IMG/VR virus record: IMGVR_UViG_3300042549_005931
Location: 124,001 to 188,000 of that record
Length of the DNA stretch: 64,000 bases
Strand: one strand, 5' to 3'
Origin: a virus
Both the position numbers and the translations under genes were made by a program. Each line of letters begins with the position of its first letter. The first letter of the stretch is position 1. This document shows positions 1-64,000 of this stretch, one piece after another. A model generated the notes under the pieces. The model was given only the letters and a program-made list of their open reading frames with translations, was not told the DNA's origin and searched no databases.

Positions 1-15
1 ATTTCTTTCTTCCAT
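1..15 (-). CDS. Start of a gene cut by the window edge
   Basis: On the minus strand an ATG at 15-13 opens a frame reading MEERN to the window edge. It lies 21 bases downstream of the preceding gene's stop codon in the same direction, with an A/T-rich leader like the other genes here. Only five codons are visible, so nothing can be said about function. It could also be a chance ATG. Confidence 0.35.
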
Positions 16-36
16 AATATTTTTTTAAAAAGTTAA

Positions 37-483
37 TTAAAGTTGGTAATTTAAATAAGTTGTTTCCAATTCTTCAGATGATAATATGTCAGTAAGGTTG
101 CCCAACATTCTCTTTAGTTTCGGACGAATATCCACGGTATATCTCACCTTTGGGTGAAAATAATGTGCCGGAAATATCCTTTCAATAAATACATCCTCAC
201 CCAACTTTATTTGTAGTAAAAATTGTTCTTTATCCTTATCAGAATTTTCTTCCACATAATCAGAGGACTGGAAAAAATTTTGATTTTCACACATGTAATC
301 GGAAGTTTTTATTTTCAAATCATTCGAAATTTCCTCACAAATATTTTTAACATAATCATAAAGGTCCAATGAACGACGTGATTTAGGGGTGTGTTCCATC
401 ACATTAAAAAAACGTTGACATACAATATTTTTTTCTAATGTTAAGATGAATTCGAATTTAGTAATTGATTGCTCGTTACTCAT
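37..483 (-). CDS. Conserved hypothetical protein downstream of RNase H
   Basis: A 148-aa soluble protein with no signal peptide or membrane segment. The N-terminal part (residues 8-27, FEFILTLEKNIVCQRFFNV) looks like a beta-hairpin and the rest is charged with many Glu/Lys. From memory, similar small proteins begin this way in cyanophage T4-like genomes, but no function is known to me. Its ATG overlaps the 3' end of the RNase H gene by 8 bases, so the two are probably translationally coupled and co-transcribed with the uvsX/gp32 replication block. A role in replication or recombination is inferred only from position. Confidence 0.75.
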   Translation of the reverse strand: MSNEQSITKFEFILTLEKNIVCQRFFNVMEHTPKSRRSLDLYDYVKNICEEISNDLKIKTSDYMCENQNFFQSSDYVEENSDKDKEQFLLQIKLGEDVFIERIFPAHYFHPKVRYTVDIRPKLKRMLGNLTDILSSEELETTYLNYQL

Positions 484-1495
484 AGTTTTTGATTTTAATA
501 ATTCTTTTATTTTTTTCTTTTCTTGTTAATCTTAGGAAAGGATTTAAGAATTTTGCAAATGCATCATCTGATTTTGGTAGGATATTATTAATCCCATCTT
601 CCGTCATTAATTTTATTGCGTTCTTATACGACCTTCCTTCAGAGTCAAGATTCTCCCCTATTAACTGGTTAATATTTTCCTTAGCATCTTCAGTTAGTAA
701 TGGTTCATCTAAATTAACGATTTTATTGTTAATTTCAAAAAACTCATCACCAAAAACACCATGTTTTGTTACACCGGTTAATAAATTTGTTATTAATTTA
801 TTATTTTTATCTTGTTCGAAGATAACATTACTTTTTTTAATAATATCATCTAAAGATAATTGTTTTGTTTGTACTTCAGGGAAGAGAGAAATCAATCTTT
901 TAATACCCATATTTTTAATACCTGAAATATTATCAGATGGGTCACCACATAATATCTTAATGATTTTTACATTTTCAATTAAGACATCTTCATGACTATA
1001 CTTAATAGTATCATTGACACTATAAAGTTTATGATGTGATGGATTATAAATTTTTGTGTTTTCGGAAACTAATTGAGTTAAGTCTCCATCTGAGGAATAG
1101 ACTATTTTCTTTTCCTCTGGTGAGTTCTTAGTGTAGTAAGCAATACAATCGTCAGTTTCACAGAATTCGTACTCTCCTTGACGAACAAATAACTCCTCAA
1201 GGTATTGTTTAACTCTATCTCTTTGATAATTGTATGAGTTTAATTCCTCATCACTACGAAGTCTGCTCTTTCTATTTTCTTTATAGAGATGATAAACTTT
1301 TCTTCGTGATGACGAACCTTCATGTCCATCCCAAAATACTACAATCTTGTCTAAGTGATATTCTTCGAAAGACCTTCTAAGGGTATTGAGGAAATGATAT
1401 ATTCCCCCAATATGATTTCCCCTATAAAAGAAGTTCTTACACCCGTAAAATCCGATTGTTAATAAATTGTCACCGTCGACAAGTAAAACGGACAT
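476..1495 (-). CDS. rnh: RNase H-like 5'-3' exonuclease (FEN family)
   Basis: A 339-aa flap/5'-exonuclease family protein, the counterpart of T4 RNase H (305 aa), which removes RNA primers from Okazaki fragments and trims nicked 5' ends. The N-terminus has the acidic nuclease motif LLVDGDN (residues 4-10). A second acidic motif, VVFWDGHEG, follows near residue 52, then CETDDCIAYY and VYSSDGDLTQ, which carry the clustered metal-binding aspartates. The helix-three-turn-helix motif GDPSDNISGIKNMG lies near residues 185-198 and binds duplex DNA. The start lies 23 bases after the uvsX stop, in the same transcription unit. The family assignment is firm; the Okazaki-fragment role is from family knowledge. 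Confidence 0.93.
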   Translation of the reverse strand: MSVLLVDGDNLLTIGFYGCKNFFYRGNHIGGIYHFLNTLRRSFEEYHLDKIVVFWDGHEGSSSRRKVYHLYKENRKSRLRSDEELNSYNYQRDRVKQYLEELFVRQGEYEFCETDDCIAYYTKNSPEEKKIVYSSDGDLTQLVSENTKIYNPSHHKLYSVNDTIKYSHEDVLIENVKIIKILCGDPSDNISGIKNMGIKRLISLFPEVQTKQLSLDDIIKKSNVIFEQDKNNKLITNLLTGVTKHGVFGDEFFEINNKIVNLDEPLLTEDAKENINQLIGENLDSEGRSYKNAIKLMTEDGINNILPKSDDAFAKFLNPFLRLTRKEKNKRIIKIKNYE

Positions 1496-1518
1496 TTGTT
1501 TTAATTTAAAATGTGAAA

Positions 1519-2559
1519 CTATTCTTCGTCTGAATCTGTGGCATCTAAAACATCTTCGAATTTGATGTCTTTTAAGTCAGATACTTTTTCACCAAACAAC
1601 TTGCTAATATAATCTAAATTATCTTTAACATATTGTTCACGGGAAATTTTTTCTTCAGCCGTTTCTTTTGCTCTCAAGAATCCATGTGGTGTTACCATAA
1701 TCTTACCATCAGCAAACGCAATACCATTAACGTGATTTTTCATTACGGAAATTTTACTTCTCGTAGCCACACTAATAGTTCTTTTGTTTTTTGTGATAGG
1801 TATTTTAGTTGTACCCGCATTCTTTTGATTACCAAATAAGAAAACCAATGTTGAGTTCAAATAAATTGCCTCACCACCTTTTGCTTTAATCTTTGGTTGT
1901 CCATAGATATTGTCCGGTAATTCAACCCAAGGTTGATTAACAATAATCAATGTATTTGTGTGTGGTTTCTCAGAACGACGAGAACCTGAAATACGTTGAT
2001 TGATACCCATACCAATTTTGTCAGCTAACGCCGCCGCATTGTGTTGTTTACCACCTTTACCTTCGTATGTCATCTTACAAGGTACTGAACCCACAGAATC
2101 CCAAAGGAATAACAAATCGTAAGGTATGTTACCTTTATCTTGAGCATCCATCAAATCGTTCATAAAGTCCGTAATTTGTTCGATGTAATCAAAATCGTTC
2201 TTGAAAATGTAAGGACCTGAATAAGTTACCTCACCAGTTGCCTCGTCAACTTCTTGTTCAACAGGGATACCCATAATCCTTGCGTGCTCAAAATCAAACT
2301 TTTGTTCTGTGATAATAAACACAGGTAACATTCCTTTTTTGACACCATCAGCCGCAGCACCTAATAGAGCCGTTGTCTTACCTGTATCTGAATGTCCTAA
2401 CAACATATTGATGTGACCAATTGCGGGACCAGGAATACCCGTTGCATCCAAGAAAGCATCACCTAAATCCAAGAACCTGTCGGCCTTGTAAGTAGTTTTA
2501 GTTGAGTATTTGTTTACAACACTCTCAATGCTTGAAAAATCTTGTTTTTTAATTCCCAT
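1519..2559 (-). CDS. uvsX: UvsX, RecA-like recombinase
   Basis: A 346-aa RecA/UvsX strand-exchange protein that would coat ssDNA and drive recombination-dependent replication and repair. Walker A is GHSDTGKTT at residues 55-63. The Walker B strand LLFLWDSVGSVP and the L2-like region with AKGGEAIYLNSTLVF follow in RecA order. The C-terminus is acidic (LDATDSDEE), as in T4 UvsX. It sits between gp32 and RNase H, its functional partners in T4, though the order differs from T4. A GC-rich hairpin (2578-2599) separates it from gp32 upstream, so it may be partly uncoupled from gp32 expression. Confidence 0.95.
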   Translation of the reverse strand: MGIKKQDFSSIESVVNKYSTKTTYKADRFLDLGDAFLDATGIPGPAIGHINMLLGHSDTGKTTALLGAAADGVKKGMLPVFIITEQKFDFEHARIMGIPVEQEVDEATGEVTYSGPYIFKNDFDYIEQITDFMNDLMDAQDKGNIPYDLLFLWDSVGSVPCKMTYEGKGGKQHNAAALADKIGMGINQRISGSRRSEKPHTNTLIIVNQPWVELPDNIYGQPKIKAKGGEAIYLNSTLVFLFGNQKNAGTTKIPITKNKRTISVATRSKISVMKNHVNGIAFADGKIMVTPHGFLRAKETAEEKISREQYVKDNLDYISKLFGEKVSDLKDIKFEDVLDATDSDEE

Positions 2560-2577
2560 ATATTTTGTTTTTAAAAT

Positions 2578-2599
2578 GGGGTGGATATTTCACCACCCC
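2578..2599 (-). terminator. Hairpin between gp32 and uvsX
   Basis: A perfect 7-bp stem (GGGGTGG/CCACCCC) with an 8-base loop lies in the 46-base gap between the gp32 stop and the uvsX start, followed on the minus strand by ATTTTAAAA. The T-tract is weak, so it may be a partial terminator or an mRNA-stabilising hairpin that gives more gp32 than UvsX. Confidence 0.6.
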
Positions 2600-2605
2600 G
2601 TGATA

Positions 2606-3478
2606 TTAGAACGGTAATTCTTCGTCGATATCGTCATCCGCTTGTGGGTCCTCAACTACAGGAGCCTTAGCCGGTGCTGACGGTGTTGAAGGAGCTTGTG
2701 GTGATTGACCCATTGTTTCTTCGCCCGATGAGTTAGAAACCCATTTGCTCAAGTTAGAATCCCAACGTGGAACTTCACCATTTGCAACCATCTCTAAGTA
2801 ATCTTCACCTTTCTTAGAATAAACATCTGACCAAGTTAATTCGTCATTTGACCACGTACTACCGATGTTTTCATCTGTATGTAAAGGTCCCTTGTCTTCA
2901 GGAATTACTGAATTGATTGTTGTATACTCTTTACCGTTACCTGACTTAGCCAATGTTAACGATAAGATTAAATCACGACCATCAGCAACATTTGTGATGT
3001 CACCTTTATTACGGAAGATAGGGATAATTTTATCCAAGATACCATCTCCTTTTGCGTTGTGTTTAAATCTCCAAAACTTAACACCATCATTTTCGTTATC
3101 ACGGTCGATAACTTTCACAATATAAAATTTACGAGAACGATATTGACGAGCTAACTCACGGTCAGACTCAACACCTGTCATCATTAATTCATCATGAATC
3201 TCGTTTAATGGTGAACGTTTTCCTTCTTGTTTAGGGTCATATAATTTTACCCATTTTCCATCCACTTGAACTTCGTGGAAATATACCTCAACAAATGGTG
3301 AAGAACCATCTTTTGTTGGTAGAATACGAATACGTTTTTCCTCACCTTTAGAACCTTTTGGTAATACGGTAGTGAAATACTTCTTCATGCGGTCCTCAGA
3401 GGACACTCGATTTGCGTTGCCACTTGTGGCGTTCTTGTTTTTTTCGTACTGAGCCAGTACTGCATCAAATGTAGACAT
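2606..3478 (-). CDS. 32: gp32-type single-stranded DNA-binding protein with an SSB-like C-terminal tip
   Basis: A 290-aa protein matching the T4 gp32 plan: a basic N-terminal cooperativity region (residues 1-40), an OB-fold core (about 40-225, including RIRILPTKDGSSPFVEVYFHE and RKFYIVKVIDRDN), a Pro/Ala-rich linker (about 250-275) and an acidic tail. It would coat ssDNA at the fork and organise UvsX and polymerase. Two points differ from T4. There is no cysteine at all, so the structural zinc site of T4 gp32 is absent. The tail ends DDDIDEELPF, very like the DDDIPF tip of bacterial SSB. A host-type promoter box TATATTTG and a terminator lie just upstream, so it heads its own transcript. Confidence 0.9.
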   Translation of the reverse strand: MSTFDAVLAQYEKNKNATSGNANRVSSEDRMKKYFTTVLPKGSKGEEKRIRILPTKDGSSPFVEVYFHEVQVDGKWVKLYDPKQEGKRSPLNEIHDELMMTGVESDRELARQYRSRKFYIVKVIDRDNENDGVKFWRFKHNAKGDGILDKIIPIFRNKGDITNVADGRDLILSLTLAKSGNGKEYTTINSVIPEDKGPLHTDENIGSTWSNDELTWSDVYSKKGEDYLEMVANGEVPRWDSNLSKWVSNSSGEETMGQSPQAPSTPSAPAKAPVVEDPQADDDIDEELPF

Positions 3479-3504
3479 AATTATATATGTTTTTAGTTAT
3501 GGAA

Positions 3505-3512
3505 CAAATATA
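3505..3512 (-). promoter_or_regulatory. Host-type -7 box upstream of gp32
   Basis: TATATTTG on the minus strand matches the Bacteroidota sigma-ABfr -7 consensus TAnnTTTG and lies 26 bases before the gp32 ATG. No clear TTTG -33 box is seen 19-21 bases upstream, where the U-tract of the preceding terminator lies. Confidence 0.55.
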
Positions 3513-3515
3513 CAT

Positions 3516-3544
3516 AAAAAAAACCGCATTACGAAATACGGTTT
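3516..3544 (-). terminator. Rho-independent terminator ending the tail block
   Basis: On the minus strand a 10-bp stem (AAACCGTATT / AATGCGGTTT, one G-U pair) with loop TCGT is followed by a run of T. It lies 30 bases after the stop of the 75-aa gene and just before the gp32 promoter, so it insulates replication genes from late tail transcription. Confidence 0.85.
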
Positions 3545-3573
3545 AGTTATTAACATTAATTTTTTTAATAAAA

Positions 3574-3801
3574 TTACCAATTAATAGTATATTTTGGGTA
3601 CGTCCCCATGGTGTCAAAAGATTCAGTAACCGTATAACCATACTGTTTAAGTATGGTTATCATAGCGGAATTAATTTTTCCTCCATCTACTATTATTGTA
3701 TATAAACCCTGAGCGGTTGCTCCGGTTACTAAACTATCAATATATGATAGTGAACTTGTTGCCGTATTTGATGCAATTCTTGCTGCTGAACCTGATATCA
3801 T
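3574..3801 (-). CDS. Small virion-associated module protein
   Basis: A 75-aa protein. The C-terminal part (about residues 30-75, with GLYTIIVDGGKIN, LKQYGYTV and a final YTINW) resembles a short alpha/beta module that I remember recurring in phage structural proteins, where it ends in IxW. The N-terminal 30 residues are Ala/Ser-rich. It is the last gene of the tail block before a terminator. A structural or fibre-associated role is inferred from that position and the remembered module; no enzyme motif is present. Confidence 0.6.
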   Translation of the reverse strand: MISGSAARIASNTATSSLSYIDSLVTGATAQGLYTIIVDGGKINSAMITILKQYGYTVTESFDTMGTYPKYTINW

Positions 3802-3819
3802 TTTATTTTATTTTTTTTC

Positions 3820-4200
3820 TTATTTGTTTAATGTAAGTAAATATTTTAATTTTTGGAATAAACCAAGCATTTCATCTCGTAAATTTAAAAGATTTGTATC
3901 TTTTTCATCGATACTGTCAGTCCATTGAACAAAAGATTTACACACGGTTTCTATCATTTCTTCAGGTTTTACATCTCCAATATTTACTAATTCAATTGTA
4001 TTTGTTTCATCATCTAACTGAAATCTACCGTATTGGCCCATTGATTGTTCAACAAATTCATCCATCAAATCTTCCAACGCATCTCTTGTTTTAGCAAACG
4101 CTTTGTGTCTTGCTAAACCTTTAGTTTGCCAATGAAATATTTTCAATTGACTGTGTAATCCTATAAGGAAATTTACATTAGAACTTAAATTCATTTTCAT
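3820..4200 (-). CDS. Dps/ferritin-like helical protein
   Basis: A 126-aa all-helical protein. Residues 22-51 read like the first Dps helices: H23-W24, K27, H32, D47 and E51. Dps uses HW...H...D...E in its ferroxidase centre, with 15 residues between the second His and Asp and four between Asp and Glu. The same spacings occur here, with a three-residue shorter first interval and no counterpart of the extra Asp. It overlaps the start of the 218-aa gene's 3' end by 23 bases and lies among tail genes, so it may be a virion protein using a ferritin-like bundle. Iron binding is not shown. Confidence 0.6.
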   Translation of the reverse strand: MKMNLSSNVNFLIGLHSQLKIFHWQTKGLARHKAFAKTRDALEDLMDEFVEQSMGQYGRFQLDDETNTIELVNIGDVKPEEMIETVCKSFVQWTDSIDEKDTNLLNLRDEMLGLFQKLKYLLTLNK

Positions 4201-4834
4201 TTTCTTCTCCCGTATCGTTAAATGTATCTCTTAATGTTTCTGGTGTAAAATCATTTACATCATCTTTTGTTAAAATGTATTCGTTTTTACCACTTGCTCT
4301 CATTTCTTCTTGTTTTTGTGAAAAGAAATCAGTTGGTTTTTGATTAAATGGATATGAATCTAATGAACGCATTTCCAATTTTTCTTGTGGTGTTTCAGGT
4401 TTCATTTGTTTTACCTCAGCACCTAATTGCTCAATCTTTTGAACTAAAGTATCCATCTCAGATAATTTGGATGCCAAGTCATCAAGTTTAGTAAATACAT
4501 CGTCCATTTTACCGATAACAGTTGAATTGTCGTTTTGTGTTCCCTCAATGTCTTTCTTAAGACTCTTAGTCATATTAACTAAGTCTGTAATATCGATTTC
4601 TTCTGTATCACCCATTGCCGGGTCTGCAGGTACGTCCATTGGTGCAGGTGCTTCACCACCTAATGCCGGGTCCGCAGGTGCTCCACCCAATGCTGGGTCA
4701 ACAGGTGCTGCCGCAGCATCTAATGCCGGGTCTGCCGGTGGTAGTGGTGCTTCTTGTTCCACTATCATTTTCTTAGCGTATTTGTTAATCGCATTATAAC
4801 GATTTAGTTCTTCTTGTAGTTTGTTTTCTAACAT
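4178..4834 (-). CDS. Pro/Ala-rich virion protein with helical N-terminal leader
   Basis: A 218-aa protein. Residues 1-27 form a charged amphipathic helix ending in MIVEQ, similar to leaders on other proteins here (at 33265, 35198 and 48410). Residues 28-75 are a low-complexity segment with repeated PADPAL and DPALGG units. Residues 80-145 are heptad-like (QNDNSTVIGKMDDVFTKLDD, LVQKIEQLGAEV), a probable coiled coil. It overlaps the Dps-like gene downstream. It is probably a head- or tail-associated structural protein; no function is recognised. Confidence 0.7.
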   Translation of the reverse strand: MLENKLQEELNRYNAINKYAKKMIVEQEAPLPPADPALDAAAAPVDPALGGAPADPALGGEAPAPMDVPADPAMGDTEEIDITDLVNMTKSLKKDIEGTQNDNSTVIGKMDDVFTKLDDLASKLSEMDTLVQKIEQLGAEVKQMKPETPQEKLEMRSLDSYPFNQKPTDFFSQKQEEMRASGKNEYILTKDDVNDFTPETLRDTFNDTGEENENEFKF

Positions 4835-4837
4835 GGC

Positions 4838-5041
4838 TTAATCTTGTAATAATTGTCTACCGTCGTTGGTAATATATTTTTTATTTATTCTTTCGACTAT
4901 TCCGTCTTTTTCTCTGATAGTATAACATTCTCCTGTTACCATATCACACTCTTCTCTTTCCATTCCATCGTTAGATGTGTTTCTAACTTGTTTTGGAGTT
5001 AAGAATTGGTCCATTGCGTTGTTAATTCTTGAATTATTCAT
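4838..5041 (-). CDS. Small conserved phage protein
   Basis: A 67-aa protein with the motif ECDMVTGECYTIREKDGIVE, where two cysteines flank a turn, and a C-terminus ending DGRQLLQD. It has no membrane segment. It follows the giant baseplate gene by about 40 bases and precedes the 218-aa gene by three bases, so it belongs to the same late operon. An exact TATTTATA octamer lies 11 bases before its ATG. I do not recognise a function. Confidence 0.65.
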   Translation of the reverse strand: MNNSRINNAMDQFLTPKQVRNTSNDGMEREECDMVTGECYTIREKDGIVERINKKYITNDGRQLLQD

Positions 5042-5052
5042 AACATTTTTAT

Positions 5053-5060
5053 TATAAATA
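5053..5060 (-). promoter_or_regulatory. TATTTATA late-promoter candidate (67-aa gene)
   Basis: Minus-strand TATTTATA, 11 bases before the ATG at 5041, in the context GATATTTATAAT shared with the sheath and DNRLRE-like genes. Confidence 0.5.
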
Positions 5061-5081
5061 TCTGTAATTAGTTAATATTCA

Positions 5082-8000
5082 CTATTCCATTTGAAAATAA
5101 ACCACATCTCCATCACCAACATCTAATTTCTTTGCCAATTGGTTAGATATTGCAACACCGTAACCCGTAATATTTGGTCCAATATTGATAGGTCCACTTA
5201 CTTGTGCCGGTGTAATGACGTTTTGATTACCAATTGCCGGTATATTAACTTTCTTTTCCAAATTTTTCGGATTAAAGAACGTAATGTTAGATGAAAGTAT
5301 ATGATTACCTGCCGGAGTATATTGAATATTAGGTAAATCAAATCTTAATGAATAATAATATGCGTTTGGTACAACTTTTTTTACTTCACGCCAAACAATA
5401 GCATTACCCGTATCACCAGTTACTACAATGTTTTTCGTGTAACTATAGATGTTCATTTTATCTTCAGATTCGATTTTGTATTTATCATCATTCATTTTAA
5501 CAGCAATGGCTCTAAAATATTCAACACCATTAAGTGTAACCTTCTGTATGTATTTCTCACCATTATATCCGTTGAATCTAACACCATATTGATTAACACC
5601 AGCCTCATTTACCAACTGTTCTCCATTAATAATATTCTTGGAATCTCCCTTATCAATTGTTAAATTACCTTGAGGTGTATTAATAGTTGTTTCATTGGCT
5701 TTCGGTCCTTTAATCATATTATCAGCCTCATTTTGTCTCGCCTGTGCCCTTTCTGTGATTTTATCAAATAATACACGGTAACTTGCCATGAACGAATCTT
5801 TTGGATTTGGTAATGATGCATAAGGTATTCTTGTACCCTTAAATGAGGTAGATATGATGTTACTTTTATTAATATTGTGTGTTACCTCAGTAATCCAATA
5901 TGTACCCCTAAACATTGGTACATTTTTTAAATAAAAATACATTGTAGGTTGTATCATCACATTACCTAAACAAGTAACGTCACATGTATATGATACACTT
6001 CTATAGATATCAAATAAACTTGTATCTATTTGTTGTGCGCCGGCACCATTTTCTGAACGACCTAAATTTTCAAGTACCGCAAATGATTCTGTGGTATTTT
6101 TTACTGAGGACTGGTCTAAGCTTACACTTTTAAAAATATTTTGATTTTGGTCACCCACACTAACTTCAAAAGCAACAACCTTATTTGATTTGGTCATATC
6201 ACTATTACTAAAAATACCCGGTATCGTTACAATTAATGGATTGTTATTAGCATCACCAATATCAAAACTATCATCACGGAATAAGTTTTTATCACTTATA
6301 TCTCTCATTTCAAGATGTTTAGATGTTGGACCAGAATATTGTACAACCATTTTAGGTGATGACTCCTCGTAATCAACATCTAAGAATGTACCAAATAAAT
6401 TATTGGCAGTCTTTTTAGAAGCATTTACCTTGCCTTTACTTTGATAGTTATTTCCGTAGAAATTAACATATGCCGGCATAGCCCTCATGTCAAATCCGGT
6501 ATCTTGAATTAACATTGATATTACACCATATAAGTTTTGTTTACTGTTGTTGACGTTTTCTAATGTCAATAATTTATCTAATGAAAGATATGCTTGATTA
6601 CCAATATATTTGTTAGCCTTATCTAAGAACATAAATTCTTCAATTAGTAATCTTTGTCCTAATGAATTACCGGCAACCCATTTATCATTAAATGATTTAA
6701 AGAAATTATATAATTCAAGTTTTAACGTTGTTTCATTATAACCCCTATCATATGTTAATGTCTGTGTGAATGTTTTTGGTTTTAACGTACCGAGTTTTGC
6801 GGTTAATGTAGCTAAAAACAATTCGTGTCTAACACTAGCACCATTTATGTCGGTTGTACTTGTGAAAACATTATCTCTAATATATTTTTGAAATTCTGAT
6901 TTGGTTAATGTGTTACCCATTTTAGCGTATCCCGCAAATATGTGAATCAATGTTCTAAATGTTAATATATTTTCCTCATTTAACTCAACGTCATTTGTAA
7001 TAAAGAATTCTTTATAGTAATCATCGTTTAAATCGGGATTACCACCAACATATAATTTTAATAGTTTTTGATTTTCGGTAGTATATTGAGACTCATTATA
7101 AGGATTAACCTTAAATGTTGTATTGTTATTCAACGCACTTAATCCCGACCAAGCGTATAAATCAATTTCTTTTGGGTTACCAATTGTAATCTTTAATAGA
7201 TTATTATCATTGATTATTTCTTGAGTTATTGTTTTTAATTTTTCAACTTGCTTTGTCTTTAATAATTTAATATATGTGTCATAGTTTGCGGTATCTGAAA
7301 TAACGACAGGGATAGTAGTCATTTCTTTTAATAAGGAAATGAAATTGTCATGTTTTATATTACTATAAACCTTTAATGGAATTTGTTCACCACTTTTATC
7401 TGATGCAAAGTCTAAAAATAACTTTTCAAACTCATCTAATATATTTGGATTAAATGTCGCAATAAGGTCATAGATTTCTCTATTAATATTAGTTATTAAA
7501 TATTGATTATCTAAGTTTCTGTTTGTTGGGTTGTATGATAAATTATATTCTTGAAAATTTGGGAATGGTAATGAATCATAGTCATCATTTAACTGAGTAT
7601 CTTCCCAAATAATACGGAAATTACTTTGTCTTGCCGACGCTACACTATTGTTTTTTAAATTAGTGGCACTATTAAAACCGTCACTAGGTAATAATGTGGT
7701 AAATTCATCAGTTAATTTTAAATCTTTATTATTTACAAATGCAGTCCAATATCTATTATTATTTACCACCTTTGACCTATAATATAATCCACCAAGTGTT
7801 GTTCCACTAGTGAATCCGGTGAGGGTATCATTGAATGTGTCATATCCGTTTATTATTTTATTATAAACAGATTGATAGTAAGGATGAAACCCACAATCAA
7901 AAGTTCCATTATAATTTATGTATTTTGTTGATAAATTATTATAATCATATGTTGGATATGTATTATCTGCCCCATTTTTATCATAATAACTTAGACCATT

Positions 8001-10850
8001 TATTGCTGTGGTTATGTTTTCATTCAAAAATCCATCTAATATATCAATTGGTGCACCTAAACCATCTTCTTGTGTTAAATAAGTTTTATATCTATGATAT
8101 AACGAACCCCATTTTAAAATCAAATGATATGGGATATGATGTGACGCACCAATTTCTTTTAAGGTTGTAGCAATTAGTGGACGACCTGAACCACCGGCCC
8201 ACTTATCAGATAAATCTCTAAATGGTAATGAATTTAATAACAAGTATGCAGAACCGGCATACTTTCCGTATGGACTTGTTTTTTTATAATCTTCAAAAAG
8301 TTGTTTATGAAAGTATGGTGTGTTTAAAATGTTTTCACTTGTATTATTTACCTTTAACTTTTGTGAAAATATGTTTTCACGCCAAGAACCATCAAGATTA
8401 TCTTTAATCCAAAATGTTGAACCTTTTGGATATGAAACAACAAGACCTTCGGTTGTATTAACACTTAATATACCATCAAACTTAAAATTATCTTTTAGTA
8501 ATTGTGGTTGATTAAGATATAAAAGATATTCATCGGAATTAAATGGATAGATACCCATTCTATATTCTTCAATTTTATAATTTAAAATATTGTCCGCTAA
8601 TTTTGTGTATTTATTATCGGTATCAACATTTTTAGTTGCTCCACTATATTGTTCTATTTTAAATGGACTATTTAAAAATTCGTTAATATATGGTGTAGTT
8701 GGTAGACTGTCTTGATAATACGGATATCTTTCAAAAGGTGATGTTGTTTTAAGTTTTTCTCTTAATTTATCTGTTGTGTTTACACCTTTTAATATACTAA
8801 TAACATCAAAATCTTCCTCAAGTACTTTTTGTAAAATTTCAAATTCAATATTAGCCAACTCTTTAATTGATTCGTTGTTAAATGAATCAACCAATGTTGC
8901 ATATTTTGAACGTTCCCATATTTCGTAAACAAGTGACGTGATATCTTTTGAAATATATGGTTGATAATTCATCCATTGGAATAGTGTAGAAATTTTTGGT
9001 ATATCTACATTTTTTTCATCATTAGCAAACACATAACTTATATTTCCAACACCACCCTCTTTTTCAGTGTTTGTGTCTAACTTTTTACTTGCAACTGCAT
9101 AATAATTTTCAAGAAAATCAATTTCGGGCCATAATCTTGGATTATTTGATTCTAATTTTTTTTCTAAATCTGGGTCACGAGGATATGCTAATATTTTTTG
9201 TTGTGATGTTGAAACTTTTTTAATTTCAGGCCACGGATAAATTGGTTTACCTTTTGTTTCATCACTTAAATTACCAATCTTTTTTGCTCTCTCCTCACCA
9301 ACCTCAAATGATTTTCTATGTGTATCTTTAAATAAACGAATATAAACATCGGCGTTAGCCATGATTACCGCAAAGATGTTCTGTATTGTAGGTTCAAAAC
9401 CAATACCCTTATCTTTATCTCGGATAATCTTATTCATTTCTTCTTCAATATTTTGAATAACCTTATTACGTTGTTTAACAAATGTATTACTTATCTCATA
9501 AATGTCTTTTAATATTTCATTTTTTGCTATACCATATATACCATTACTATCATCTTGATATGATTTATAATCTTTTATTTTAGTCGCCAAACTAATTTCT
9601 AACGCATTTTTGTCAAAATTTGCCCTTTGGTCCGCTTTTATTGTATCAAGAAGAACTTTTGAATTAGCCAATCTTCCAATATTTTGTCTAATAATATAAT
9701 CTAATGTACCACTACTGTTTTGGTCTGAATTATATACATTTTTTAAACTATTATTCTCTGATGTTGCTAATTTAAAATAATCAACACCATTTTTCACAAA
9801 GAAGTCATTTGATAATCGTACAGAAGACCATGACTTAATTTGTTCCTCAAATGTTGTGATACTTGTTTCAAATTCTTTAATACCTGAAAGAATTCTAAAA
9901 TCTACTTTTTGGTCAAATATTTCCCTTTCTAATATTTTATCTAATGAAGACGCAATAGTGATTATCTCTCTAAGAGTTCTTGGTCTTACATTAAAATCTT
10001 TCGGTAAAAAACCTTTTTGTATATATTCATCATATACCGCCTTCAATAAAACAAATCCTTTTGATGTTTTACTAATACTTTTTTCTACTCTATTTGTTTT
10101 TGGATTAAACTTACCTTTCTTATCTGTTTCTGATAAAAACATATAAGGAGCGTTTAAAATACCCTCTAAAGGTATGTCACTTAAAAAAGCGTATGTTGAG
10201 CCAACAAATGATGTTGCAATTTCAAAATTACCATTTTCGGTAAATTTTGATGTAAACTTAGTCATGTGTAACCTATAACGAATTGCCTTACCATAATAAC
10301 CTTTAACGGTTAAATAAAATATTGGCCATGGTAAATGAAAAAATGCTTTATATGGGGAATTTTCAGGTGATTCAAATAATGTCTTACCTCTAACATCAAC
10401 AAAGTTGATATTGATTTGTGGAATAAATCCACCACCCTTTATATTAATAACGATACTTTCAATACCAAAAGATTGTGCGGTGTCATCGCTTTGATAAAAT
10501 TCACCCGTTCCGACCATGTTACCATTTTTATCTTTAACCATCTTTTCACGGTTATCAAAAAATGAATCAGTCCAAGTAGAATCGTAATCCGAACCACCAT
10601 TCTTTTTCATGAAATTAAGTGTTCCTTGAGCAACTGATGTTAATGAACTTTTTTCGTCATTTGAAATTAATGTAGTTCTTGGAATTAAATCTGCCTCCAA
10701 GTTTACATACGTTACTAAATTTTCTTGTTTAACGCCCCTTGGTTGAATTTGTCCATCAACAACAGTACTATTTGGGTCAACATAAATTAAATTATTTTGG
10801 TCAACCTTTATTAAAATGTCCTCATGTTCATTAGTGTTACTGTTCTCCAT
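5082..10850 (-). CDS. Giant baseplate hub-region protein
   Basis: A 1922-aa protein, one of the largest in the window. Around residues 120-235 a beta-rich domain includes INIKGGGFIPQININFVDV and KAFFHLPWPIFYLTVKGYYG. Around residues 1600-1700 there is a segment with CLGNVMIQPTMYFYLKNVPM and FRGTYWITEVTHNINKS, which has the character of the gp27/VgrG/gpD hub fold (a GN..I.P strand followed by a G.Y.I..V.H strand). The C-terminus ends GDGDVVYFQME. It overlaps the LysM-like gene by 14 bases and lies downstream of the tape measure, as expected for baseplate hub genes. T4 has no single protein this long here, so several baseplate functions may be fused. Confidence 0.75.
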   Translation of the reverse strand: MENSNTNEHEDILIKVDQNNLIYVDPNSTVVDGQIQPRGVKQENLVTYVNLEADLIPRTTLISNDEKSSLTSVAQGTLNFMKKNGGSDYDSTWTDSFFDNREKMVKDKNGNMVGTGEFYQSDDTAQSFGIESIVINIKGGGFIPQININFVDVRGKTLFESPENSPYKAFFHLPWPIFYLTVKGYYGKAIRYRLHMTKFTSKFTENGNFEIATSFVGSTYAFLSDIPLEGILNAPYMFLSETDKKGKFNPKTNRVEKSISKTSKGFVLLKAVYDEYIQKGFLPKDFNVRPRTLREIITIASSLDKILEREIFDQKVDFRILSGIKEFETSITTFEEQIKSWSSVRLSNDFFVKNGVDYFKLATSENNSLKNVYNSDQNSSGTLDYIIRQNIGRLANSKVLLDTIKADQRANFDKNALEISLATKIKDYKSYQDDSNGIYGIAKNEILKDIYEISNTFVKQRNKVIQNIEEEMNKIIRDKDKGIGFEPTIQNIFAVIMANADVYIRLFKDTHRKSFEVGEERAKKIGNLSDETKGKPIYPWPEIKKVSTSQQKILAYPRDPDLEKKLESNNPRLWPEIDFLENYYAVASKKLDTNTEKEGGVGNISYVFANDEKNVDIPKISTLFQWMNYQPYISKDITSLVYEIWERSKYATLVDSFNNESIKELANIEFEILQKVLEEDFDVISILKGVNTTDKLREKLKTTSPFERYPYYQDSLPTTPYINEFLNSPFKIEQYSGATKNVDTDNKYTKLADNILNYKIEEYRMGIYPFNSDEYLLYLNQPQLLKDNFKFDGILSVNTTEGLVVSYPKGSTFWIKDNLDGSWRENIFSQKLKVNNTSENILNTPYFHKQLFEDYKKTSPYGKYAGSAYLLLNSLPFRDLSDKWAGGSGRPLIATTLKEIGASHHIPYHLILKWGSLYHRYKTYLTQEDGLGAPIDILDGFLNENITTAINGLSYYDKNGADNTYPTYDYNNLSTKYINYNGTFDCGFHPYYQSVYNKIINGYDTFNDTLTGFTSGTTLGGLYYRSKVVNNNRYWTAFVNNKDLKLTDEFTTLLPSDGFNSATNLKNNSVASARQSNFRIIWEDTQLNDDYDSLPFPNFQEYNLSYNPTNRNLDNQYLITNINREIYDLIATFNPNILDEFEKLFLDFASDKSGEQIPLKVYSNIKHDNFISLLKEMTTIPVVISDTANYDTYIKLLKTKQVEKLKTITQEIINDNNLLKITIGNPKEIDLYAWSGLSALNNNTTFKVNPYNESQYTTENQKLLKLYVGGNPDLNDDYYKEFFITNDVELNEENILTFRTLIHIFAGYAKMGNTLTKSEFQKYIRDNVFTSTTDINGASVRHELFLATLTAKLGTLKPKTFTQTLTYDRGYNETTLKLELYNFFKSFNDKWVAGNSLGQRLLIEEFMFLDKANKYIGNQAYLSLDKLLTLENVNNSKQNLYGVISMLIQDTGFDMRAMPAYVNFYGNNYQSKGKVNASKKTANNLFGTFLDVDYEESSPKMVVQYSGPTSKHLEMRDISDKNLFRDDSFDIGDANNNPLIVTIPGIFSNSDMTKSNKVVAFEVSVGDQNQNIFKSVSLDQSSVKNTTESFAVLENLGRSENGAGAQQIDTSLFDIYRSVSYTCDVTCLGNVMIQPTMYFYLKNVPMFRGTYWITEVTHNINKSNIISTSFKGTRIPYASLPNPKDSFMASYRVLFDKITERAQARQNEADNMIKGPKANETTINTPQGNLTIDKGDSKNIINGEQLVNEAGVNQYGVRFNGYNGEKYIQKVTLNGVEYFRAIAVKMNDDKYKIESEDKMNIYSYTKNIVVTGDTGNAIVWREVKKVVPNAYYYSLRFDLPNIQYTPAGNHILSSNITFFNPKNLEKKVNIPAIGNQNVITPAQVSGPINIGPNITGYGVAISNQLAKKLDVGDGDVVYFQME

Positions 10851-11163
10851 AGTATAATTTATACAACTCTATTCCTCTTTTATAATCTTGTAGAGAGGTT
10901 GTTAATGGAAATGGAATTCTAATATACGCATTGTCCGGTATTTCAAATTCAAGACTACTGACAGTAGGATTTGCTTGTAATATTAACCAACCATACAAAG
11001 GTGAACCATAAAATTCTTCTGAAATCTTATCTAATCTATCTTTTCCATTTTTATATTGGTGATATTTGTCCGTACCCTTTATTGGTAATTCAATACCCGG
11101 TACAATTTTAAATTCACCATCAACTAAAAAATCCACATACCTATTGTAATATTGTCTACTCAT
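10837..11163 (-). CDS. 53: LysM-like baseplate protein (gp53 / gpX type)
   Basis: A 108-aa protein with a LysM-like core: YKNGKDRLDKISEEFYGSPL followed by YGWLILQANP (about residues 38-67), then a C-terminal segment with IPDNAYIRIP. The pattern DRLD.I...FYG....W.I..ANP is seen in T4 gp53 and in P2 gpX-like tail proteins that staple wedge or tube parts around the hub. It is shorter than T4 gp53 (196 aa). It overlaps the 1605-aa gene by 4 bases (ATGA) and the 1922-aa gene by 14, so translation is coupled. The fold assignment is good; the exact T4 counterpart is inferred. Confidence 0.75.
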   Translation of the reverse strand: MSRQYYNRYVDFLVDGEFKIVPGIELPIKGTDKYHQYKNGKDRLDKISEEFYGSPLYGWLILQANPTVSSLEFEIPDNAYIRIPFPLTTSLQDYKRGIELYKLYYGEQ

Positions 11164-14100
11164 TTCTTATAATAGTTTAAGGTGGTACCTAATTTATTTT
11201 GTGCACTCATTATTTTAGTTAAAACCTCAGTATCATATCCCACTTCATTTGTTGGTGTACCGTATGAATATTCAACTTTTTTGTTTACATCATATGTTGG
11301 TACTTTACTATATTTAAATTTCACAGGACTCGGTGTTTCAATAAATTTTTTAAGTTTATCGTCAATTTTACTTATTATTTTATCTGTAAAATTTTTAGAG
11401 TCATTTTTATACAAATCAACAATATTTTTCTTCTCTCCTTGTAAGAATACAGATAATATTTCTTTTAATGTAGCCGTATCTATAGATGATGGATTAAATC
11501 CACTTGATAAGGTATCAACCTTACCACTTAATTTTGTATGATTATCTTTTATGAAATTAATTATTGGACTATATTCTTTATAAAAATTAGTACTACTAAA
11601 TTCACTTACGTTTAAATATAACTCCGTAAATAATTCACCCTCAATTTTACCATCAGACCCATATTGTGTTATAAAGTTCAAACTATCTAATGTTGACGTA
11701 ACGGATTGTCTATATTTTTCCAAATTTTTAATGGATTCCTTATTCATCATACCATCAATGTAACCTTCAACAAACTTAATCATATAAGGTTGTAATATTT
11801 TTTCAGAAGTTGAGCGTAATGATGATGGTATAACACCACTTAAATTTAAAATATCCGTTAAATCATTAGTGTTTATTGCGGTTACCATACCGGTTTTTAA
11901 TCCTCTTGTTTGATTTGATAAATCATCGGATACTTTATATTCACCAAGTAATTCTATCGTTTCATCCGCACCATCTGTTTTTACCGTAAACGTATTTATT
12001 TTTCTATATGTGTTTGAGAAAAATAAACTTACCGGTTTTTCACCGTATAATTTTAATAACTCATTATACGTTTTGTCATATAAATCAAAATATGCCTTGG
12101 TTCCTTCAAACGCCGGGTATATTAAAGATGGATTATAAGATAATTTTTCCCCTTGATTACCAATATATTTACCTTGAATATTTGTAATAGCACCGGCAGA
12201 ATCCGCCTCACTTTTAGGTTTAGTATTTGAAGGTAGATTAAGTCCATCTAAAAATTCTTTTGTGTATTCATCTACCGATTTACCATTAATTTTTGAAGTT
12301 ATGGTTGCTCTTTCATCATACATCTCAGTATTTGCATAGAAGTTTGAACTTAAAGCATTTTGTAATCTATCGACAGGTGCCTCTAAACCTTGTCCACCAA
12401 TAAACGCAATTTGTAATGACACATTTGCAATCATTGGTTGTACTCCAATACCTTCAGGATTTAAATCCCATACGTTATCGTCAAATGTTATATTAACATC
12501 CCTAATAATAATTTTTGAGTGATAAAAATCTCCAACTCTCATAACACAGATTGGTGGTGGACCAAATGATGTATTTCTTGCACCAATATCAAGACTATCT
12601 GAAATACCTTTAACAGGTATAGTATCACCCGGTCTTACACATTGTAATAAGAACGTTAGTCTACTATTCAATCCTTCAGGTGTCATTGAGTGAAATGCCG
12701 GATGGAAATACTTAATCTTCTCACTTAACGACTTAAACGCTAATGGTGAGTCATCTTCTAACTTCTTAAAGTAATAACACTCAGATAACATCTTCATGAT
12801 GATTCTTTGCATCACATTAATGGTTGGTTTTTTAGGTGCCGTACCTGGAATTGTATCATCATATTCCTCCATTAATGTTGTAACCGTTGTAATCGGGTCG
12901 GATACAGTTTCCTTTTGTTTTTGTGGTAATGGGGTATATTCAAGTTTAGCCGTTGCCTGTCTACAGAAAAATGCAATAGGTGCAGTAACTTTTAAACCTT
13001 TTTTAGTTGTAATCTTTTGTTTACAATTTATATTACCTTGTTCACCGGTTGGATTAGAAATATCACTATTTTCACCGTTTGTTGTGAATTTAATATTTAA
13101 TTTACCATCTTTTGCAAATCCTAAATCTTTGAAACTAAACTCTATTGGTAACGAAAATGAACCCGCTAAACCAACCAATTTCTTTACACCATCCGGTGTT
13201 ATCCATTTTTTGTTTAGAATTTCATCACTTGAGGTTCCCATTAAAACGTTTAGAAAATGTTTTAAAATACTGTTACCTCTTCTTACACCTAATAATAGGT
13301 TATAATTGTCGTCAGCAACTTCCGATGTTGCGGTTGTTATTGTTAAAGTAGCGGCATTTACTTCCCCACTTTCAATTTTAGTTTTTAAATCACTAATTTT
13401 AGTATTTAACTCACCAAATGTGGTATCCATAGTTGTGAATCCACCTGTTACAGATGTGGTTTGTCCACTAATTATTTCGTTTTTCTTAGTTGTTAAAGCA
13501 CCACCGGTTAAACCTTTTAATGGATATGGTGATTTAAAAATAACACCTCTATCATGTTCACCAGTTTTACCACTTAATGGACCAATAAGTAATTCATTTA
13601 AATCCTCAACCAATAATTTTATATACGAATCTTTTTTATTTTTATAATCGGTATATGTGTCGGCATATGTTTGACTAGCAACCGTATCACTTGACCCAAC
13701 TTTAGGGAAATCGTTTCGGAAATATAATTTTGCATTATAATTTACCGGTTCTCCACCTTTTGGTGGTGGTAATTGTGTTATAGGTACACCGGGGGTTGTT
13801 ATGGTTGTTGTAATTGGTCTCCATTTTTTAATGGTTACAGGGTCAGGATTATCACCTGAATTAAGATATGTCTGAATTAATATAGCATCCTCAATATCAA
13901 TAGTGATATAAGTTTTTAATAACTCATATAAATCTAAATCTTTACAACCAGCAAAGAAAGCATTGATATAATTGTCGGCTTCAGCTTCACTCATATCCTT
14001 GAATAAGTCTTGTGACATTAAATTCATAATACTTGGGTGGTCAACAATTACTTTAAATGAAACTTGACCACTTCTTGATGTGTTTTGATATGTGTAAATT

Positions 14101-15977
14101 GGTTCTGGTCTACCAATAAAACTATTCTCATCCCATCTTGCATTATTTTGTTCAGACACCTTTAAATCATATGGCGGAAACCACATTACACGACCACCGT
14201 TTGGTCCTCTTTCACATGCCGGTAAATCCGAAACTCTAAAACCATCGGTATTGGAACTCTTCCAAGCTAAGTTTTCAAGTGAAAACATATATTTTTTAGC
14301 GTAAAAATCACCTGAACCTTGTGTTTTTTCAACTATATTTGTTGAACCATCAAATGAACGTTTACCATTTGACATCGGCGCAATGTTTAAATTCCAAACT
14401 CTACTATCACCACCTAATACACTTGAATCAAACTTTCTAATATTTGAAGTTTTTTTCATTGTATCTGAATAATTCATATAACCTCTATCCTTTGTCCACA
14501 CTCTACAATACTCCACACCAGCTTCATCACTTGAATATTTATCAGTATATTTTATTGCAGAACCTCTTGATATTCTTGTGTCACCATCAACAAATACTCT
14601 ACTTGTTTGGTCAATAACATTTGCAACATGTGAACGAGACGCTCCACCATCTGATGGCATTGAATCTAATATTCTTTGAGTTTCTCCTAAAATTGAATCG
14701 TCTCTAAAACCATACTTGGTTGATAATGTCTCTTCAAATATTGATTGTTCCTGATTTGTATATTCGGCATTATTTGAACCTAACTTATTTTTTGAATTTT
14801 TACTATACCATGTTAAATTACCACCAATACTTCCACCTTCTGTAATATTTTTAGATTTGTGAAAAATTTCAGCCGAAACTTTATCAAACATTAATGAAAG
14901 ATAATAACTACTTCTAACGGGTCTATCGTTAAAATCACTCATCGCAAATTTTACATTATCACCCCTATCATCACCAATATACGCACTACCCTTAGGTGCT
15001 TCAAGACCTAAAACATTTTTTACACCTTGAGCCACATCATCAATAAAATTAAAAACTTTTGATGTATTTTGTGAACGAGCGGTTGTTGTATAGTCCGGTG
15101 CGTATTTTGAAAAAGCTAAACTATTGAATAATGACTGTTTTGGACCTTGACCCATATACTCAATAAGAAGGTCAGAAGGTTTTCTTGAATCTAATGGTCT
15201 TCTTTGAATACCAATTAATGAACCAATTGCCCCTGTAGCATCTTGTAAAAATTTACCGACTTCTGTTGTCGCCACAGGTCTTGTGTTGGATGGTCCGTTA
15301 AATGGGTTGGTTAAATAATCTCCAGGAATTTCTGTAAATGGAAGTGTTACACCGGCAACACTCTGTAAAAAATCAACAGCTTTACCGGGTAATGTTTTTG
15401 CTACAGTGATACTATTATTAAATTCAACTAATGGTTCTCTACCTGTAAGTAAATTAAGTGCGGTCGACGTATTACCATTTAACGCATCTATTAATCTTAC
15501 CTTACCATTGATTGTTTTTTCAATATTACGAGTTAATCTCGAATAAATTGGTCCTTCAGGACTATTTTTAATATAAGAAGACGCAAATTGAAATAATTTT
15601 GATTCGGAATCATATGCACTCGCATTTAAGATACCATATAAATTATATTTTGGTGGTTCAACATCAAAATATGGATATAATCTTAAAGGTAAACCAGTTT
15701 GGTCTAAAATATTTGTGTTTAATACTCTATCTAATCCTTCATAACCGTCTATTGGTCTGTAAAGATTAATATTGGAAGTTCTATTTAAAGTGTCTTCACG
15801 GTTCATTGTGTCATTTACAACAACATCACCGGAATTTGTATTTGGTAAGCTACTTAAATTATTATATGCATAGGTTGAATTAGTAAAAGTCTGAGGACCA
15901 TTTGGTTGATTCAGTGTTTTCCCAATGATAAAATCTCTAAATTTTTTGGTTGAGTCGAAATCTAAGTAACTTGGCAT
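11160..15977 (-). CDS. Giant baseplate/tube-initiator protein
   Basis: A 1605-aa virion protein encoded directly after the tape measure, where T4 has genes 48 and 54 (baseplate proteins that start the tail tube). Residues about 560-660 contain GGRVMWFPPYDLKVSEQNN and SGQVSFKVIVDHPS. Residues about 1055-1200 contain a stretch with FHPAFHSMTPEGLNSRLTFL, CVRPGDTIPVKG, GDFYHSKIIIRDVNITFDD and NVSLQIAFIGG, which looks like a tail-tube-type beta barrel. The rest is low in recognisable motifs. The reading is a tube-initiator domain fused into a large baseplate protein; this is inference from strand pattern and gene order. No cysteine-rich or enzymatic motif is apparent. Confidence 0.7.
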   Translation of the reverse strand: MPSYLDFDSTKKFRDFIIGKTLNQPNGPQTFTNSTYAYNNLSSLPNTNSGDVVVNDTMNREDTLNRTSNINLYRPIDGYEGLDRVLNTNILDQTGLPLRLYPYFDVEPPKYNLYGILNASAYDSESKLFQFASSYIKNSPEGPIYSRLTRNIEKTINGKVRLIDALNGNTSTALNLLTGREPLVEFNNSITVAKTLPGKAVDFLQSVAGVTLPFTEIPGDYLTNPFNGPSNTRPVATTEVGKFLQDATGAIGSLIGIQRRPLDSRKPSDLLIEYMGQGPKQSLFNSLAFSKYAPDYTTTARSQNTSKVFNFIDDVAQGVKNVLGLEAPKGSAYIGDDRGDNVKFAMSDFNDRPVRSSYYLSLMFDKVSAEIFHKSKNITEGGSIGGNLTWYSKNSKNKLGSNNAEYTNQEQSIFEETLSTKYGFRDDSILGETQRILDSMPSDGGASRSHVANVIDQTSRVFVDGDTRISRGSAIKYTDKYSSDEAGVEYCRVWTKDRGYMNYSDTMKKTSNIRKFDSSVLGGDSRVWNLNIAPMSNGKRSFDGSTNIVEKTQGSGDFYAKKYMFSLENLAWKSSNTDGFRVSDLPACERGPNGGRVMWFPPYDLKVSEQNNARWDENSFIGRPEPIYTYQNTSRSGQVSFKVIVDHPSIMNLMSQDLFKDMSEAEADNYINAFFAGCKDLDLYELLKTYITIDIEDAILIQTYLNSGDNPDPVTIKKWRPITTTITTPGVPITQLPPPKGGEPVNYNAKLYFRNDFPKVGSSDTVASQTYADTYTDYKNKKDSYIKLLVEDLNELLIGPLSGKTGEHDRGVIFKSPYPLKGLTGGALTTKKNEIISGQTTSVTGGFTTMDTTFGELNTKISDLKTKIESGEVNAATLTITTATSEVADDNYNLLLGVRRGNSILKHFLNVLMGTSSDEILNKKWITPDGVKKLVGLAGSFSLPIEFSFKDLGFAKDGKLNIKFTTNGENSDISNPTGEQGNINCKQKITTKKGLKVTAPIAFFCRQATAKLEYTPLPQKQKETVSDPITTVTTLMEEYDDTIPGTAPKKPTINVMQRIIMKMLSECYYFKKLEDDSPLAFKSLSEKIKYFHPAFHSMTPEGLNSRLTFLLQCVRPGDTIPVKGISDSLDIGARNTSFGPPPICVMRVGDFYHSKIIIRDVNITFDDNVWDLNPEGIGVQPMIANVSLQIAFIGGQGLEAPVDRLQNALSSNFYANTEMYDERATITSKINGKSVDEYTKEFLDGLNLPSNTKPKSEADSAGAITNIQGKYIGNQGEKLSYNPSLIYPAFEGTKAYFDLYDKTYNELLKLYGEKPVSLFFSNTYRKINTFTVKTDGADETIELLGEYKVSDDLSNQTRGLKTGMVTAINTNDLTDILNLSGVIPSSLRSTSEKILQPYMIKFVEGYIDGMMNKESIKNLEKYRQSVTSTLDSLNFITQYGSDGKIEGELFTELYLNVSEFSSTNFYKEYSPIINFIKDNHTKLSGKVDTLSSGFNPSSIDTATLKEILSVFLQGEKKNIVDLYKNDSKNFTDKIISKIDDKLKKFIETPSPVKFKYSKVPTYDVNKKVEYSYGTPTNEVGYDTEVLTKIMSAQNKLGTTLNYYKK

Positions 15978-16067
15978 TTATTTATATTTTATAATAAATA
16001 GATGAATATTATTTTCCTTTTCTTTTGTTCGGAGTTAAATTAACAAATCCTTTGGTATTTTTATGTG

Positions 16068-18002
16068 TTAAGCGTATTCTCTTGGGTTTACAGTCCTTGC
16101 AGCAAAACCGACTGCCGCATTTTTTCTTGCAGCTTCCGCAAATATGTCACCACCAGGATTTGATATAATATTGTGAGTATATTCAACTTTCTGTGGTGAT
16201 TGTTGTTGTACCGAAGCTATTGGATTTGGTGTCATTGTTTTTGTTAAATTATCTCTAATTATTTTTGCCTTCTCCATCCAACTTTCATAACTTGTTACGT
16301 CTAAATCTTTAATCGCATTAACAACATTTTTACCAGATTCTTGTGCCTTTTTAGGATTAGAGTCTAACTGTGTCTTTGATATTGTGTTCAGTAACTCTTT
16401 CATCTCTTTACCAAGTGCTGCCTCACCCATACCTTTTGCAAAATTTGCCGCCTGCACTTTAGCCCAAGTTGCCATAACCTCAATACCTTTTACCATTTGT
16501 TGAGTTTCTGTAAGTTGTTTCATCGCCATATCTTTAGGGCTCATATCTTCAAATGCCTTTTTGTTTGCCAATAACACATTCTTTTGTTCTTCGGTTAATT
16601 TAGATAATGTGATTTCACTTTGTTTACCTAATTTATCTTGTAAACTTTCAGGTACCACAATCTTCATTTCACCATCCTGCATTCTACTTAAGTTGGTAAT
16701 GAATTCTCTATCCTTATCGGTCATTGTTAATCCTCGAGACATTAGAGCTGTTGATGCTGCAACCCTTTCTTGTGCGGCAACTGCAGTTTTACCCAATTCT
16801 TCCATCGTCATACCTAACGCACTAGCCATTTCTCTTCCTCTTCTTAAGTTTATTCCTGTAATCTCAAATCTTCCTTGTGCTTGGTTATATGTTGCCAATC
16901 CTTTTGCCGCCCCAATTATCGAGTCTTGTAATCCCTCCATATTATTGGTAGATTCGTACATCATTTTTATTGGGTCACCCAAAGAACCTACAGCACCACC
17001 TAACACTTGTAATTTAGCCGCCATATCAATTGCACCATCAGGATTCATAACATCTTCAGCAACCTTAGCGACCTTATCCATACTTAATTTAAACTCAATG
17101 GATTTTTGAACCATTCTCTCTAAACCCTCAACACCGTTTTTAAAACCATATTCATTTAATTTACCGACACTATTTTTTATTTCAGTTGCAACCTTTGATG
17201 CATTTAATCCTAATGAAACTGACCTTGTTGCTGATTTACCAATAGCTTCTGTGGCTTCTTTAGCCCCAATACCAACTTTTTCATATTCACCAAGACTACC
17301 GGCCAATTCGGATAATGTCATGTTTAACGATGCTGCAACAGGTAATGCTTGTTCAATTGTTTGACTATTAATTAATGCAAATTTTCCTGATTGGTCAACT
17401 AAGGTTGTGTAGAACGAACCAATATCAGCTAATTCAAATCCATATCTTTTAGCCTCACCCTGAGCCGCAATCATTGACAGTTGGAGTCCGTCTGATAATT
17501 CACCACTAATACCTGTTTTTGTATTAATTTCCGACAATAAAACAGATTGTTCTTTTAATTGACCTAAAACCGCCTCACCTCCTTGTTTCGCTAACGACAT
17601 CGCTCCACCAAGAAAACCTTGCGTTTTTATTGTTTCTGCAATTTGTAAAAGAGTTTCATCACCTTGACCCTTACCTATTTGGGTCTCTAACGCCAATTTT
17701 GCTCCACCGGCAACAACTTTCACCGCACCATCAACAAGACCAAAAGCCGACTTTATACCACCGGTTAACGTGTTAATTGCATTTCCAACAAATCCTTTAT
17801 CACCAGTGGGTAATTCGGGTGTTTTGGTGAGACCACCACCAGTAAAACTTGTACTACTACCACTACTATTACCAATATTATTTTGCATTTTTTTAAATTG
17901 GTCATAAAGTTTACCCGCATTCGGGTCATTAGCGTTTTTGGAAATAAAATCACTTCTACTTGATGATTGATTAAATATGTCTAATGGAGTTAAGTTTGCC
18001 AT
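16068..18002 (-). CDS. 29: Tail tape measure protein
   Basis: A 644-aa protein, close to T4 gp29 (590 aa). It is largely helical with a Gly/Ser-rich segment at residues 45-60 and hydrophobic helices around 75-115 (LTGGIKSAFGLVDGAVKVV). The middle region, with SLNMTLSELAGSLGEYEKVG and SVSLGLNASKVATEIKN, resembles tape-measure repeats. It would set tail length inside the tube and be ejected with the DNA. It follows the gp26-like gene and its frameshifted extension, exactly where tape measures follow tail assembly chaperones. A TATTTATA octamer lies 3 bases before the ATG. Confidence 0.85.
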   Translation of the reverse strand: MANLTPLDIFNQSSSRSDFISKNANDPNAGKLYDQFKKMQNNIGNSSGSSTSFTGGGLTKTPELPTGDKGFVGNAINTLTGGIKSAFGLVDGAVKVVAGGAKLALETQIGKGQGDETLLQIAETIKTQGFLGGAMSLAKQGGEAVLGQLKEQSVLLSEINTKTGISGELSDGLQLSMIAAQGEAKRYGFELADIGSFYTTLVDQSGKFALINSQTIEQALPVAASLNMTLSELAGSLGEYEKVGIGAKEATEAIGKSATRSVSLGLNASKVATEIKNSVGKLNEYGFKNGVEGLERMVQKSIEFKLSMDKVAKVAEDVMNPDGAIDMAAKLQVLGGAVGSLGDPIKMMYESTNNMEGLQDSIIGAAKGLATYNQAQGRFEITGINLRRGREMASALGMTMEELGKTAVAAQERVAASTALMSRGLTMTDKDREFITNLSRMQDGEMKIVVPESLQDKLGKQSEITLSKLTEEQKNVLLANKKAFEDMSPKDMAMKQLTETQQMVKGIEVMATWAKVQAANFAKGMGEAALGKEMKELLNTISKTQLDSNPKKAQESGKNVVNAIKDLDVTSYESWMEKAKIIRDNLTKTMTPNPIASVQQQSPQKVEYTHNIISNPGGDIFAEAARKNAAVGFAARTVNPREYA

Positions 18003-18005
18003 ACA

Positions 18006-18013
18006 TATAAATA
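18006..18013 (-). promoter_or_regulatory. TATTTATA late-promoter candidate (tape measure)
   Basis: Minus-strand CTATTTATA with only TGT between it and the ATG. A transcript starting the usual few bases downstream would be nearly leaderless. Confidence 0.5.
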
Positions 18014-18022
18014 GAAGAGTTA

Positions 18023-18172
18023 TTATTTTTCAGACTCTAATTCGATAATATAATTTACGTAATATCTTCTAATAAAAATAGGCATAGAAAGAATATCACC
18101 ATATGTGAATCCTTTCTTAACTAAAAATAAAATTTCGTCTAATTGATTTTTTCTATATTCCGAAGAAAGGGC
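18023..18172 (-). CDS. Frameshifted C-terminal extension of the gp26-like tail chaperone
   Basis: A 49-codon open frame (first residues ALSSEYRKNQLDEILFLVKK, later SMPIFIRRYYVNYII, ending ELESEK) overlaps the end of the 249-aa gene and stops at 18025-18023, just before the tape measure. It has no usable start: the only Met is 20 codons from the end. It lies in the +1 (equivalently -2) frame relative to the upstream gene and joins it smoothly at TTT_TTT_CGC. The shifted product would be 292 aa. The position and layout match the gpG/gpGT-type frameshift of tail assembly chaperones. Confidence 0.7.
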   Translation of the reverse strand, partial: ALSSEYRKNQLDEILFLVKKGFTYGDILSMPIFIRRYYVNYIIELESEK

Positions 18173-18902
18173 GAAAAAATTCTACCCCGAATCCAATTTC
18201 AACTTGGATTGTGTCTCCTGACGGGGTTGTGATTGCTTGGGTTAAATCCAACCCCGGTTTATTTGCTAAAACATATTTTCTAAACTCTTGAGAATCTTTA
18301 ATAGGTAAATTTTCTACGAAGTTGTGAATGTTCATAATATCTTTATTACCACCAACCGATTTAATCATAAATTCAAGTTGTTTAGTAATTATCGGTGCAA
18401 CACCTAATCCGTTCCAATTTTTTTCAAGTTCATCAAGTTCTTTTAATTGTTTTACAGTTAAAAAATTAAACGTAATATTCACTTGACTTTTATTCATGAA
18501 AAATGGATACTCACCGTTTGCGTCTTCTTGTAAATTAAAATCTTTGACTTTAAGTGTTGTTAAATCAACTTTGGTGGTAAATGATTGATTAGTTTTTGGG
18601 TCTGTTGTTGTAATAGAATATTCTGTCCCAAATGAGGTATTTCTTAAAAATATTAAAATTGCTTGTTTGTCTTCTTCAATTAGTTCATCGATTGATAAAT
18701 CTCTATCTAAAATTTTTCTTTTTAATAATTCATCAGTCATTGTTCCAGAAATTAACAACATATTTGATGATAAAATATTTTCATCTGCAGCAGTTAAAAA
18801 GGATACCTTAACTGATTTCTTCTTATTTTTGTAGTAAATTCCTCTACTTGGTAATTCAACCACATCGTATGCGATAGTTGGGTCTATTCTATATTCTTCC
18901 AT
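18153..18902 (-). CDS. 26: gp26-like baseplate hub / tail assembly chaperone
   Basis: A 249-aa protein with VVELPSRGIYYKN, KVSFLTAADENIL and DKQAILIFLRNTSFGTEY, the pattern I associate with T4 gp26-type hub assembly proteins in T4-like and cyanophages. The zero-frame product ends EFFRPFFGI. A 49-codon frame in the +1 register continues as EFFALSSEY and lacks its own start. The gene lies between the tube and tape measure genes, the classic site of tail assembly chaperones that keep the tape measure soluble. A perfect 13-bp hairpin terminator lies upstream, so its transcript must start after it; no exact TATTTATA is seen in the 50 bases before the ATG. Confidence 0.7.
   Translation of the reverse strand: MEEYRIDPTIAYDVVELPSRGIYYKNKKKSVKVSFLTAADENILSSNMLLISGTMTDELLKRKILDRDLSIDELIEEDKQAILIFLRNTSFGTEYSITTTDPKTNQSFTTKVDLTTLKVKDFNLQEDANGEYPFFMNKSQVNITFNFLTVKQLKELDELEKNWNGLGVAPIITKQLEFMIKSVGGNKDIMNIHNFVENLPIKDSQEFRKYVLANKPGLDLTQAITTPSGDTIQVEIGFGVEFFRPFFGI
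18171..18179 (-). promoter_or_regulatory. Candidate programmed frameshift site TTT_TTT_CGC
   Basis: Codons 242-243 of the gp26-like gene are TTT TTT followed by CGC. A P-site tRNA-Phe could slip +1 from TTT to TTC, its better match, leading into GCC in the extension frame. A -2 slip on the six-T run gives the same frame. UUU_CGU is the known +1 shift motif of influenza PA-X. Confidence 0.6.
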
Positions 18903-18954
18903 AACCTATAATTTATATAATATATAGTTGAAAGTCAAGTTTTTGAGCATAATA

Positions 18955-18999
18955 AAACCGGAAACCATTAGACAGATTTACTATTTTGGTTTCCGGTTT
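18955..18999 (-). terminator. Terminator after the tail tube gene
   Basis: A perfect 13-bp inverted repeat (AAACCGGAAACCA / TGGTTTCCGGTTT) with a 19-base loop starts 19 bases after the tube stop and is followed on the minus strand by TTATTATG. It separates the abundant tube transcript from the chaperone/tape-measure unit. Confidence 0.85.
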
Positions 19000-19017
19000 A
19001 AATAAATTTTTAAAATA

Positions 19018-19506
19018 TTAGTAAACTTGAATACATCTATCCATTCTCAAGTTACAAGTAATTGAAGCAATGGCGTCTTGACTATAATCCAAACTACCAA
19101 AATCTAAACTTGTTAAGAATGTTCCTTGGATAATCCATTTTTCCACAACAACACCTGTTGGGTCTAACATTTCTAATTCAATATCTTTCTTATATCCAGC
19201 AGCATAACCCATACGACCAGTTACTGATTCTGCATGTAAACGAAACCATTCCATCAATGCTTGTGAAGCTGAAGGTCCAATTGGGTCCTTAAACGTAACA
19301 TTCATTTCATCCCAAGTAAATCTACCAGCAACATATGTTGATGTATTTAAAAAAGGAATTTCAGTTGAAGTAATTTTAGCTGAAGGTCTTTTAGTTGATG
19401 TTACATACCATTCATTGATACCCATAGAAGAAGGGAATCTTAGAATAAATCTATTTTGTCTTTTCGGTTCAAATGGAACCGGCATTTTCATTAGTAAATC
19501 TGCCAT
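19018..19506 (-). CDS. 19: Tail tube protein
   Basis: A 162-aa protein, the same size class as T4 gp19 (163 aa), which stacks as hexameric rings inside the sheath. It shows the tube fold strands RQNRFILRFPSSMGINEWYV, FTWDEMNVTFKDPIG and the C-terminal CNLRMDRCIQVY. It sits directly after the sheath gene, as in T4. It has its own terminator (18955-18999), two upstream TATTTATA octamers and a 281-base leader region with repeats, all consistent with high late expression. Confidence 0.92.
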   Translation of the reverse strand: MADLLMKMPVPFEPKRQNRFILRFPSSMGINEWYVTSTKRPSAKITSTEIPFLNTSTYVAGRFTWDEMNVTFKDPIGPSASQALMEWFRLHAESVTGRMGYAAGYKKDIELEMLDPTGVVVEKWIIQGTFLTSLDFGSLDYSQDAIASITCNLRMDRCIQVY

Positions 19507-19540
19507 TTTGTATTTGTTAAATTTTTCTTTATTTTACTCT

Positions 19541-19548
19541 TATAAATA
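19541..19548 (-). promoter_or_regulatory. TATTTATA late-promoter candidate (tail tube)
   Basis: Minus-strand TATTTATAAGAG, 34 bases before the tube ATG. A second copy lies at 19702-19709, inside the repeat region further upstream. Confidence 0.5.
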
Positions 19549-19626
19549 TATAATATTTAAAAAAGTCATTTATTTTCTATTAATTATTTGACTTTGTCGT
19601 TTTTTTTGTTTAGTTTTTTACAAACA

Positions 19627-19739
19627 CCCAGTATTACTAGTTCCAGTATAACTTAATTTCTTTTATTTTACTAGAAAATTATTAATAATAAAGCTTATTA
19701 ATATAAATACTAGTATTACTAGTTCCAGTTTATACTGGG
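19627..19739. repeat. Repeat-palindrome element between sheath and tube genes
   Basis: An 18-base direct repeat, AGTATTACTAGTTCCAGT, lies at 19630-19647 and 19712-19729. An 8-base inverted pair (CCCAGTAT at 19627-19634, ATACTGGG at 19732-19739) encloses both copies, and the second copy overlaps a perfect palindrome AATACTAGTATT (19706-19717) that touches a TATTTATA octamer. The rest of the 281-base gap 19507-19787 holds this octamer, the sheath terminator, an imperfect inverted repeat AAAGTCA/TGACTTT (19562-19595) and no ORF. Confidence 0.75.
19702..19709 (-). promoter_or_regulatory. Second TATTTATA candidate upstream of tube gene
   Basis: Minus-strand GTATTTATATT, about 196 bases before the tube ATG and overlapping the AATACTAGTATT palindrome. 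A transcript from here would carry one copy of the 18-base repeat in its leader. Confidence 0.4.
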
Positions 19740-19740
19740 C

Positions 19741-19768
19741 AAAAAAATGGGGATACCATCGTACCCCC
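19741..19768 (-). terminator. Terminator after the tail sheath gene
   Basis: On the minus strand GGGGGTAC-GATG-GTATCCCC forms an 8-bp stem (one G-U) followed by ATTTTTTT, 20 bases after the sheath stop. It is a textbook intrinsic terminator. Confidence 0.9.
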
Positions 19769-19787
19769 AAATTCCCTTTAATTCATA

Positions 19788-22715
19788 TTAGATATTCTCG
19801 AATGATGCTCCTGTTGGAGTAATGATGAATTCTAAGTCAATAAATTCAAGTGCTCTCGTTGGCTTGATATAAATCTTACCTCTTAAAGTATTTGCATCAA
19901 TGTCCTCAGGGTCATTAGATACTGTAACTTTGAATTCATTTAAACCTCTTTCTTTCTTAATTGAATCCAAGATAGGATTAACCAATCTCAAGAACTCATT
20001 TCTTACTTGTTCGTCATTTTGTTCGAATAGTAATCTAACTGCTACTGCTGAAATTAACTTTCTTGCTCTTAACAATAATCTTCTTACGTTGATTCTGTCT
20101 AATGCAGATTCTTTAACTTGTAAAGTTTTGTTACCCCAAATGATTGTACCTGTATCAGCAAATGTTGCGATAGGGTTAATTCTATTTTTGTATAACTCAT
20201 CTCTTTCATCAAGTGTTAATTTTTTAGTTGCTTTGATTGCATTTACTAAACCTCTTGAATAACCTGCCGGTGCAAACCAAGGATACGCTACGTTATCTGT
20301 CAACGCGATGTTCTTTAATACTTCACCTGTTGGTGGGATGTAAAGTTGTGTTGAGTTATCAGTATCTTTTATTTGAACCCAAGGCCAATATGTTGCTGAA
20401 TAATTAGAGTCAATTGACATATTATCTAATTCACTTGCAATATCATCAGCGGTTGTGATATATTCAGGACCCGGAGCGTTTATTACGTATAATGAATCAG
20501 CTCTATCGTTTTCCACCATATCAATCGCATTAGAAACTAATGAACCATGATTTGACCAATCGATACCCGGTGTTGCGAATAAGTTAATATCAACAGCTTC
20601 AGGATTAGAGAATGTTTGAATACCTTGTAAGTAAGCGTAGTAGTCTGAGTTAGGTGAACCATCGGTGGTTACCTTAAACACACCACCATTATCAGTATTA
20701 CCACTTGTGTAAGTCGCTCTACCTAAAACAAATGCATCTGTATTTGTTCTTGTGTTTCTATAGATATCCCAACCATCAAATCCACCAAACAATGCAAATG
20801 TAAATTTACGATAATTGATATTTGTTAATTTATTATCTGTACCTGTTTGACCTTCTAAATCGTATGGTGTTGTTTGGAACTCAAATGATGGTATTGTATT
20901 ACCAGTAGCCTCACCTATTGTTGCTGCGTTAGATGATAAATGGAAACCATAAGTTACCGTATCCCCACTTACTCCTTTGAATTTCAATAAGTCACTATCA
21001 AATCCAACCTGTGTAGACAATCCTAACATTACCTTTTTAACTTTATCTCCACTTGTAGTATTTGGTACACCTGATGTACTGTAACCTGTTACATCACCCG
21101 CATCATAATATTGTGTTTTAAAAAGTACACTACCTAATGTATTACCATTATCATTGGTGAATGAACTAAAACCCTTGAAACCTGCCGGTATTGCATCTGT
21201 TGGATGATTGTCAGCTAAAATAATTGATACATATTTTGAACGTAATTCATAATCACCATCCGAAGTACCAATTTTTCTACCAATATAGCCGGTCGCCTCA
21301 GGATTCATTGAACATCTTGAATATTTCTCTAATACCACCATATTTTCGTCGGTATCACCATAATCACGAATTAATAAATCAAATTCCGCCGTGTCTAAAT
21401 TAATGTTAATTACAGAAATTTTCAATTGGAAGTTAGCGTCTTCACCATCTGAAATAGTTTGTAATTGGAATAAATCGGATACATTTCCACCACGTACCTC
21501 AGATACAACCATTGGTGATACAGTAGTATCCCACTCAGTTGCAAAATTACTTGTCTCAGAAGTATCTGTTAAAGATGAAACATCTAAACCTCTAATATAT
21601 CCTTTTTCAAAAGCGGTTGCCAATAATTTTGGATAAACTTCGTGTACATATAACGGGAAATCAGAAGCCGATTTATCGAATACTTTTCCACCTAATACTT
21701 TCTTAATGTATTTTGAAGATGATGTGTCTAATGAACATACGAATGAAGTTCCACCCGTAACGGTTGCCCCTGTTACGTTAATTACAAACTCACCTAATGG
21801 ATTAGTTGATAAATCAAAACCCGTATTATCAGAAATCGATACTTGAGTTGAACCAGTAACTTCAAGATTTAATTGTTGGGTAACACCATATGAACCACGT
21901 GGTCTTAATGCCGTAACAACAATTCCATCATAATCTGTATTTAAAACCGCATCAAATGAAAATCTTGTTACGTTAAAAATATTAGCACCACTACTCCATT
22001 CAAATAAGTATGAATAAACCGTGTCAGTACCATCGTTATATGTGTTATACCAGTTTTTATTATATGTTGATGATGCATAATTTGCACCCGTCATTGGTGA
22101 TACCACTTCAGTACCTGTCGGAATTTCAGCAGTTGGGATAACCCCAATTGCAAACCATAGACCAGTATTACCTGTTAGACCACTATATGTTTCATAAATG
22201 TAGTCAGTTACGGTACTACCATCAAAAGCCATCTTAGTTGAAAGTTCAGCATAATATGTACTACCTGTAAATCCTGATAATGGATTTGGGTCCATATTTT
22301 CAGTTACACCTGTAATCACATTATCCAACCATTGGTCTTCCAACGTCGCACCTGTTGCAACTACCGGTGAAAATCCACCTAATGTTGTGATACCTAAAGT
22401 AATATTAGGTTTATATCCAGTTAAACCAAGTACTCTTGTTACGAATAATTGATTTGACTCTTGTAAATAAGATTTTGCTACGTAAGGTAACTCATATTTT
22501 GGATTGTTGTTTCCGAATTTCTCAGGAGACGTTCCACCAAAATAAGTTTTGAATTCGTCGAAATTAGAAATTAAAATTGGTTCAAATGCTGGACCTTTTA
22601 ATGTCTCACCAACTAATCCCAATGTTGTTACTCCGACACTTTGCGCTACGAATGTTAAGTCTTTCTCGGATGTATAAACACCGGGAGAAACGAATACTCT
22701 GTTTGAATTTGCCAT
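19788..22715 (-). CDS. 18: Tail sheath protein
   Basis: A 975-aa contractile sheath protein, longer than T4 gp18 (659 aa). The N-terminal arm reads SNRVFVSPGVYTSEKDLTFV and is followed by VGVTTLGLVGETLKGPAFEP, typical of sheath proteins. The C-terminal domain (about residues 840-975) includes TGTIIWGNKTLQ, NVRRLLLRARKLIS and GKIYIKPTRALEFIDLEFII, which forms the conserved inter-subunit handshake. The middle 500 residues are variable beta-rich insertions facing outward. The gene is monocistronic: a TATTTATA octamer lies upstream and a strong terminator directly downstream, with the tube gene next in the same direction. Confidence 0.93.
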   Translation of the reverse strand: MANSNRVFVSPGVYTSEKDLTFVAQSVGVTTLGLVGETLKGPAFEPILISNFDEFKTYFGGTSPEKFGNNNPKYELPYVAKSYLQESNQLFVTRVLGLTGYKPNITLGITTLGGFSPVVATGATLEDQWLDNVITGVTENMDPNPLSGFTGSTYYAELSTKMAFDGSTVTDYIYETYSGLTGNTGLWFAIGVIPTAEIPTGTEVVSPMTGANYASSTYNKNWYNTYNDGTDTVYSYLFEWSSGANIFNVTRFSFDAVLNTDYDGIVVTALRPRGSYGVTQQLNLEVTGSTQVSISDNTGFDLSTNPLGEFVINVTGATVTGGTSFVCSLDTSSSKYIKKVLGGKVFDKSASDFPLYVHEVYPKLLATAFEKGYIRGLDVSSLTDTSETSNFATEWDTTVSPMVVSEVRGGNVSDLFQLQTISDGEDANFQLKISVININLDTAEFDLLIRDYGDTDENMVVLEKYSRCSMNPEATGYIGRKIGTSDGDYELRSKYVSIILADNHPTDAIPAGFKGFSSFTNDNGNTLGSVLFKTQYYDAGDVTGYSTSGVPNTTSGDKVKKVMLGLSTQVGFDSDLLKFKGVSGDTVTYGFHLSSNAATIGEATGNTIPSFEFQTTPYDLEGQTGTDNKLTNINYRKFTFALFGGFDGWDIYRNTRTNTDAFVLGRATYTSGNTDNGGVFKVTTDGSPNSDYYAYLQGIQTFSNPEAVDINLFATPGIDWSNHGSLVSNAIDMVENDRADSLYVINAPGPEYITTADDIASELDNMSIDSNYSATYWPWVQIKDTDNSTQLYIPPTGEVLKNIALTDNVAYPWFAPAGYSRGLVNAIKATKKLTLDERDELYKNRINPIATFADTGTIIWGNKTLQVKESALDRINVRRLLLRARKLISAVAVRLLFEQNDEQVRNEFLRLVNPILDSIKKERGLNEFKVTVSNDPEDIDANTLRGKIYIKPTRALEFIDLEFIITPTGASFENI

Positions 22716-22753
22716 TGATTAATGTTTGGTTAAAATTTTTTTATTAGTTTTAT

Positions 22754-22761
22754 TATAAATA
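22754..22761 (-). promoter_or_regulatory. TATTTATA late-promoter candidate (tail sheath)
   Basis: Minus-strand GATATTTATAATA, 38 bases before the sheath ATG. On the other strand the same place holds TATCTTTG (22760-22767), a match to the host -7 box TAnnTTTG, 73 bases before the small plus-strand gene at 22841, so two divergent promoters may overlap. The surrounding gap also has small hairpins (22761-22781 and 22799-22820). Confidence 0.5.
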
Positions 22762-22840
22762 TCTTTGTTTTTACCAAAGATTTCGATACTTTTCACATAA
22801 AAGATAGTAAATTATCTTTTTCTATCTTTATTTATCTTTT

Positions 22841-22999
22841 ATGGAAGAAAACAAATCTAAAAACGTAAAAATCAGTGAAAAACACCATGAGATGTTAAAA
22901 AACCACTGTGAAAAAAATGGATTAAAAATTTATAAAGTTTTAGAAAGGTGGATTGAAGATTATTGTAAACCCAAAAAGAAAGATATCTACGGTGATTAG
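22841..22999 (+). CDS. Small ribbon-helix-helix-like protein
   Basis: A 52-aa ORF starting MEENKSKNVKISEKHHEMLK and ending KKKDIYGD. A short strand (KNVKIS) followed by two helices (EKHHEMLKNHCEKNG and KIYKVLERWIEDY) is the Arc/CopG ribbon-helix-helix layout, so it is probably a DNA-binding regulator acting as a dimer. It stands alone on plus between the sheath and neck genes, and its stop overlaps the 3' end of the convergent neck gene by four bases. A TATCTTTG box lies 73 bases upstream. No homology search was possible. Confidence 0.7.
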   Translation: MEENKSKNVKISEKHHEMLKNHCEKNGLKIYKVLERWIEDYCKPKKKDIYGD

Positions 23000-24246
23000 A
23001 ATAAATAAGTTACACCAATTCTTGAACCTAAATAAGGTGCACTTAACAATTTAATATTTCTTATACCATCAATATCATAACCCGAACCTTCCTCTTCTTG
23101 AAGACCGTTAATATCAACTGAAACAATACTATTAATAGGATTATTTAATTCAAATATTAATGATGAACCATCATAATCAAAATATTCCGTTGAAACTTGT
23201 AAAATGTTTCCATAATTGTCTATTACAATTGTATTTTGTCTACCCTTATAATATGTAATTGTCACAGTACTACCATCTGATGGTGGAGTATCAAATGTAA
23301 CTTTAGATGTATATGCAATATGGTAATAATCGACATTTTTTTCTTGTAACAAACCATTAACCGATACACTAAATAAAACACCAATACTTTCACCCACACT
23401 AAATTGTGTCTGAATACCATCGGCGGGAAAACTTACAATTGTTACATCAATATCTCTATTAAGAGATTTTCTCTTAGGTGCACCTTCTCTTGCAAACTCG
23501 TTTAATAAAAAGAATCTACTAATTGCTGGTTTAATTTCAAAATCATCACTATCAATTAAGAAACCTAACATTGTGAATTTGTAATTTTGTACATAATATC
23601 TACGGCCATCTATAGTATCTAATGGTGTACTATCATTAACACTATCTAAAACTATTGGGATATAATGACCTTTTACCGTTGTATACGCTTGACGAGATGA
23701 GAATTTTTGTAAAACTTTTTGATTAAACTTATTCAATTCTCTAAACTTTGTACATACAATTGTTACCTCGAAACTAATATCAACGGCAACAGGTTGTGGT
23801 ATTCTATATATGTCGGCACCAACCTGTGTACCATTCCAAGTTGGAACAGACGCATAAAAGAAAGTATCTCTATCAGGAATTGTTCTTTGTGTTACAGGAT
23901 TTGTACCGGGTTGAACATCAGGTTGTCTAATAATTGCAATAAATGGTAACTTTATATTTCTATCCTCATCAACAAATTCCCAACTATTTTCTAACTCCGC
24001 CCATCTTTGTATGGTTAAAATTTTTGGAATGATTGGTATTTGTTCACCATCTGAAACTATTTTAAAGTTTTCCTTAATGAAATCCAACATACCTAAATCT
24101 AAATCATCATGCAATATAGAATCAGGTAAGAATGTGTCGGATTTAGTTATTCTATCCAATAATTCTTGTCTTCTAACAGGTGCACTGTACACATCTTTGT
24201 TTGCACCATATACTTCTATATTGTTTTTTCTTTTAGGTATTGCCAT
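22996..24246 (-). CDS. 15: Neck / tail terminator-like protein with C-terminal beta domains
   Basis: A 416-aa protein. I chose ATG at 24246 (MAIPKRKNNIEVYG); an ATG 13 codons earlier would overlap the upstream gene. Residues about 75-245 contain FIAIIRQPDVQPG, VAVDISFEVTIVCTKFRELN and YYVQNYKFTMLGFLIDSDDF, which match the T4 gp15/gp3-type tail terminator plan (strand, helix with FN..V...F, strand). The C-terminal 150 residues contain two hairpin modules with NGLLQEKNVDYYHI and NGLQEEEGSGYDI, Ig-like additions absent from T4 gp15. It starts one base after the gp14-like gene. The neck assignment is moderately sure; which neck ring it forms is inference. Confidence 0.65.
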   Translation of the reverse strand: MAIPKRKNNIEVYGANKDVYSAPVRRQELLDRITKSDTFLPDSILHDDLDLGMLDFIKENFKIVSDGEQIPIIPKILTIQRWAELENSWEFVDEDRNIKLPFIAIIRQPDVQPGTNPVTQRTIPDRDTFFYASVPTWNGTQVGADIYRIPQPVAVDISFEVTIVCTKFRELNKFNQKVLQKFSSRQAYTTVKGHYIPIVLDSVNDSTPLDTIDGRRYYVQNYKFTMLGFLIDSDDFEIKPAISRFFLLNEFAREGAPKRKSLNRDIDVTIVSFPADGIQTQFSVGESIGVLFSVSVNGLLQEKNVDYYHIAYTSKVTFDTPPSDGSTVTITYYKGRQNTIVIDNYGNILQVSTEYFDYDGSSLIFELNNPINSIVSVDINGLQEEEGSGYDIDGIRNIKLLSAPYLGSRIGVTYLF

Positions 24247-24247
24247 T

Positions 24248-24760
24248 TTATACTCCTCTAAATTCAGTTTCTTGTGCCGGTGCACATGTTATTGTTCTGT
24301 AGAATGGTTTGTAACCAAACATACTATGTTTTCCATCTGAAACTACTTTACCATCGTTAGTAACTTGATAATATCTTACTCTATCTTCAGATTCTGCGTA
24401 TCCAATAAAATCACCATACTTTATATCTACACCCAATTCTTGTAAATGTTTGATATAAACTGATATTGTAATGTTACCTGGCTCATTAAATTTTATCAAT
24501 CCCGTTTTATATGATTTGTTTGTTGGTGCATCTATTTTAACCAATCCGTTAAATTCAACAGGTGGAAAATATTTGATTTGGTCTTTACCAACCTCACCAT
24601 ACACGTCGTCAGTCGTAGTTCTTGTTGTATCAACACGATATAAAACCAACTTCATATTCAAATCTCCATGTAGATACTCTGAACCCATTTGGACGTTCAA
24701 ATCAAAATCATCATTTGAAAGGAATTTAGATAGTCTTGTGATTGGTAATTTGTTTTCCAT
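24248..24760 (-). CDS. 14: Neck protein (gp14-like)
   Basis: A 170-aa protein with LVLYRVDTTRTTTDDVYGEV, KYFPPVEFNGLVKID and KHLQELGVDIKYGDFIGYAE. The DDVYGE...YPPVE pattern followed by GVDIKYGD is what I remember from gp14-type neck proteins of T4-like phages (T4 gp14 is 256 aa). It would sit between the portal complex and the tail. It lies next to the gp15-like gene in one transcript headed by a TATTTATA octamer 5 bases before the ATG. Confidence in a neck role is fair, from motif memory and context. Confidence 0.65.
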   Translation of the reverse strand: MENKLPITRLSKFLSNDDFDLNVQMGSEYLHGDLNMKLVLYRVDTTRTTTDDVYGEVGKDQIKYFPPVEFNGLVKIDAPTNKSYKTGLIKFNEPGNITISVYIKHLQELGVDIKYGDFIGYAESEDRVRYYQVTNDGKVVSDGKHSMFGYKPFYRTITCAPAQETEFRGV

Positions 24761-24765
24761 ATCCT

Positions 24766-24773
24766 TATAAATA
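24766..24773 (-). promoter_or_regulatory. TATTTATA late-promoter candidate (gp14-like neck gene)
   Basis: Minus-strand CTATTTATAAGGAT, 5 bases before the ATG. It forms a divergent pair with the plus-strand copy at 24794-24801. Confidence 0.5.
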
Positions 24774-24793
24774 GTAGATTTTTACGAACTTAT

Positions 24794-24801
24794 TATTTAT
24801 A
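24794..24801 (+). promoter_or_regulatory. TATTTATA late-promoter candidate (SNF2 helicase)
   Basis: Plus-strand TATTTATA, 9 bases before the ATG at 24811. Each of the two divergent genes here has its own correctly oriented copy. Confidence 0.5.
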
Positions 24802-24810
24802 TTATAAATT

Positions 24811-26562
24811 ATGGAAATAATGATTCCCGAAATAGAGGCGAGAAATATACTTTTATCATATGAAGGGTCTAATAATCAATTATTAGATTGGAAGAAAAAA
24901 TTCACAGAGCTTAAAAGTTTTAAACTTACACGACCACAATCAGAATATGTACAAAAATATCATACTGTGGTACCAAAGGTTGCAAGAAAATATATTAACA
25001 TTGTGAGTACATTTGGTGAAAAACTTGCCGACGATAAATTACTACCAACAGTACCCGAAAAAATTTGGTGTGAAAAGTTATTATGTGAATCCGATAAGGC
25101 GTATCACATTTGGGGTAAATTATTTGAAAACGAACAACTTAGTGCTATGTGGTTACCAAAGGCCGCTATTATGCAGGAAGAAAAGAAACTAAATCGTGTA
25201 ATTGATTATTCAAAATATGGTAGTCGTCCACCAATGGACCACCAAAAAATTGCCATCGAAAAACTATTAGCAAATAATAAATTCATTTTGGCTGATGACA
25301 TGGGACTTGGTAAAACAACGTCCGCAGTTATTGGAGCTCTTGAGAGTGAAGCAAAAAAGATTTTGATAGTATGTCCCGCTTCATTGAAAATAAACTGGGA
25401 GAGAGAGATTAAGAACTACTCAGACCGACGTGTACTAATTGTCGAAGGACGTAAATGGGGTTCGACATTTGACTTTTATATTATTAACTATGATATCATT
25501 AAAAACTACCACTCGACAGATAATTCTAAAGATAGTGATGACTATAAGTTATTGGTTAATGCCGGTTTTGACTTGGCAATCGTAGATGAAGCTCACTACA
25601 TTTCAAATGCAACCGCAAACAGAACAAGATTGTTAAATGACGTACTTGACCAAATCCCAAAAGTTTGGTTATTAACAGGTACACCTATGACATCAAGGCC
25701 AATTAACTATTTCAACTTATTAAAGATTGTTGAATCTCCGTTAACATTAAATTGGCAATCATATGTTCGTAGATATTGTGCCGGTTATCAATTTAGAGTT
25801 GGTAATCGTAAAGTATGGAATACAAACGGTGCAAGTAATTTAGATGAACTTCGTGAAAGAACAAAGAATTTAGTTCTTCGTAGAATGAAAACTGACATTC
25901 TTGATTTACCTGAAAAAATTGTTACACCGGTATTCGTTGAACTTAATAGTAAAATGTACGATGAGGAATTAGAAGAATTTGCACGTATCACCAATGATAA
26001 AAAGAATGATGAAACCATTACAGTTACATTAAATCGTTTAATGAAAATTAGACAATTAATTTCTTACGAAAAAATTCCATATACTTGTGAAATAATTGAC
26101 AAATGTATTGAACAGGGTAAAAAGGTTATTGTTTTAACCAATTTTACTATGACATTGGATATGTTACATGAGAAATATAAAAAGAACTCAGTAACACTTG
26201 ACGGACGTATGCATAAAGATAAACGTCAGGAAAATGTTGATAGATTTCAAACCGATGATAAAATAAAGGTATTCATAGGAAATATTAAAGCTGCGGGTGT
26301 TGGTATTACATTAACTGCCGCTGAGGTTGTTATTATGAATGACTTATCATTTGTACCTGCAGACCACTCTCAAGGTGAAGATAGAGCGTATAGATATGGA
26401 CAGAAAAATAGTGTACTTGTTTACTATCCTGTATTTGAGAATACTATTGAAAAAATTATCTATAATATTCTACAGAAGAAAAAAGGTGTCATTGACCAAG
26501 TTATGGGTGACGGTGAATATTCTGAAACTTTTGGTAAAGACTTATTAAAGCAACTTATTTAA
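24811..26562 (+). CDS. SNF2-family DNA helicase/translocase
   Basis: A 583-aa superfamily 2 ATPase of the SNF2 type. Motif I is ADDMGLGKTT (about residues 161-170), motif Ia LIVCPASLKINW, motif II DEAH (259-262), motif III LLTGTPMTSRP, motif V AAGVGITLTAAEVV and motif VI GEDRAYRYGQ. SMARCAL1-like proteins of this type anneal or remodel forked DNA; in T4 the analogous job (fork regression, branch migration) belongs to UvsW, which is a different SF2 branch. The N-terminal 140 residues are unassigned. The gene is isolated on plus between neck genes, with a TATTTATA octamer upstream, so it may be expressed late, as T4 uvsW is. Confidence 0.88.
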   Translation: MEIMIPEIEARNILLSYEGSNNQLLDWKKKFTELKSFKLTRPQSEYVQKYHTVVPKVARKYINIVSTFGEKLADDKLLPTVPEKIWCEKLLCESDKAYHIWGKLFENEQLSAMWLPKAAIMQEEKKLNRVIDYSKYGSRPPMDHQKIAIEKLLANNKFILADDMGLGKTTSAVIGALESEAKKILIVCPASLKINWEREIKNYSDRRVLIVEGRKWGSTFDFYIINYDIIKNYHSTDNSKDSDDYKLLVNAGFDLAIVDEAHYISNATANRTRLLNDVLDQIPKVWLLTGTPMTSRPINYFNLLKIVESPLTLNWQSYVRRYCAGYQFRVGNRKVWNTNGASNLDELRERTKNLVLRRMKTDILDLPEKIVTPVFVELNSKMYDEELEEFARITNDKKNDETITVTLNRLMKIRQLISYEKIPYTCEIIDKCIEQGKKVIVLTNFTMTLDMLHEKYKKNSVTLDGRMHKDKRQENVDRFQTDDKIKVFIGNIKAAGVGITLTAAEVVIMNDLSFVPADHSQGEDRAYRYGQKNSVLVYYPVFENTIEKIIYNILQKKKGVIDQVMGDGEYSETFGKDLLKQLI

Positions 26563-26761
26563 ACAGAAAGTCTTTTAATTCATTTAAAACACCTTTTAAT
26601 AATTCATTTAAATTTTCATCTTTTGGGTTCCCAATAAAGACTTCAATCTTTTTACCCTCTAAATCAACACTCGCACTATTTTCACCCTCACCCATTTTAT
26701 AGGAGAATTCATAATTGTACCTACCACCAATTTCAAAAAGTTCTATTAATATCTTGTTCAT
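26555..26761 (-). CDS. Small hypothetical protein
   Basis: A 68-aa protein with alternating strands (YNYEFSYKMGEGENSASVDL, KKIEVFIGNP) and a C-terminal helix (LNELLKGVLNELKDFLFK). It overlaps the 3' end of the convergent helicase gene by 8 bases. The single TATTTATA in the upstream gap faces the plus-strand gene, not this one. I do not recognise it. Confidence 0.6.
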   Translation of the reverse strand: MNKILIELFEIGGRYNYEFSYKMGEGENSASVDLEGKKIEVFIGNPKDENLNELLKGVLNELKDFLFK

Positions 26762-26776
26762 ATCTTAAATATAAAG

Positions 26777-26784
26777 TATTTATA
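26777..26784 (+). promoter_or_regulatory. TATTTATA late-promoter candidate (gp13-like neck gene)
   Basis: Plus-strand GTATTTATAAGAATA, 14 bases before the ATG at 26799. Confidence 0.5.
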
Positions 26785-26798
26785 AGAATAAATCAATT

Positions 26799-27923
26799 AT
26801 GGCATCATCAATTATTACTACCGAAGAAAAAGATAAGTTATACACTCAAGTGTTTCATTTATTAGGTATGCCTGTTCGTGGTATTGAACTTACCGAAGAA
26901 CAAATGGATACTTTTTTGGAATTATCTTTATCAGAATACGAGCAATACGTATCAGATTGGTTAATCGAATCACAATGGTCCGCACTTGCCGGATTAAACT
27001 TGGACACGGCATCTTTAACACGAGCATTCACAACAAGAAGTTTAGATTATGAAACTCAATTTACACATGCATATTCTAAAATCGTCGGATTACAGACAGG
27101 TGGTGATAGTGAATTGAAAAAAGACTTCTTTACCGTTTCAGGTGGTACACAAACATATATTTTACCTGCAGGTCGTGAAATCAATGAGTTATTATGGTTT
27201 ACACGTGCTGAATTGACAGATTCCATTATTGACCCATTTTTAGGTGGATTTGGTGGTATAGGTGGTGTAGGTTTTGGAGGTATTGGTGGTTTTGCACAAA
27301 TTGGTTCTGCGGGTTCTTATTTTATGATGCCTGCTAACGACCTTTTATTGAGAATGCAAGATAGAAGTATCAAGAATAGATTAATTGGTGGAGATTTAAC
27401 ATATAGAATTACTGCGGGTCCTGAAGGTACCAAAATTGTACACTTATATAATGTGCCGGGTGGTAGATTTGACTTTGGTTCAACACAATCAAACAATTAC
27501 CAAGTTTGGTATTGGTATTATGATACTAACACTAAAGATAGAGATGAGTGTCTTGCTAAAAATAAAGATATTATTAGATTACCATCGGATGTACAAACAG
27601 AAGAATTAAAATGGTCTGACTTAAATCAACCCGCACAAAACTGGGTTAGAAAATATCTTATTGCATATTCCAAAGAAGGTTTAGGTAGAATTTGGGGTAA
27701 ATTCAGTGGAGACCTTAAAGTTCCTGATTCTGAATTAAAATTAGATTACACTTCATTACTTACAGAAGGTAAAGATGAAAAATCTAAATTGGTTGAAGAA
27801 TTAATGGCAAGACTTGAAAGACTTCGCCCCGACAAACTTCTCGAAAGAAAAGGTGCCGAGGCTGAAAATCTTAATAAGTCATTGAAATATAGAGCATTCC
27901 AAACTCCAATTACATCGTTCTAA
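26799..27923 (+). CDS. 13: Neck / head-completion protein (gp13-like)
   Basis: A 374-aa virion protein. The N-terminal helices (ITTEEKDKLYTQVFHLLGMP, MDTFLELSLSEYEQYVSDWL) and the C-terminal segment (NQPAQNWVRKYLIAYSKEGL, then GRIWGKFSG and VEELMARLERLRPDKLLE) resemble helical neck proteins such as T4 gp13 (309 aa). A striking Gly-rich loop, GGFGGIGGVGFGGIGGFAQI, lies near residues 149-168. The 3' end overlaps the convergent polymerase gene by 4 bases. The role is assigned from helix pattern and the proximity of other neck genes, so it is tentative at the T4-name level. Confidence 0.65.
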   Translation: MASSIITTEEKDKLYTQVFHLLGMPVRGIELTEEQMDTFLELSLSEYEQYVSDWLIESQWSALAGLNLDTASLTRAFTTRSLDYETQFTHAYSKIVGLQTGGDSELKKDFFTVSGGTQTYILPAGREINELLWFTRAELTDSIIDPFLGGFGGIGGVGFGGIGGFAQIGSAGSYFMMPANDLLLRMQDRSIKNRLIGGDLTYRITAGPEGTKIVHLYNVPGGRFDFGSTQSNNYQVWYWYYDTNTKDRDECLAKNKDIIRLPSDVQTEELKWSDLNQPAQNWVRKYLIAYSKEGLGRIWGKFSGDLKVPDSELKLDYTSLLTEGKDEKSKLVEELMARLERLRPDKLLERKGAEAENLNKSLKYRAFQTPITSF

Positions 27924-30817
27924 ACTTCAACTGCGTGTAACACTGCATCAGTATCGGTATTCCCGATAATTTCGTCTTCATTACTTACAGTACTCTCTGC
28001 TTGTAAAAGTAGAACCTTTCTATTATGGTCTACCCAATATTGGTCGGCAAGCTCCAAACTATCTTCAACATACATAAAGAATGGGTCACGACCTACTTTA
28101 TTCCAAAAGACAACCTCACTATCCGATAAGGTCATAACCTCATCAAACTTATCTTGACCACTTTCTTTAAGTGGATGACCATTAACAAGTTCACATTGTA
28201 ACTTGGTAAAGTATTGTCTATCCTTAGGGTCTTCAATAAGAATGTCTTCACGAATGCTTGGACTAAACGCAACTAATAAAGGTTCCACACGTTTATTAAA
28301 GTTTGTTAAATAACGAGGAACATTATAATCACCCAATAAATCGGGATTATTTGTAATCTCCTTTTCATCAATCATATAACAATTAACTTCAATATAACCA
28401 TCCGGCATTGGGTATCCGTTTTTTGCAGTGAATTCTTCTTGTTGTTTCTTTGTGGGTTTTGTAATTTTCTGAACATCACCCGAAGATTTCTTTTCACCGT
28501 TATTCACATAATAGATGGTATCACCAAGACCGGCGGGATAATCACTCATCATGATTAATTCCATATGTGCTTGTCTTGACATAAGAGACCCCGATTTAGT
28601 GGTTTTCTTTACATACTTCTTATACTCATCAATCGATTGTTTAACACGAGCCTTATTGGCAATCTTTGATAATGGAATCTCTTTATTGTAAATCTTTTCC
28701 ACATAATCATAATACAACTCAACAAATGATAAACCATCACCATTCAACAAGTACTTTAAACCCTCATCCAAAAACTCCACAACATATTGTTGTAACTTCT
28801 TTGATTTAATGGTGTTACCGGTCAATTTGATTTTCTCTTTACCTTTCTTAATCAACTTGATGATATAGTTCTTACGAGATACGTTAATACAAGATGGTGC
28901 GGTGTAGTCAATATCAAGACCCATTTCGTTTCGCATAAAGATATCATTGAATTCGGCGGTGTGTGCTTCAATACCACGATATTCTTTACCTTCCTTAACA
29001 AGTTCATTAAGACCTTTACCAATGTATACGGCATCTGCAGCACTTTCAGGTGTTTCAAAGTTTACACCGTCCGTATCCATTACAAGTGGTTTATATCCTT
29101 TTTTCATATAGAACATAATCATCATACGAAGACATTGACGACCGATACAAGTAATCGTTTCACCCGAATCCATCTCACCCCAAGGAAATACATGTGGTGC
29201 AGATAATGAACCAAAGTATGCGTTGATGAAAATCTTAATTGGTAATTGTTTACGGTCGTACATCTCAGCAGCAACGGGGTCACTATCCTTCAATTCACCG
29301 GCAAGATGTTTGTACTTAATACGAATGTTACGGAAATACTTCAACATAGATTTCTGTACACCCATAACATCACAAGCGGGAAACACATCATATACTAATT
29401 GAATTGATGGATATAAGGATGAGTAGTCAAACTTTACAATGTTCTTTGCATAACCCACATTTAATAAACGAGATAACCCACCCGTGAATGGTCGTTTAGA
29501 ATCTTTTGCAGGTATTGCCAAATTATTTTCATATGACCACGCTAACATGATAATCTTCCATAATGTTGCAGTGCCCATAGTCGCAATTCGCTCATACGTT
29601 GTTGGTACAAGCTTTGAAAGTAAGAATGTAGACTGAGAGAATGAGTCATCAACAATCATTGTCTCATAAAGGTCATCATCAAGATATTGTTCAACAATTT
29701 TTCTACCCGTCCATATTTCAAACTTGCCGGGGAATCTTGTAAGTAAATCCTGTGTACCAGGTTCACCAATCATTTTGTAACCACCGGTTTTTGGATTCAC
29801 ATAATAACTCTCGTTCTCAAGATATATTTCAGAAATCTTATTACCTTTTACATAAACCCGATTTGGTTTTTCTTTTTCCAAATATGTGGTAATATACTTC
29901 AAACCCCAAGATTTAATCTCTGAGTTGATTGCTTGTGCTCTACGAACAGAGTGTGCAATATCGATAATATTAAAACCCCAAATCACGTGTTGGACATAAT
30001 CCTCCATTTCATTAGCAAGTTTTAATACACCTTTCTTTTCTTTCATCCCCGTACCTGTCAAGATTTTAGTTAAACCTTGAACATCAACACCTAAAATTTC
30101 TGCACGTTTTAAGATAAATGGAAAGTCAAAGAATGCGGAGTTATAACCAGCAACGATTGTTGGTTTTAATTCTCTAATTAAATTAAAGAATCTTTCAATA
30201 CATTTCTTTTCACCATCTTCACCAAATGCTGGAATTGTTTCTTGTAGACCACGGTTATCCTTAACTCCAATCAAAATGATTTTACAAGTCTCAGGGTCTA
30301 AACCTGTAGTCTCAATATCGAATACAAATCGATACACATCAGCATAATCCTCAATTCCTTTGAATAATCGTTTTCTTGTTTGAACAAGATACTGTTCTAC
30401 TGGTGATAGGATAGTAAAACATTGTTTTGTGTGTTCACCCCAAGGGTCAATACCACCTGTTTTGAAGAAACTGATAAGGTCGGTGTATGTCTTGATACTT
30501 TTAACCAAGAATTTCATACCAGATTCAAGTCGTTCATCACCGTGAGTATCCAACTTATCAATGATGATACCGTACTTACCCATCATTTGTTTTTGTTTTT
30601 GCTTGGAACCACCGTAGAAATTAAACTCGGTTAAGTCACCAACCCACAAAAATGGAGTAAATGAATCTGATTTAACGATTTTACCCTTTTCGGGGTCTTG
30701 AATGATTTTTGAAATCATGTTTGTGGGGTAGTCATACTCGACTCCAACGATGTACTTCTCATCGTCACCCCCGTTCAGGAAGCTCTCGATAACCTCCTGT
30801 GAGATTACTTCTTTCAT
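27920..30817 (-). CDS. 43: Family B DNA polymerase
   Basis: A 965-aa replicative polymerase (T4 gp43 is 898 aa) with a 3'-5' exonuclease and a polymerase domain. Exo I is FVFDIETTGLD (about 164-174) and Exo II is AGYNSAFFDFPFI. Polymerase motif A is DYSSLYPSIQ (near residue 462), motif B contains KIFINAYFGS (near 530), and motif C is VMDTDGVNF (near 582), keeping the two catalytic Asp although Ser after the second Asp is replaced by Gly. The gene is preceded by the best host-type promoter in the window (TTTG-N20-TATATTTG) and an 80-base leader with a small hairpin. T4 gp43 represses its own mRNA through a leader hairpin; whether that occurs here is unknown. Confidence 0.95.
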   Translation of the reverse strand: MKEVISQEVIESFLNGGDDEKYIVGVEYDYPTNMISKIIQDPEKGKIVKSDSFTPFLWVGDLTEFNFYGGSKQKQKQMMGKYGIIIDKLDTHGDERLESGMKFLVKSIKTYTDLISFFKTGGIDPWGEHTKQCFTILSPVEQYLVQTRKRLFKGIEDYADVYRFVFDIETTGLDPETCKIILIGVKDNRGLQETIPAFGEDGEKKCIERFFNLIRELKPTIVAGYNSAFFDFPFILKRAEILGVDVQGLTKILTGTGMKEKKGVLKLANEMEDYVQHVIWGFNIIDIAHSVRRAQAINSEIKSWGLKYITTYLEKEKPNRVYVKGNKISEIYLENESYYVNPKTGGYKMIGEPGTQDLLTRFPGKFEIWTGRKIVEQYLDDDLYETMIVDDSFSQSTFLLSKLVPTTYERIATMGTATLWKIIMLAWSYENNLAIPAKDSKRPFTGGLSRLLNVGYAKNIVKFDYSSLYPSIQLVYDVFPACDVMGVQKSMLKYFRNIRIKYKHLAGELKDSDPVAAEMYDRKQLPIKIFINAYFGSLSAPHVFPWGEMDSGETITCIGRQCLRMMIMFYMKKGYKPLVMDTDGVNFETPESAADAVYIGKGLNELVKEGKEYRGIEAHTAEFNDIFMRNEMGLDIDYTAPSCINVSRKNYIIKLIKKGKEKIKLTGNTIKSKKLQQYVVEFLDEGLKYLLNGDGLSFVELYYDYVEKIYNKEIPLSKIANKARVKQSIDEYKKYVKKTTKSGSLMSRQAHMELIMMSDYPAGLGDTIYYVNNGEKKSSGDVQKITKPTKKQQEEFTAKNGYPMPDGYIEVNCYMIDEKEITNNPDLLGDYNVPRYLTNFNKRVEPLLVAFSPSIREDILIEDPKDRQYFTKLQCELVNGHPLKESGQDKFDEVMTLSDSEVVFWNKVGRDPFFMYVEDSLELADQYWVDHNRKVLLLQAESTVSNEDEIIGNTDTDAVLHAVEV

Positions 30818-30846
30818 ACTTTATTTGTTTAAGTGACACATTAGCT

Positions 30847-30861
30847 TACGGTACTTCCGTA
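30847..30861 (-). promoter_or_regulatory. Small hairpin in the polymerase mRNA leader
   Basis: On the minus strand TACGG-AAGTA-CCGTA forms a 5-bp stem in the leader, 30 bases before the ATG. It could be an operator for polymerase autoregulation as in T4, but the stem is short. Confidence 0.3.
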
Positions 30862-30877
30862 GTTAGTCTTGATGTTA

Positions 30878-30909
30878 CAAATATAAATACAAAATATTAA
30901 TTTATCAAA
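30878..30909 (-). promoter_or_regulatory. Host-type promoter of the DNA polymerase gene
   Basis: The -7 box TATATTTG (30885-30878) and the -33 box TTTG (30909-30906) are separated by exactly 20 bases, matching the Bacteroidota consensus TTTG-N19-21-TAnnTTTG. A TATTTATA octamer (30889-30882) overlaps the -7 box, giving TATTTATATTTGTAA, a 15-mer also found before bS21. Confidence 0.7.
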
Positions 30910-31261
30910 TTACGTTAATGAATAGTTTTTCTTTGATTGGTGTAATCAATATATTACCGTCACTAAATGTGATTGTAATAATACCCTCAAATCTTCCTTT
31001 TACCGATGTGTGTTCTGTGGTAAATCTATGTGTGATATAATACTCGTCTGTGGTACTATTGAATTTTTTAGTTCTTGTTGTTACAAGACATGGACTACCC
31101 AATATTGAATACTCGTTTGTTCTAACGTCAAACATCTCGAATGTAATTGTTGCACCACTCTCAAGCATGTCGTTAAATGATGATTTATCATTTTTTCCGT
31201 CATCAATTAGTCTCATTTTTAATATTGGGTCAGTTGCTCCCTGTCTGATAAAAAATTCCAT
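30905..31261 (-). CDS. Small beta-sandwich virion protein (BppU-N-like)
   Basis: A 118-aa protein. FFIRQGATDPILKMRLIDDG at the start, TITFEMFDV in the middle and GRFEGIITITFSDGNILITP near the end give the strand order of BppU N-terminal-like domains found in tail fibre or baseplate adaptor proteins. It lies next to the fibre-like and lectin-like genes on the same strand, 11 bases after the fibre-like gene. An adaptor or tip role is inferred from these neighbours. Confidence 0.6.
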   Translation of the reverse strand: MEFFIRQGATDPILKMRLIDDGKNDKSSFNDMLESGATITFEMFDVRTNEYSILGSPCLVTTRTKKFNSTTDEYYITHRFTTEHTSVKGRFEGIITITFSDGNILITPIKEKLFINVI

Positions 31262-31272
31262 ATTATATAATA

Positions 31273-32085
31273 TTATGTTAATCTAATTAAAACGTAACTA
31301 CCACTTCTATATAGTCCTTGTAATGGTACTCCACCAGCCGCGGCTGCCGCGTCATTTGTAAAACTTGAGGTTACATTTGATAATATTGTAAATCCGTCCG
31401 TTTTTAAATTATTATTTAATTTAAGACTGCCGCTAAACTCGTATGTGTAACCACTTGTTACTGAACCGGTATTAAAACTAATTGTTGTTCCCGTGTGTAA
31501 AGTTATATGTGGAGTTTGCCAATTACCCATCGTAAATAACTTAACTTTGGCAGGATGTTGAGAACCACCTAATGTTCCGACATACATGTCTTTACCGGAA
31601 TTTATTAAGTACGAGTCATTAGCCAAACCAACCGCACCACCATTATACGTTGATGAGTTAATACCCAAATCAACATAATGAATTATCTCATTACCATTAT
31701 CTGCGGTTAATACTAAATCCGTACTGGCAAATGTACCACTATTGGTGTTTTTAATGTTAACTTGTGCATATACTTGGTTATTTCCCTCAAAATGTGCAAT
31801 GTTATAACTTCCATTATTTTGAACATGTAATATTTCAGGTTGTATGTCTTGACCACTTTGAAATGACCCGGTACCAATAATTAAACTTGGTATCTTTCCT
31901 GTAATTGTTAAATCACCATTAATTGTTTGACTCCCCGTAAATGAGTGTGAGCCACTATCAACTAATGACTGTCTTAATATAGATAATGTTGATTTATATG
32001 TTGTGCCACCATGGACAATTGCCGTTACCCCACTTAATGGTGGTGCTAGTGAACTTGATAATTCCGATATTTTTTTACTTGCCAT
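31273..32085 (-). CDS. Fibre-like virion protein
   Basis: A 270-aa Gly/Ser/Thr-rich protein that begins ASKKISELSSSLAPPLSG, a fibre-like N-terminus, continues with short beta repeats (FTGSQTINGDLTITGKIPSL, SGYTYEFSGSLKLNNNLKT) and ends LYRSGSYVLIRLT. These traits fit a short tail fibre or fibre segment that would contact the host surface. It has no enzyme or chaperone motif. The leader carries a near-match octamer TATTTATC. It lies between a lectin-like and a BppU-like gene. Confidence 0.65.
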   Translation of the reverse strand: MASKKISELSSSLAPPLSGVTAIVHGGTTYKSTLSILRQSLVDSGSHSFTGSQTINGDLTITGKIPSLIIGTGSFQSGQDIQPEILHVQNNGSYNIAHFEGNNQVYAQVNIKNTNSGTFASTDLVLTADNGNEIIHYVDLGINSSTYNGGAVGLANDSYLINSGKDMYVGTLGGSQHPAKVKLFTMGNWQTPHITLHTGTTISFNTGSVTSGYTYEFSGSLKLNNNLKTDGFTILSNVTSSFTNDAAAAAGGVPLQGLYRSGSYVLIRLT

Positions 32086-32098
32086 TTAGATAAATAGT

Positions 32099-33211
32099 TT
32101 AATATAATAATATATTATTGTCCTCAGTTAATAAATTTTCACTATTTTCAGATAAAATACCCACATCCGTGAACCCATTCAAAACGTCACTACATGTATT
32201 TGTAACATCGGTTATATTATAATATGGTTTAACGGATGTTAAATAGTTATGATTTATCTGTATTGGGTTTAGTGGCTCTTCATAATATCTAAATCGCTCA
32301 AACCTAAAAGATGTATCTGAAAATTCATGAATACCACCTGAATAAAATAATCCACCACCCCAAACGTGTTCAATAAGGTGTTCTCCATCCCTAACTGACG
32401 GTATAATCTCTTCCCAATTCTCTAATTTGTAAATTCTTTTACCGTTTACAAATATTGACAAAGTACCTAATCTTTTATTTCTCTCATTCCACCACTTTTC
32501 ATTTAACACCTCAATAAATGACACGTCTTCAGTTGCGCCCGTTAGTGTATCCATTGGATTACTAACAGTGACTCCGGTTATCATGTCATTATAACCACCC
32601 TCATTTGCAATATCACAATCTGTATATTCGGAATAACGTTTGAAAGTAATTGCAATGTTGAATATTAAGTTATTATTACTTAAAAATGGTTCTTCAAACA
32701 TTTGTTCAGTTTGACCTGATGAGATATAACTGGTTTCAGTAAATCCTGAAATGGTATTACAATATCCAGAATACCTATAAGATAACCACTCAATCCTACC
32801 ATCTGATGTAAATTTAAATGATAAATTATTATCTAAATAATGTTCAGGTTCAGATTCGGAATTAATACCAATATAAAACAAATTATTCCCATTAGACCAA
32901 GGTTGACCAAATTTATTAATTGTGGCATCGATTGTCCAACCAAGTTCAGTTCTTCTTCTAATAAAAAATTCACAAGTACCACCTGAGTATTGTTCATTAA
33001 TATCGTAACTATAAGGTAATAAAAGACCGTTAACACAGTTAGAATCAAAAACTAAAGAATCATAGGTTATTGTACCACCGGTGGTTAAATCCAACAAGTC
33101 TTTGTCATAATCCGAGTCTGTTTGAACTAATTCAAAGTCATATAACTCCGAATTGTCTAATTTTAAATCCAATTTAGACCCATAAAACTTTAAAATATTC
33201 TGACTATTCAT
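32099..33211 (-). CDS. Lectin-like virion protein, possible receptor binder
   Basis: A 370-aa beta-rich protein. CEFFIRRRTELGWTIDATIN, NNLFYIGINSESEP, LSFKFTSDGRIEWLSYRYSG and GTLSIFVNGKRIYKLENWEE follow the strand order of LamG/concanavalin-like jelly rolls, in which the last motif (short strand, NGK, strand) is typical. It would bind a host glycan or decorate the tail. It is transcribed with the fibre-like gene; the leader holds a near-match octamer (TATTTATT). The fold assignment is by eye only. Confidence 0.6.
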   Translation of the reverse strand: MNSQNILKFYGSKLDLKLDNSELYDFELVQTDSDYDKDLLDLTTGGTITYDSLVFDSNCVNGLLLPYSYDINEQYSGGTCEFFIRRRTELGWTIDATINKFGQPWSNGNNLFYIGINSESEPEHYLDNNLSFKFTSDGRIEWLSYRYSGYCNTISGFTETSYISSGQTEQMFEEPFLSNNNLIFNIAITFKRYSEYTDCDIANEGGYNDMITGVTVSNPMDTLTGATEDVSFIEVLNEKWWNERNKRLGTLSIFVNGKRIYKLENWEEIIPSVRDGEHLIEHVWGGGLFYSGGIHEFSDTSFRFERFRYYEEPLNPIQINHNYLTSVKPYYNITDVTNTCSDVLNGFTDVGILSENSENLLTEDNNILLY

Positions 33212-33241
33212 ATTTTAATAAATATCTTTCATTTGGTTTGA

Positions 33242-33249
33242 TATTTATA
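33242..33249 (+). promoter_or_regulatory. TATTTATA late-promoter candidate heading the plus-strand block
   Basis: Plus-strand GATATTTATATAA, 15 bases before the ATG at 33265. The divergent lectin gene has its own near-match (TATTTATT) on the other strand. Confidence 0.5.
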
Positions 33250-33264
33250 TAAAAAATATATCTA

Positions 33265-34038
33265 ATGAATAATTTTATAAAACAAGTTATTGAGGAGAAA
33301 TTCGCATCAAAGGCACAACAAAGGTTTTTTTATGCTCAGGCAGGTGAAGGTGGAAAAAAAGGTAAGAAGTGGTCAAAATGGGCAAAAGAATTTTCTGATA
33401 AAACAAATTATGATGAAATACCTGATAAAGTAGAGGAAGAGGATATTGATGAGATTATTGACACTAATGGAAACATTGAAACTAGTAAATTACCAACAAA
33501 TTTTAATTCAAAACAAACAACATCAAAAAGAACTTCAGATGACAACCAAAAAACTCGAGCAAATATGATGGGTAATTACGGTACAACAGGTGTTCAAAAT
33601 TATAGAAAGTATTGGATGGAAAATAGAAAAATAACTAAAGGTGAAATACTTGAAGTTATGTTAGGTGATACATTAGGTGCTGATGAGACTATATTAAAGG
33701 ATAAGTCATATAAAGAAGCGTATGTATATTTTACAAAAGAATTAGGATTAACAAGAGAAAAGGCACTTGATAAAATGGCGGACTTAGGTTATAGTGAAGA
33801 TTTACCTAAAGGTCAGGTTATTATGGTTGAAAATCCTAAAAAATACATTGAAGAATATATCGACGAACTTTTAAAGAAAAAAAATAATAATGATGATTTG
33901 GTTTCTAAAGATGAAGAAATAGAAGAAGTTGAAATCAACCCGATAGTAAAAAGACAAATCAATTCATTAAAAAATAGCATGAAGACTTATGGTTTAAAAC
34001 CTGACCACATAATGAAAGGTTTAAAAGACGATGAATAA
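33265..34038 (+). CDS. DUF3008-like protein with helical leader, candidate head protein
   Basis: A 257-aa protein. It opens with the short helix MNNFIKQVIEEKF, then SKAQQRFFYAQAGEGGKKGK and WSKWAKEFSDKTN, a pattern like the phage DUF3008 family (KAQQRFM... followed by basic residues and a FAxTKH-like end). The remainder is highly charged with a helical segment around residues 125-200. The leader resembles those of the genes at 35198 and 48410 and may be a head-targeting sequence. Its 3' end overlaps the next gene by 8 bases. The function of the family is not known to me. Confidence 0.65.
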   Translation: MNNFIKQVIEEKFASKAQQRFFYAQAGEGGKKGKKWSKWAKEFSDKTNYDEIPDKVEEEDIDEIIDTNGNIETSKLPTNFNSKQTTSKRTSDDNQKTRANMMGNYGTTGVQNYRKYWMENRKITKGEILEVMLGDTLGADETILKDKSYKEAYVYFTKELGLTREKALDKMADLGYSEDLPKGQVIMVENPKKYIEEYIDELLKKKNNNDDLVSKDEEIEEVEINPIVKRQINSLKNSMKTYGLKPDHIMKGLKDDE

Positions 34039-34528
34039 AGAATTAAAAGATAGAGTTTTTAATATCCCACAAAATGTTTTAAATCAAATCAATCATACGG
34101 TTGGTGGTTTAATGGGTAAACATGCAGATGGATTAATGAGAGCTAAAAAACTTTTATCAGACAAAACTGTAACTTACGGACAATTAAAAAGAATTATTCA
34201 CGATTTACAAACAATTGATAAGGTTAATAATATTACAAAATATAATTTGGCGGGTGGTGATTTAATGAACACTTGGTCTAAACAATTTTTACAAGGTGAA
34301 AGAAATTTAGTTAGTAATGCTAAAGATTCAAGAAAAAGAGCGGATGATATAGGTAGTATAACTGGAGAAAGAAGAAATAGTCACTTATCTTCACATAAAA
34401 AGAAAGATAATTTTAGAATACCGACAAATCCATTAAAAAGTAATTCAGATAAAACATCGGTTTCATCAATAACATCAACCGGTTTATTCGAAGAAATTGA
34501 AAAAATTAAAAAATTAATTATTTACTAA
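34031..34528 (+). CDS. Hypothetical protein with C-terminal helix motif
   Basis: A 165-aa protein, helical in residues 1-95 and polar, Ser/Lys-rich and probably disordered from 95 to 150. It ends TGLFEEIEKIKKLIIY; a similar C-terminal helix (LMENIKRIKGLMLLLN) closes the gene at 35198. It overlaps the preceding gene by 8 bases and ends 1 base before the next, so the three are one translational unit. It is probably a virion-associated protein; no known domain was recognised. Confidence 0.6.
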   Translation: MNKELKDRVFNIPQNVLNQINHTVGGLMGKHADGLMRAKKLLSDKTVTYGQLKRIIHDLQTIDKVNNITKYNLAGGDLMNTWSKQFLQGERNLVSNAKDSRKRADDIGSITGERRNSHLSSHKKKDNFRIPTNPLKSNSDKTSVSSITSTGLFEEIEKIKKLIIY

Positions 34529-34529
34529 T

Positions 34530-35201
34530 ATGGAAAACAAAACACAATTAGAAATATTGGCAGAACAATACAGACAAGAAGTCGTATCAAAAAATTCTTA
34601 TAGTTCAAATCAAATATATGATTCTAACAATCCTAATTCATTATCTAATGGTGATGAAAAAGGTAAAGGAGACTATAACGGACAAATAGGTTCCTCAATT
34701 GATATTCAAAACCGTATTGGCAACTTAGCTAAAAACACTTACAACGAAAATAGTATATACGATAGTAATAATCCAAACGCATTATCTACCGGAGATGATA
34801 AAGGTAAAGGTGATGTGGGTGGACAGGTTGGTTCTTCGGTTGATATTCAAAATAGAATTGCAAACCTATCTAAAAATACATATAATGAAAAGTTTTCATA
34901 TGACTCTAACAATCCAAACGCACTATCAAACGGAGACGATAAAGGTAAGGGTGAATTAGAAACAAAAATTGGTTCATTAACTGACATTAATTCAAGAAAT
35001 GAAGTTATAGCTAAAAACATTTATAATTCTGAAAACCAATACTCGTCAATTAATTTAAATGCATTATCTAATGGTGACGATAAAGGTAAGGGAGATGTTG
35101 AAGGAAGGGTTGGTTCTTTAACTGACATAAATGTAAGAACAGAAGTTGTAGCAAAAAATAAATATAACGGTACAAAAGGATATCCTGACTTTGTAATATG
35201 A
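34530..35201 (+). CDS. Four-repeat virion protein
   Basis: A 223-aa protein built of four consecutive repeats of 47 residues (about residues 22-209) plus a partial fifth. Each repeat contains a version of YDSNNPNALSNGDDKGKGD, then GxxGSxxDIxxR and ends in AKN or SKN before NxYN. The first 21 residues are a helix (KTQLEILAEQYRQEVV). Similar NPxALSxGDDKGKG segments occur, from memory, in structural proteins of other T4-like phages of this kind. It is coupled to the next gene by a 4-base ATGA overlap. Its role could be a spacer or decoration of the virion; nothing enzymatic is seen. Confidence 0.7.
   Translation: MENKTQLEILAEQYRQEVVSKNSYSSNQIYDSNNPNSLSNGDEKGKGDYNGQIGSSIDIQNRIGNLAKNTYNENSIYDSNNPNALSTGDDKGKGDVGGQVGSSVDIQNRIANLSKNTYNEKFSYDSNNPNALSNGDDKGKGELETKIGSLTDINSRNEVIAKNIYNSENQYSSINLNALSNGDDKGKGDVEGRVGSLTDINVRTEVVAKNKYNGTKGYPDFVI
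34593..35156 (+). repeat. Four tandem 141-bp coding repeats
   Basis: The repeats encode the 47-residue units of the 223-aa protein. They are diverged at the DNA level, so the array is old or under codon-level drift. Units 1 and 2 share DIQNR, units 3 and 4 share GSLTDIN, suggesting a doubling of a two-unit ancestor. Confidence 0.75.
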
Positions 35202-35896
35202 TTTTAAACAATGTTGTCCTTAAAATAATTGAGGAACAAAATATTAATACAAGTAAAACAAGACCTATTATTAACGCGATTAAAAATAGGAACAAGATTT
35301 CTTTTTATTACAAAGGACCAACAAGACCTAAAAAAACAAGTGTTAAACCCGGTTATCGTATTAAAGCTGAAGTGGTTGCATTAGGATTAAGTAAAAAGGG
35401 TAATCTACTTATTAGAGCATTTGTTAAGCCACCATCTACCTCTAAAAAAGGATTCACCAAGACGGGATGGAGAACTTTTATGGTTAGTAGAATGAGCGGT
35501 TTACAAATTACGGATGATGTATTTAATGAAAAAAGACCGGGATATAACGAGGGTGATGATAGAACATTTAGTGTGACTTATGTTAAAACAGATTGGGGCA
35601 CTAAGAGCGAACCAAAATCTATTGAAAAACCACAGGTGGAACCAACACCACAACCAAAACCACCGGTACAGGAACCAACAACTACAGTAGAACCAGAAAA
35701 AACAGAACTACCACAACCAAAACCAGTTGAAAAACCACAGGCGGAACCAACACCACAAGAAGAAAAACCGGAACCTGAAGAGTTACCTCAACCAAAACCT
35801 GAAGAAAAACCATTAGAAAATCCTGAAGAGGATGAAGATGAGAATCTTATGGAAAATATTAAACGAATAAAAGGTTTAATGTTATTGTTAAATTAA
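35198..35896 (+). CDS. WYL-like domain protein with Pro-rich tail, candidate packaged protein
   Basis: A 232-aa protein in three parts. The leader MILNNVVLKIIEEQN is a short helix like those on neighbouring genes. Residues about 22-135 look like a WYL/SH3-like beta barrel: IINAIKNRNKISFYYKGPTR, GYRIKAEVVALGLSKKGNLL, RAFVKPPS and GWRTFMVSRMSGLQITDDVF. Residues 140-215 are a Pro/Glu/Lys-rich linker of PKPEEKP-type repeats. The last 16 residues, LMENIKRIKGLMLLLN, form a hydrophobic helix. WYL domains bind nucleic acids or nucleotides and often regulate bacterial defence operons. Delivery in the virion is only inferred from the targeting-like ends and context. Confidence 0.6.
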   Translation: MILNNVVLKIIEEQNINTSKTRPIINAIKNRNKISFYYKGPTRPKKTSVKPGYRIKAEVVALGLSKKGNLLIRAFVKPPSTSKKGFTKTGWRTFMVSRMSGLQITDDVFNEKRPGYNEGDDRTFSVTYVKTDWGTKSEPKSIEKPQVEPTPQPKPPVQEPTTTVEPEKTELPQPKPVEKPQAEPTPQEEKPEPEELPQPKPEEKPLENPEEDEDENLMENIKRIKGLMLLLN

Positions 35897-35920
35897 TTAT
35901 AATAATAAAAAAATATAGAT

Positions 35921-36535
35921 ATGTCACAGGGAAACAACGGATTAAAGACTGGTCCAATTTCAGCAAATGATTTAATGAGTAAATTAGCTAAGGCAAGTAA
36001 AGTAATGCAAAAAGTACAGGGAGGAGATTTTTCAAGAGGTAATGTTAACGAGTCTATGTTATCAGGTGGATATGATGATGGTGGTGAATATGCACAACAA
36101 TCATACACTCAACCACAATTACAACAAAACCAATATAGTGCTCCTGATTTTGACGTATCTAAAATTCAAAATTCTAAATTACCTGACGCAATTAAAAAAG
36201 CTATGATGGAAAACCCAATCTCTCAAATCTCTTTAGGTGAAACTCTTGACATGGACTTTGTAAAAGGTGCTAAACGGTTAATTGAACAAGAAAATCGTGC
36301 CAACAACCCATCAAAATCAAACCAACAATCTAAACCAGTACAAAATGTTGGTGGTAATATTGATATGAACGCAATTGCAGTATTAATAGAGAATACTGTT
36401 CGTAAAGTAATGGATGAGAAACTAAATCAAATCTTAACTGCACAAACAACATCAACAATTAATGAAAATCTTGTGTTAAAAGTGGGAGATTCAATTTTCA
36501 AAGGTAAAATTACGGGAGTTAATAAATCTAAATAG
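35921..36535 (+). CDS. Hypothetical virion-associated protein
   Basis: A 204-aa protein with an N-terminal helical region (SANDLMSKLAKASKVMQKVQ), a Gln/Tyr-rich linker (about residues 58-80), a helical middle (KLPDAIKKAMMENP, LDMDFVKGAKRLIEQENRA), a helix with IAVLIENTVRKVMDEKLNQI and a small beta end (LVLKVGDSIFKGKITGV). The helix-linker-helix-strand layout is compatible with an assembly or scaffold accessory. It ends the run of candidate head proteins before the glycosyltransferase genes. I do not recognise a family. Confidence 0.6.
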   Translation: MSQGNNGLKTGPISANDLMSKLAKASKVMQKVQGGDFSRGNVNESMLSGGYDDGGEYAQQSYTQPQLQQNQYSAPDFDVSKIQNSKLPDAIKKAMMENPISQISLGETLDMDFVKGAKRLIEQENRANNPSKSNQQSKPVQNVGGNIDMNAIAVLIENTVRKVMDEKLNQILTAQTTSTINENLVLKVGDSIFKGKITGVNKSK

Positions 36536-36583
36536 ATTTGTTTTTTAATTTTTTTTGTTTATTATTGGTTTAATAGTAAACAT

Positions 36584-37810
36584 ATGTCAAAAATTAAAAT
36601 ACTCGCTATTCCATCGGATTCACACGGTGTTGGCAAATTCAGAATCTTAGACCCATACAAATATATTGGGGATAATTACATTGGTGATATTCACGTTGAT
36701 ATTTCATTTAATGTACCCAATACAAACGAATCTTTCAATGGATACGATATTGTAGTATTCCATAGTTTTATACATCAAACAACACACGAAGATAATATTG
36801 ATAGAATCAAGTGGTTAAAAAAAGAAGGTATTAAAACTATCATGGATATTGATGATTTTTGGTCACCGGACCAAAGACATCCAATGTATCAACAAATAGT
36901 TACATCAAGAATTGCAGAAAGAAAACTGGATATGTTAAGATTGGTTGATTATATCACAACAACCACACCAATTTTTGCAAAAACAATCCAGAATAAATTA
37001 AACACAAAAAATGTATTAATTTACCCCAATTCAGTTAATGATGAGGAACCACAGTTTAAACCAAACCCAATAAAATCAGATAAAGTAAGATTTGGATGGT
37101 TAGGTGGTTCATCACACTTACATGATATTGAATTAATGTCCGATGGTATCTCAACAACATTAGATAATCTTAAAGATAAGACACAATTTGTGTTATGTGG
37201 GTTCGATTTAAGAGGCTCCGTAACTGAAATTGATAGAAATACCAATGAACAAAGAAAAAGACCTATCAGACCAACAGAAACTGTGTGGTATCGATATGAA
37301 CAGGCGTTTACCAAAAATTATACATCCTTAGATTTGGATTATCGAAATTATCTACTTAATTTTACGGAGTTACCATATAACGATGAGGATAAAATTTATA
37401 GAAGAAGATGGACTCAGGATATTATGAAGTATGCTAACAACTACAATTATTTTGACGTGTCTTTAGCACCATTAGTTGAGTCAACATTCAACGCAAATAA
37501 ATCTCAGTTGAAAGTTATTGAGGCGGGTTTCCATAAAAAAGCAATCATTGCAAGTGAAACTGACCCTTATACATTAGATTTAATATCTGCAGTTGATAAT
37601 GGTAACTTTAATAGTAATGGTAACGCATTATTAGTTAACCCAAAACGTAATCACAAAGATTGGGCTAAACACATGAAACGTTTAGTTGATAATCCTAATA
37701 TGATTGAAGATATGGGTAATCGTTTATATGAAACAGTAAAAGACAAATATTCATTAAGAAAAACCTGTCAAGATAGAGTAGAATTTTTTAAATCAATTAT
37801 TAACAATTAA
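36584..37810 (+). CDS. GT-B type glycosyltransferase
   Basis: A 408-aa protein with a two-domain GT-B layout. N-terminal domain: IKILAIPSDSHGVGKFRIL, DIVVFHSFIHQTTHEDNIDR and MDIDDFW. C-terminal domain: VRFGWLGGSSHLHDIELMSD at its start, then SLAPLVESTFNANKSQLKVI with EAG and GFHKKAIIASETDPY, the donor-binding E-x7-E-like segment of GT4 family enzymes. It would transfer a sugar from a nucleotide-sugar to a protein, DNA or polysaccharide acceptor. Two more glycosyltransferase genes lie at 40437 and 41498. A TAGATTTG box (36533-36540), 43 bases upstream, could be a host-type promoter. Confidence 0.82.
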   Translation: MSKIKILAIPSDSHGVGKFRILDPYKYIGDNYIGDIHVDISFNVPNTNESFNGYDIVVFHSFIHQTTHEDNIDRIKWLKKEGIKTIMDIDDFWSPDQRHPMYQQIVTSRIAERKLDMLRLVDYITTTTPIFAKTIQNKLNTKNVLIYPNSVNDEEPQFKPNPIKSDKVRFGWLGGSSHLHDIELMSDGISTTLDNLKDKTQFVLCGFDLRGSVTEIDRNTNEQRKRPIRPTETVWYRYEQAFTKNYTSLDLDYRNYLLNFTELPYNDEDKIYRRRWTQDIMKYANNYNYFDVSLAPLVESTFNANKSQLKVIEAGFHKKAIIASETDPYTLDLISAVDNGNFNSNGNALLVNPKRNHKDWAKHMKRLVDNPNMIEDMGNRLYETVKDKYSLRKTCQDRVEFFKSIINN

Positions 37811-37820
37811 ATAAACAATT

Positions 37821-38054
37821 ATGTATTACACAGTAACAGTTGGCTACGAGTCAGAACAATTAGACAGAGAAGGTAATCCACGTATCACTAAATCAAGTGT
37901 TGTGGTTGCCGCACAATCAAATGTTGAGGCGAACATCACCGCAACAAAATTCTTGGCAGAAGATATGCGTTCAAGCCATATCATCGATGTGAAGAAATTA
38001 AAAATTGATTGCGTAATTGATGAGAAAAATTACCCATCATACTACGAAAACTAA
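37821..38054 (+). CDS. Small hypothetical protein (DUF4494-like pattern)
   Basis: A 77-aa protein beginning YYTVTVGYESEQLDREGNPR, then KSSVVVAAQSNVEANITATK and ending with a charged tail. The order strand, charged loop, strand, helix recalls DUF4494, a small protein common in Bacteroidota genomes and phages, but the match is from memory and weak. It lies 10 bases after the glycosyltransferase gene and is followed by a strong terminator. Confidence 0.55.
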   Translation: MYYTVTVGYESEQLDREGNPRITKSSVVVAAQSNVEANITATKFLAEDMRSSHIIDVKKLKIDCVIDEKNYPSYYEN

Positions 38055-38060
38055 TAAACA

Positions 38061-38096
38061 AACACCAGTCGTTAATTCGGCTGGTGTTAATTTTTT
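38061..38096 (+). terminator. Terminator after the 77-aa gene
   Basis: AACACCAGTCG-TTAATT-CGGCTGGTGTT is an 11-bp stem with one G-U pair, followed by AATTTTTTATT. It is a clear intrinsic terminator on plus. Confidence 0.88.
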
Positions 38097-38104
38097 ATTA
38101 AGAA

Positions 38105-38716
38105 ATGGACAGAAAACAATTAGAAGAATATATTGAAAAATTAAAAAACTACGAAGAAATTCTTTCTTCAGAGGATGGTGTTGACCAAAAATTTATCAAT
38201 GAGTTAAACAGTGTTTTTAAACAATTGTCTCACGATGTTACACAAACACAACATCAAACAACACAGTCAAACTCATTTAATCCGCAACAATTAATTGTAA
38301 AGGTAAAAAAATTACATGAAAATGCAGTGATACCCTCGTACTCTAAACCTGGTGATGCCGGTATGGATTTAACCATCACAAGTCAAATGTCAAATACAAC
38401 ATTTGATGCGTCATATGGGTTTGGTATTGCGATGGAAATTCCCAATGGATATGTGGGTTTAGTTTTCCCACGTTCTTCGGTTAGAAACCAAGATTTACTA
38501 TTAACAAATTGTGTTGGTGTAATAGATAGTGGTTATCGTGGTGAATTACAAGCTACGTTTAAAAAAACAAATGGTTTCGAGTCAATAAAATATAATGTGG
38601 GAGACAGAGGGGCACAAATAATTATTTTACCATATCCACAGGTATTTATGGTGGAAAGTGATGAATTATCAGACACCGAAAGAGGAACCGGTGGATTCGG
38701 TTCTACGGGATTATGA
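38105..38716 (+). CDS. dut: dUTPase (trimeric, dut family)
   Basis: A 203-aa dUTP diphosphatase, which hydrolyses dUTP to dUMP and PPi, keeps uracil out of DNA and feeds thymidylate synthesis. All five motifs are present in order: I PGDAGMDLT (82-90), II PRSS (122-125), III GVIDSGYRGEL (138-148), IV GDRGAQIIIL and V RGTGGFGSTGL at the C-terminus. An N-terminal extension of about 60 residues (charged helix, then His/Thr/Gln-rich) is not part of the normal enzyme. The gene starts 8 bases after the terminator tract; no upstream box stands out. A dCMP deaminase gene at 49973 serves the same pathway. Confidence 0.95.
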   Translation: MDRKQLEEYIEKLKNYEEILSSEDGVDQKFINELNSVFKQLSHDVTQTQHQTTQSNSFNPQQLIVKVKKLHENAVIPSYSKPGDAGMDLTITSQMSNTTFDASYGFGIAMEIPNGYVGLVFPRSSVRNQDLLLTNCVGVIDSGYRGELQATFKKTNGFESIKYNVGDRGAQIIILPYPQVFMVESDELSDTERGTGGFGSTGL

Positions 38717-38756
38717 TATTTATCTACATAATAAACTTATTATAAATTAGGAAACT

Positions 38757-39470
38757 TTGATAAAGCCGAAAACTAAAACAGTAGTTACAGAGGAAAGAAA
38801 AACACCACATAAACAAAGAATTAGAGAGTTAATTAAAAGACCGAAAGAGAAATTCCTAACTAAAAACCAAGAAGAGTATTGGAGAATACTTGGAGAAAGT
38901 CAAATCACATTATGTTTTGGTCCGGCGGGTGTTGGTAAATCTTATATCGCGATGAAACGTGCGGTCGATTTATTATACGATGAAGATAACAAGTATGAGA
39001 AAATCATTATTGTTAGACCGGCAGTTGAAGCTGAAGAAAAACTTGGTTCTTTACCTGGTGGTTTGGAAGAAAAATTAGACCCGTACATCTATCCTTCTTA
39101 TTATCTTTTAAACAAGATTATTGGAAAAGAGGCTAGAGAAAGATTAAAAGATGAAGGATTTATTGAAGTAGCAGCTTTAGCTTACATGAGAGGATGGAAT
39201 GTAGACAATACAATACTTGTGTTCGAAGAAGCTCAGAACGCAACACCAGCTCAAATTAAACTACTTCTAACACGTATTGGTTTCAATTCAAAGTTCTTCA
39301 TTTCAGGAGACCTTGAACAATCGGACAAATACAAAGACAAAACTAAATCAGGATTATATGATGCCAAAAAGAGATTAGAAGATTTAAGTGGTGTTGGTAT
39401 ATTCGAGTTTAGTATCGATGATGTAGTTAGAAATCCTTTGATTGGTCAAATTTTAAAAAGATACGATTAA
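38757..39470 (+). CDS. phoH: PhoH-like ATPase
   Basis: A 237-aa PhoH-family P-loop ATPase, common in marine phages, whose role in infection is unsettled. Walker A is CFGPAGVGKSYIAMK (near residues 53-67), Walker B ILVFEEAQNATP, and the conserved FNSKFFISGDLEQSD and IVRPAVEAEEKLGSLPGGLE are present. The start is TTG at 38757: the frame is closed by TAG three codons upstream, and the first ATG lies after Walker A. A rare start codon suggests low expression. It is followed by a 12-bp hairpin terminator. Confidence 0.9.
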   Translation: MIKPKTKTVVTEERKTPHKQRIRELIKRPKEKFLTKNQEEYWRILGESQITLCFGPAGVGKSYIAMKRAVDLLYDEDNKYEKIIIVRPAVEAEEKLGSLPGGLEEKLDPYIYPSYYLLNKIIGKEARERLKDEGFIEVAALAYMRGWNVDNTILVFEEAQNATPAQIKLLLTRIGFNSKFFISGDLEQSDKYKDKTKSGLYDAKKRLEDLSGVGIFEFSIDDVVRNPLIGQILKRYD

Positions 39471-39490
39471 CAATAAAGTTAATTTTGCAC

Positions 39491-39530
39491 AATAAACCCA
39501 CATCGTTTATCATAATGGTGTGGGTTTATT
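39491..39530 (+). terminator. Terminator after phoH
   Basis: AATAAACCCACA and TGTGGGTTTATT form a 12-bp perfect stem around a 16-base loop, extendable by one G-U and one G-C pair, followed by ATTTACTT. It lies 20 bases after the phoH stop. Confidence 0.8.
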
Positions 39531-39566
39531 ATTTACTTATAGATTATTTAATTGTATATTTCCTAT

Positions 39567-40214
39567 ATGGAAATTTTTATTAGTATTGACGGTGTAATTA
39601 GAAACACGATACAGAAATTTGACTATCATTATAAGAACGAGTTTATTGATTCCGAATTCGATGAGGAAAATACATTTGAATACGGTATTTCAGATAAAGT
39701 CTTAAATGATAATCTTTTTAATTATTATAAATTCCAAGATAAAAATGAATACGACTTCTTTTTATACATGGAATATCCAATAGAAATATTTGGACACGCA
39801 GGATTAAGTTATCAAACTACGTTTACTGATTTGCATAAAATCATGCACGAAAATCCTGAACATACATTTACACTTATTGGTTTAGATGAATTAGGTAAAG
39901 CAAAACCGGCAACCTTATTCTTTTTATCAAAGAATGGATTCTTAGGTGATAACATCAAATTTATTAAAACATCACAAATTGAAGAAATGTGGTCCAAATG
40001 TGATGTGTGGATTACGGATAATAAATCAATCATTGACTTATGTCCTGAAGAAAAAGATTCAATCAAATTCAACACACCATATAACGAATACTTTACTAAT
40101 AAAAAAGAAATAACTAAATTAACTGAAATAACAGAACCATGGTTGAAATCTACGGAAAACACTACTACATTGACCTTGACGCAGTCACAGACAGATGTAG
40201 AATCGAGTCAATAA
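39567..40214 (+). CDS. HAD-like protein with altered nucleophile motif
   Basis: A 215-aa protein; the start is ATG at 39567 (MEIFISIDGVIRNT), since the longer frame would use TTG. The first strand and loop FISIDGVIR look like HAD motif I (DxDGV) with the nucleophile Asp replaced by Ser. LIGLDELGKAKPATLFFLSK carries a Lys that could be motif II/III, and CDVWITDNKSIIDL resembles the motif IV region. A HAD-type phosphatase or nucleotidase fold is plausible but the catalytic state is doubtful. The last 25 codons overlap the start of the next gene and read as a Thr/Ser/Gln-rich tail. A TATATTTC sequence lies just before the ATG. Confidence 0.55.
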   Translation: MEIFISIDGVIRNTIQKFDYHYKNEFIDSEFDEENTFEYGISDKVLNDNLFNYYKFQDKNEYDFFLYMEYPIEIFGHAGLSYQTTFTDLHKIMHENPEHTFTLIGLDELGKAKPATLFFLSKNGFLGDNIKFIKTSQIEEMWSKCDVWITDNKSIIDLCPEEKDSIKFNTPYNEYFTNKKEITKLTEITEPWLKSTENTTTLTLTQSQTDVESSQ

Positions 40215-40444
40215 AAAAATATGAAGAGGATGAAGAAGAGGATGAAAATTCAGGTTCTTTAAACATTTTCAAATACGAAATAGTAAAAATGTGTTTGGAA
40301 CGAGTTTTAGGTGAATATGATGAACAAGATGATGACTCCGATATATTTGGGGTGAAGAAAGCATCACAATCATTTAAAATTGCTTTTAACACATTAATAA
40401 AATATGAAATATTAATAGAAGAATTAAACGAAGACGATGAGTAA
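40139..40444 (+). CDS. Small acidic hypothetical protein
   Basis: A 101-aa protein starting MVEIYGKHYYIDLDAVTDRC, with an acidic run (EEDEEEDENSG) near residues 29-39 and helices after it (FKYEIVKMCLERVLGEYDEQ, SFKIAFNTLIKYEILIEELN). Its first 76 bases overlap the HAD-like gene in another frame. The natural-looking N-terminus supports this start over the internal Met. It overlaps the next glycosyltransferase gene by 8 bases, so it belongs to that operon. No function is recognised. Confidence 0.6.
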   Translation: MVEIYGKHYYIDLDAVTDRCRIESIKKYEEDEEEDENSGSLNIFKYEIVKMCLERVLGEYDEQDDDSDIFGVKKASQSFKIAFNTLIKYEILIEELNEDDE

Positions 40445-41501
40445 TATAGAAAACATTGAAAAATTAGAATCCGCATTGGGTAAATTAGAGTCGAGTGAAA
40501 ATGTTGTGTATTTTTTAACATACGACACGAGAAATAATGCAAGAGCATCAATTAAATACATTTATGATTTGGCTAAAACACTAAAAGAGAATGGAACAAA
40601 AACTAAGATTTTAGTTGAGGACAAAACTTATGCCGGTGTTGAATCTTGGTTAGGTGACATGTATAAAGATATTGAAGTAGTTTCAATTAAAGATGATAAA
40701 CCGGTTATTAACTTGGAAGATGTTTTAGTAATACCGGAATATTATTCAAACGCATTACAACAATTATCAAACATTCGTTGTGTGAAAGTAATGTTAGTAC
40801 AACAAAAAGATTACATCTTTGAAAACTTACCTATCGGTAGTAGATGGAGTGATTATGGTATTGATAGAGTAATCACTACCACGGAGGCAAGTAAAAAATA
40901 CATAATGGATTATTTTCCTGAATCGTTAGTATTCATTATACCACCAATCATTGAAGATATTTTCTCACCACTTGATTTACCGGCAAAACCATACGTAGCA
41001 ATTAATTGTAGAGATAGAATCATGCAGAGAAGATTGATTTCAGAATTCTATATTAAATTCCCACAATTAAGATGGGTTACATTTAGAGATATGATTCAAT
41101 TATCATATGATGAATTTGCAACAAATTTAAAAGAATGTATGGTTTCACTTTGGGTTGATGATGAATCGACATTTGGTACATTCCCATTGGAATCAATGAA
41201 ATGTGGTGTACCGGTAGTTGGTAAAATACCTAATACTGAACCTGATTGGTTAAATGAAAATGGTATGTGGACATATGACTCTAATAAATTGGTTGAAATT
41301 TTAGGAACATATGTTTTAGCTTGGTTAGAAGGTGTTGAATTAACTGGTGAAGTTAACAACAAAATGAAAGAAACACTTTTACCATACGAAAAATCAATAA
41401 CACAAAAAAACATAACATCAGTATTTGGTTCGTTTAAAAACAAAAGAATAACAGATATTACAAAAGCGATAGATAATTTAAAACAAGAAGAAACAGTATG
41501 A
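40437..41501 (+). CDS. Glycosyltransferase (GT-B, GT4-like)
   Basis: A 354-aa protein. VVYFLTYDTRNNARASIKYI resembles the N-terminal Rossmann domain, and the C-terminal domain carries VDDESTFGTFPLESMKCGVP followed by VVGKIPNTEPDW, the E-x7-E-type donor-site loop of GT4 enzymes. It shares its design with the protein at 36584 but is clearly diverged. It lies in one operon with a GT2 enzyme (4-base overlap, ATGA) and the late sigma factor. The acceptor could be a virion protein or the phage DNA; no base-modifying enzyme is seen in this window. Confidence 0.8.
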   Translation: MSNIENIEKLESALGKLESSENVVYFLTYDTRNNARASIKYIYDLAKTLKENGTKTKILVEDKTYAGVESWLGDMYKDIEVVSIKDDKPVINLEDVLVIPEYYSNALQQLSNIRCVKVMLVQQKDYIFENLPIGSRWSDYGIDRVITTTEASKKYIMDYFPESLVFIIPPIIEDIFSPLDLPAKPYVAINCRDRIMQRRLISEFYIKFPQLRWVTFRDMIQLSYDEFATNLKECMVSLWVDDESTFGTFPLESMKCGVPVVGKIPNTEPDWLNENGMWTYDSNKLVEILGTYVLAWLEGVELTGEVNNKMKETLLPYEKSITQKNITSVFGSFKNKRITDITKAIDNLKQEETV

Positions 41502-42280
41502 AAAATATAACAGTTATTTTACCCATCCATAGATTAGATGGTAACTATAAAGAAATGTTTAGCAACGCAATTGAATCTTTAAAAGATTTCCATAATGACG
41601 TTAAACTATCTATCGTATGTCCAAACGATGTCAATATTACCCAAGAATTAAGTTCCATTACAAGTAATTTAGAAATTAATACTTTAACACATAATGGTCC
41701 TACCGATTTTTGTTCCCAAATTAATTATGGTGTTGAAAATTGTGATACAGAATGGTTTTCAATTTTAGAAATTGATGATGTTTATAAACCGATATGGTTA
41801 AAGTCAATGAATGAATATGTAAACATTTATCCAGATGTTTCAGTGTTCTTACCAATTGTAAAAGATATTAATGAAGAAGGTAAGTTTGTTAGTTTCACTA
41901 ACGAATCTACATGGGCTTACGGATTTAGTGAAAGACAAGGATTTTTAGATAATGAAGTATTGTTAGATTTCCAAAACTATCAAACAAGTGGTGGTCTTTA
42001 TAAAACACAAGTTATTAAAGATAATGGTTTATTTAAGGACAATATCAAATTAACTTTTAGTTACGAGTTCTTATTACGTTTAACACATAATGGTGTTGCG
42101 ATTATGACAGTACCTAAAATCGGATATCAACACGTAAATTTTAGAGAAGATTCATTATTTTGGAGTTATCAAAATGAAGGTACTAAACTATCTGAAAAAG
42201 AAGCTAAGTTTTGGTTGGAAACTTCTAAGAAAGAATTTTTCTTTAAGAATAAACGTGAGATTGAATATGTAGAAGCTTAA
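41498..42280 (+). CDS. Glycosyltransferase family 2
   Basis: A 260-aa GT-A enzyme. ITVILPIHRLDGNYKEMFSN is the typical GT2 opening; LSIVCPNDVNI and the metal/nucleotide-binding region EWFSILEIDDVYKPIWLKSM (with ExDD) follow, and VSVFLPIVKDINEEGKF comes next. The DxD motif appears as EIDD. A late segment includes YQTSGGLYKTQVI, in the acceptor-side position. It overlaps its neighbours by 4 bases and 1 base (TAATG), so it is co-translated with the GT4 enzyme and the sigma factor. Confidence 0.82.
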   Translation: MKNITVILPIHRLDGNYKEMFSNAIESLKDFHNDVKLSIVCPNDVNITQELSSITSNLEINTLTHNGPTDFCSQINYGVENCDTEWFSILEIDDVYKPIWLKSMNEYVNIYPDVSVFLPIVKDINEEGKFVSFTNESTWAYGFSERQGFLDNEVLLDFQNYQTSGGLYKTQVIKDNGLFKDNIKLTFSYEFLLRLTHNGVAIMTVPKIGYQHVNFREDSLFWSYQNEGTKLSEKEAKFWLETSKKEFFFKNKREIEYVEA

Positions 42281-42978
42281 TGCCAAGAAAAAGAACCCAA
42301 AAGATATACTTTGGGGAGGAACAAGAACAAGCGGTAGTACGATATTTAGAATCCGATTCCGATATAGAAAGAAACAAGATATTCAATGAATATTTAAGAG
42401 ACCCCCTCGTTATAATGGTTGAATCAATTATTCGACGTTATAAATTATATAGAAAAGACTTAGAATTTGAAGACATACATTCAGATACTATGTCTTTTCT
42501 TATTACCAAAATTAATAAGTTTGACCACACTAAAAACCATAAGGCATATTCTTACTTTGGAACTATTTGTAAGAATTACCTTATGGGTGCCATACAAAAA
42601 GATACCAAAGAAACTAATCGTAGTGTGTCTTATGATGATATTTCATCTGACATCGAGGATAGGGCCGATTTATCTTATGTTATCGATGAGTACGTAATTG
42701 ACTATAGAGATGTTATCATTAAATTGACAATGTCTTTAGAAGAATTTATGGAAAGTGAACAACTAACGGATAATGAACAAAAATTAGGATACGCTTTACT
42801 TGAAATCTTTAGTAATTTTGATAAAATTTTTCAAGTTGGTGACGGAAATAAATTTAACAAAAATCTTATTTTATTGTCATTGAGAGAAATGACATCACTA
42901 TCCACTAAGGAAATTAGAATATCCTTAAAAAGATTTAAAAGAATGTATGACGGTATTTTAGGTGGATTTTTAGAATAA
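42280..42978 (+). CDS. 55: gp55-like late sigma factor
   Basis: A 232-aa protein resembling sigma region 2 of T4 gp55 (185 aa), which directs host RNA polymerase to late promoters. Residues about 70-115 read DTMSFLITKINKFDHTKNHK then AYSYFGTICKNYLMGAIQKD, the helix pair that in sigma factors binds the -10 element and core polymerase (compare [20 protein letters not shown] in T4 gp55). The C-terminal half is helical (TKEIRISLKRFKRMYDGIL) and longer than in gp55, possibly a region-4 remnant. The recurring TATTTATA box upstream of virion genes is a candidate target. It is the last-but-one gene of a tightly coupled operon and has no start-site gap. Confidence 0.78.
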   Translation: MPRKRTQKIYFGEEQEQAVVRYLESDSDIERNKIFNEYLRDPLVIMVESIIRRYKLYRKDLEFEDIHSDTMSFLITKINKFDHTKNHKAYSYFGTICKNYLMGAIQKDTKETNRSVSYDDISSDIEDRADLSYVIDEYVIDYRDVIIKLTMSLEEFMESEQLTDNEQKLGYALLEIFSNFDKIFQVGDGNKFNKNLILLSLREMTSLSTKEIRISLKRFKRMYDGILGGFLE

Positions 42979-42992
42979 ATCTATTTATTACT

Positions 42993-43373
42993 ATGAGACC
43001 GAAAAGAAATTTAATAACGTTGGAGATTGATTCAGCGTTATCTTTGATGCAAGAAATCTACAATGACATTGTAGAGCAAAAAAACACGGCATCTTTAATT
43101 ATGAAAAAGATGTTATCGTTTATGAAAGACGCTGAAGACATGAGCGTTATTGGACCTGTCATTAAGGAACAACAAAAAATTCTTAATGAATGTACCGAAA
43201 AGAAAATATCATTAGTTAAGTTACAAGGTGTTATGTTGAAACAACAACAATCAAGTGGTGCTGCCGGTGGTGGTTTCACAGGTAAATTAACATTATCTGA
43301 TGAGGATAGAGATATATTAGATAAGTTAATGAATGATGATTCAGATAAAAGTACTAACAACTACAAGATATAA
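42993..43373 (+). CDS. Helical hypothetical protein after the sigma factor
   Basis: A 126-aa protein with long helices (ITLEIDSALSLMQEIYNDIV, SVIGPVIKEQQKILNECTEK), a Gly-rich hinge (SSGAAGGGFTG) and an acidic end (LTLSDEDRDILDKLMNDDSD). In T4 the late co-activator gp33 and the small terminase gp16 are small helical proteins with such layouts; I cannot choose between these or neither. A near-match octamer TATTTATT lies 5 bases before the ATG. Its stop overlaps the next gene's start by one base (TAATG). Confidence 0.6.
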   Translation: MRPKRNLITLEIDSALSLMQEIYNDIVEQKNTASLIMKKMLSFMKDAEDMSVIGPVIKEQQKILNECTEKKISLVKLQGVMLKQQQSSGAAGGGFTGKLTLSDEDRDILDKLMNDDSDKSTNNYKI

Positions 43374-45283
43374 TGAGTAAGATAAAAGATTTACGAAATA
43401 AGATTAAGTCCAATATTGAGTCAGTTAAGAGAATTAACGACCAAACAAAAGACAAGGTATCTGAAAGTAAAAAGAATGCGTCAGATAAATTTGATAATTT
43501 CTTAAAAGACCTACCAAGTTCGGACAAACTTTTTAGTAAAAAAATATCTGATTACGCAAACAACAAAAAAAATAATAAACAACAAAAAAATAAAGTTTTT
43601 GAAGATTTATTAGAAATTGTTCAAGGGTTTGTTGGTGTTAATAATGTTGTTGAAACTTCTGATTTATTAAGTAACAAACAAAAATTAAAAAACATTACTT
43701 TAAAATCAATTGACCACACATTAAAAAGTTCACAAAATGTAATTACGGGTAATGTTAAAAAAGTGTTATTTACGGGTGATGGTATATGTGGAGGTAATCC
43801 AATAATGCCGGTTAATTCGATACAATTAAAACCTACCGAATTTGATTTTATGAATGTTTTAACTGTAGACCCAAATAGTAATAGCGGTAAAATTGTATAT
43901 GAACAAGATTCAACACTACACAATAGTGGACTAATCAAAATGAATAGTTTATTATATGAATCATTTTCAGGTGGTGTTAAACCATTCGATTTAAAAAATG
44001 ATATCACACTTTTTAATATGGAATGGAGTGAATCAAATCAAGAATACAACTTTACTAATTTAACTGGTGGTACAAATAATATTGAAGATTGGGTTACATC
44101 ATATTATAGTAATATTGAATTCCTTGACATAAGTGGTGTAACAAAAAATGCTGTGTTAATGACCTTAAAAGGTGACGGAAATGAACCACCATTATTTGAC
44201 AAGGGTTGGAATGATTTAAATCGTTTAATGGCTAAAATGTGTGCAAGTTGTGGTAATCCAAATACTGGTTTAAATCCAAGTACTGCAACACAATTTAATG
44301 AAAATGATGAAGATGTCTCATCATACTTTGATTTTGAATCAAGTGAAGGTATTGATGTGGACGAAGAGTCTGCAAGATACAATAAAGTCTTAAAATTTAA
44401 AGATTGTAACAACTATGAAGTAAAAAGTAATCCGGAACATTTTGAGGATTTTGCGTATACGTCACAAAAAAAGAATATTAACGATGCGGTAAATGATGCA
44501 TTACTACATAGTGCCGGAGAAGCTTATGAAAAATCGGGTCAGTCACAACCACTTGATAATTTTCATATTTCTATTATGAATTCATTTATTGCAAATTTAC
44601 CAAACGCTTTAATGGGTGCAGTATTGTCTCCAAAATATATATTACCGATTTCGTTGATATATAAAGCAGTAACAACCACTGAAGAAACTGTTAAAAATTT
44701 AATGAGAAAATTATCAAAATTATTTAATCAAATCATTACAGATTTATATTGGATTTTTATTGAACAATTTTGGAAATTGATAAAAGTTGAATTACTTGCA
44801 CTTTTAAGTAAAACTGCTGCCAAAATATTACGTAACAAATTTGCAGATTATACATTAATAATTACAACATTAATATCGTTATTAACTGACATATTGGATA
44901 ATACTTTAGATAATTGTGATGGGCTATATAATGTTATTTCAAAAACCATAGACATTGCACTTAGTGGGAAAGGTGGTACACCGGCAATACCGGGATTATT
45001 ACTATCAATTGCAGATTTAAAAGGTGGTTACAGTACTGATTTAGCACAAATAGACATTATGCAAAGAGTTGAAGGTTTAGGTGTTAATACCTCAACAATT
45101 AATGGAGAAACAAATAAATTACATGATTTAGTAAAAGGTATTTTAGATGGACAATGGTCAACACAAAAGAAACATGGTTATACTGAAGCGTCTAATCAAT
45201 TTGTGATATTACCCCCACCAGTACCTGGAGTCCCAATGATTTTACCACCGGGTTTAATAAAAACAGTAGGTATACAAAGATAA
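43373..45283 (+). CDS. Large virion-associated protein with hydrophobic C-terminal half
   Basis: A 636-aa protein. Residues 1-80 are a Lys-rich helical region with a coiled-coil look (RNKIKSNIESVKRINDQTKD). A beta-rich middle follows, with a Cys pair in MCASCGNPN. The C-terminal 250 residues contain long hydrophobic helices (ALMGAVLSPKYILPISLIYK, TLIITTLISLLTDILDNTLD) and an end rich in Pro (LPPPVPGVPMILPPG). A membrane-active or ejected virion protein is possible; I do not recognise it. It is coupled to small genes on both sides. Confidence 0.6.
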   Translation: MSKIKDLRNKIKSNIESVKRINDQTKDKVSESKKNASDKFDNFLKDLPSSDKLFSKKISDYANNKKNNKQQKNKVFEDLLEIVQGFVGVNNVVETSDLLSNKQKLKNITLKSIDHTLKSSQNVITGNVKKVLFTGDGICGGNPIMPVNSIQLKPTEFDFMNVLTVDPNSNSGKIVYEQDSTLHNSGLIKMNSLLYESFSGGVKPFDLKNDITLFNMEWSESNQEYNFTNLTGGTNNIEDWVTSYYSNIEFLDISGVTKNAVLMTLKGDGNEPPLFDKGWNDLNRLMAKMCASCGNPNTGLNPSTATQFNENDEDVSSYFDFESSEGIDVDEESARYNKVLKFKDCNNYEVKSNPEHFEDFAYTSQKKNINDAVNDALLHSAGEAYEKSGQSQPLDNFHISIMNSFIANLPNALMGAVLSPKYILPISLIYKAVTTTEETVKNLMRKLSKLFNQIITDLYWIFIEQFWKLIKVELLALLSKTAAKILRNKFADYTLIITTLISLLTDILDNTLDNCDGLYNVISKTIDIALSGKGGTPAIPGLLLSIADLKGGYSTDLAQIDIMQRVEGLGVNTSTINGETNKLHDLVKGILDGQWSTQKKHGYTEASNQFVILPPPVPGVPMILPPGLIKTVGIQR

Positions 45284-45284
45284 T

Positions 45285-45485
45285 ATGGATGTAGAAAAAT
45301 TAATTGATGTAACAAAAGATTATGAAAACAAATCAAATAAAGACTTATTTGATGCTGTTAACTTATTATACGAAGAACATGAAAAAACTAAAGAACTTAT
45401 TATTGAATTAACAAAACATTTAGAAAATGTTGAATATTATTATAATAAAGTTAATGACGAAGTAGGAAAAAGAATAAAGAAATGA
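45285..45485 (+). CDS. Small coiled-coil protein
   Basis: A 66-aa helix-rich protein with heptad-like Leu spacing (LIELTKHLENVEYYYNKVND). It starts one base after the preceding stop and overlaps the next gene by 4 bases, so it is made together with the large virion protein and the OB-fold protein. It could be an assembly partner of either. No family is recognised. Confidence 0.6.
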   Translation: MDVEKLIDVTKDYENKSNKDLFDAVNLLYEEHEKTKELIIELTKHLENVEYYYNKVNDEVGKRIKK

Positions 45486-46993
45486 AAATAATTGATATTG
45501 CGGTTTGTATTGATAATAGAGACCCCGAAAATTTAGGTAGAATACGTTGTATACGTTATTCAAATTACACCGGACAAATAGAAAAGGCTTTTGATTATGA
45601 GGCGTGGGATGATAAAGATTTATTCACAGCTTTACCATTCTTACCAAACAATATCAACTTCATTCCCGAGATTGGTCAAACTGTTAAGGTTATAAATTAT
45701 AATACTGACAAAGAAACTTCAAATGCGGAATATATTGCGGGTCCATTTACTACTCGTCATGATTATAACGCACAAACACACTCCGTACAACTTGAAAGAA
45801 CCACATATGGTAATGCCGCAAAACACGGTAAAAAAATAATTGACGATAAAGGTAATTTTATAGATAAAAAATCCCAAGGTGTTTTAGCAAAACATAGTGA
45901 CTTTGGTGTATATGGAAAATATGGTTCAGATGTTTTATTTACTGAGAATGGTCTACAATTGAGAGGTGGTAAATTAACCACCAAAGATTCAGCAAAAGGG
46001 AAAGAAAAGAAGGATATGTTATACAAACCTTTATTAAGTAAAAAATTGGCAATTTTGTATTTAAAAAAATTCTCTAAAGCAAAAGAATATAAAATCGAAG
46101 AAGTTGAAACCAAAAAATTAGCTAGTGCCGACATTAGATATTTTATTGAATATAATATTAATAATTTTAATGGAGGCTCTGTCACCATAGATTATTATGT
46201 TTATCAAGTTAATAAAGCGTATGGAGATGTTTATAGAACATATAACCCAACATTACTTGACGCTAAATTAATTGATGGTCATTATAAATTAATTAATACA
46301 GATGGAACAACAACAACACCAACATTTACAAAAACGGCATCCAATTTAGTTGAAACTTATGTAACCATAAGAAATGATATAAAGTCATTACACTATAAAG
46401 GTTTAAATGAATTTAATGTCACCTATACTAGTGATGATTTACACCCATTTTATTTTAGACCAACAAAAGAATCTAGAGAAAATTTGGATTTAACTAGTGC
46501 ACAATTAGAAAACCGTATTAATATTTTTAAAAATATTTCTATTAATTCAAAATCAGGTCCCGAACATGGTTTAGCATTTCAAAAAACATCAATATCACCG
46601 CCGGAAATAACAATAAAACGAAAAGAACAAGTTTTAAAAGATTTGACAGGTAGTATGGAACAGACATTTTCCGCATTAAAATCTGATAAGATTTATTTTT
46701 TAACAACCGACCCATACAACTCTTCACAAAAACCGATTAATTTTGAGAAATTAGACAAATACGAATTAACTCAAGATAATTATTTAAAAGATATTGAACC
46801 TAACACTTATGCGACGGTAAGAGGTGAAACGTTATTAGAATTTTTACGTTCAGTGTATGAAGTATTAACAACCCACATACACAACATTAACGAACCTTAT
46901 GCTAAGTTAGCATACGATTCACATGATAATATGGAAATATTATATCAAAAACTTGAAGAGGATATTTTAAATAAATCGATTAGAATAAATTAA
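45482..46993 (+). CDS. Baseplate spike-like protein with gp5-type OB fold
   Basis: A 503-aa protein. The N-terminal 90 residues (IDIAVCIDNRDPENLGRIRC, EIGQTVKVINY, AEYIAGPF) have the OB-fold pattern of T4 gp5 and VgrG proteins, in which NRDP..LGRIR is a hallmark. The C-terminal part includes TYATVRGETLLEFLRSVYEV followed by LTTHIHNINEP, similar to the RGE..L.......HIH helix region found in cyanophage baseplate proteins. No lysozyme domain is visible. It would form or cap the central spike. The hub partner (gp27-like segment) is in the 1922-aa protein, far away on the other strand. Confidence 0.75.
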   Translation: MKIIDIAVCIDNRDPENLGRIRCIRYSNYTGQIEKAFDYEAWDDKDLFTALPFLPNNINFIPEIGQTVKVINYNTDKETSNAEYIAGPFTTRHDYNAQTHSVQLERTTYGNAAKHGKKIIDDKGNFIDKKSQGVLAKHSDFGVYGKYGSDVLFTENGLQLRGGKLTTKDSAKGKEKKDMLYKPLLSKKLAILYLKKFSKAKEYKIEEVETKKLASADIRYFIEYNINNFNGGSVTIDYYVYQVNKAYGDVYRTYNPTLLDAKLIDGHYKLINTDGTTTTPTFTKTASNLVETYVTIRNDIKSLHYKGLNEFNVTYTSDDLHPFYFRPTKESRENLDLTSAQLENRINIFKNISINSKSGPEHGLAFQKTSISPPEITIKRKEQVLKDLTGSMEQTFSALKSDKIYFLTTDPYNSSQKPINFEKLDKYELTQDNYLKDIEPNTYATVRGETLLEFLRSVYEVLTTHIHNINEPYAKLAYDSHDNMEILYQKLEEDILNKSIRIN

Positions 46994-46997
46994 TTGA

Positions 46998-47005
46998 TAT
47001 TTATA
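46998..47005 (+). promoter_or_regulatory. TATTTATA late-promoter candidate (DNRLRE-like virion gene)
   Basis: Plus-strand GATATTTATAATATAAA, 10 bases before the ATG at 47016. Confidence 0.5.
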
Positions 47006-47015
47006 ATATAAAAAG

Positions 47016-48395
47016 ATGTCATATTTTCGTTCATATTTTGAGAAAAACAACACATTAATAAAAAATGCTCATGTCAATACATCTAAAAACCCGACCACTG
47101 AGATTTTTTATGGTTCCGCATATTCAAGATTTTTATTTAAAATTGATATGGTTGAACTACAATCAATGATTAATAATGGTGACTTAGTTGTTGATGATAA
47201 TACAAGACATTATCTTAAAATGACTAATACCATTTTTGGTGATGAAGGTTTAAAAGGACAAAACAGACAAACAGGTAGAGATAGAGCAACATCGTTTAGA
47301 TTGGAGTTATTTGAAATAACTGAAGATTGGAATGAAGGTTACGGTTTTGATTATGAAGATGCTGGTTATGATTTTACTTCAGGTAATAAAACATTTAGTG
47401 AAGTCCCATCAAACTGGTTTAAAAAGAATACATTGTCGGATTGGCAAACACAAGGAGCATATATTGGTACCGGTACAACATTAACAATTGTTGAATTTGA
47501 TAACGGTAACGAAAATTTAAATGTTGATATAACTGATTACGTAAATGGTATTTTAACAGGTAACACCACAAACCACGGAATTGGTATTAAATTTGTAGAT
47601 GATTACGAAACGTTAAATGCAGACGTTGACCGTTCAGTTGCTTTCTTTACAAAATATACACAAACATTCTTTGAACCATTTATGGAATCTGTTTTTGATG
47701 ACAGAATAAGTGATAACAGACAAGACTTTGTTGAAAAGACATATCAGAATCTTTATCTATATGTAACTAAAGGAACAAACTATTATGATTTAGATGAATT
47801 ACCGATAGTTAACATTTTAGATAATACAAATACCCCAATTGCCGGTTTAAGTGATTTAACTACAACAAAAATTAAAAAAGGAGTTTATCAAGTTACATTT
47901 GGTATTGATGGCGATGTATTTGTGTGTGACGGAAAGAAATTCTTCTATGATAATTGGAGTAACTTATCAATTGATGATGTTTCATTATCCGACGTAAAAC
48001 AAAAATTCATTCCAAAACCATTAACATCAAAATATACAATTGGAGATAATCCAACAGAATTAAAAAGATATTCTATTCAATATTTTGGAATCAATCAAAA
48101 TGAAAAAGTAAAACGTGGTGAATTACGTAAAATTGTAGTTTCATTCAGGTCAATAAATGAACCTAAAACAGTTTTATTTGATGAGGTTTATTATAGAATG
48201 TTCATCAAAGAAGGTAGAGTTGATGTAATGGTACATGATTGGACTCAAATTGATAAAACAAATGAGAATTCTTTCACATTAGACACATCTTATTTAATAC
48301 CAAGAGAATATTTTTTAGAAATTAAAGGTAAAACACATTCTGAAGAAATATTTTATAACAACTACATAAAGTTTGAAATACTATCCGAAAAATAA
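47016..48395 (+). CDS. DNRLRE-like beta-rich virion protein
   Basis: A 459-aa protein. SRFLFKIDMVELQSMINNGD, TSFRLELFEITEDWNEGYGF and LTIVEFDNGNENLNVDITDY followed by VNGI follow the strand/helix order of DNRLRE-type beta sandwiches, which occur on surfaces and in tail or neck appendages. The C-terminal half has further beta domains (KTVLFDEVYYRMFIKEGRVD). A surface structural role is likely; the precise site on the virion is unknown. It has its own TATTTATA octamer. Confidence 0.62.
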   Translation: MSYFRSYFEKNNTLIKNAHVNTSKNPTTEIFYGSAYSRFLFKIDMVELQSMINNGDLVVDDNTRHYLKMTNTIFGDEGLKGQNRQTGRDRATSFRLELFEITEDWNEGYGFDYEDAGYDFTSGNKTFSEVPSNWFKKNTLSDWQTQGAYIGTGTTLTIVEFDNGNENLNVDITDYVNGILTGNTTNHGIGIKFVDDYETLNADVDRSVAFFTKYTQTFFEPFMESVFDDRISDNRQDFVEKTYQNLYLYVTKGTNYYDLDELPIVNILDNTNTPIAGLSDLTTTKIKKGVYQVTFGIDGDVFVCDGKKFFYDNWSNLSIDDVSLSDVKQKFIPKPLTSKYTIGDNPTELKRYSIQYFGINQNEKVKRGELRKIVVSFRSINEPKTVLFDEVYYRMFIKEGRVDVMVHDWTQIDKTNENSFTLDTSYLIPREYFLEIKGKTHSEEIFYNNYIKFEILSEK

Positions 48396-48409
48396 AAATA
48401 TTTATTAAT

Positions 48410-48922
48410 ATGAAAAATTTAAATCAAATCATTAAAACTCAACTTAGAAAAGTTATTGAGGAACAAGAAACTGAGAACTATATGTTTTTTGGTAATTTAG
48501 AACAAATCAAAAGACAATGTGAATTGTTATTAAGTTTTGATAAACAAATGATTGAAAATTTATTACAAAATGGACACGATTGGGCTGATGACCATGTATC
48601 GGAGGCTAAGAATAATATGGACCAAGTTTTTGATTTTATTATGAATGAAAAAGAAAAAGGTCAAACAGTTAATGAGGCATCATCAGCAGCACAACAAGCA
48701 GCAATTGCTATCAACATGAAGAAGAAAGGTATTAAACCTAAAAACGAATCTGTTGAAATGGAAATTGATGAGAGTAAAAATTGTCCGACAGACCCAGCAA
48801 AATGGGCTGCATCAAAAGCCGCAGCGAAAAGAAAATTTGACGTATATCCTTCAGCATATGCAAATGGATGGGCTGCAAAAAATTATAAAGCTAAAGGTGG
48901 TGGTTGGAAAAAATGTAAATAA
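48410..48922 (+). CDS. Candidate internal head protein with basic C-terminal domain
   Basis: A 170-aa protein. The leader NLNQIIKTQLRKVIEEQETE is an amphipathic helix ending in EEQ, as in the genes at 33265 and 35198. Residues about 125-170, starting at CPTDPAKWAASKAAAKRKFD and ending KAKGGGWKKCK, form a compact basic domain with Trp residues that I recall from phage proteins of unknown function (a DUF5872-like pattern). The basic C-terminus suits DNA binding, so packaging with the genome is a fair guess. A near-match octamer TATTTATT lies 3 bases before the ATG. Confidence 0.62.
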   Translation: MKNLNQIIKTQLRKVIEEQETENYMFFGNLEQIKRQCELLLSFDKQMIENLLQNGHDWADDHVSEAKNNMDQVFDFIMNEKEKGQTVNEASSAAQQAAIAINMKKKGIKPKNESVEMEIDESKNCPTDPAKWAASKAAAKRKFDVYPSAYANGWAAKNYKAKGGGWKKCK

Positions 48923-48923
48923 T

Positions 48924-49673
48924 ATGAAAATATTAGTATCAAAAGAAGATAAGGATTATATTTTTGAATCAATTAAATCCGGTGAAGTTTTAGCGGAGGA
49001 TTTAAGAAGATGGTTTAAAGAGAAGTGGGTAGATGTATCTAAAAAAGTAGACGGTAAACACCCACCATGTGGTAGAAAAGATGCCGATGGTAAATCATAC
49101 CCAAAATGTAGACCATCTAAAAAAGTTTCTAAAGAAACACCAAAGGTGGCATCATCATATAGTAAAAAAGAAAAAAAATCAATGACTTCTCAAAAGAGAA
49201 GAGCTGAAAAGAAAGACCCTAAAGTTGGTAAAGGAAATAAACCGACAATGACACATTTTGATGAACAAAATCGTAAAAAAATGAATATAACAATTACAGA
49301 AGAACAATTTAAAAGATTGTTTGAAAATAATGAAGAAACTCCCGTATTGATATATGAAGATGAATTTGGTTCTATTGAAAATACTGACTTTGTTGTGGAC
49401 AATTTATTAAACGAAGCTGAATACCAAGGACGTAAAGTACAACTTGGTAAAATAATGCAAGGTGATATTAAAAAATTCAAAGTATACGTTAAAAACGATA
49501 AAGGTAAAGTTGTAAAGGTAAACTTTGGTTTTGGTGGTAAATCCGCTAAAGGTAAGAGAATGGTTATAAAGAAAAATAATCCAGCAAGACGTAAATCATT
49601 TAGAGCTAGACATAATTGTGCAAATCCAGGTCCACGTTGGAAACCAAGATATTGGAGTTGCAAAGCGTGGTAA
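48924..49673 (+). CDS. Basic two-domain protein, candidate internal head protein
   Basis: A 249-aa protein; the start is ATG at 48924, just after the previous stop, because a longer frame would overlap that gene's coding region. Residues 25-90 hold LRRWFKEKWVDVSKKVDGKH then PPCGRKDADGKSYPKCRPSK, a Cys-containing basic module. Residues 120-135 have MNITITEEQFKRLF, and the C-terminus has KVNFGFGGKSAKGKRM and KSFRARHNCANPGPRWKPRY followed by WSCKAW. This C-terminal module, basic with Cys/His/Trp, recurs from memory in cyanophage structural-region proteins. High Lys/Arg content (pI clearly basic) suits DNA association. Confidence 0.6.
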   Translation: MKILVSKEDKDYIFESIKSGEVLAEDLRRWFKEKWVDVSKKVDGKHPPCGRKDADGKSYPKCRPSKKVSKETPKVASSYSKKEKKSMTSQKRRAEKKDPKVGKGNKPTMTHFDEQNRKKMNITITEEQFKRLFENNEETPVLIYEDEFGSIENTDFVVDNLLNEAEYQGRKVQLGKIMQGDIKKFKVYVKNDKGKVVKVNFGFGGKSAKGKRMVIKKNNPARRKSFRARHNCANPGPRWKPRYWSCKAW

Positions 49674-49676
49674 TTA

Positions 49677-49811
49677 ATTTTTACAAAAGATTGGAATCAT
49701 AATACACTGTATTGGTCTTCAACCAAATACACAAAAAATGATAAAATCACTAGAGGTAAGCATAAAGGTTTTAAAGTTACATTAATAGAATCCCCTAATA
49801 AAATTGTTTAA
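49677..49811 (+). pseudogene. Headless coding-like frame in the gap after the basic protein
   Basis: After the TAA at 49671-49673 the same frame stays open for 45 more codons, reading DWNHNTLYWSSTKYTKND then KITRGKHKGFKVTLIESPNK and IV before TAA (49809-49811). Composition and codon use match the phage genes, but there is no ATG, GTG or TTG start. It may be the surviving 3' end of a lost gene, an ATT-initiated gene or a readthrough extension. Confidence 0.45.
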
Positions 49812-49834
49812 TTAAACATACTTTCATATATTTG
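49804..49834 (+). promoter_or_regulatory. Host-type promoter of the 54-aa gene
   Basis: TTG (49804-49806, as ATTG) and TATATTTG (49827-49834) are 20 bases apart, a match to the Bacteroidota consensus. The -7 box is 4 bases from the ATG, implying a leaderless mRNA. Confidence 0.65.
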
Positions 49835-49838
49835 TCAC

Positions 49839-50003
49839 ATGAAAGTCACAAAGAATGGTAATGGGTATATTTTTGAGGTGTCACTTAATGAAAAAGAAAA
49901 CCTTTATAAAATCGGGCAACTTATACTAAAAAAACAATGTAAATTCTTTTACTTCGCTACTGACAAATTATATTACATTTCAGATGTTAAATTAGAATCA
50001 TAA
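49839..50003 (+). CDS. Small protein with leaderless-type start
   Basis: A 54-aa ORF (MKVTKNGNGYIFEVSLNEKE, later QCKFFYFATDKLYYI, ending SDVKLES). It shows two beta-hairpin-like halves and no membrane segment. It is too short for standard ORF cut-offs but has a well-placed host-type promoter and ends 31 bases inside the 3' end of the convergent dCMP deaminase gene. It is probably an early/middle accessory protein; no family is recognised. Confidence 0.65.
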   Translation: MKVTKNGNGYIFEVSLNEKENLYKIGQLILKKQCKFFYFATDKLYYISDVKLES

Positions 50004-50437
50004 TAAATAACATCGACACCACACTCACCTAACATCTGTTTAGACATTTCCTGAGATTCTAACCATTTATCTTTATTTTTAGTTGTACATTCCGATTTAC
50101 AATATACAGTAGTAATTCCCGAATTAATGATTGCACGAGCACAATCTGCACAAGGTAATCCCGATGTTAAGTATATTGCAGAACCTTTAAGTGAGACACC
50201 TATACGAGCAGCGTTGTAGACTGCATTCCTTTCCGCGTGTTCAATCCAAAAGTATTTCTGTGGTCTTTCCTGACGTTCAGGTAAATCGTCTCTTAAACCC
50301 CGAGGAAATGAGTTATAACCCGTAGATAAAATTTCTTTATCCTTACCAACAATAACTGCACCTATTTGTGTTGATTCGTCTTTTGATTTGAACTTAACTT
50401 GTTCAGCAATATTTAAAAAATAATTTTTCCAATTCAT
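49973..50437 (-). CDS. cd: dCMP deaminase
   Basis: A 154-aa zinc-dependent deaminase (dCMP to dUMP) that feeds thymidylate synthesis. The zinc motif HAE (H67-E69) and PCADC (C96, C99) are present, along with GYNSFPRG and the opening MNWKNYFLNIAEQVKFKS. I chose ATG at 50437 rather than one 14 codons earlier, because the domain starts here and the host-type box TATATTTG ends 4 bases before it, so the mRNA may be leaderless. It is shorter than T4 gp cd (193 aa). It works with the dUTPase at 38105. Confidence 0.93.
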   Translation of the reverse strand: MNWKNYFLNIAEQVKFKSKDESTQIGAVIVGKDKEILSTGYNSFPRGLRDDLPERQERPQKYFWIEHAERNAVYNAARIGVSLKGSAIYLTSGLPCADCARAIINSGITTVYCKSECTTKNKDKWLESQEMSKQMLGECGVDVIYYDSNLTSEM

Positions 50438-50441
50438 ATTA

Positions 50442-50449
50442 CAAATATA
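50442..50449 (-). promoter_or_regulatory. Host-type -7 box of dCMP deaminase
   Basis: Minus-strand TATATTTG with TAAT between it and the ATG. No TTTG is seen 20 bases upstream; that stretch is the U-tract side of the capsid gene's terminator. Confidence 0.55.
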
Positions 50450-50465
50450 CCAAAAAATTGATAAT

Positions 50466-50494
50466 AAAAAAAGGGACAACTTCGTGTCCCTTTT
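50466..50494 (-). terminator. Terminator after the major capsid gene
   Basis: Minus-strand AAAAGGGACA-CGAAGT-TGTCCCTTTT plus three more T: a 10-bp perfect stem 22 bases after the capsid stop. It separates the capsid transcript from dCMP deaminase. Confidence 0.9.
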
Positions 50495-50516
50495 AATATT
50501 ACTACAATTCTATTGA

Positions 50517-52241
50517 TTAACGTAAAGTATCGATAGAGAATGTTTGTAAACCACTTACATTAATTACACCAAAGTAACGGTTGTTAACCATTTTCTTCGC
50601 ATAACGAGTCATGATACCTTTGATAGGTGTGAAGTTAAATGGATTGTACATTGTTGGAGTTAATTGTAATGGTACGTATGGTGCGTAGATGTAACCTGCA
50701 TCCAATAATGACTTACCTTTGTGTCCAATCAAGATTTTTCCTGCTGGGAAGTAAGGGTCACGGAATACTTGGTAACGACCTGCTAATGTACCAACTTTTT
50801 CAATACCCATGTTGTATGAGTCTTGCTCAGGACCTGCGTTTGAAACGTGGAAGTACTCTAAATCGTCAAATACTGCAGAAACTTCTGAAGAAATAACAAT
50901 CCAGTTAGCACCACCTCTCAAAGTAGTCTTGTGGATTTGTGCTGAAATTTGGTTAACTTTAGTAATTAAAGTTTGGTTCCAGTCTTTTTGAGTGTAACCT
51001 TGTAAAGTTGCACCACCGTTTCCACCATATTTCCACTCATTGTAATCCCACTTAGCTGTCCAAGCCGCACCTTTACGTAAATCACGTAAGATTTCACGGT
51101 CAACCTCAGCAGCGATTTGCTCAGATAACAATGCAGTTAATTCTGCTTCAGCATCAATGTTGTGGAACGCTGAAACGTCTTGAGCTAACTCAGGAGACCA
51201 AGAAGCTCTTAATTTTCTTTCAGTTACAGAAACTGTTACAGAATCTAAATCGAAAGAAACCTCACCGATAGCATCTTCAAATTCTAAAGAAGCGTATTGA
51301 CGATAAGTTGCAACAAAGTCAGAACCAACTAAAGTTGAACCTGCAACTGTGTGGTTACTGAAACCTGCTGTAGATGAATAAGTTTGTAAATCAACGTTTA
51401 AGTAGATTACACCATTAGCATCACAAATGTCATTATATTGACCAGTAATACCTGCAGATTTTGTTCCGTATTCTACAATACCTTTACCGTATTTTTGAGT
51501 TACCACAGTAAATGGTAAAGCCGCACCCGATTGAACTTGTGCCGCTGAGATAGCCAAAGAAGCTAAGAATTCTTCAGTATCCATTTCGTTTCCGTTAGGA
51601 CCCGCTAATTTACCTGCACCACCACTAGTGAAACCTGATAACTTAACGATAACAGAACTTAAAGAAGTACCTGTAGTTCCTGTGTAAGCACTTTCAACAC
51701 CTGAAGCGAAAGTAACGATTGATGTTCCAGTTAAAGAAATTGTTGAATAATCACCTTTTGAGTAATCAAACAATCCTGAATCAGCAGCATCTGAAGTTTC
51801 ATAGAAACGGTCATAAAGATTAGTTCCTGTGTAACCAGTTGTTGCAGATGTTCCACCAGCACCACCAGGGATACCGTATGGAGAATAGTGTGCTCCTGCA
51901 TTTCTTTCCTGAATTTTAGGAATGAAATAGAATAATTTACCGATAGGTAAGTTCATAGCCTGAACTGAAACGATATCGTTCGCTAATAATTTAGAGAATA
52001 CACGACGGATGATAGGGAATACCACTGTCTCGAATGAACCTGAAGCGTCAGATACTGCTGCTTCGTTGATTAAGTAAGACGCTTGGTTTTCATATAATTG
52101 CGCGATGTTATCTCTTTGGTGACCGTTAAGACCTTCTAAAAAGCCTAAATCATCCCATTTTTTGATGGTATCTTCTTTGATAACACGAAGGTGCTTAAGA
52201 CCGATGTTACCAACCATACCTGATTCTAATAATGCTCCCAT
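50517..52241 (-). CDS. 23: Major capsid protein
   Basis: A 574-aa T4 gp23-type protein (T4: 521 aa, HK97 fold). The N-terminal propeptide region ends QASYLINEAAVSDASG. The (I/L)xE cleavage rule of T4 gp21 puts a probable cut after Glu60 (INE|AA), close to Glu65 in T4. Core signs are VFPIIRRVFSKLLANDIVSV with QAMNLPIGKLFYFIPKIQE, AEAELTALLSEQIAAEVDRE with ILRDLRKGAA and the C-terminal PKGIMTRYAKKM-like segment (actual IKGIMTRYAKKMVNNRYFGV). It is the last gene of the protease-scaffold-capsid set and has a strong terminator. No TATTTATA octamer is seen directly upstream. Confidence 0.96.
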   Translation of the reverse strand: MGALLESGMVGNIGLKHLRVIKEDTIKKWDDLGFLEGLNGHQRDNIAQLYENQASYLINEAAVSDASGSFETVVFPIIRRVFSKLLANDIVSVQAMNLPIGKLFYFIPKIQERNAGAHYSPYGIPGGAGGTSATTGYTGTNLYDRFYETSDAADSGLFDYSKGDYSTISLTGTSIVTFASGVESAYTGTTGTSLSSVIVKLSGFTSGGAGKLAGPNGNEMDTEEFLASLAISAAQVQSGAALPFTVVTQKYGKGIVEYGTKSAGITGQYNDICDANGVIYLNVDLQTYSSTAGFSNHTVAGSTLVGSDFVATYRQYASLEFEDAIGEVSFDLDSVTVSVTERKLRASWSPELAQDVSAFHNIDAEAELTALLSEQIAAEVDREILRDLRKGAAWTAKWDYNEWKYGGNGGATLQGYTQKDWNQTLITKVNQISAQIHKTTLRGGANWIVISSEVSAVFDDLEYFHVSNAGPEQDSYNMGIEKVGTLAGRYQVFRDPYFPAGKILIGHKGKSLLDAGYIYAPYVPLQLTPTMYNPFNFTPIKGIMTRYAKKMVNNRYFGVINVSGLQTFSIDTLR

Positions 52242-52277
52242 TTTTTAGTTTTTGTTTTTTGGTTTAATTTTAATTTA

Positions 52278-53456
52278 TTATTTTATTTTTGACATCAAAT
52301 CCTTCATTCTTTTGAATTGTGGATTTTCGTACGCCTTTGATTCCGCTAACATTTCTTTAGAAGATGATGTTGTTGGAGTGTTAGAAATTTTATTAGCCAC
52401 TGTTTCTGTTATAGGGTTTTTAGTTTCTAACTCATTTTTTATTGTATTGAAAAGTGCTTTTGATTCGTTCATATTATTGATACCATCAAATCTCTTCAAT
52501 ATGTTTAATTTTTCTTGTTTTGTAGTTGAATGTTCTGTGAACAAACGAGTTGAATATGCTAAGTTTGCGTTGAAAACTGCAACCTCGTTAAGTTTTTCCT
52601 TGAATAAAACTAAGGCTTTCTTATATTCACCATTTTGTTTTTTCAATTTTTCAACTTCTTCGTTAATTGCTCCTGAACCTGCTTTGTATTTTGTTTTACT
52701 ATCTAAACCAGCTCTGTCTTGACCACCTTTGTTGCCATGTACATTTGATTTAGTTCTTGCAGCTTCTTCCATTTCTTCTTCTTTAGAATCATCATCTTCT
52801 TCATCTAATTCGATTTCGTAGATAACCTCATCCTCAGTCATTTCAACGTCATAAGACATATCATCACCTTCTAACATATCATCATCATCATATGACATAT
52901 CATCTTCTTCGGCAATCTCTTCACCATCTTCGTCATCGAGTTTAATGATATAATCATTATCTCCATCACTGAAGTGAACAGAGTCACCATCTTTCTTTAC
53001 GATAATACCATCTTCAGGTTTCATAGCTTTGAATACTTTCATTACTTCTTCATCAGAAGCTCCTGTCATATCCATTGCATCATCTTCATCTTCAAAAGGA
53101 TTCTCATCTTCTTCACTTTCTGAAGAATACTCATCGTCTTCTCCTTCTTCTGAATCTAAATCTTCACCTTCCTCAGAATCTAATCCTGCTGGCATTTCGT
53201 TATCAAGGTTTTCTTCTCCTTCAGCATCTTCAGCACCTTCTTCATCGGCACCTTCGTCTGACATGTCATCTGTTTCCTCTTCTTCAGGATTTGGTTGCTC
53301 AGCAACGTCTTCCTCTTTTTCCATACTTTCTTTAAGCAAGTCATTTAGTTCTTGTTTCATTGTTGAAGCAAGTATACCCTTTGCATTTTGCTTTACTGCT
53401 TCTTCAAGTGTTTGTACTTGAAGTAACGCTTGTTCTAAAATTGATTTTTCAGTCAT
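52278..53456 (-). CDS. 22: Prohead scaffold / core protein (gp22-like)
   Basis: A 392-aa protein with a helical N-terminus (SILEQALLQVQTLEEAVKQN), a long acidic middle (about residues 50-225, rich in Glu/Asp/Ser) and a helical C-terminus (RLFTEHSTTKQEKLNILKRF, then NESKALFNTIKNELETKN). Scaffold proteins of T4 type sit between the protease and capsid genes, as here, and have this helical, acidic, cleavable character (T4 gp22: 269 aa). It would form the prohead core and be digested by gp21. A TATTTATA octamer lies 18 bases before the ATG. Confidence 0.85.
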   Translation of the reverse strand: MTEKSILEQALLQVQTLEEAVKQNAKGILASTMKQELNDLLKESMEKEEDVAEQPNPEEEETDDMSDEGADEEGAEDAEGEENLDNEMPAGLDSEEGEDLDSEEGEDDEYSSESEEDENPFEDEDDAMDMTGASDEEVMKVFKAMKPEDGIIVKKDGDSVHFSDGDNDYIIKLDDEDGEEIAEEDDMSYDDDDMLEGDDMSYDVEMTEDEVIYEIELDEEDDDSKEEEMEEAARTKSNVHGNKGGQDRAGLDSKTKYKAGSGAINEEVEKLKKQNGEYKKALVLFKEKLNEVAVFNANLAYSTRLFTEHSTTKQEKLNILKRFDGINNMNESKALFNTIKNELETKNPITETVANKISNTPTTSSSKEMLAESKAYENPQFKRMKDLMSKIK

Positions 53457-53474
53457 TTTTTTGTTTTATTATCT

Positions 53475-53482
53475 TATAAATA
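53475..53482 (-). promoter_or_regulatory. TATTTATA late-promoter candidate (scaffold)
   Basis: Minus-strand GTATTTATAAGATAA, 18 bases before the scaffold ATG. Confidence 0.5.
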
Positions 53483-53537
53483 CTATGGTTTTATTAAAAA
53501 ATCTCTTTTAACGGGGTCATAAACAAAATAAAATCTA

Positions 53538-54221
53538 TTATTTAGATAAAAATTTGTCTAAACCACCCATTAATTTTTTCATTCTGTCATTAAGTTCAGG
53601 TTTCTCTTGTATAGACTCTTGATATTGGTCTCTATCTGCTGGGTCATTAAATACATATGCCCCCGGTGTAGATGGAGACGACACTAAGTCAAAACATACT
53701 AATTCAAAATCATCTTGAACAATATTTTGACCTCTTTCACTTTTTAATGAACCAACACCACGTGATGATATACCTAAAGTTGCACCATTCATGATTAACA
53801 TTGCCGCTTGGTCACCTTTAGTAGAAACAATACCCATCTTCTTCCAACCTGGAGAAGTGAATAACTTTATTTTACCCATTAATATTTTTCCATCCCAATA
53901 TGTTTCAAGAATTGAATGGGATACTCTATCTAAGTCGATAAGAGATGATGATGGGTGATTTAACTCATTAAGAGCACCACCTTTTTTAATAAGTGTTTGA
54001 TATTTTTCTACTTCTCTTTTAAGAAGCATTTCAGGATAGATTCTCCCGTTCTTATTTGGTGTATCGTATTTCTGTAAAACAGCATAAAGGATAAGGTCTT
54101 CTGAAAAGTCCATATCCCTCATCTCTGATATAATTTTTTTATTGTCGTCAGGGGACACATGACCCGCGTCATATTCAATAAGAATACCTTTCCCTGTTTC
54201 GTTCGGACCTAAAATCTTCAT
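53538..54221 (-). CDS. 21: Prohead core protease
   Basis: A 227-aa protease of the T4 gp21 family (T4: 212 aa), which cuts capsid and core proteins during head maturation. Conserved segments are KNGRIYPEMLL (residues 58-68), the catalytic His in ELNHPSSS (H89), the Ser region GATLGISSRGVGSL (about 146-159) and the acidic-partner region FELVCFDLVSSPSTPGA. Its neighbours, scaffold and capsid, are the expected substrates, together with the candidate leader-bearing proteins elsewhere. A TATTTATA octamer lies 13 bases before the ATG. Confidence 0.93.
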   Translation of the reverse strand: MKILGPNETGKGILIEYDAGHVSPDDNKKIISEMRDMDFSEDLILYAVLQKYDTPNKNGRIYPEMLLKREVEKYQTLIKKGGALNELNHPSSSLIDLDRVSHSILETYWDGKILMGKIKLFTSPGWKKMGIVSTKGDQAAMLIMNGATLGISSRGVGSLKSERGQNIVQDDFELVCFDLVSSPSTPGAYVFNDPADRDQYQESIQEKPELNDRMKKLMGGLDKFLSK

Positions 54222-54234
54222 TTATAGTTTTTAC

Positions 54235-54242
54235 TATAAATA
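54235..54242 (-). promoter_or_regulatory. TATTTATA late-promoter candidate (prohead protease)
   Basis: Minus-strand GTATTTATAGTAAAAAC, 13 bases before the protease ATG. Confidence 0.5.
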
Positions 54243-54256
54243 CATCGATAATTAAG

Positions 54257-54682
54257 TTATTTCTTTGTTTTGTGAAAATTGTATAAATTTTTGTTAGTTA
54301 AACTATCATCAATTATACCCGAAATTAATTTTTTGATTGTATTTTTTATATCTTTTGTTTTAATATCAAATTGATTTTCAACAAAAAGTGTAATCTCTAA
54401 GTTCATAAAGGACCTTTTTTCAAGTTTTATTCCTTTTGTTCTTATATCCAAATCAACAATACATTGTTGTTTAAATAATGGATTTCTTAATTCGTAAATT
54501 GAATCTTTTATTTTACGTCTTGTTTTAAAAATTGATGAGTCGAAATCATCAGTTTCGTTTTCGGGTTGAACCCACGAATTTAATTTTAAGTAAACGGTTT
54601 TTAAATTTTTGTAATCAACGGTACCATAACCAATTTTTACGTTATTGTATTCCCCTAAAGGGATATACTTTCCTATTTTCAT
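54257..54682 (-). CDS. Hypothetical protein upstream of the protease
   Basis: A 141-aa protein with strands (YNNVKIGYGTVDYKNLKTVY, LEKRSFMNLEITLFVENQF) and a helical C-terminus rich in Lys/Asn (DIKNTIKKLISGIID). It lies between bS21 and the head-maturation genes on minus. T4 has only core proteins gp67 and gp68 in this position, but no similarity is visible. Its function is unknown. Confidence 0.6.
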   Translation of the reverse strand: MKIGKYIPLGEYNNVKIGYGTVDYKNLKTVYLKLNSWVQPENETDDFDSSIFKTRRKIKDSIYELRNPLFKQQCIVDLDIRTKGIKLEKRSFMNLEITLFVENQFDIKTKDIKNTIKKLISGIIDDSLTNKNLYNFHKTKK

Positions 54683-54759
54683 TAACTTTTCATATTATTA
54701 TATTTTTATGGTGTATTCAAAATATAAGTAAAAAAAATTTAAATACAAAAAAATATATT

Positions 54760-54767
54760 TATATTTG
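54760..54767 (+). promoter_or_regulatory. Host-type -7 box of the bS21 gene
   Basis: Plus-strand TATATTTG, 20 bases before the ATG. It overlaps a TATTTATA octamer (54756-54763), giving the 15-mer TATTTATATTTGTAA shared with the polymerase promoter. No clear -33 TTG is present, so strength is uncertain. Confidence 0.55.
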
Positions 54768-54787
54768 TAATATAAACTAATTTCCAT

Positions 54788-54976
54788 ATGTTAATTGTTG
54801 ATTTAAGTAAAGAAAAAAGTATTGAGAGTGCTTTGAGAACTTTTAAGGGTAAAGTTTTAAAAACTAAGCTTGTTCAAAAATTAAGAGAAAGACAAGAGTT
54901 CACAAAACCCTCAGTTACTAAGAGAAAACAGAAATTGAAAGCTGTTTATCTACAGAAAAAAAATGGTCTTGATTAA
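54788..54976 (+). CDS. rpsU: Ribosomal protein bS21 homologue
   Basis: A 62-aa protein. IESALRTFKGKVLKTKLVQK is the first bS21 helix with conserved Leu/Phe/Lys, LRERQEFTKPSVTKRKQKLK covers the RRRExxxKPxxxR signature, and the C-terminus is basic. KPSVTKR is the form I know from Bacteroidota bS21. In E. coli the protein lies next to the anti-Shine-Dalgarno end of 16S rRNA; in Flavobacterium bS21 with bS6 and bS18 hides that end. A phage copy could replace host bS21 on ribosomes. There is no Shine-Dalgarno upstream, unlike the self-regulated rpsU of Flavobacterium. It is alone on plus and ends in a terminator shared with the convergent gene. Confidence 0.9.
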   Translation: MLIVDLSKEKSIESALRTFKGKVLKTKLVQKLRERQEFTKPSVTKRKQKLKAVYLQKKNGLD

Positions 54977-54990
54977 ACAAGACCATTTTT
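54959..54990. terminator. Bidirectional terminator holding both convergent stop codons
   Basis: AAAATGGTCTTG and CAAGACCATTTTTT flank the six-base loop ATTAAA; the outer bases continue as A/T pairing and give a U-tract in both directions. The loop carries the TAA of bS21 (54974-54976) and the TAA of the convergent core protein (54975-54973). Both proteins therefore end in KNGL plus one residue. Confidence 0.85.
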
Positions 54991-55710
54991 TAATTGTACC
55001 AATCTGTAATAATTAAATTTCGATGGTTTCATTTCATTAACCTCGTCTTTTACTTTGGTTAATTTACCGGTTAAATCATTATCTTTAGACTCACTCAGGA
55101 TATTACCTACTTGACCTAAAATAGATTCTTTTAAATCACTTATTTTAACTTCAAGGTCTTCGTCCGTTAAAGATAAAATACCCTGTAATTCTTTTTTCTG
55201 TGATTCATTTAATGAATTATTATATAATACATTAAAATTGTTTGCTAATACTGCATATAGAAGATTTTCATTTTCTACTAATTGTGTTTCTTCTTTTTTA
55301 ACGATTTCTTTTTTTGTTGTTAAATGTTCTACTAATTTTTTCTTCGCAATAATTTTTTTGTCAACATTACTTAAATTTTCTTCTTGAACTAATAAGTCTA
55401 AGTTTGAATATAATTCGTTTTCGTTAATTTCTACGTTTTTTAACTTTGTATTTAAATTTTTTGTGAAACTTGCGATTTTATCTGACTTGTCTTTTAAGAC
55501 CGATTGAATTTCTTCTACATACAGTTTAGCTATTTCTTTATCATCGAAGTATTTGTTTTCGATTTCTTCATAAAACAAATACATTTCTTTGAAATCTTTG
55601 TTTTCTTTAATTGTATTTAAGATATCCTTAACTTCACCTTTATTCTTGTTTGAATAAGATTCAGTTAGTTTCTTTAATATCTTTGTTTTTAATATTCCAA
55701 ATTTGTTCAT
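54973..55710 (-). CDS. Prohead core-like protein
   Basis: A 245-aa, strongly helical Lys/Glu-rich protein. The N-terminus FGILKTKILKKLTESYSNKN is a short helix like the leaders of other candidate head proteins. Coiled-coil segments follow (FTKNLNTKLKNVEINENELY, KIIAKKKLVEHLTTKKEIVK). It lies between portal and protease genes, where T4 has core genes 67 and 68, and starts 2 bases after the portal stop. A prohead core function is inferred from location and composition. The last codons form one arm of a terminator shared with bS21. Confidence 0.65.
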   Translation of the reverse strand: MNKFGILKTKILKKLTESYSNKNKGEVKDILNTIKENKDFKEMYLFYEEIENKYFDDKEIAKLYVEEIQSVLKDKSDKIASFTKNLNTKLKNVEINENELYSNLDLLVQEENLSNVDKKIIAKKKLVEHLTTKKEIVKKEETQLVENENLLYAVLANNFNVLYNNSLNESQKKELQGILSLTDEDLEVKISDLKESILGQVGNILSESKDNDLTGKLTKVKDEVNEMKPSKFNYYRLVQLKNGLV

Positions 55711-55712
55711 TT

Positions 55713-57527
55713 TTAGTCGTTTAATATGTCTGTTATTTTAGTTTCTATTTCATAAATATTCTGTTGTGCTTTATTCATATCAAATAAGATATTAAAATCT
55801 TCTTTTTCCTCACCTAACATACCTAATATTTTTGATTTTCTTGAAGTAGATTCACTTAATGGTTCCGCAGCAGGTGCTTCGGCAGGTGCTCCACCACCCA
55901 TATCCATTCCACCACCGGCAGCAGCTTCACCACCACCTGCGGCAGCTTCAGCCTTTTCTCTTTCTTCCTCAGGGATACCATACTTAGCATCCACATTGTC
56001 GAAGATACCTGAACGTTTAATGATTAACTGACTCGTATTCATTAATTCGAAACCAACCGCTCTTTCAAGACGTTGTTGTTGTAAATCAAGTAATACTTCA
56101 GCATCACTCATACCAAGAATATTTTTCTTAGCCCATGTATGAGACACCGGTAAAATACCCATTTGAGATTGGTCAGATGTTGCATCCTTATAAAGAGTAA
56201 CCTTTTCTTTCCATTGTTCAATACGTAATAAATCAGATTGTGCTGATGGATTAGTTAAACCTAACGTAAAGTTATTTAATTCATCCTCTAAACCTAATAG
56301 ATACAAGTGAACTAATGCTATTTTATTTAACTCTTGAATAACTGATTTTTGAATTCTGTTAATTGTACGAGCAAAACGAATATCCATTAATGCTAAACTC
56401 TTACCTTCACCAACAACCTCTTCAAAACCTAAGAAAGCTTTTGGTATACGTAAAGCTGCAAGTAGTTTCTTTTGAATATATTCAATATCGGCAATTTCAC
56501 CTAAGTTTGTTGCTCCGGGTAATGTATCGATTGGACTTGGAGCTGCAGGGTCACGTACAGGGATAAAATAATCTTGGTCTACTGACATTTGATTATATCT
56601 CATATCTACCTGACCATTACGTGGGTCGGATATTTGGTCTCTTTTGAATTTACTTGCCACACGTTGTACATAAGCTTCAATATCTTTATCATCCATGTTA
56701 CCCACAAATATTTTAAAGATACGTCTTTCAGGTGCTCTTGATGTTCTATAAATTAACATCGCATCTTCAGCAAGAAGTAATTGTTTCCAAATACGTCTAA
56801 TCTTATCTAACATAGAAGTACCATAAGGTAATTTTCTATCGTCACCTAAAATTCTAAAGTGTGCAACTTCCCAAGCTTGGAATTCCATATCTTTATTCTT
56901 CCAATGGAATCTCAATTCACGTGACGGCATTTTAACATCTCTAGCTTGTCCCGCAGTTTTACTTGATGCGCCTTCCAATCTTTCAATTTCAATGTTTGGT
57001 AATTGTTGACACCCAATGATACCCTTTTCAGGGTCAATTTTTAAGTATACAAAGTTATCCCCATACTTACATAGACCTCTTGTCCACATTTGTAAGTTGG
57101 TGTTAACATCTAATACGTTTTTGAATAAGTCATCAAGGATATTCTTTACTCTTGTTGATTCAGAAAATATTGTTAATATTTCACCCTTCTCAGACATTGT
57201 GGTTGATTCTTCAGCATAGATATCTAAAGCTGCGGAAATCTCCGGAGTAAATTCCATAGATTCATAATCATAATATGCAGCCAATCTATTTGGTTCGTAA
57301 TAAACCGATTGGTTATATAATGATTGGTCAAGTTTAGCCCATTTATCAGCAATGTACTGACTTTGTTGAGCTTGTAATAACGCCTTTTCGTATTCTTCTC
57401 TACTATCGGTCTTTAATAATTCGTCTTTTGAGAAACTAAATGATGGTACTTGGTCGGGTCTTGTTTTCCCCGGATATCCAAACATCTTGGTCAATTTCTG
57501 AAAAACTGTAAAATTCTGTTCTGCCAT
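55713..57527 (-). CDS. 20: Portal protein
   Basis: A 604-aa portal of the T4 gp20 type (T4: 524 aa), forming the dodecameric ring through which DNA enters and leaves. Typical segments are MEFTPEISAALDIYAEESTT, TRGLCKYGDNFVYLKIDPEK, WEVAHFRILGDDRKLPYGTS, SRAPERRIFKIFVGNMDDKD and AALRIPKAFLGFEEVVGEGK. The C-terminal 60 residues include an Ala/Gly/Pro-rich stretch (EAAAGGGEAAAGGGMDMGGG). It directly follows the terminase gene. A TATTTATA octamer lies 3 bases before its ATG. Confidence 0.94.
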   Translation of the reverse strand: MAEQNFTVFQKLTKMFGYPGKTRPDQVPSFSFSKDELLKTDSREEYEKALLQAQQSQYIADKWAKLDQSLYNQSVYYEPNRLAAYYDYESMEFTPEISAALDIYAEESTTMSEKGEILTIFSESTRVKNILDDLFKNVLDVNTNLQMWTRGLCKYGDNFVYLKIDPEKGIIGCQQLPNIEIERLEGASSKTAGQARDVKMPSRELRFHWKNKDMEFQAWEVAHFRILGDDRKLPYGTSMLDKIRRIWKQLLLAEDAMLIYRTSRAPERRIFKIFVGNMDDKDIEAYVQRVASKFKRDQISDPRNGQVDMRYNQMSVDQDYFIPVRDPAAPSPIDTLPGATNLGEIADIEYIQKKLLAALRIPKAFLGFEEVVGEGKSLALMDIRFARTINRIQKSVIQELNKIALVHLYLLGLEDELNNFTLGLTNPSAQSDLLRIEQWKEKVTLYKDATSDQSQMGILPVSHTWAKKNILGMSDAEVLLDLQQQRLERAVGFELMNTSQLIIKRSGIFDNVDAKYGIPEEEREKAEAAAGGGEAAAGGGMDMGGGAPAEAPAAEPLSESTSRKSKILGMLGEEKEDFNILFDMNKAQQNIYEIETKITDILND

Positions 57528-57530
57528 TTA

Positions 57531-57538
57531 TATAAATA
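57531..57538 (-). promoter_or_regulatory. TATTTATA late-promoter candidate (portal)
   Basis: Minus-strand GTATTTATATAAATG: only TAA separates the octamer from the ATG, one of the closest spacings here. Confidence 0.5.
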
Positions 57539-57580
57539 CTTTTTTTTATAATATAAACTAAATTATTAGTAATGGAAATA

Positions 57581-59365
57581 TTATTTTTTTCTTCCATTAA
57601 ACAACCATGAGTATTCCATATATGCTTCTCTACCAACTTGTTGATTAGTATTACCCCCATACATTGAATTGCTACTATCCATACCCATAGAACCTATTTG
57701 GTCAAATGACCCACCATATGAATAAAAAGATTTTTGTGGCTCATACGTTCTTTCAGACATTGTCCATGATTCAATCATTGCTCTATTAACTGATTCGGTT
57801 TTTTGTAATTGATTGAAACATAAATCACCAGCATATAATGCCATTGACATACTCATAATAGCATCATCGTGAGAACCTTTCATGTGGTCAGGTCTTCCGT
57901 TCATATAAACAAACGTATTAAGTTCATTTAATAGTCTACTTGACCTAACTTGAAAACCTTTTCTTAATTGTTCTTCAAATGCCGCAACAATCTGCGTTCT
58001 TTTATTGTTAAAGTTAAGACCGGGTATTTTTTCCATGGCCTTAGCGTTATATTCCCAAATGTTTTGAGTATTAACACCATCAATATAAATATTTTTATAA
58101 TTTAACTCTTGTAATTTTCTTGATGTTGCAACACCCATACCACCGGTGATATCAATAACGATAAAAGCGTTACCATATATCACACCCCACTTATACGCAA
58201 TTTGTGCCAAATCGTCCGGTGGTATCTTACCAATATATTCAAGTACTTGTTCTCTATCATCAAAATCGACAATACTAATTGCTGAAAAGTCTTCACTATC
58301 ACCTCTACTAACATCGACACCCATAATATAACGGTGACCTTCAATTGGTTCTTTCCACTGCCATAATGTAGCTTGCATGTATTTCTCAATAGGAACACGA
58401 ATCATGTTCTTAGAAATATTCTCTTGAACAAAACCCGGTATAACACCATCACCCGAACCCAAGAAGTCACACTCTAATTCTTGTGAAATTTTACGTCTAT
58501 CGTATTTGAACTTTTTAGACATAGACTCAAACCAAGATGAATATGGTTTATAACCCTGTTCTTCCAATTCTTTATAATTGGACATATCAAACTCATAAAT
58601 AACAACTTCGTTATCATCATATTGTTCTCTGTTTAACATGTAATGACATATATCCTGACATTTAACCCATCGTAAGTCTTTGGTATAACGAGGGTCTTTA
58701 AACCACCTTAAATCTGTTATGTGGAAATCATTAATTCCACGAATAGCTTGGTCGTATACACCATAATAAATTGGGTCGTAACCATTTGGAGTTGAGATTA
58801 GAATAATCTTACCACCCGTAGATAGGGAGGCCATAGATGCAGCCCAAAAATCTTCTCCTGCTTCAATATATGCAGCCTCGTCAAATACAAGTACGGTAGG
58901 TGTAAAACCACGAAGTGCATCCGCAGATGTTGCAACAGCTTTAACTTCGGAACCGTTATTTAATCTAAATCTACTCTCAGAGTTTTTATCGGGTGAAAAT
59001 CCAACATTAATCCATTCGGGCCATTGGTCTAAGAAGTTTCTAATCTTATTAGCCATTTCCACGGCGGTATCTTTCTTATTGGCAATAATCAAAACTCTTT
59101 CAGGATTTTCTGGTTTGGCAAATTGTAATTTCTTTGATAACCAAGCGGCTGTTACGGTTGTTACACCGGCCTGACGATATTTCTTTGTGATGTTTTCGTT
59201 ATAATCTTCGTAATCTTGAATTAATTGTAATTGGTCAGGAAATAGGTTCATTGGAACGAATTTCTTTTGCGTGTTATCGTATGTTTGTAGATACGTTCTT
59301 AACGCATATGGTGTATCTTTAATGATACGGGCATATTCTTTTAGTTGTTCTAATTTACTATTCAT
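57581..59365 (-). CDS. 17: Terminase large subunit
   Basis: A 594-aa ATPase-nuclease that packages DNA (T4 gp17: 610 aa). The start is ATG at 59365; a frame five codons longer would need TTG. The ATPase P-loop is the divergent type KYRQAGVTTVTAAW, with no Lys at the usual Walker A place; Walker B is VLVFDEAAYIEAG, and the coupling motif is ILISTPNGYD. The C-terminal nuclease has IMGVDVSRGDSEDFSAISIV and IVIDITGGMGVATSRKLQEL, with the metal Asp residues, and HDDAIMSMSMA. It is headed by a TATTTATA octamer placed directly after a terminator and followed by the portal gene. Confidence 0.95.
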   Translation of the reverse strand: MNSKLEQLKEYARIIKDTPYALRTYLQTYDNTQKKFVPMNLFPDQLQLIQDYEDYNENITKKYRQAGVTTVTAAWLSKKLQFAKPENPERVLIIANKKDTAVEMANKIRNFLDQWPEWINVGFSPDKNSESRFRLNNGSEVKAVATSADALRGFTPTVLVFDEAAYIEAGEDFWAASMASLSTGGKIILISTPNGYDPIYYGVYDQAIRGINDFHITDLRWFKDPRYTKDLRWVKCQDICHYMLNREQYDDNEVVIYEFDMSNYKELEEQGYKPYSSWFESMSKKFKYDRRKISQELECDFLGSGDGVIPGFVQENISKNMIRVPIEKYMQATLWQWKEPIEGHRYIMGVDVSRGDSEDFSAISIVDFDDREQVLEYIGKIPPDDLAQIAYKWGVIYGNAFIVIDITGGMGVATSRKLQELNYKNIYIDGVNTQNIWEYNAKAMEKIPGLNFNNKRTQIVAAFEEQLRKGFQVRSSRLLNELNTFVYMNGRPDHMKGSHDDAIMSMSMALYAGDLCFNQLQKTESVNRAMIESWTMSERTYEPQKSFYSYGGSFDQIGSMGMDSSNSMYGGNTNQQVGREAYMEYSWLFNGRKK

Positions 59366-59369
59366 ATAG

Positions 59370-59377
59370 TATAAATA
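59370..59377 (-). promoter_or_regulatory. TATTTATA late-promoter candidate (terminase)
   Basis: Minus-strand TTTGTATTTATAC, 4 bases before the ATG, and directly after the U-tract of the preceding terminator. Confidence 0.55.
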
Positions 59378-59378
59378 C

Positions 59379-59405
59379 AAAAAAAGGAGGTTAAACGCCT
59401 CCTTT
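59379..59405 (-). terminator. Terminator after the 512-aa head gene
   Basis: Minus-strand AAAGGAGG-CGTTTAA-CCTCCTTT plus four T: an 8-bp perfect stem with U-tract, 20 bases after the stop. The AGGAGG on plus is part of this stem, not a ribosome binding site. Confidence 0.9.
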
Positions 59406-59425
59406 ATTGTTTGTAGTCATAATGA

Positions 59426-60964
59426 TTACCTAAATTGATTTAAGAAATCTTCGTCAGATTCCTCATCATCTAAGTCGTCTTTTGAAAGTGATATTCCTTT
59501 ATCACCTAAAAAACCATTTAAATCATTTAATAATTGGTCATCATTTGTATTGTTTGACATGGAGTCAAGTTCCGTTTGATATTGTTCCATTGCATCTTCA
59601 TAATCCTCATCACGTAACATTTTAACAATACCTCCATAGATTAATGCGATTAGTCGTTTACCTCTATCCGTTTCACCCATTATTTCTTTCATTAATACCA
59701 AGAATTTTTTTGCCGGTAATGCAAAAATTTCCATCATGATATAGTTTTGAAGATTTTTATTTTGTTCTTCTAAAGTCTCTATTGGGAACGACTCATATAA
59801 TCTACGCCAAATTGCAGGTCCTAAACGTAAATCCCATATTTCATACGACAGCAATTCTTGTTTATCTCTAATTTCGGTATACATACCTTTTGATGGTTGA
59901 CCTTCTAATGCCAAAGTTTTCATCAAACCCTTTAATATTTCATGAATTAATACAGGGAAATTAACACCTTTAACTATGATATTTGTTTTTTCGGGGTCAA
60001 TTCTTGGGTCATTTGGTGTAAAATCATCCTCATCATCCTCAGGTTCATCCATATCACCACCCCCCATCATATCCCCTTCAAACTCATCGTCATCATCATC
60101 GTTCCCTGAAGTTGGTCTAACAACATCAACTCTACCGGCAATTGAACCTGCCTGAGCCATTTCTAAGTTAGCAGCACTAAATTGCCAATAATTTAAATCA
60201 TTAACTGACATCATCACACCATATAAATTGAATAATTGGTCTGAACCTGTAATTTGACGTAATCTTTCACCTAAAAGTTGGTACATCCAATGACCTTTTT
60301 TAGAAGAACCCGCAACTATCGCTTTAATTAAACGAAGCTTTGATTCTTCTAATTCTTGAGATGAATCCACATTTTGAACATCTTGAAATAACTCCATTTC
60401 CATTTCTTGATTTTCAGGTGTAATGTTGGCGATTTCTTCATCTGATAACATTTCCTCATCACTAACATCGGGGCTTTCTTGTTTTGCCGGTGAAATTTGT
60501 CCACCCATTTTAAAACCTTCTGAATTAGGATGACCCATATCTACAATAAATTTTATTTTATTTTCAATATTATCAGGTAATCCCATTTCTTTTTTAACCA
60601 CCTCAATTGCTAAATCAATAAGCTCCTGATGATAATTGCGTTCAAGTCTTTGAATTTCTGTATGTGCATTTATCATCATCATACCTAATGGTCCCATATT
60701 TTGACCAACAATTGGTCCTTGATATTGAGTTATTTGTCTAACTTTATCAACTACCTCCTTATATCTTTCAGAAGCTAAAAGTTCAAGAAAATTTTGGTTA
60801 GCCCTACCTGTTTCTGGTGTTGGAACAATACTAAGCGGTGTATTACCCGCTTCAAGGTCCCTATCAACATCAGGGTTTGGTCTTTCAGGTCCTTCGTAGT
60901 CAATTGCCATCTCTTGTAAATTTTGTTTCACCAAAGATAACAATTCTTTCTTTGTAACTTTCAT
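59426..60964 (-). CDS. Head-associated structural protein
   Basis: A 512-aa protein with the leader VTKKELLSLVKQNLQEMAID, a helix like those of other leader-bearing proteins. The middle has a helical domain (AHTEIQRLERNYHQELIDLA) and KGHWMYQLLGERLRQITGSD, an acidic stretch near residue 280 (DDDDDEFEGDMM), a helical region (LIHEILKGLMKTLALEGQPS, LRLGPAIWRRLYESFPIETL) and an acidic C-terminus. It lies just before the terminase gene. Proteins with such a region occur near portal/terminase genes in related phages, from memory; the function is unknown. A head or core role is inferred. Confidence 0.62.
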   Translation of the reverse strand: MKVTKKELLSLVKQNLQEMAIDYEGPERPNPDVDRDLEAGNTPLSIVPTPETGRANQNFLELLASERYKEVVDKVRQITQYQGPIVGQNMGPLGMMMINAHTEIQRLERNYHQELIDLAIEVVKKEMGLPDNIENKIKFIVDMGHPNSEGFKMGGQISPAKQESPDVSDEEMLSDEEIANITPENQEMEMELFQDVQNVDSSQELEESKLRLIKAIVAGSSKKGHWMYQLLGERLRQITGSDQLFNLYGVMMSVNDLNYWQFSAANLEMAQAGSIAGRVDVVRPTSGNDDDDDEFEGDMMGGGDMDEPEDDEDDFTPNDPRIDPEKTNIIVKGVNFPVLIHEILKGLMKTLALEGQPSKGMYTEIRDKQELLSYEIWDLRLGPAIWRRLYESFPIETLEEQNKNLQNYIMMEIFALPAKKFLVLMKEIMGETDRGKRLIALIYGGIVKMLRDEDYEDAMEQYQTELDSMSNNTNDDQLLNDLNGFLGDKGISLSKDDLDDEESDEDFLNQFR

Positions 60965-60967
60965 TTT

Positions 60968-61990
60968 TTATTTTTTATTTTTTACTAATTTATCTTCTTT
61001 TAATGCATCGGGTCTTGGATTAGGTCCAGGTCCCGGTTGGAATGGAGTACGTCTTTTTGGTTTTTGACCTGGTTTTACTTTTGGTGGTGCCTTAACAGGT
61101 GCAGGTTGTTGTTCTGCAACTTCCAACGCAACCGGATAGTCTTTTTTCTTTTCCTCTTTTTTCTTTGGATTTGTTTTAGGTTCCTCAGGTTCATTGAATC
61201 TTCTCATTGGGTCATTTTTATATGGTCCTCTAAATGGGTCGATTGGGTCGTTGTCTCTTTTTCTCTGTGGTAATTTAAATTCATCTAATTCCATTACAGC
61301 ATCAGGTCTTGGATTAGGTCCAGGTCCCGGTTGGAATGGAGTACGTCTTTTTGGTGTTGTACCCGGCTTAGTCTTTGGTGGCGCGATTACGGGTGCGGGA
61401 TTGTTACCAGTTATTGATTTAGATGAAAACCATTCAGGAATACCATTGTGACCCTTTGTTACATTTGGTCCAAATTCGTGAATTTCTGATTCATTTAATT
61501 TCATTGAGATTAATTCCATGATTTCGTTTTTAGATGTGAAACTGTGATAATTTGTTTCAGCTAAGTTACCAACCCACTCATTAATTTCCAACTGTGATTC
61601 TTTTAAACATTTATCTTTCAAAGAATTTAATGTACAATCGTGTTTCTTCATGTATTTGAAGATATCCAATTTCATTTCTTTTCTTGACGGTTCTTCACCA
61701 CCTTTAATATGATTCCAAATTTTAGAAATTTCATCAGACTTCAATGTATCAACATCATTTAATCCACCTTCTTCTTTTTCTCGTAATTCAACATTCATAC
61801 CAGAATCGGTAACTTTTTTAATGTCACTTGGATTACTACCCTTTCTCATTATCACAGCACCTCTACCGGTTGATTGTTCACCTAACATTCTTGATGATAA
61901 ATCATTAAGTTGTTTATCGGTGAAGTTAACTAAAGTTTTCTCTGAGAATCCTTCGTTTATCATTTTCTGAATTATTTCGTTTCTTTTCAT
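60968..61990 (-). CDS. Pro-rich head-associated protein with duplicated module
   Basis: A 340-aa protein. The N-terminus KRNEIIQKMINEGFSEKTLV is helical and leader-like; SQLEINEWVGNLAETNYHSF follows near residues 132-151. Two copies of a Pro-rich module, PAPVxAPPKxKPGxxPKRRT then PFQPGPGPNPRPDA, lie about 100 residues apart (near 198 and 297), separated by a charged linker. Its ATG overlaps the upstream gene's stop by one base (TAATG), so translation is coupled. It is probably an internal or core head protein; no enzyme motif is present. Confidence 0.62.
   Translation of the reverse strand: MKRNEIIQKMINEGFSEKTLVNFTDKQLNDLSSRMLGEQSTGRGAVIMRKGSNPSDIKKVTDSGMNVELREKEEGGLNDVDTLKSDEISKIWNHIKGGEEPSRKEMKLDIFKYMKKHDCTLNSLKDKCLKESQLEINEWVGNLAETNYHSFTSKNEIMELISMKLNESEIHEFGPNVTKGHNGIPEWFSSKSITGNNPAPVIAPPKTKPGTTPKRRTPFQPGPGPNPRPDAVMELDEFKLPQRKRDNDPIDPFRGPYKNDPMRRFNEPEEPKTNPKKKEEKKKDYPVALEVAEQQPAPVKAPPKVKPGQKPKRRTPFQPGPGPNPRPDALKEDKLVKNKK
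61005..61355. repeat. 57-bp near-identical direct repeat
   Basis: 61005-61061 and 61299-61355 differ at one of 57 positions and encode the two Pro-rich modules of the 340-aa protein. The spacing is 294 bp, a multiple of three, so deletion or duplication by recombination keeps the frame. Confidence 0.85.
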
Positions 61991-62388
61991 TAGTCTTTGA
62001 ATTTTATTTCTTCATTTATTAGAAGATAACTTCTAAATTTTAATTTCTTTGTAACACTATCAATTGATTCACCGAATTTAAATGTTAATCTTTCTTCATC
62101 CGAGTCAATATCAAATTTTTCCCATGCTAAAGCAACTACACCATCTACAGCGTCAATAACTCCGAAATAATCGGAGTCTTGAACTAATTCTAACTGTAAA
62201 TCTGTGTCTTTTAATAATCCCACGGTATCAACGTATTCAACGTCAGGGGATTTTGATGATACTTCTAAAGAAGCGGGAATTGTAAACCACTCATCCATGT
62301 CAATCTCAGTACTTGTACTAAAAATGAACTCATACTGTTTTTGACCCTTATAATCGGAACCAATTTCGTTGACATAGATGAGGTGCAT
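61990..62388 (-). CDS. Small hypothetical protein
   Basis: A 132-aa beta-rich, acidic protein starting HLIYVNEIGSDYKGQKQYEF, with TIPASLEVSSKSPD and ending in LTFKFGESIDSV and FRSYLLINEEIKFKD. It is coupled to its neighbours (4-base gap upstream, 1-base overlap downstream), so it belongs to the head-gene unit. No family is recognised. Confidence 0.62.
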   Translation of the reverse strand: MHLIYVNEIGSDYKGQKQYEFIFSTSTEIDMDEWFTIPASLEVSSKSPDVEYVDTVGLLKDTDLQLELVQDSDYFGVIDAVDGVVALAWEKFDIDSDEERLTFKFGESIDSVTKKLKFRSYLLINEEIKFKD

Positions 62389-62391
62389 TGT

Positions 62392-63594
62392 TTACTTAAA
62401 ATATTTTGATAATGTTGTGTGAATATTATTGTTAATTTCGTTTTTAATTTCGTCTAAGTCGATTTCAACTTCATCTTCCATAATATCATCATCTTCCATT
62501 ATTTCTTCATCTTCCATTATTTCTTCATCTTCCATAGATTCTTCCCCACTTAAACTTGGTGATACGTAATCTGGTTTGAAATCAAACATACTATCATCAA
62601 TAGCTTCTTCATCTAAGTCAGCGTAATCATTGATGTTAAATTCGTACATTTCTTCTTCATTATCTAATCCTGATAAATCTTCCTCGTTAAAGTCTGTATA
62701 TTCTTCATCAATTGATGAATTAATAAAACTTTCTAAAGCGTCCATTGGATTTGATTCTTCACCTAATTCTTCATCAGCTGCGACAGGCTCTTCTGCAGGT
62801 AATTCCTCACCGCCAAGTTCTTCACCCCCAAAATTATCTTCTCCACCCTCAACTGCTCCTTGTTCTTCATCTCTTTCAAATTTTTCTGCAATGTCTTCGA
62901 TATCTTCATCGTCTAATTTGTCTAAATCAACTGCGGAAATAATCATATTAAGAATGTACTTAATATCATCACTTTCCATTTTATCTTTAATATCTCTTAA
63001 TTCTTGACCTAATCTACCAGCATGTTTTTGAGCTTCTGACATATAATCAGAACGTTTTCCTTCTGAAGGTGCTTCTTCTTCACCACCCATGTCTTCACCA
63101 CCTTCCACAGGAGGTAATTCAGGTAATGGTTCTTCACCTGCAGGAGACTCACCACCCTCTGCCGGTGGCATTGGAGGTAATGCCTCATCCGCAACTGGTT
63201 CTTCAGGCATTGCAGGTACAGGTGCTGGTGCTTCAGCTTGTGCTGGCTTATCAGTTTTTAAAACATATTTTGTAGCTTCGTTAATTAACTCTTCTTGACC
63301 TTTAATTAATTCAAGACGTTTAACCGCTTCAGCATATGATGAAAACTTATTTTTGTTCTTCATGAACATTCCTCCGATATAGTCAAGAGAATTTTCATTC
63401 AATCCTCTCTTTACATAGTATCCGTCTTTTTCTTTAACGACACCATATACACCACCTGTCTTAGATTCTGCTACAACCTCAGCTTTCGATGTATTTTTTT
63501 TATTATCGGTTTTGTAGTATGCCAATTCAAGGATTCTTTTTAATTTGTCATCCCCATTGAGCTTCTCACTACCAAGTGGTTTTAAATCTGCCAT
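62392..63594 (-). CDS. Acidic head-associated structural protein
   Basis: A 400-aa protein. Residues 14-110 hold a well-formed domain (DDKLKRILELAYYKTDNKKN, ESKTGGVYGVVKEKDGYYVK, NSLDYIGGMFMKNKNKFSSY). A Pro/Glu/Gly-rich low-complexity segment follows (about 125-180), then a helical region (SEAQKHAGRLGQELRDIKDK) and a very acidic C-terminal 150 residues with tandem MEDEEI units. Such acidic helical proteins are often scaffold or core parts, digested by gp21. A TATTTATA octamer lies 34 bases before the ATG; this gene heads the 59.4-63.6 kb unit. Confidence 0.65.
   Translation of the reverse strand: MADLKPLGSEKLNGDDKLKRILELAYYKTDNKKNTSKAEVVAESKTGGVYGVVKEKDGYYVKRGLNENSLDYIGGMFMKNKNKFSSYAEAVKRLELIKGQEELINEATKYVLKTDKPAQAEAPAPVPAMPEEPVADEALPPMPPAEGGESPAGEEPLPELPPVEGGEDMGGEEEAPSEGKRSDYMSEAQKHAGRLGQELRDIKDKMESDDIKYILNMIISAVDLDKLDDEDIEDIAEKFERDEEQGAVEGGEDNFGGEELGGEELPAEEPVAADEELGEESNPMDALESFINSSIDEEYTDFNEEDLSGLDNEEEMYEFNINDYADLDEEAIDDSMFDFKPDYVSPSLSGEESMEDEEIMEDEEIMEDDDIMEDEVEIDLDEIKNEINNNIHTTLSKYFK
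62474..62540 (-). repeat. Short tandem 18-bp coding repeat
   Basis: Four 18-base units encode MEDEEI-type hexapeptides (SMEDEE, IMEDEE, IMEDDD, IMEDEV) near the C-terminus of the 400-aa protein. Confidence 0.7.
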
Positions 63595-63628
63595 TTTGTA
63601 TATAAATTAGATTAACTTATTCTTATCC

Positions 63629-63636
63629 TATAAATA
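63629..63636 (-). promoter_or_regulatory. TATTTATA late-promoter candidate (400-aa head gene)
   Basis: Minus-strand GTATTTATAGGATAAG, 34 bases before the ATG at 63594. Confidence 0.5.
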
Positions 63637-63665
63637 CATTGTAATACGGAAAAAAATAAGGTTCT

Positions 63666-64000
63666 TTATTGTGTTATGGATAATTTCTTATCCGCAACTT
63701 CACTTTTTAAATTAATTAATTTTTCTATATAACCGTTTCTACGAAGTAATTTGAAGGTTAAATTCTCATATGAGTACTCGCCACCGTCATCTAAACCACT
63801 TTGTCTAAATCTCTTTATCTTATCTTTTAATTCATCAATTTCTTCACTTACATCTTCACCATCCTTACTTTTTGAAATTAAATTGTCTATTTGGGTACCA
63901 TATTCCTCACCTTTTTCAATAATTTTTCTATCATCAATCTTGGGATTTGATTTTTCAGGTTCTACTAACCATTTATCATGTAGTACAGAATATACTCCGG
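63666..64000 (-). CDS. Hypothetical protein, start beyond the window
   Basis: The last 111 codons of a minus-strand gene whose start lies past 64000. The visible part reads GVYSVLHDKWLVEPEKSNPK at its upper end, is rich in charged helices (EEIDELKDKIKRFRQSGL) and ends YSYENLTFKLLRRNGYIEKL then INLKSEVADKKLSITQ. It has no recognisable catalytic motif. It precedes the 400-aa head gene by about 70 bases, and that gene has its own TATTTATA octamer, so the two may be in separate transcription units. Confidence 0.7.
   Translation of the reverse strand, partial: GVYSVLHDKWLVEPEKSNPKIDDRKIIEKGEEYGTQIDNLISKSKDGEDVSEEIDELKDKIKRFRQSGLDDGGEYSYENLTFKLLRRNGYIEKLINLKSEVADKKLSITQ

Follow-up and report, generated by a model that had tools for sequence, protein, structure and literature searches.

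The bS21 gene of this phage raises the question whether a virus that supplies its own copy of a ribosomal protein bypasses the feedback loop that controls the host copy or makes use of it. Flavobacterium is one of the clearest cases of a specialised bacterial ribosome, as its subunits lacking bS21 selectively translate rpsU, and phages supplying their own bS21 could control this switch. In F. johnsoniae, 30S subunits without bS21 have an exposed anti-Shine-Dalgarno (anti-SD), and on them rpsU is translated faster and mRNAs without a Shine-Dalgarno (SD) are translated more slowly; this SD-based autoregulation of rpsU was described in a study which also mentions phage copies (McNutt et al. 2023, PMC9976891). 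It has already been proposed that a phage bS21 replaces the host protein and favours phage mRNAs (PMC6375957, PMC9723584, PMC9976891). No paper on the SDs of phage bS21 genes was found in a literature search covering few subscription journals.

The window analysed here comprises 64,000 nucleotides (positions 124,001 to 188,000) of the IMG/VR record IMGVR_UViG_3300042549_005931, and a single bS21 copy was found in the whole record of 269,133 bases. The open reading frame occupies positions 54788-54976 on the plus strand and encodes a full-length protein of 62 amino acids, MLIVDLSKEKSIESALRTFKGKVLKTKLVQKLRERQEFTKPSVTKRKQKLKAVYLQKKNGLD, which contains the KPSVTKR motif that the initial annotation had read from it. 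The protein matches the Ribosomal_S21 profile (PF01165) with 45.2 bits against a curated cut-off of 27 (E 7.7e-12, profile positions 2-52 of 55), and its best matches in the PDB are bS21 chains, including that of F. johnsoniae (7JIL). By this match and the retained Tyr54, the gene is identified as an authentic Bacteroidota-type bS21 carried by a phage, as had been supposed. On alignment, tyrosine, the residue that contacts the anti-SD, was observed at position 54 in 88/93 phage and 67/69 host proteins, and relative to hosts K40, S42, R46, K51 and Tyr54 are retained in the phage proteins. Phage and host proteins differ at positions 21 (R to various), 23 (F to V), 24, 27 (G to K, in 92/93) and 28 (T to Q), and the window protein carries this phage-specific N-terminal helix with Val23, Lys27 and others. 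An aromatic residue at position 54 and a divergent N-terminal helix, the latter near the mRNA path in 7JIL, are also features of the phages described by Chen et al. (PMC9723584).

As judged by a dN/dS of 0.03-0.13 among related phage copies, the phage bS21 is under strong purifying selection. A tree of the kind suggested in the initial annotation placed 92 phage bS21 proteins in one clade (support 98/90) apart from the sampled hosts; it is built on few columns and is little resolved inside the phage clade, where a single origin of the SD-bearing type described below is compatible with it. The pointer to a Bacteroidetes host of the window phage is protein similarity only. Neither bS18 nor bS6 was found in the phage record; hence, the idea of a complete phage-encoded anti-SD pocket was dropped, and host proteins must complete the pocket.

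The gene lies on the strand opposite to a set of T4-like head genes, between portal and protease genes as first annotated. The order on the minus strand is terminase large subunit (57581..59365), gp20-like portal protein (55713..57527), a helical hypothetical protein of 245 amino acids (54973..55710), then, beyond bS21 on the plus strand, a hypothetical protein of 141 amino acids (54257..54682), prohead protease (Peptidase_S77, 53538..54221), a 392-aa protein and the gp23-like major capsid protein (50517..52241). The 245-aa gene is thus the convergent and the 141-aa gene the divergent neighbour of bS21. By synteny with T4, these two genes stand where gp67 and gp68 of the prohead core lie, a correspondence of place and not of sequence. 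Sequence searches of solved structures with both proteins gave nothing credible. The complete gene order was recovered in 107/253 viral loci, and most of the rest have it in part, chiefly where the contig or locus breaks off; in 29 viral loci none of these head-region genes was near bS21. Another phage type (L066, L251-L271) has a bS21 with neither the head-gene context nor the promoter-like box discussed below.

Among loci recruited through the 141-aa gene, bS21 adjoins that gene in 76/80, and the other four are truncated. AlphaFold2 modelled the 141-aa protein with confidence (pLDDT 89), and a fold comparison with the PDB gave no match with an E value of 0.001 or below. Its alpha/beta topology had suggested a bS6-like protein, an idea that was abandoned when no bS6 appeared among the 50 best fold matches. 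The model agrees well with one protein only, an uncharacterised one from Myoviridae sp. ctPuP5 (TM 0.84/0.81), and no relatives of the window protein were found in the annotated phage collection.

A bS21 gene of opposite strand among TerL, portal, protease and major capsid genes, flanked by two hypothetical families, is the arrangement reported for bS21-encoding Bacteroidetes huge phages of clades a-e (major capsid protein, protease, hypothetical, bS21 on the opposite strand, hypothetical, portal, TerL), and ribosome substitution was proposed for these jumbo phages (Chen et al. 2022, PMC9723584). The phage type, the gene order, the aromatic residue at 54 and the idea of substitution are hence already published, and the window phage itself is of a kind described in 2022. 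The new part is the contrast of SD-less bS21 lineages with one lineage that bears an SD; the study of Chen et al. had no SD analysis (PMC9723584).

To score SD strength, the 22-25 nt directly preceding the start codon were paired with ACCUCCUUUCU and the energy of the RNA duplex was taken. The predicted bS21 leader in the window (54768..54787, plus strand) is A/T-rich and lacks an SD, its pairing energy being +0.9 kcal/mol, against -16.2 to -17.2 kcal/mol in Flavobacterium rpsU leaders, where the SD was very strong in 80/80. The absence of an SD noted in the initial annotation is thereby confirmed. The reported values are typically below -13 kcal/mol for rpsU and between -7 and -14 for rpsR (PMC9976891); the window gene lies outside the extended-SD range of SD-autoregulated rpsU. 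It resembles F. johnsoniae rpsU in encoding a homologous protein with Tyr54 and in being transcribed alone with a short leader, which for the phage is a prediction, and differs from it in that the host leader has an extended SD and the phage leader none (PMC9976891). In a sample of rpsU from diverse Bacteroidota, 58/90 leaders scored below -8 and 22/90 at or above -5, the latter count being an upper bound as a few start codons are misassigned.

The SD-less leader is the default among the genes of the window phage, 1/56 scoring below -8 within the 64-kb window of the 269-kb record. The missing SD is thus not in itself a special adaptation, and selection for escape from feedback is not required to account for it. 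Of 107 distinct phage pairs of bS21 protein and leader, 103 had no SD and four had one. These pairs derive from 254 viral bS21 loci, in which some contigs were counted more than once, and since the loci were chosen for their likeness to the phages of the window, the proportions hold for this phage group and not for phage bS21 in general. A mock window further upstream of phage bS21 genes gave no score below -8, and the loci recruited through the 141-aa neighbour, partly the same contigs, showed no strong SD (best -6.2). A GGAGG before the terminase gene was considered as an SD and dropped, being the stem of a terminator hairpin; this hairpin, with GGAGG/CCTCC arms, lies at window positions 59382-59407 on the minus strand, just before the terminase start. 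In one bacterial genome bS21 was observed to occur twice (L429, 9752-9946, and L430, 9794-9988), once behind a strong SD (-17.1) and once with none, beside a gene that reads like a sigma-70 factor.

The four SD-bearing pairs come from an exceptional phage lineage, in which AAAAGGAGG precedes bS21 in 12 contigs of two related types (L021-L027 and L277-L281). Their leaders have AAAAGGAGGAAAAAAA(A)T before the ATG and score -12.2 kcal/mol, against the values below -13 of McNutt et al. on an energy scale that is not identical (PMC9976891). By inspection the SD pairs over 8 bp, which is shorter than the extended SD of F. johnsoniae (PMC9976891). The leaders of the two types share CAAAAGGAGG and differ elsewhere. 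Seven such loci, including a pair that overlap on a single contig, contained 82 other gene starts, and the two matches below -8 among these were one ORF read twice, so that bS21 is essentially the only gene with an SD in this lineage. The bS21 gene of this minority has acquired or kept an SD and is probably wired into the host feedback loop. The contrast between SD-less lineages and a lineage with an SD on bS21 alone makes the question of bypass or use testable with existing F. johnsoniae reporters.

These results bear on the proposal of the initial annotation that the phage copy escapes the host feedback. The rpsU-type SD is indeed absent from the window gene; the generality of the proposal is reduced in that SD-less leaders are the phage default, one related lineage has a strong SD, so that escape is not universal in these phages, and some Bacteroidota rpsU, among which that of this phage's host may be, are SD-less too. 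The explanation that we regard as probable is that on the 30S subunit host bS21 gives way to the phage bS21, which keeps the anti-SD hidden and is made outside the host feedback while feeding its off-signal. With the C-terminal helix and Tyr54 retained, the 3' tail of 16S rRNA would be held in its pocket, and the phage-specific N-terminal helix would lie on the side where the mRNA passes. As the phage bS21 mRNA has no SD, it should be translatable by ribosomes already filled with bS21, and its output should hold up while more subunits are filled. At the same time the subunits without bS21, on which host rpsU mRNA depends, would be removed by filling, and rpsU would lose its preferred ribosomes. 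Where host rpsU has an extended SD, the host loop should then switch host bS21 off, and replacement would be favoured without any protease directed at host bS21, such as McNutt et al. consider possible (PMC9976891).

Counted for this explanation are the presence of bS21 as the only copy in the record, Tyr54 in 88 of the 93 phage proteins, the phage-specific changes at positions 21, 23, 24, 27 and 28, the purifying selection, the separate clade, the SD contrast and the conserved head-gene context. From the literature, bS21 of Pelagibacter phage HTVC008M was incorporated into E. coli 70S ribosomes (Nat Commun 2019, PMC6375957) and bS21-less F. johnsoniae ribosomes favour rpsU and disfavour mRNAs that have no SD (PMC9976891). 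HTVC008M is a comparable case as its bS21 is phage-encoded, although phage and host belong to other groups and the incorporation was shown in SD-using E. coli ribosomes (PMC6375957). Counted against it are the SD-less default, the diverse Bacteroidota rpsU without an SD (at most 22/90), the one phage lineage with an SD and the absence of bS18 and bS6 partners from the phage record. A wider reading, held to be less likely than not, is that phage bS21 mRNAs avoid the SD so as to be translated on filled ribosomes and that filling shuts off host rpsU through the host's autoregulation, the SD-bearing lineage having plugged into the same loop instead; if this is true, the two designs are alternative phage controls of ribosome composition during infection.

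Several other functions were weighed. A possible one, to which we give distinctly less credence than to replacement outside the feedback loop, is that the phage copy tops up a labile protein for new or damaged 30S subunits late in infection and is functionally equal to the host protein, the lack of an SD being a general leader habit. The rarity of SDs among window genes (the 1/56 below -8) and the conserved Tyr54 and C-terminal features agree with this, as does the location of bS21 among structural genes, with which it is transcribed in the related phages of Chen et al. (PMC9723584); however, simple supply leaves the phage-specific positions 21-28 (G27K in 92/93) and the SD on bS21 alone in one lineage unexplained. 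The same positions are the attraction of the hypothesis of Chen et al. that an altered N-terminal helix, near the mRNA path in 7JIL, makes ribosomes prefer phage over host mRNAs (PMC9723584). This appears unlikely, as most mRNAs have no SD in phage and Bacteroidota host alike, leaving no obvious leader feature to select, and the window leaders show A/T richness only. A preference for phage over host mRNAs, both mostly SD-less and A/T-rich, is supported by nothing found here.

Still less credible, and in our estimate very improbable, is a role outside the ribosome, with bS21 packaged or taking part in head assembly together with its 141-aa neighbour. The strict linkage to that gene (76/76 loci) and to head genes would fit such a role, and packaging was raised as a possibility by Chen et al. 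(PMC9723584), but the conserved rRNA-binding features and Tyr54 would be unneeded in a head and the other phage type has bS21 without head context (29 loci).

The gene is closed by a hairpin of 14 bp at 54958-54991. It overlaps the stop codon of bS21 as well as that of the 245-aa gene, and either strand folds well (z -5.5 on the plus and -4.7 on the minus strand). The terminator of the initial annotation is thus found again, and it can serve both convergent genes. The promoter claimed alongside it stands in part: a scan for E. coli-type sigma-70 promoters upstream of bS21 gave chance level, while a box of another kind is conserved. This box, TATTTATA / TATATTTG, was found in 89/107 phage bS21 leaders, TATTTATA itself in 48/107; in the window the two overlap, at 54756..54763 and 54760-54767 (plus strand). 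The Bacteroidota -7 element is TAnnTTTG, which TATATTTG fits, as does the longer TATATTTGTAATATA (54760..54774, plus strand) conserved in the window's sublineage. TAnnTTTG was present in 80/80 Flavobacterium rpsU leaders and TATTTATA in 0/80.

Within the window, TATTTATA occurs 19 times in total and stands at most 60 nt upstream of 15/56 genes, where 1.4 would be expected and no more than 6 arose in any of 1000 simulations. Among the genes that it precedes are those of the portal, the terminase, the protease and the 392-aa protein, but also that of a helicase; hence, its distribution marks TATTTATA as a promoter-like box of the phage and does not prove it a late box. A composite TATTTATATTTGTAAYAT is common to bS21 (54756-54773, plus strand) and the DNA polymerase gene (30872-30889, minus strand), and TATATTTGTAATAT stands directly before the start of the dCMP deaminase gene (49973-50437). 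The timing of bS21 is therefore not told by the sequence alone, which is compatible with early expression, late expression or both in the window's sublineage; Chen et al. inferred late expression from transcripts, whereas the composite box of this sublineage is shared with the DNA polymerase gene (PMC9723584 for the former). The enrichment of TATTTATA is in gene orientation. The late box of T4 is TATAAATA, and TATTTATA is its reverse complement.
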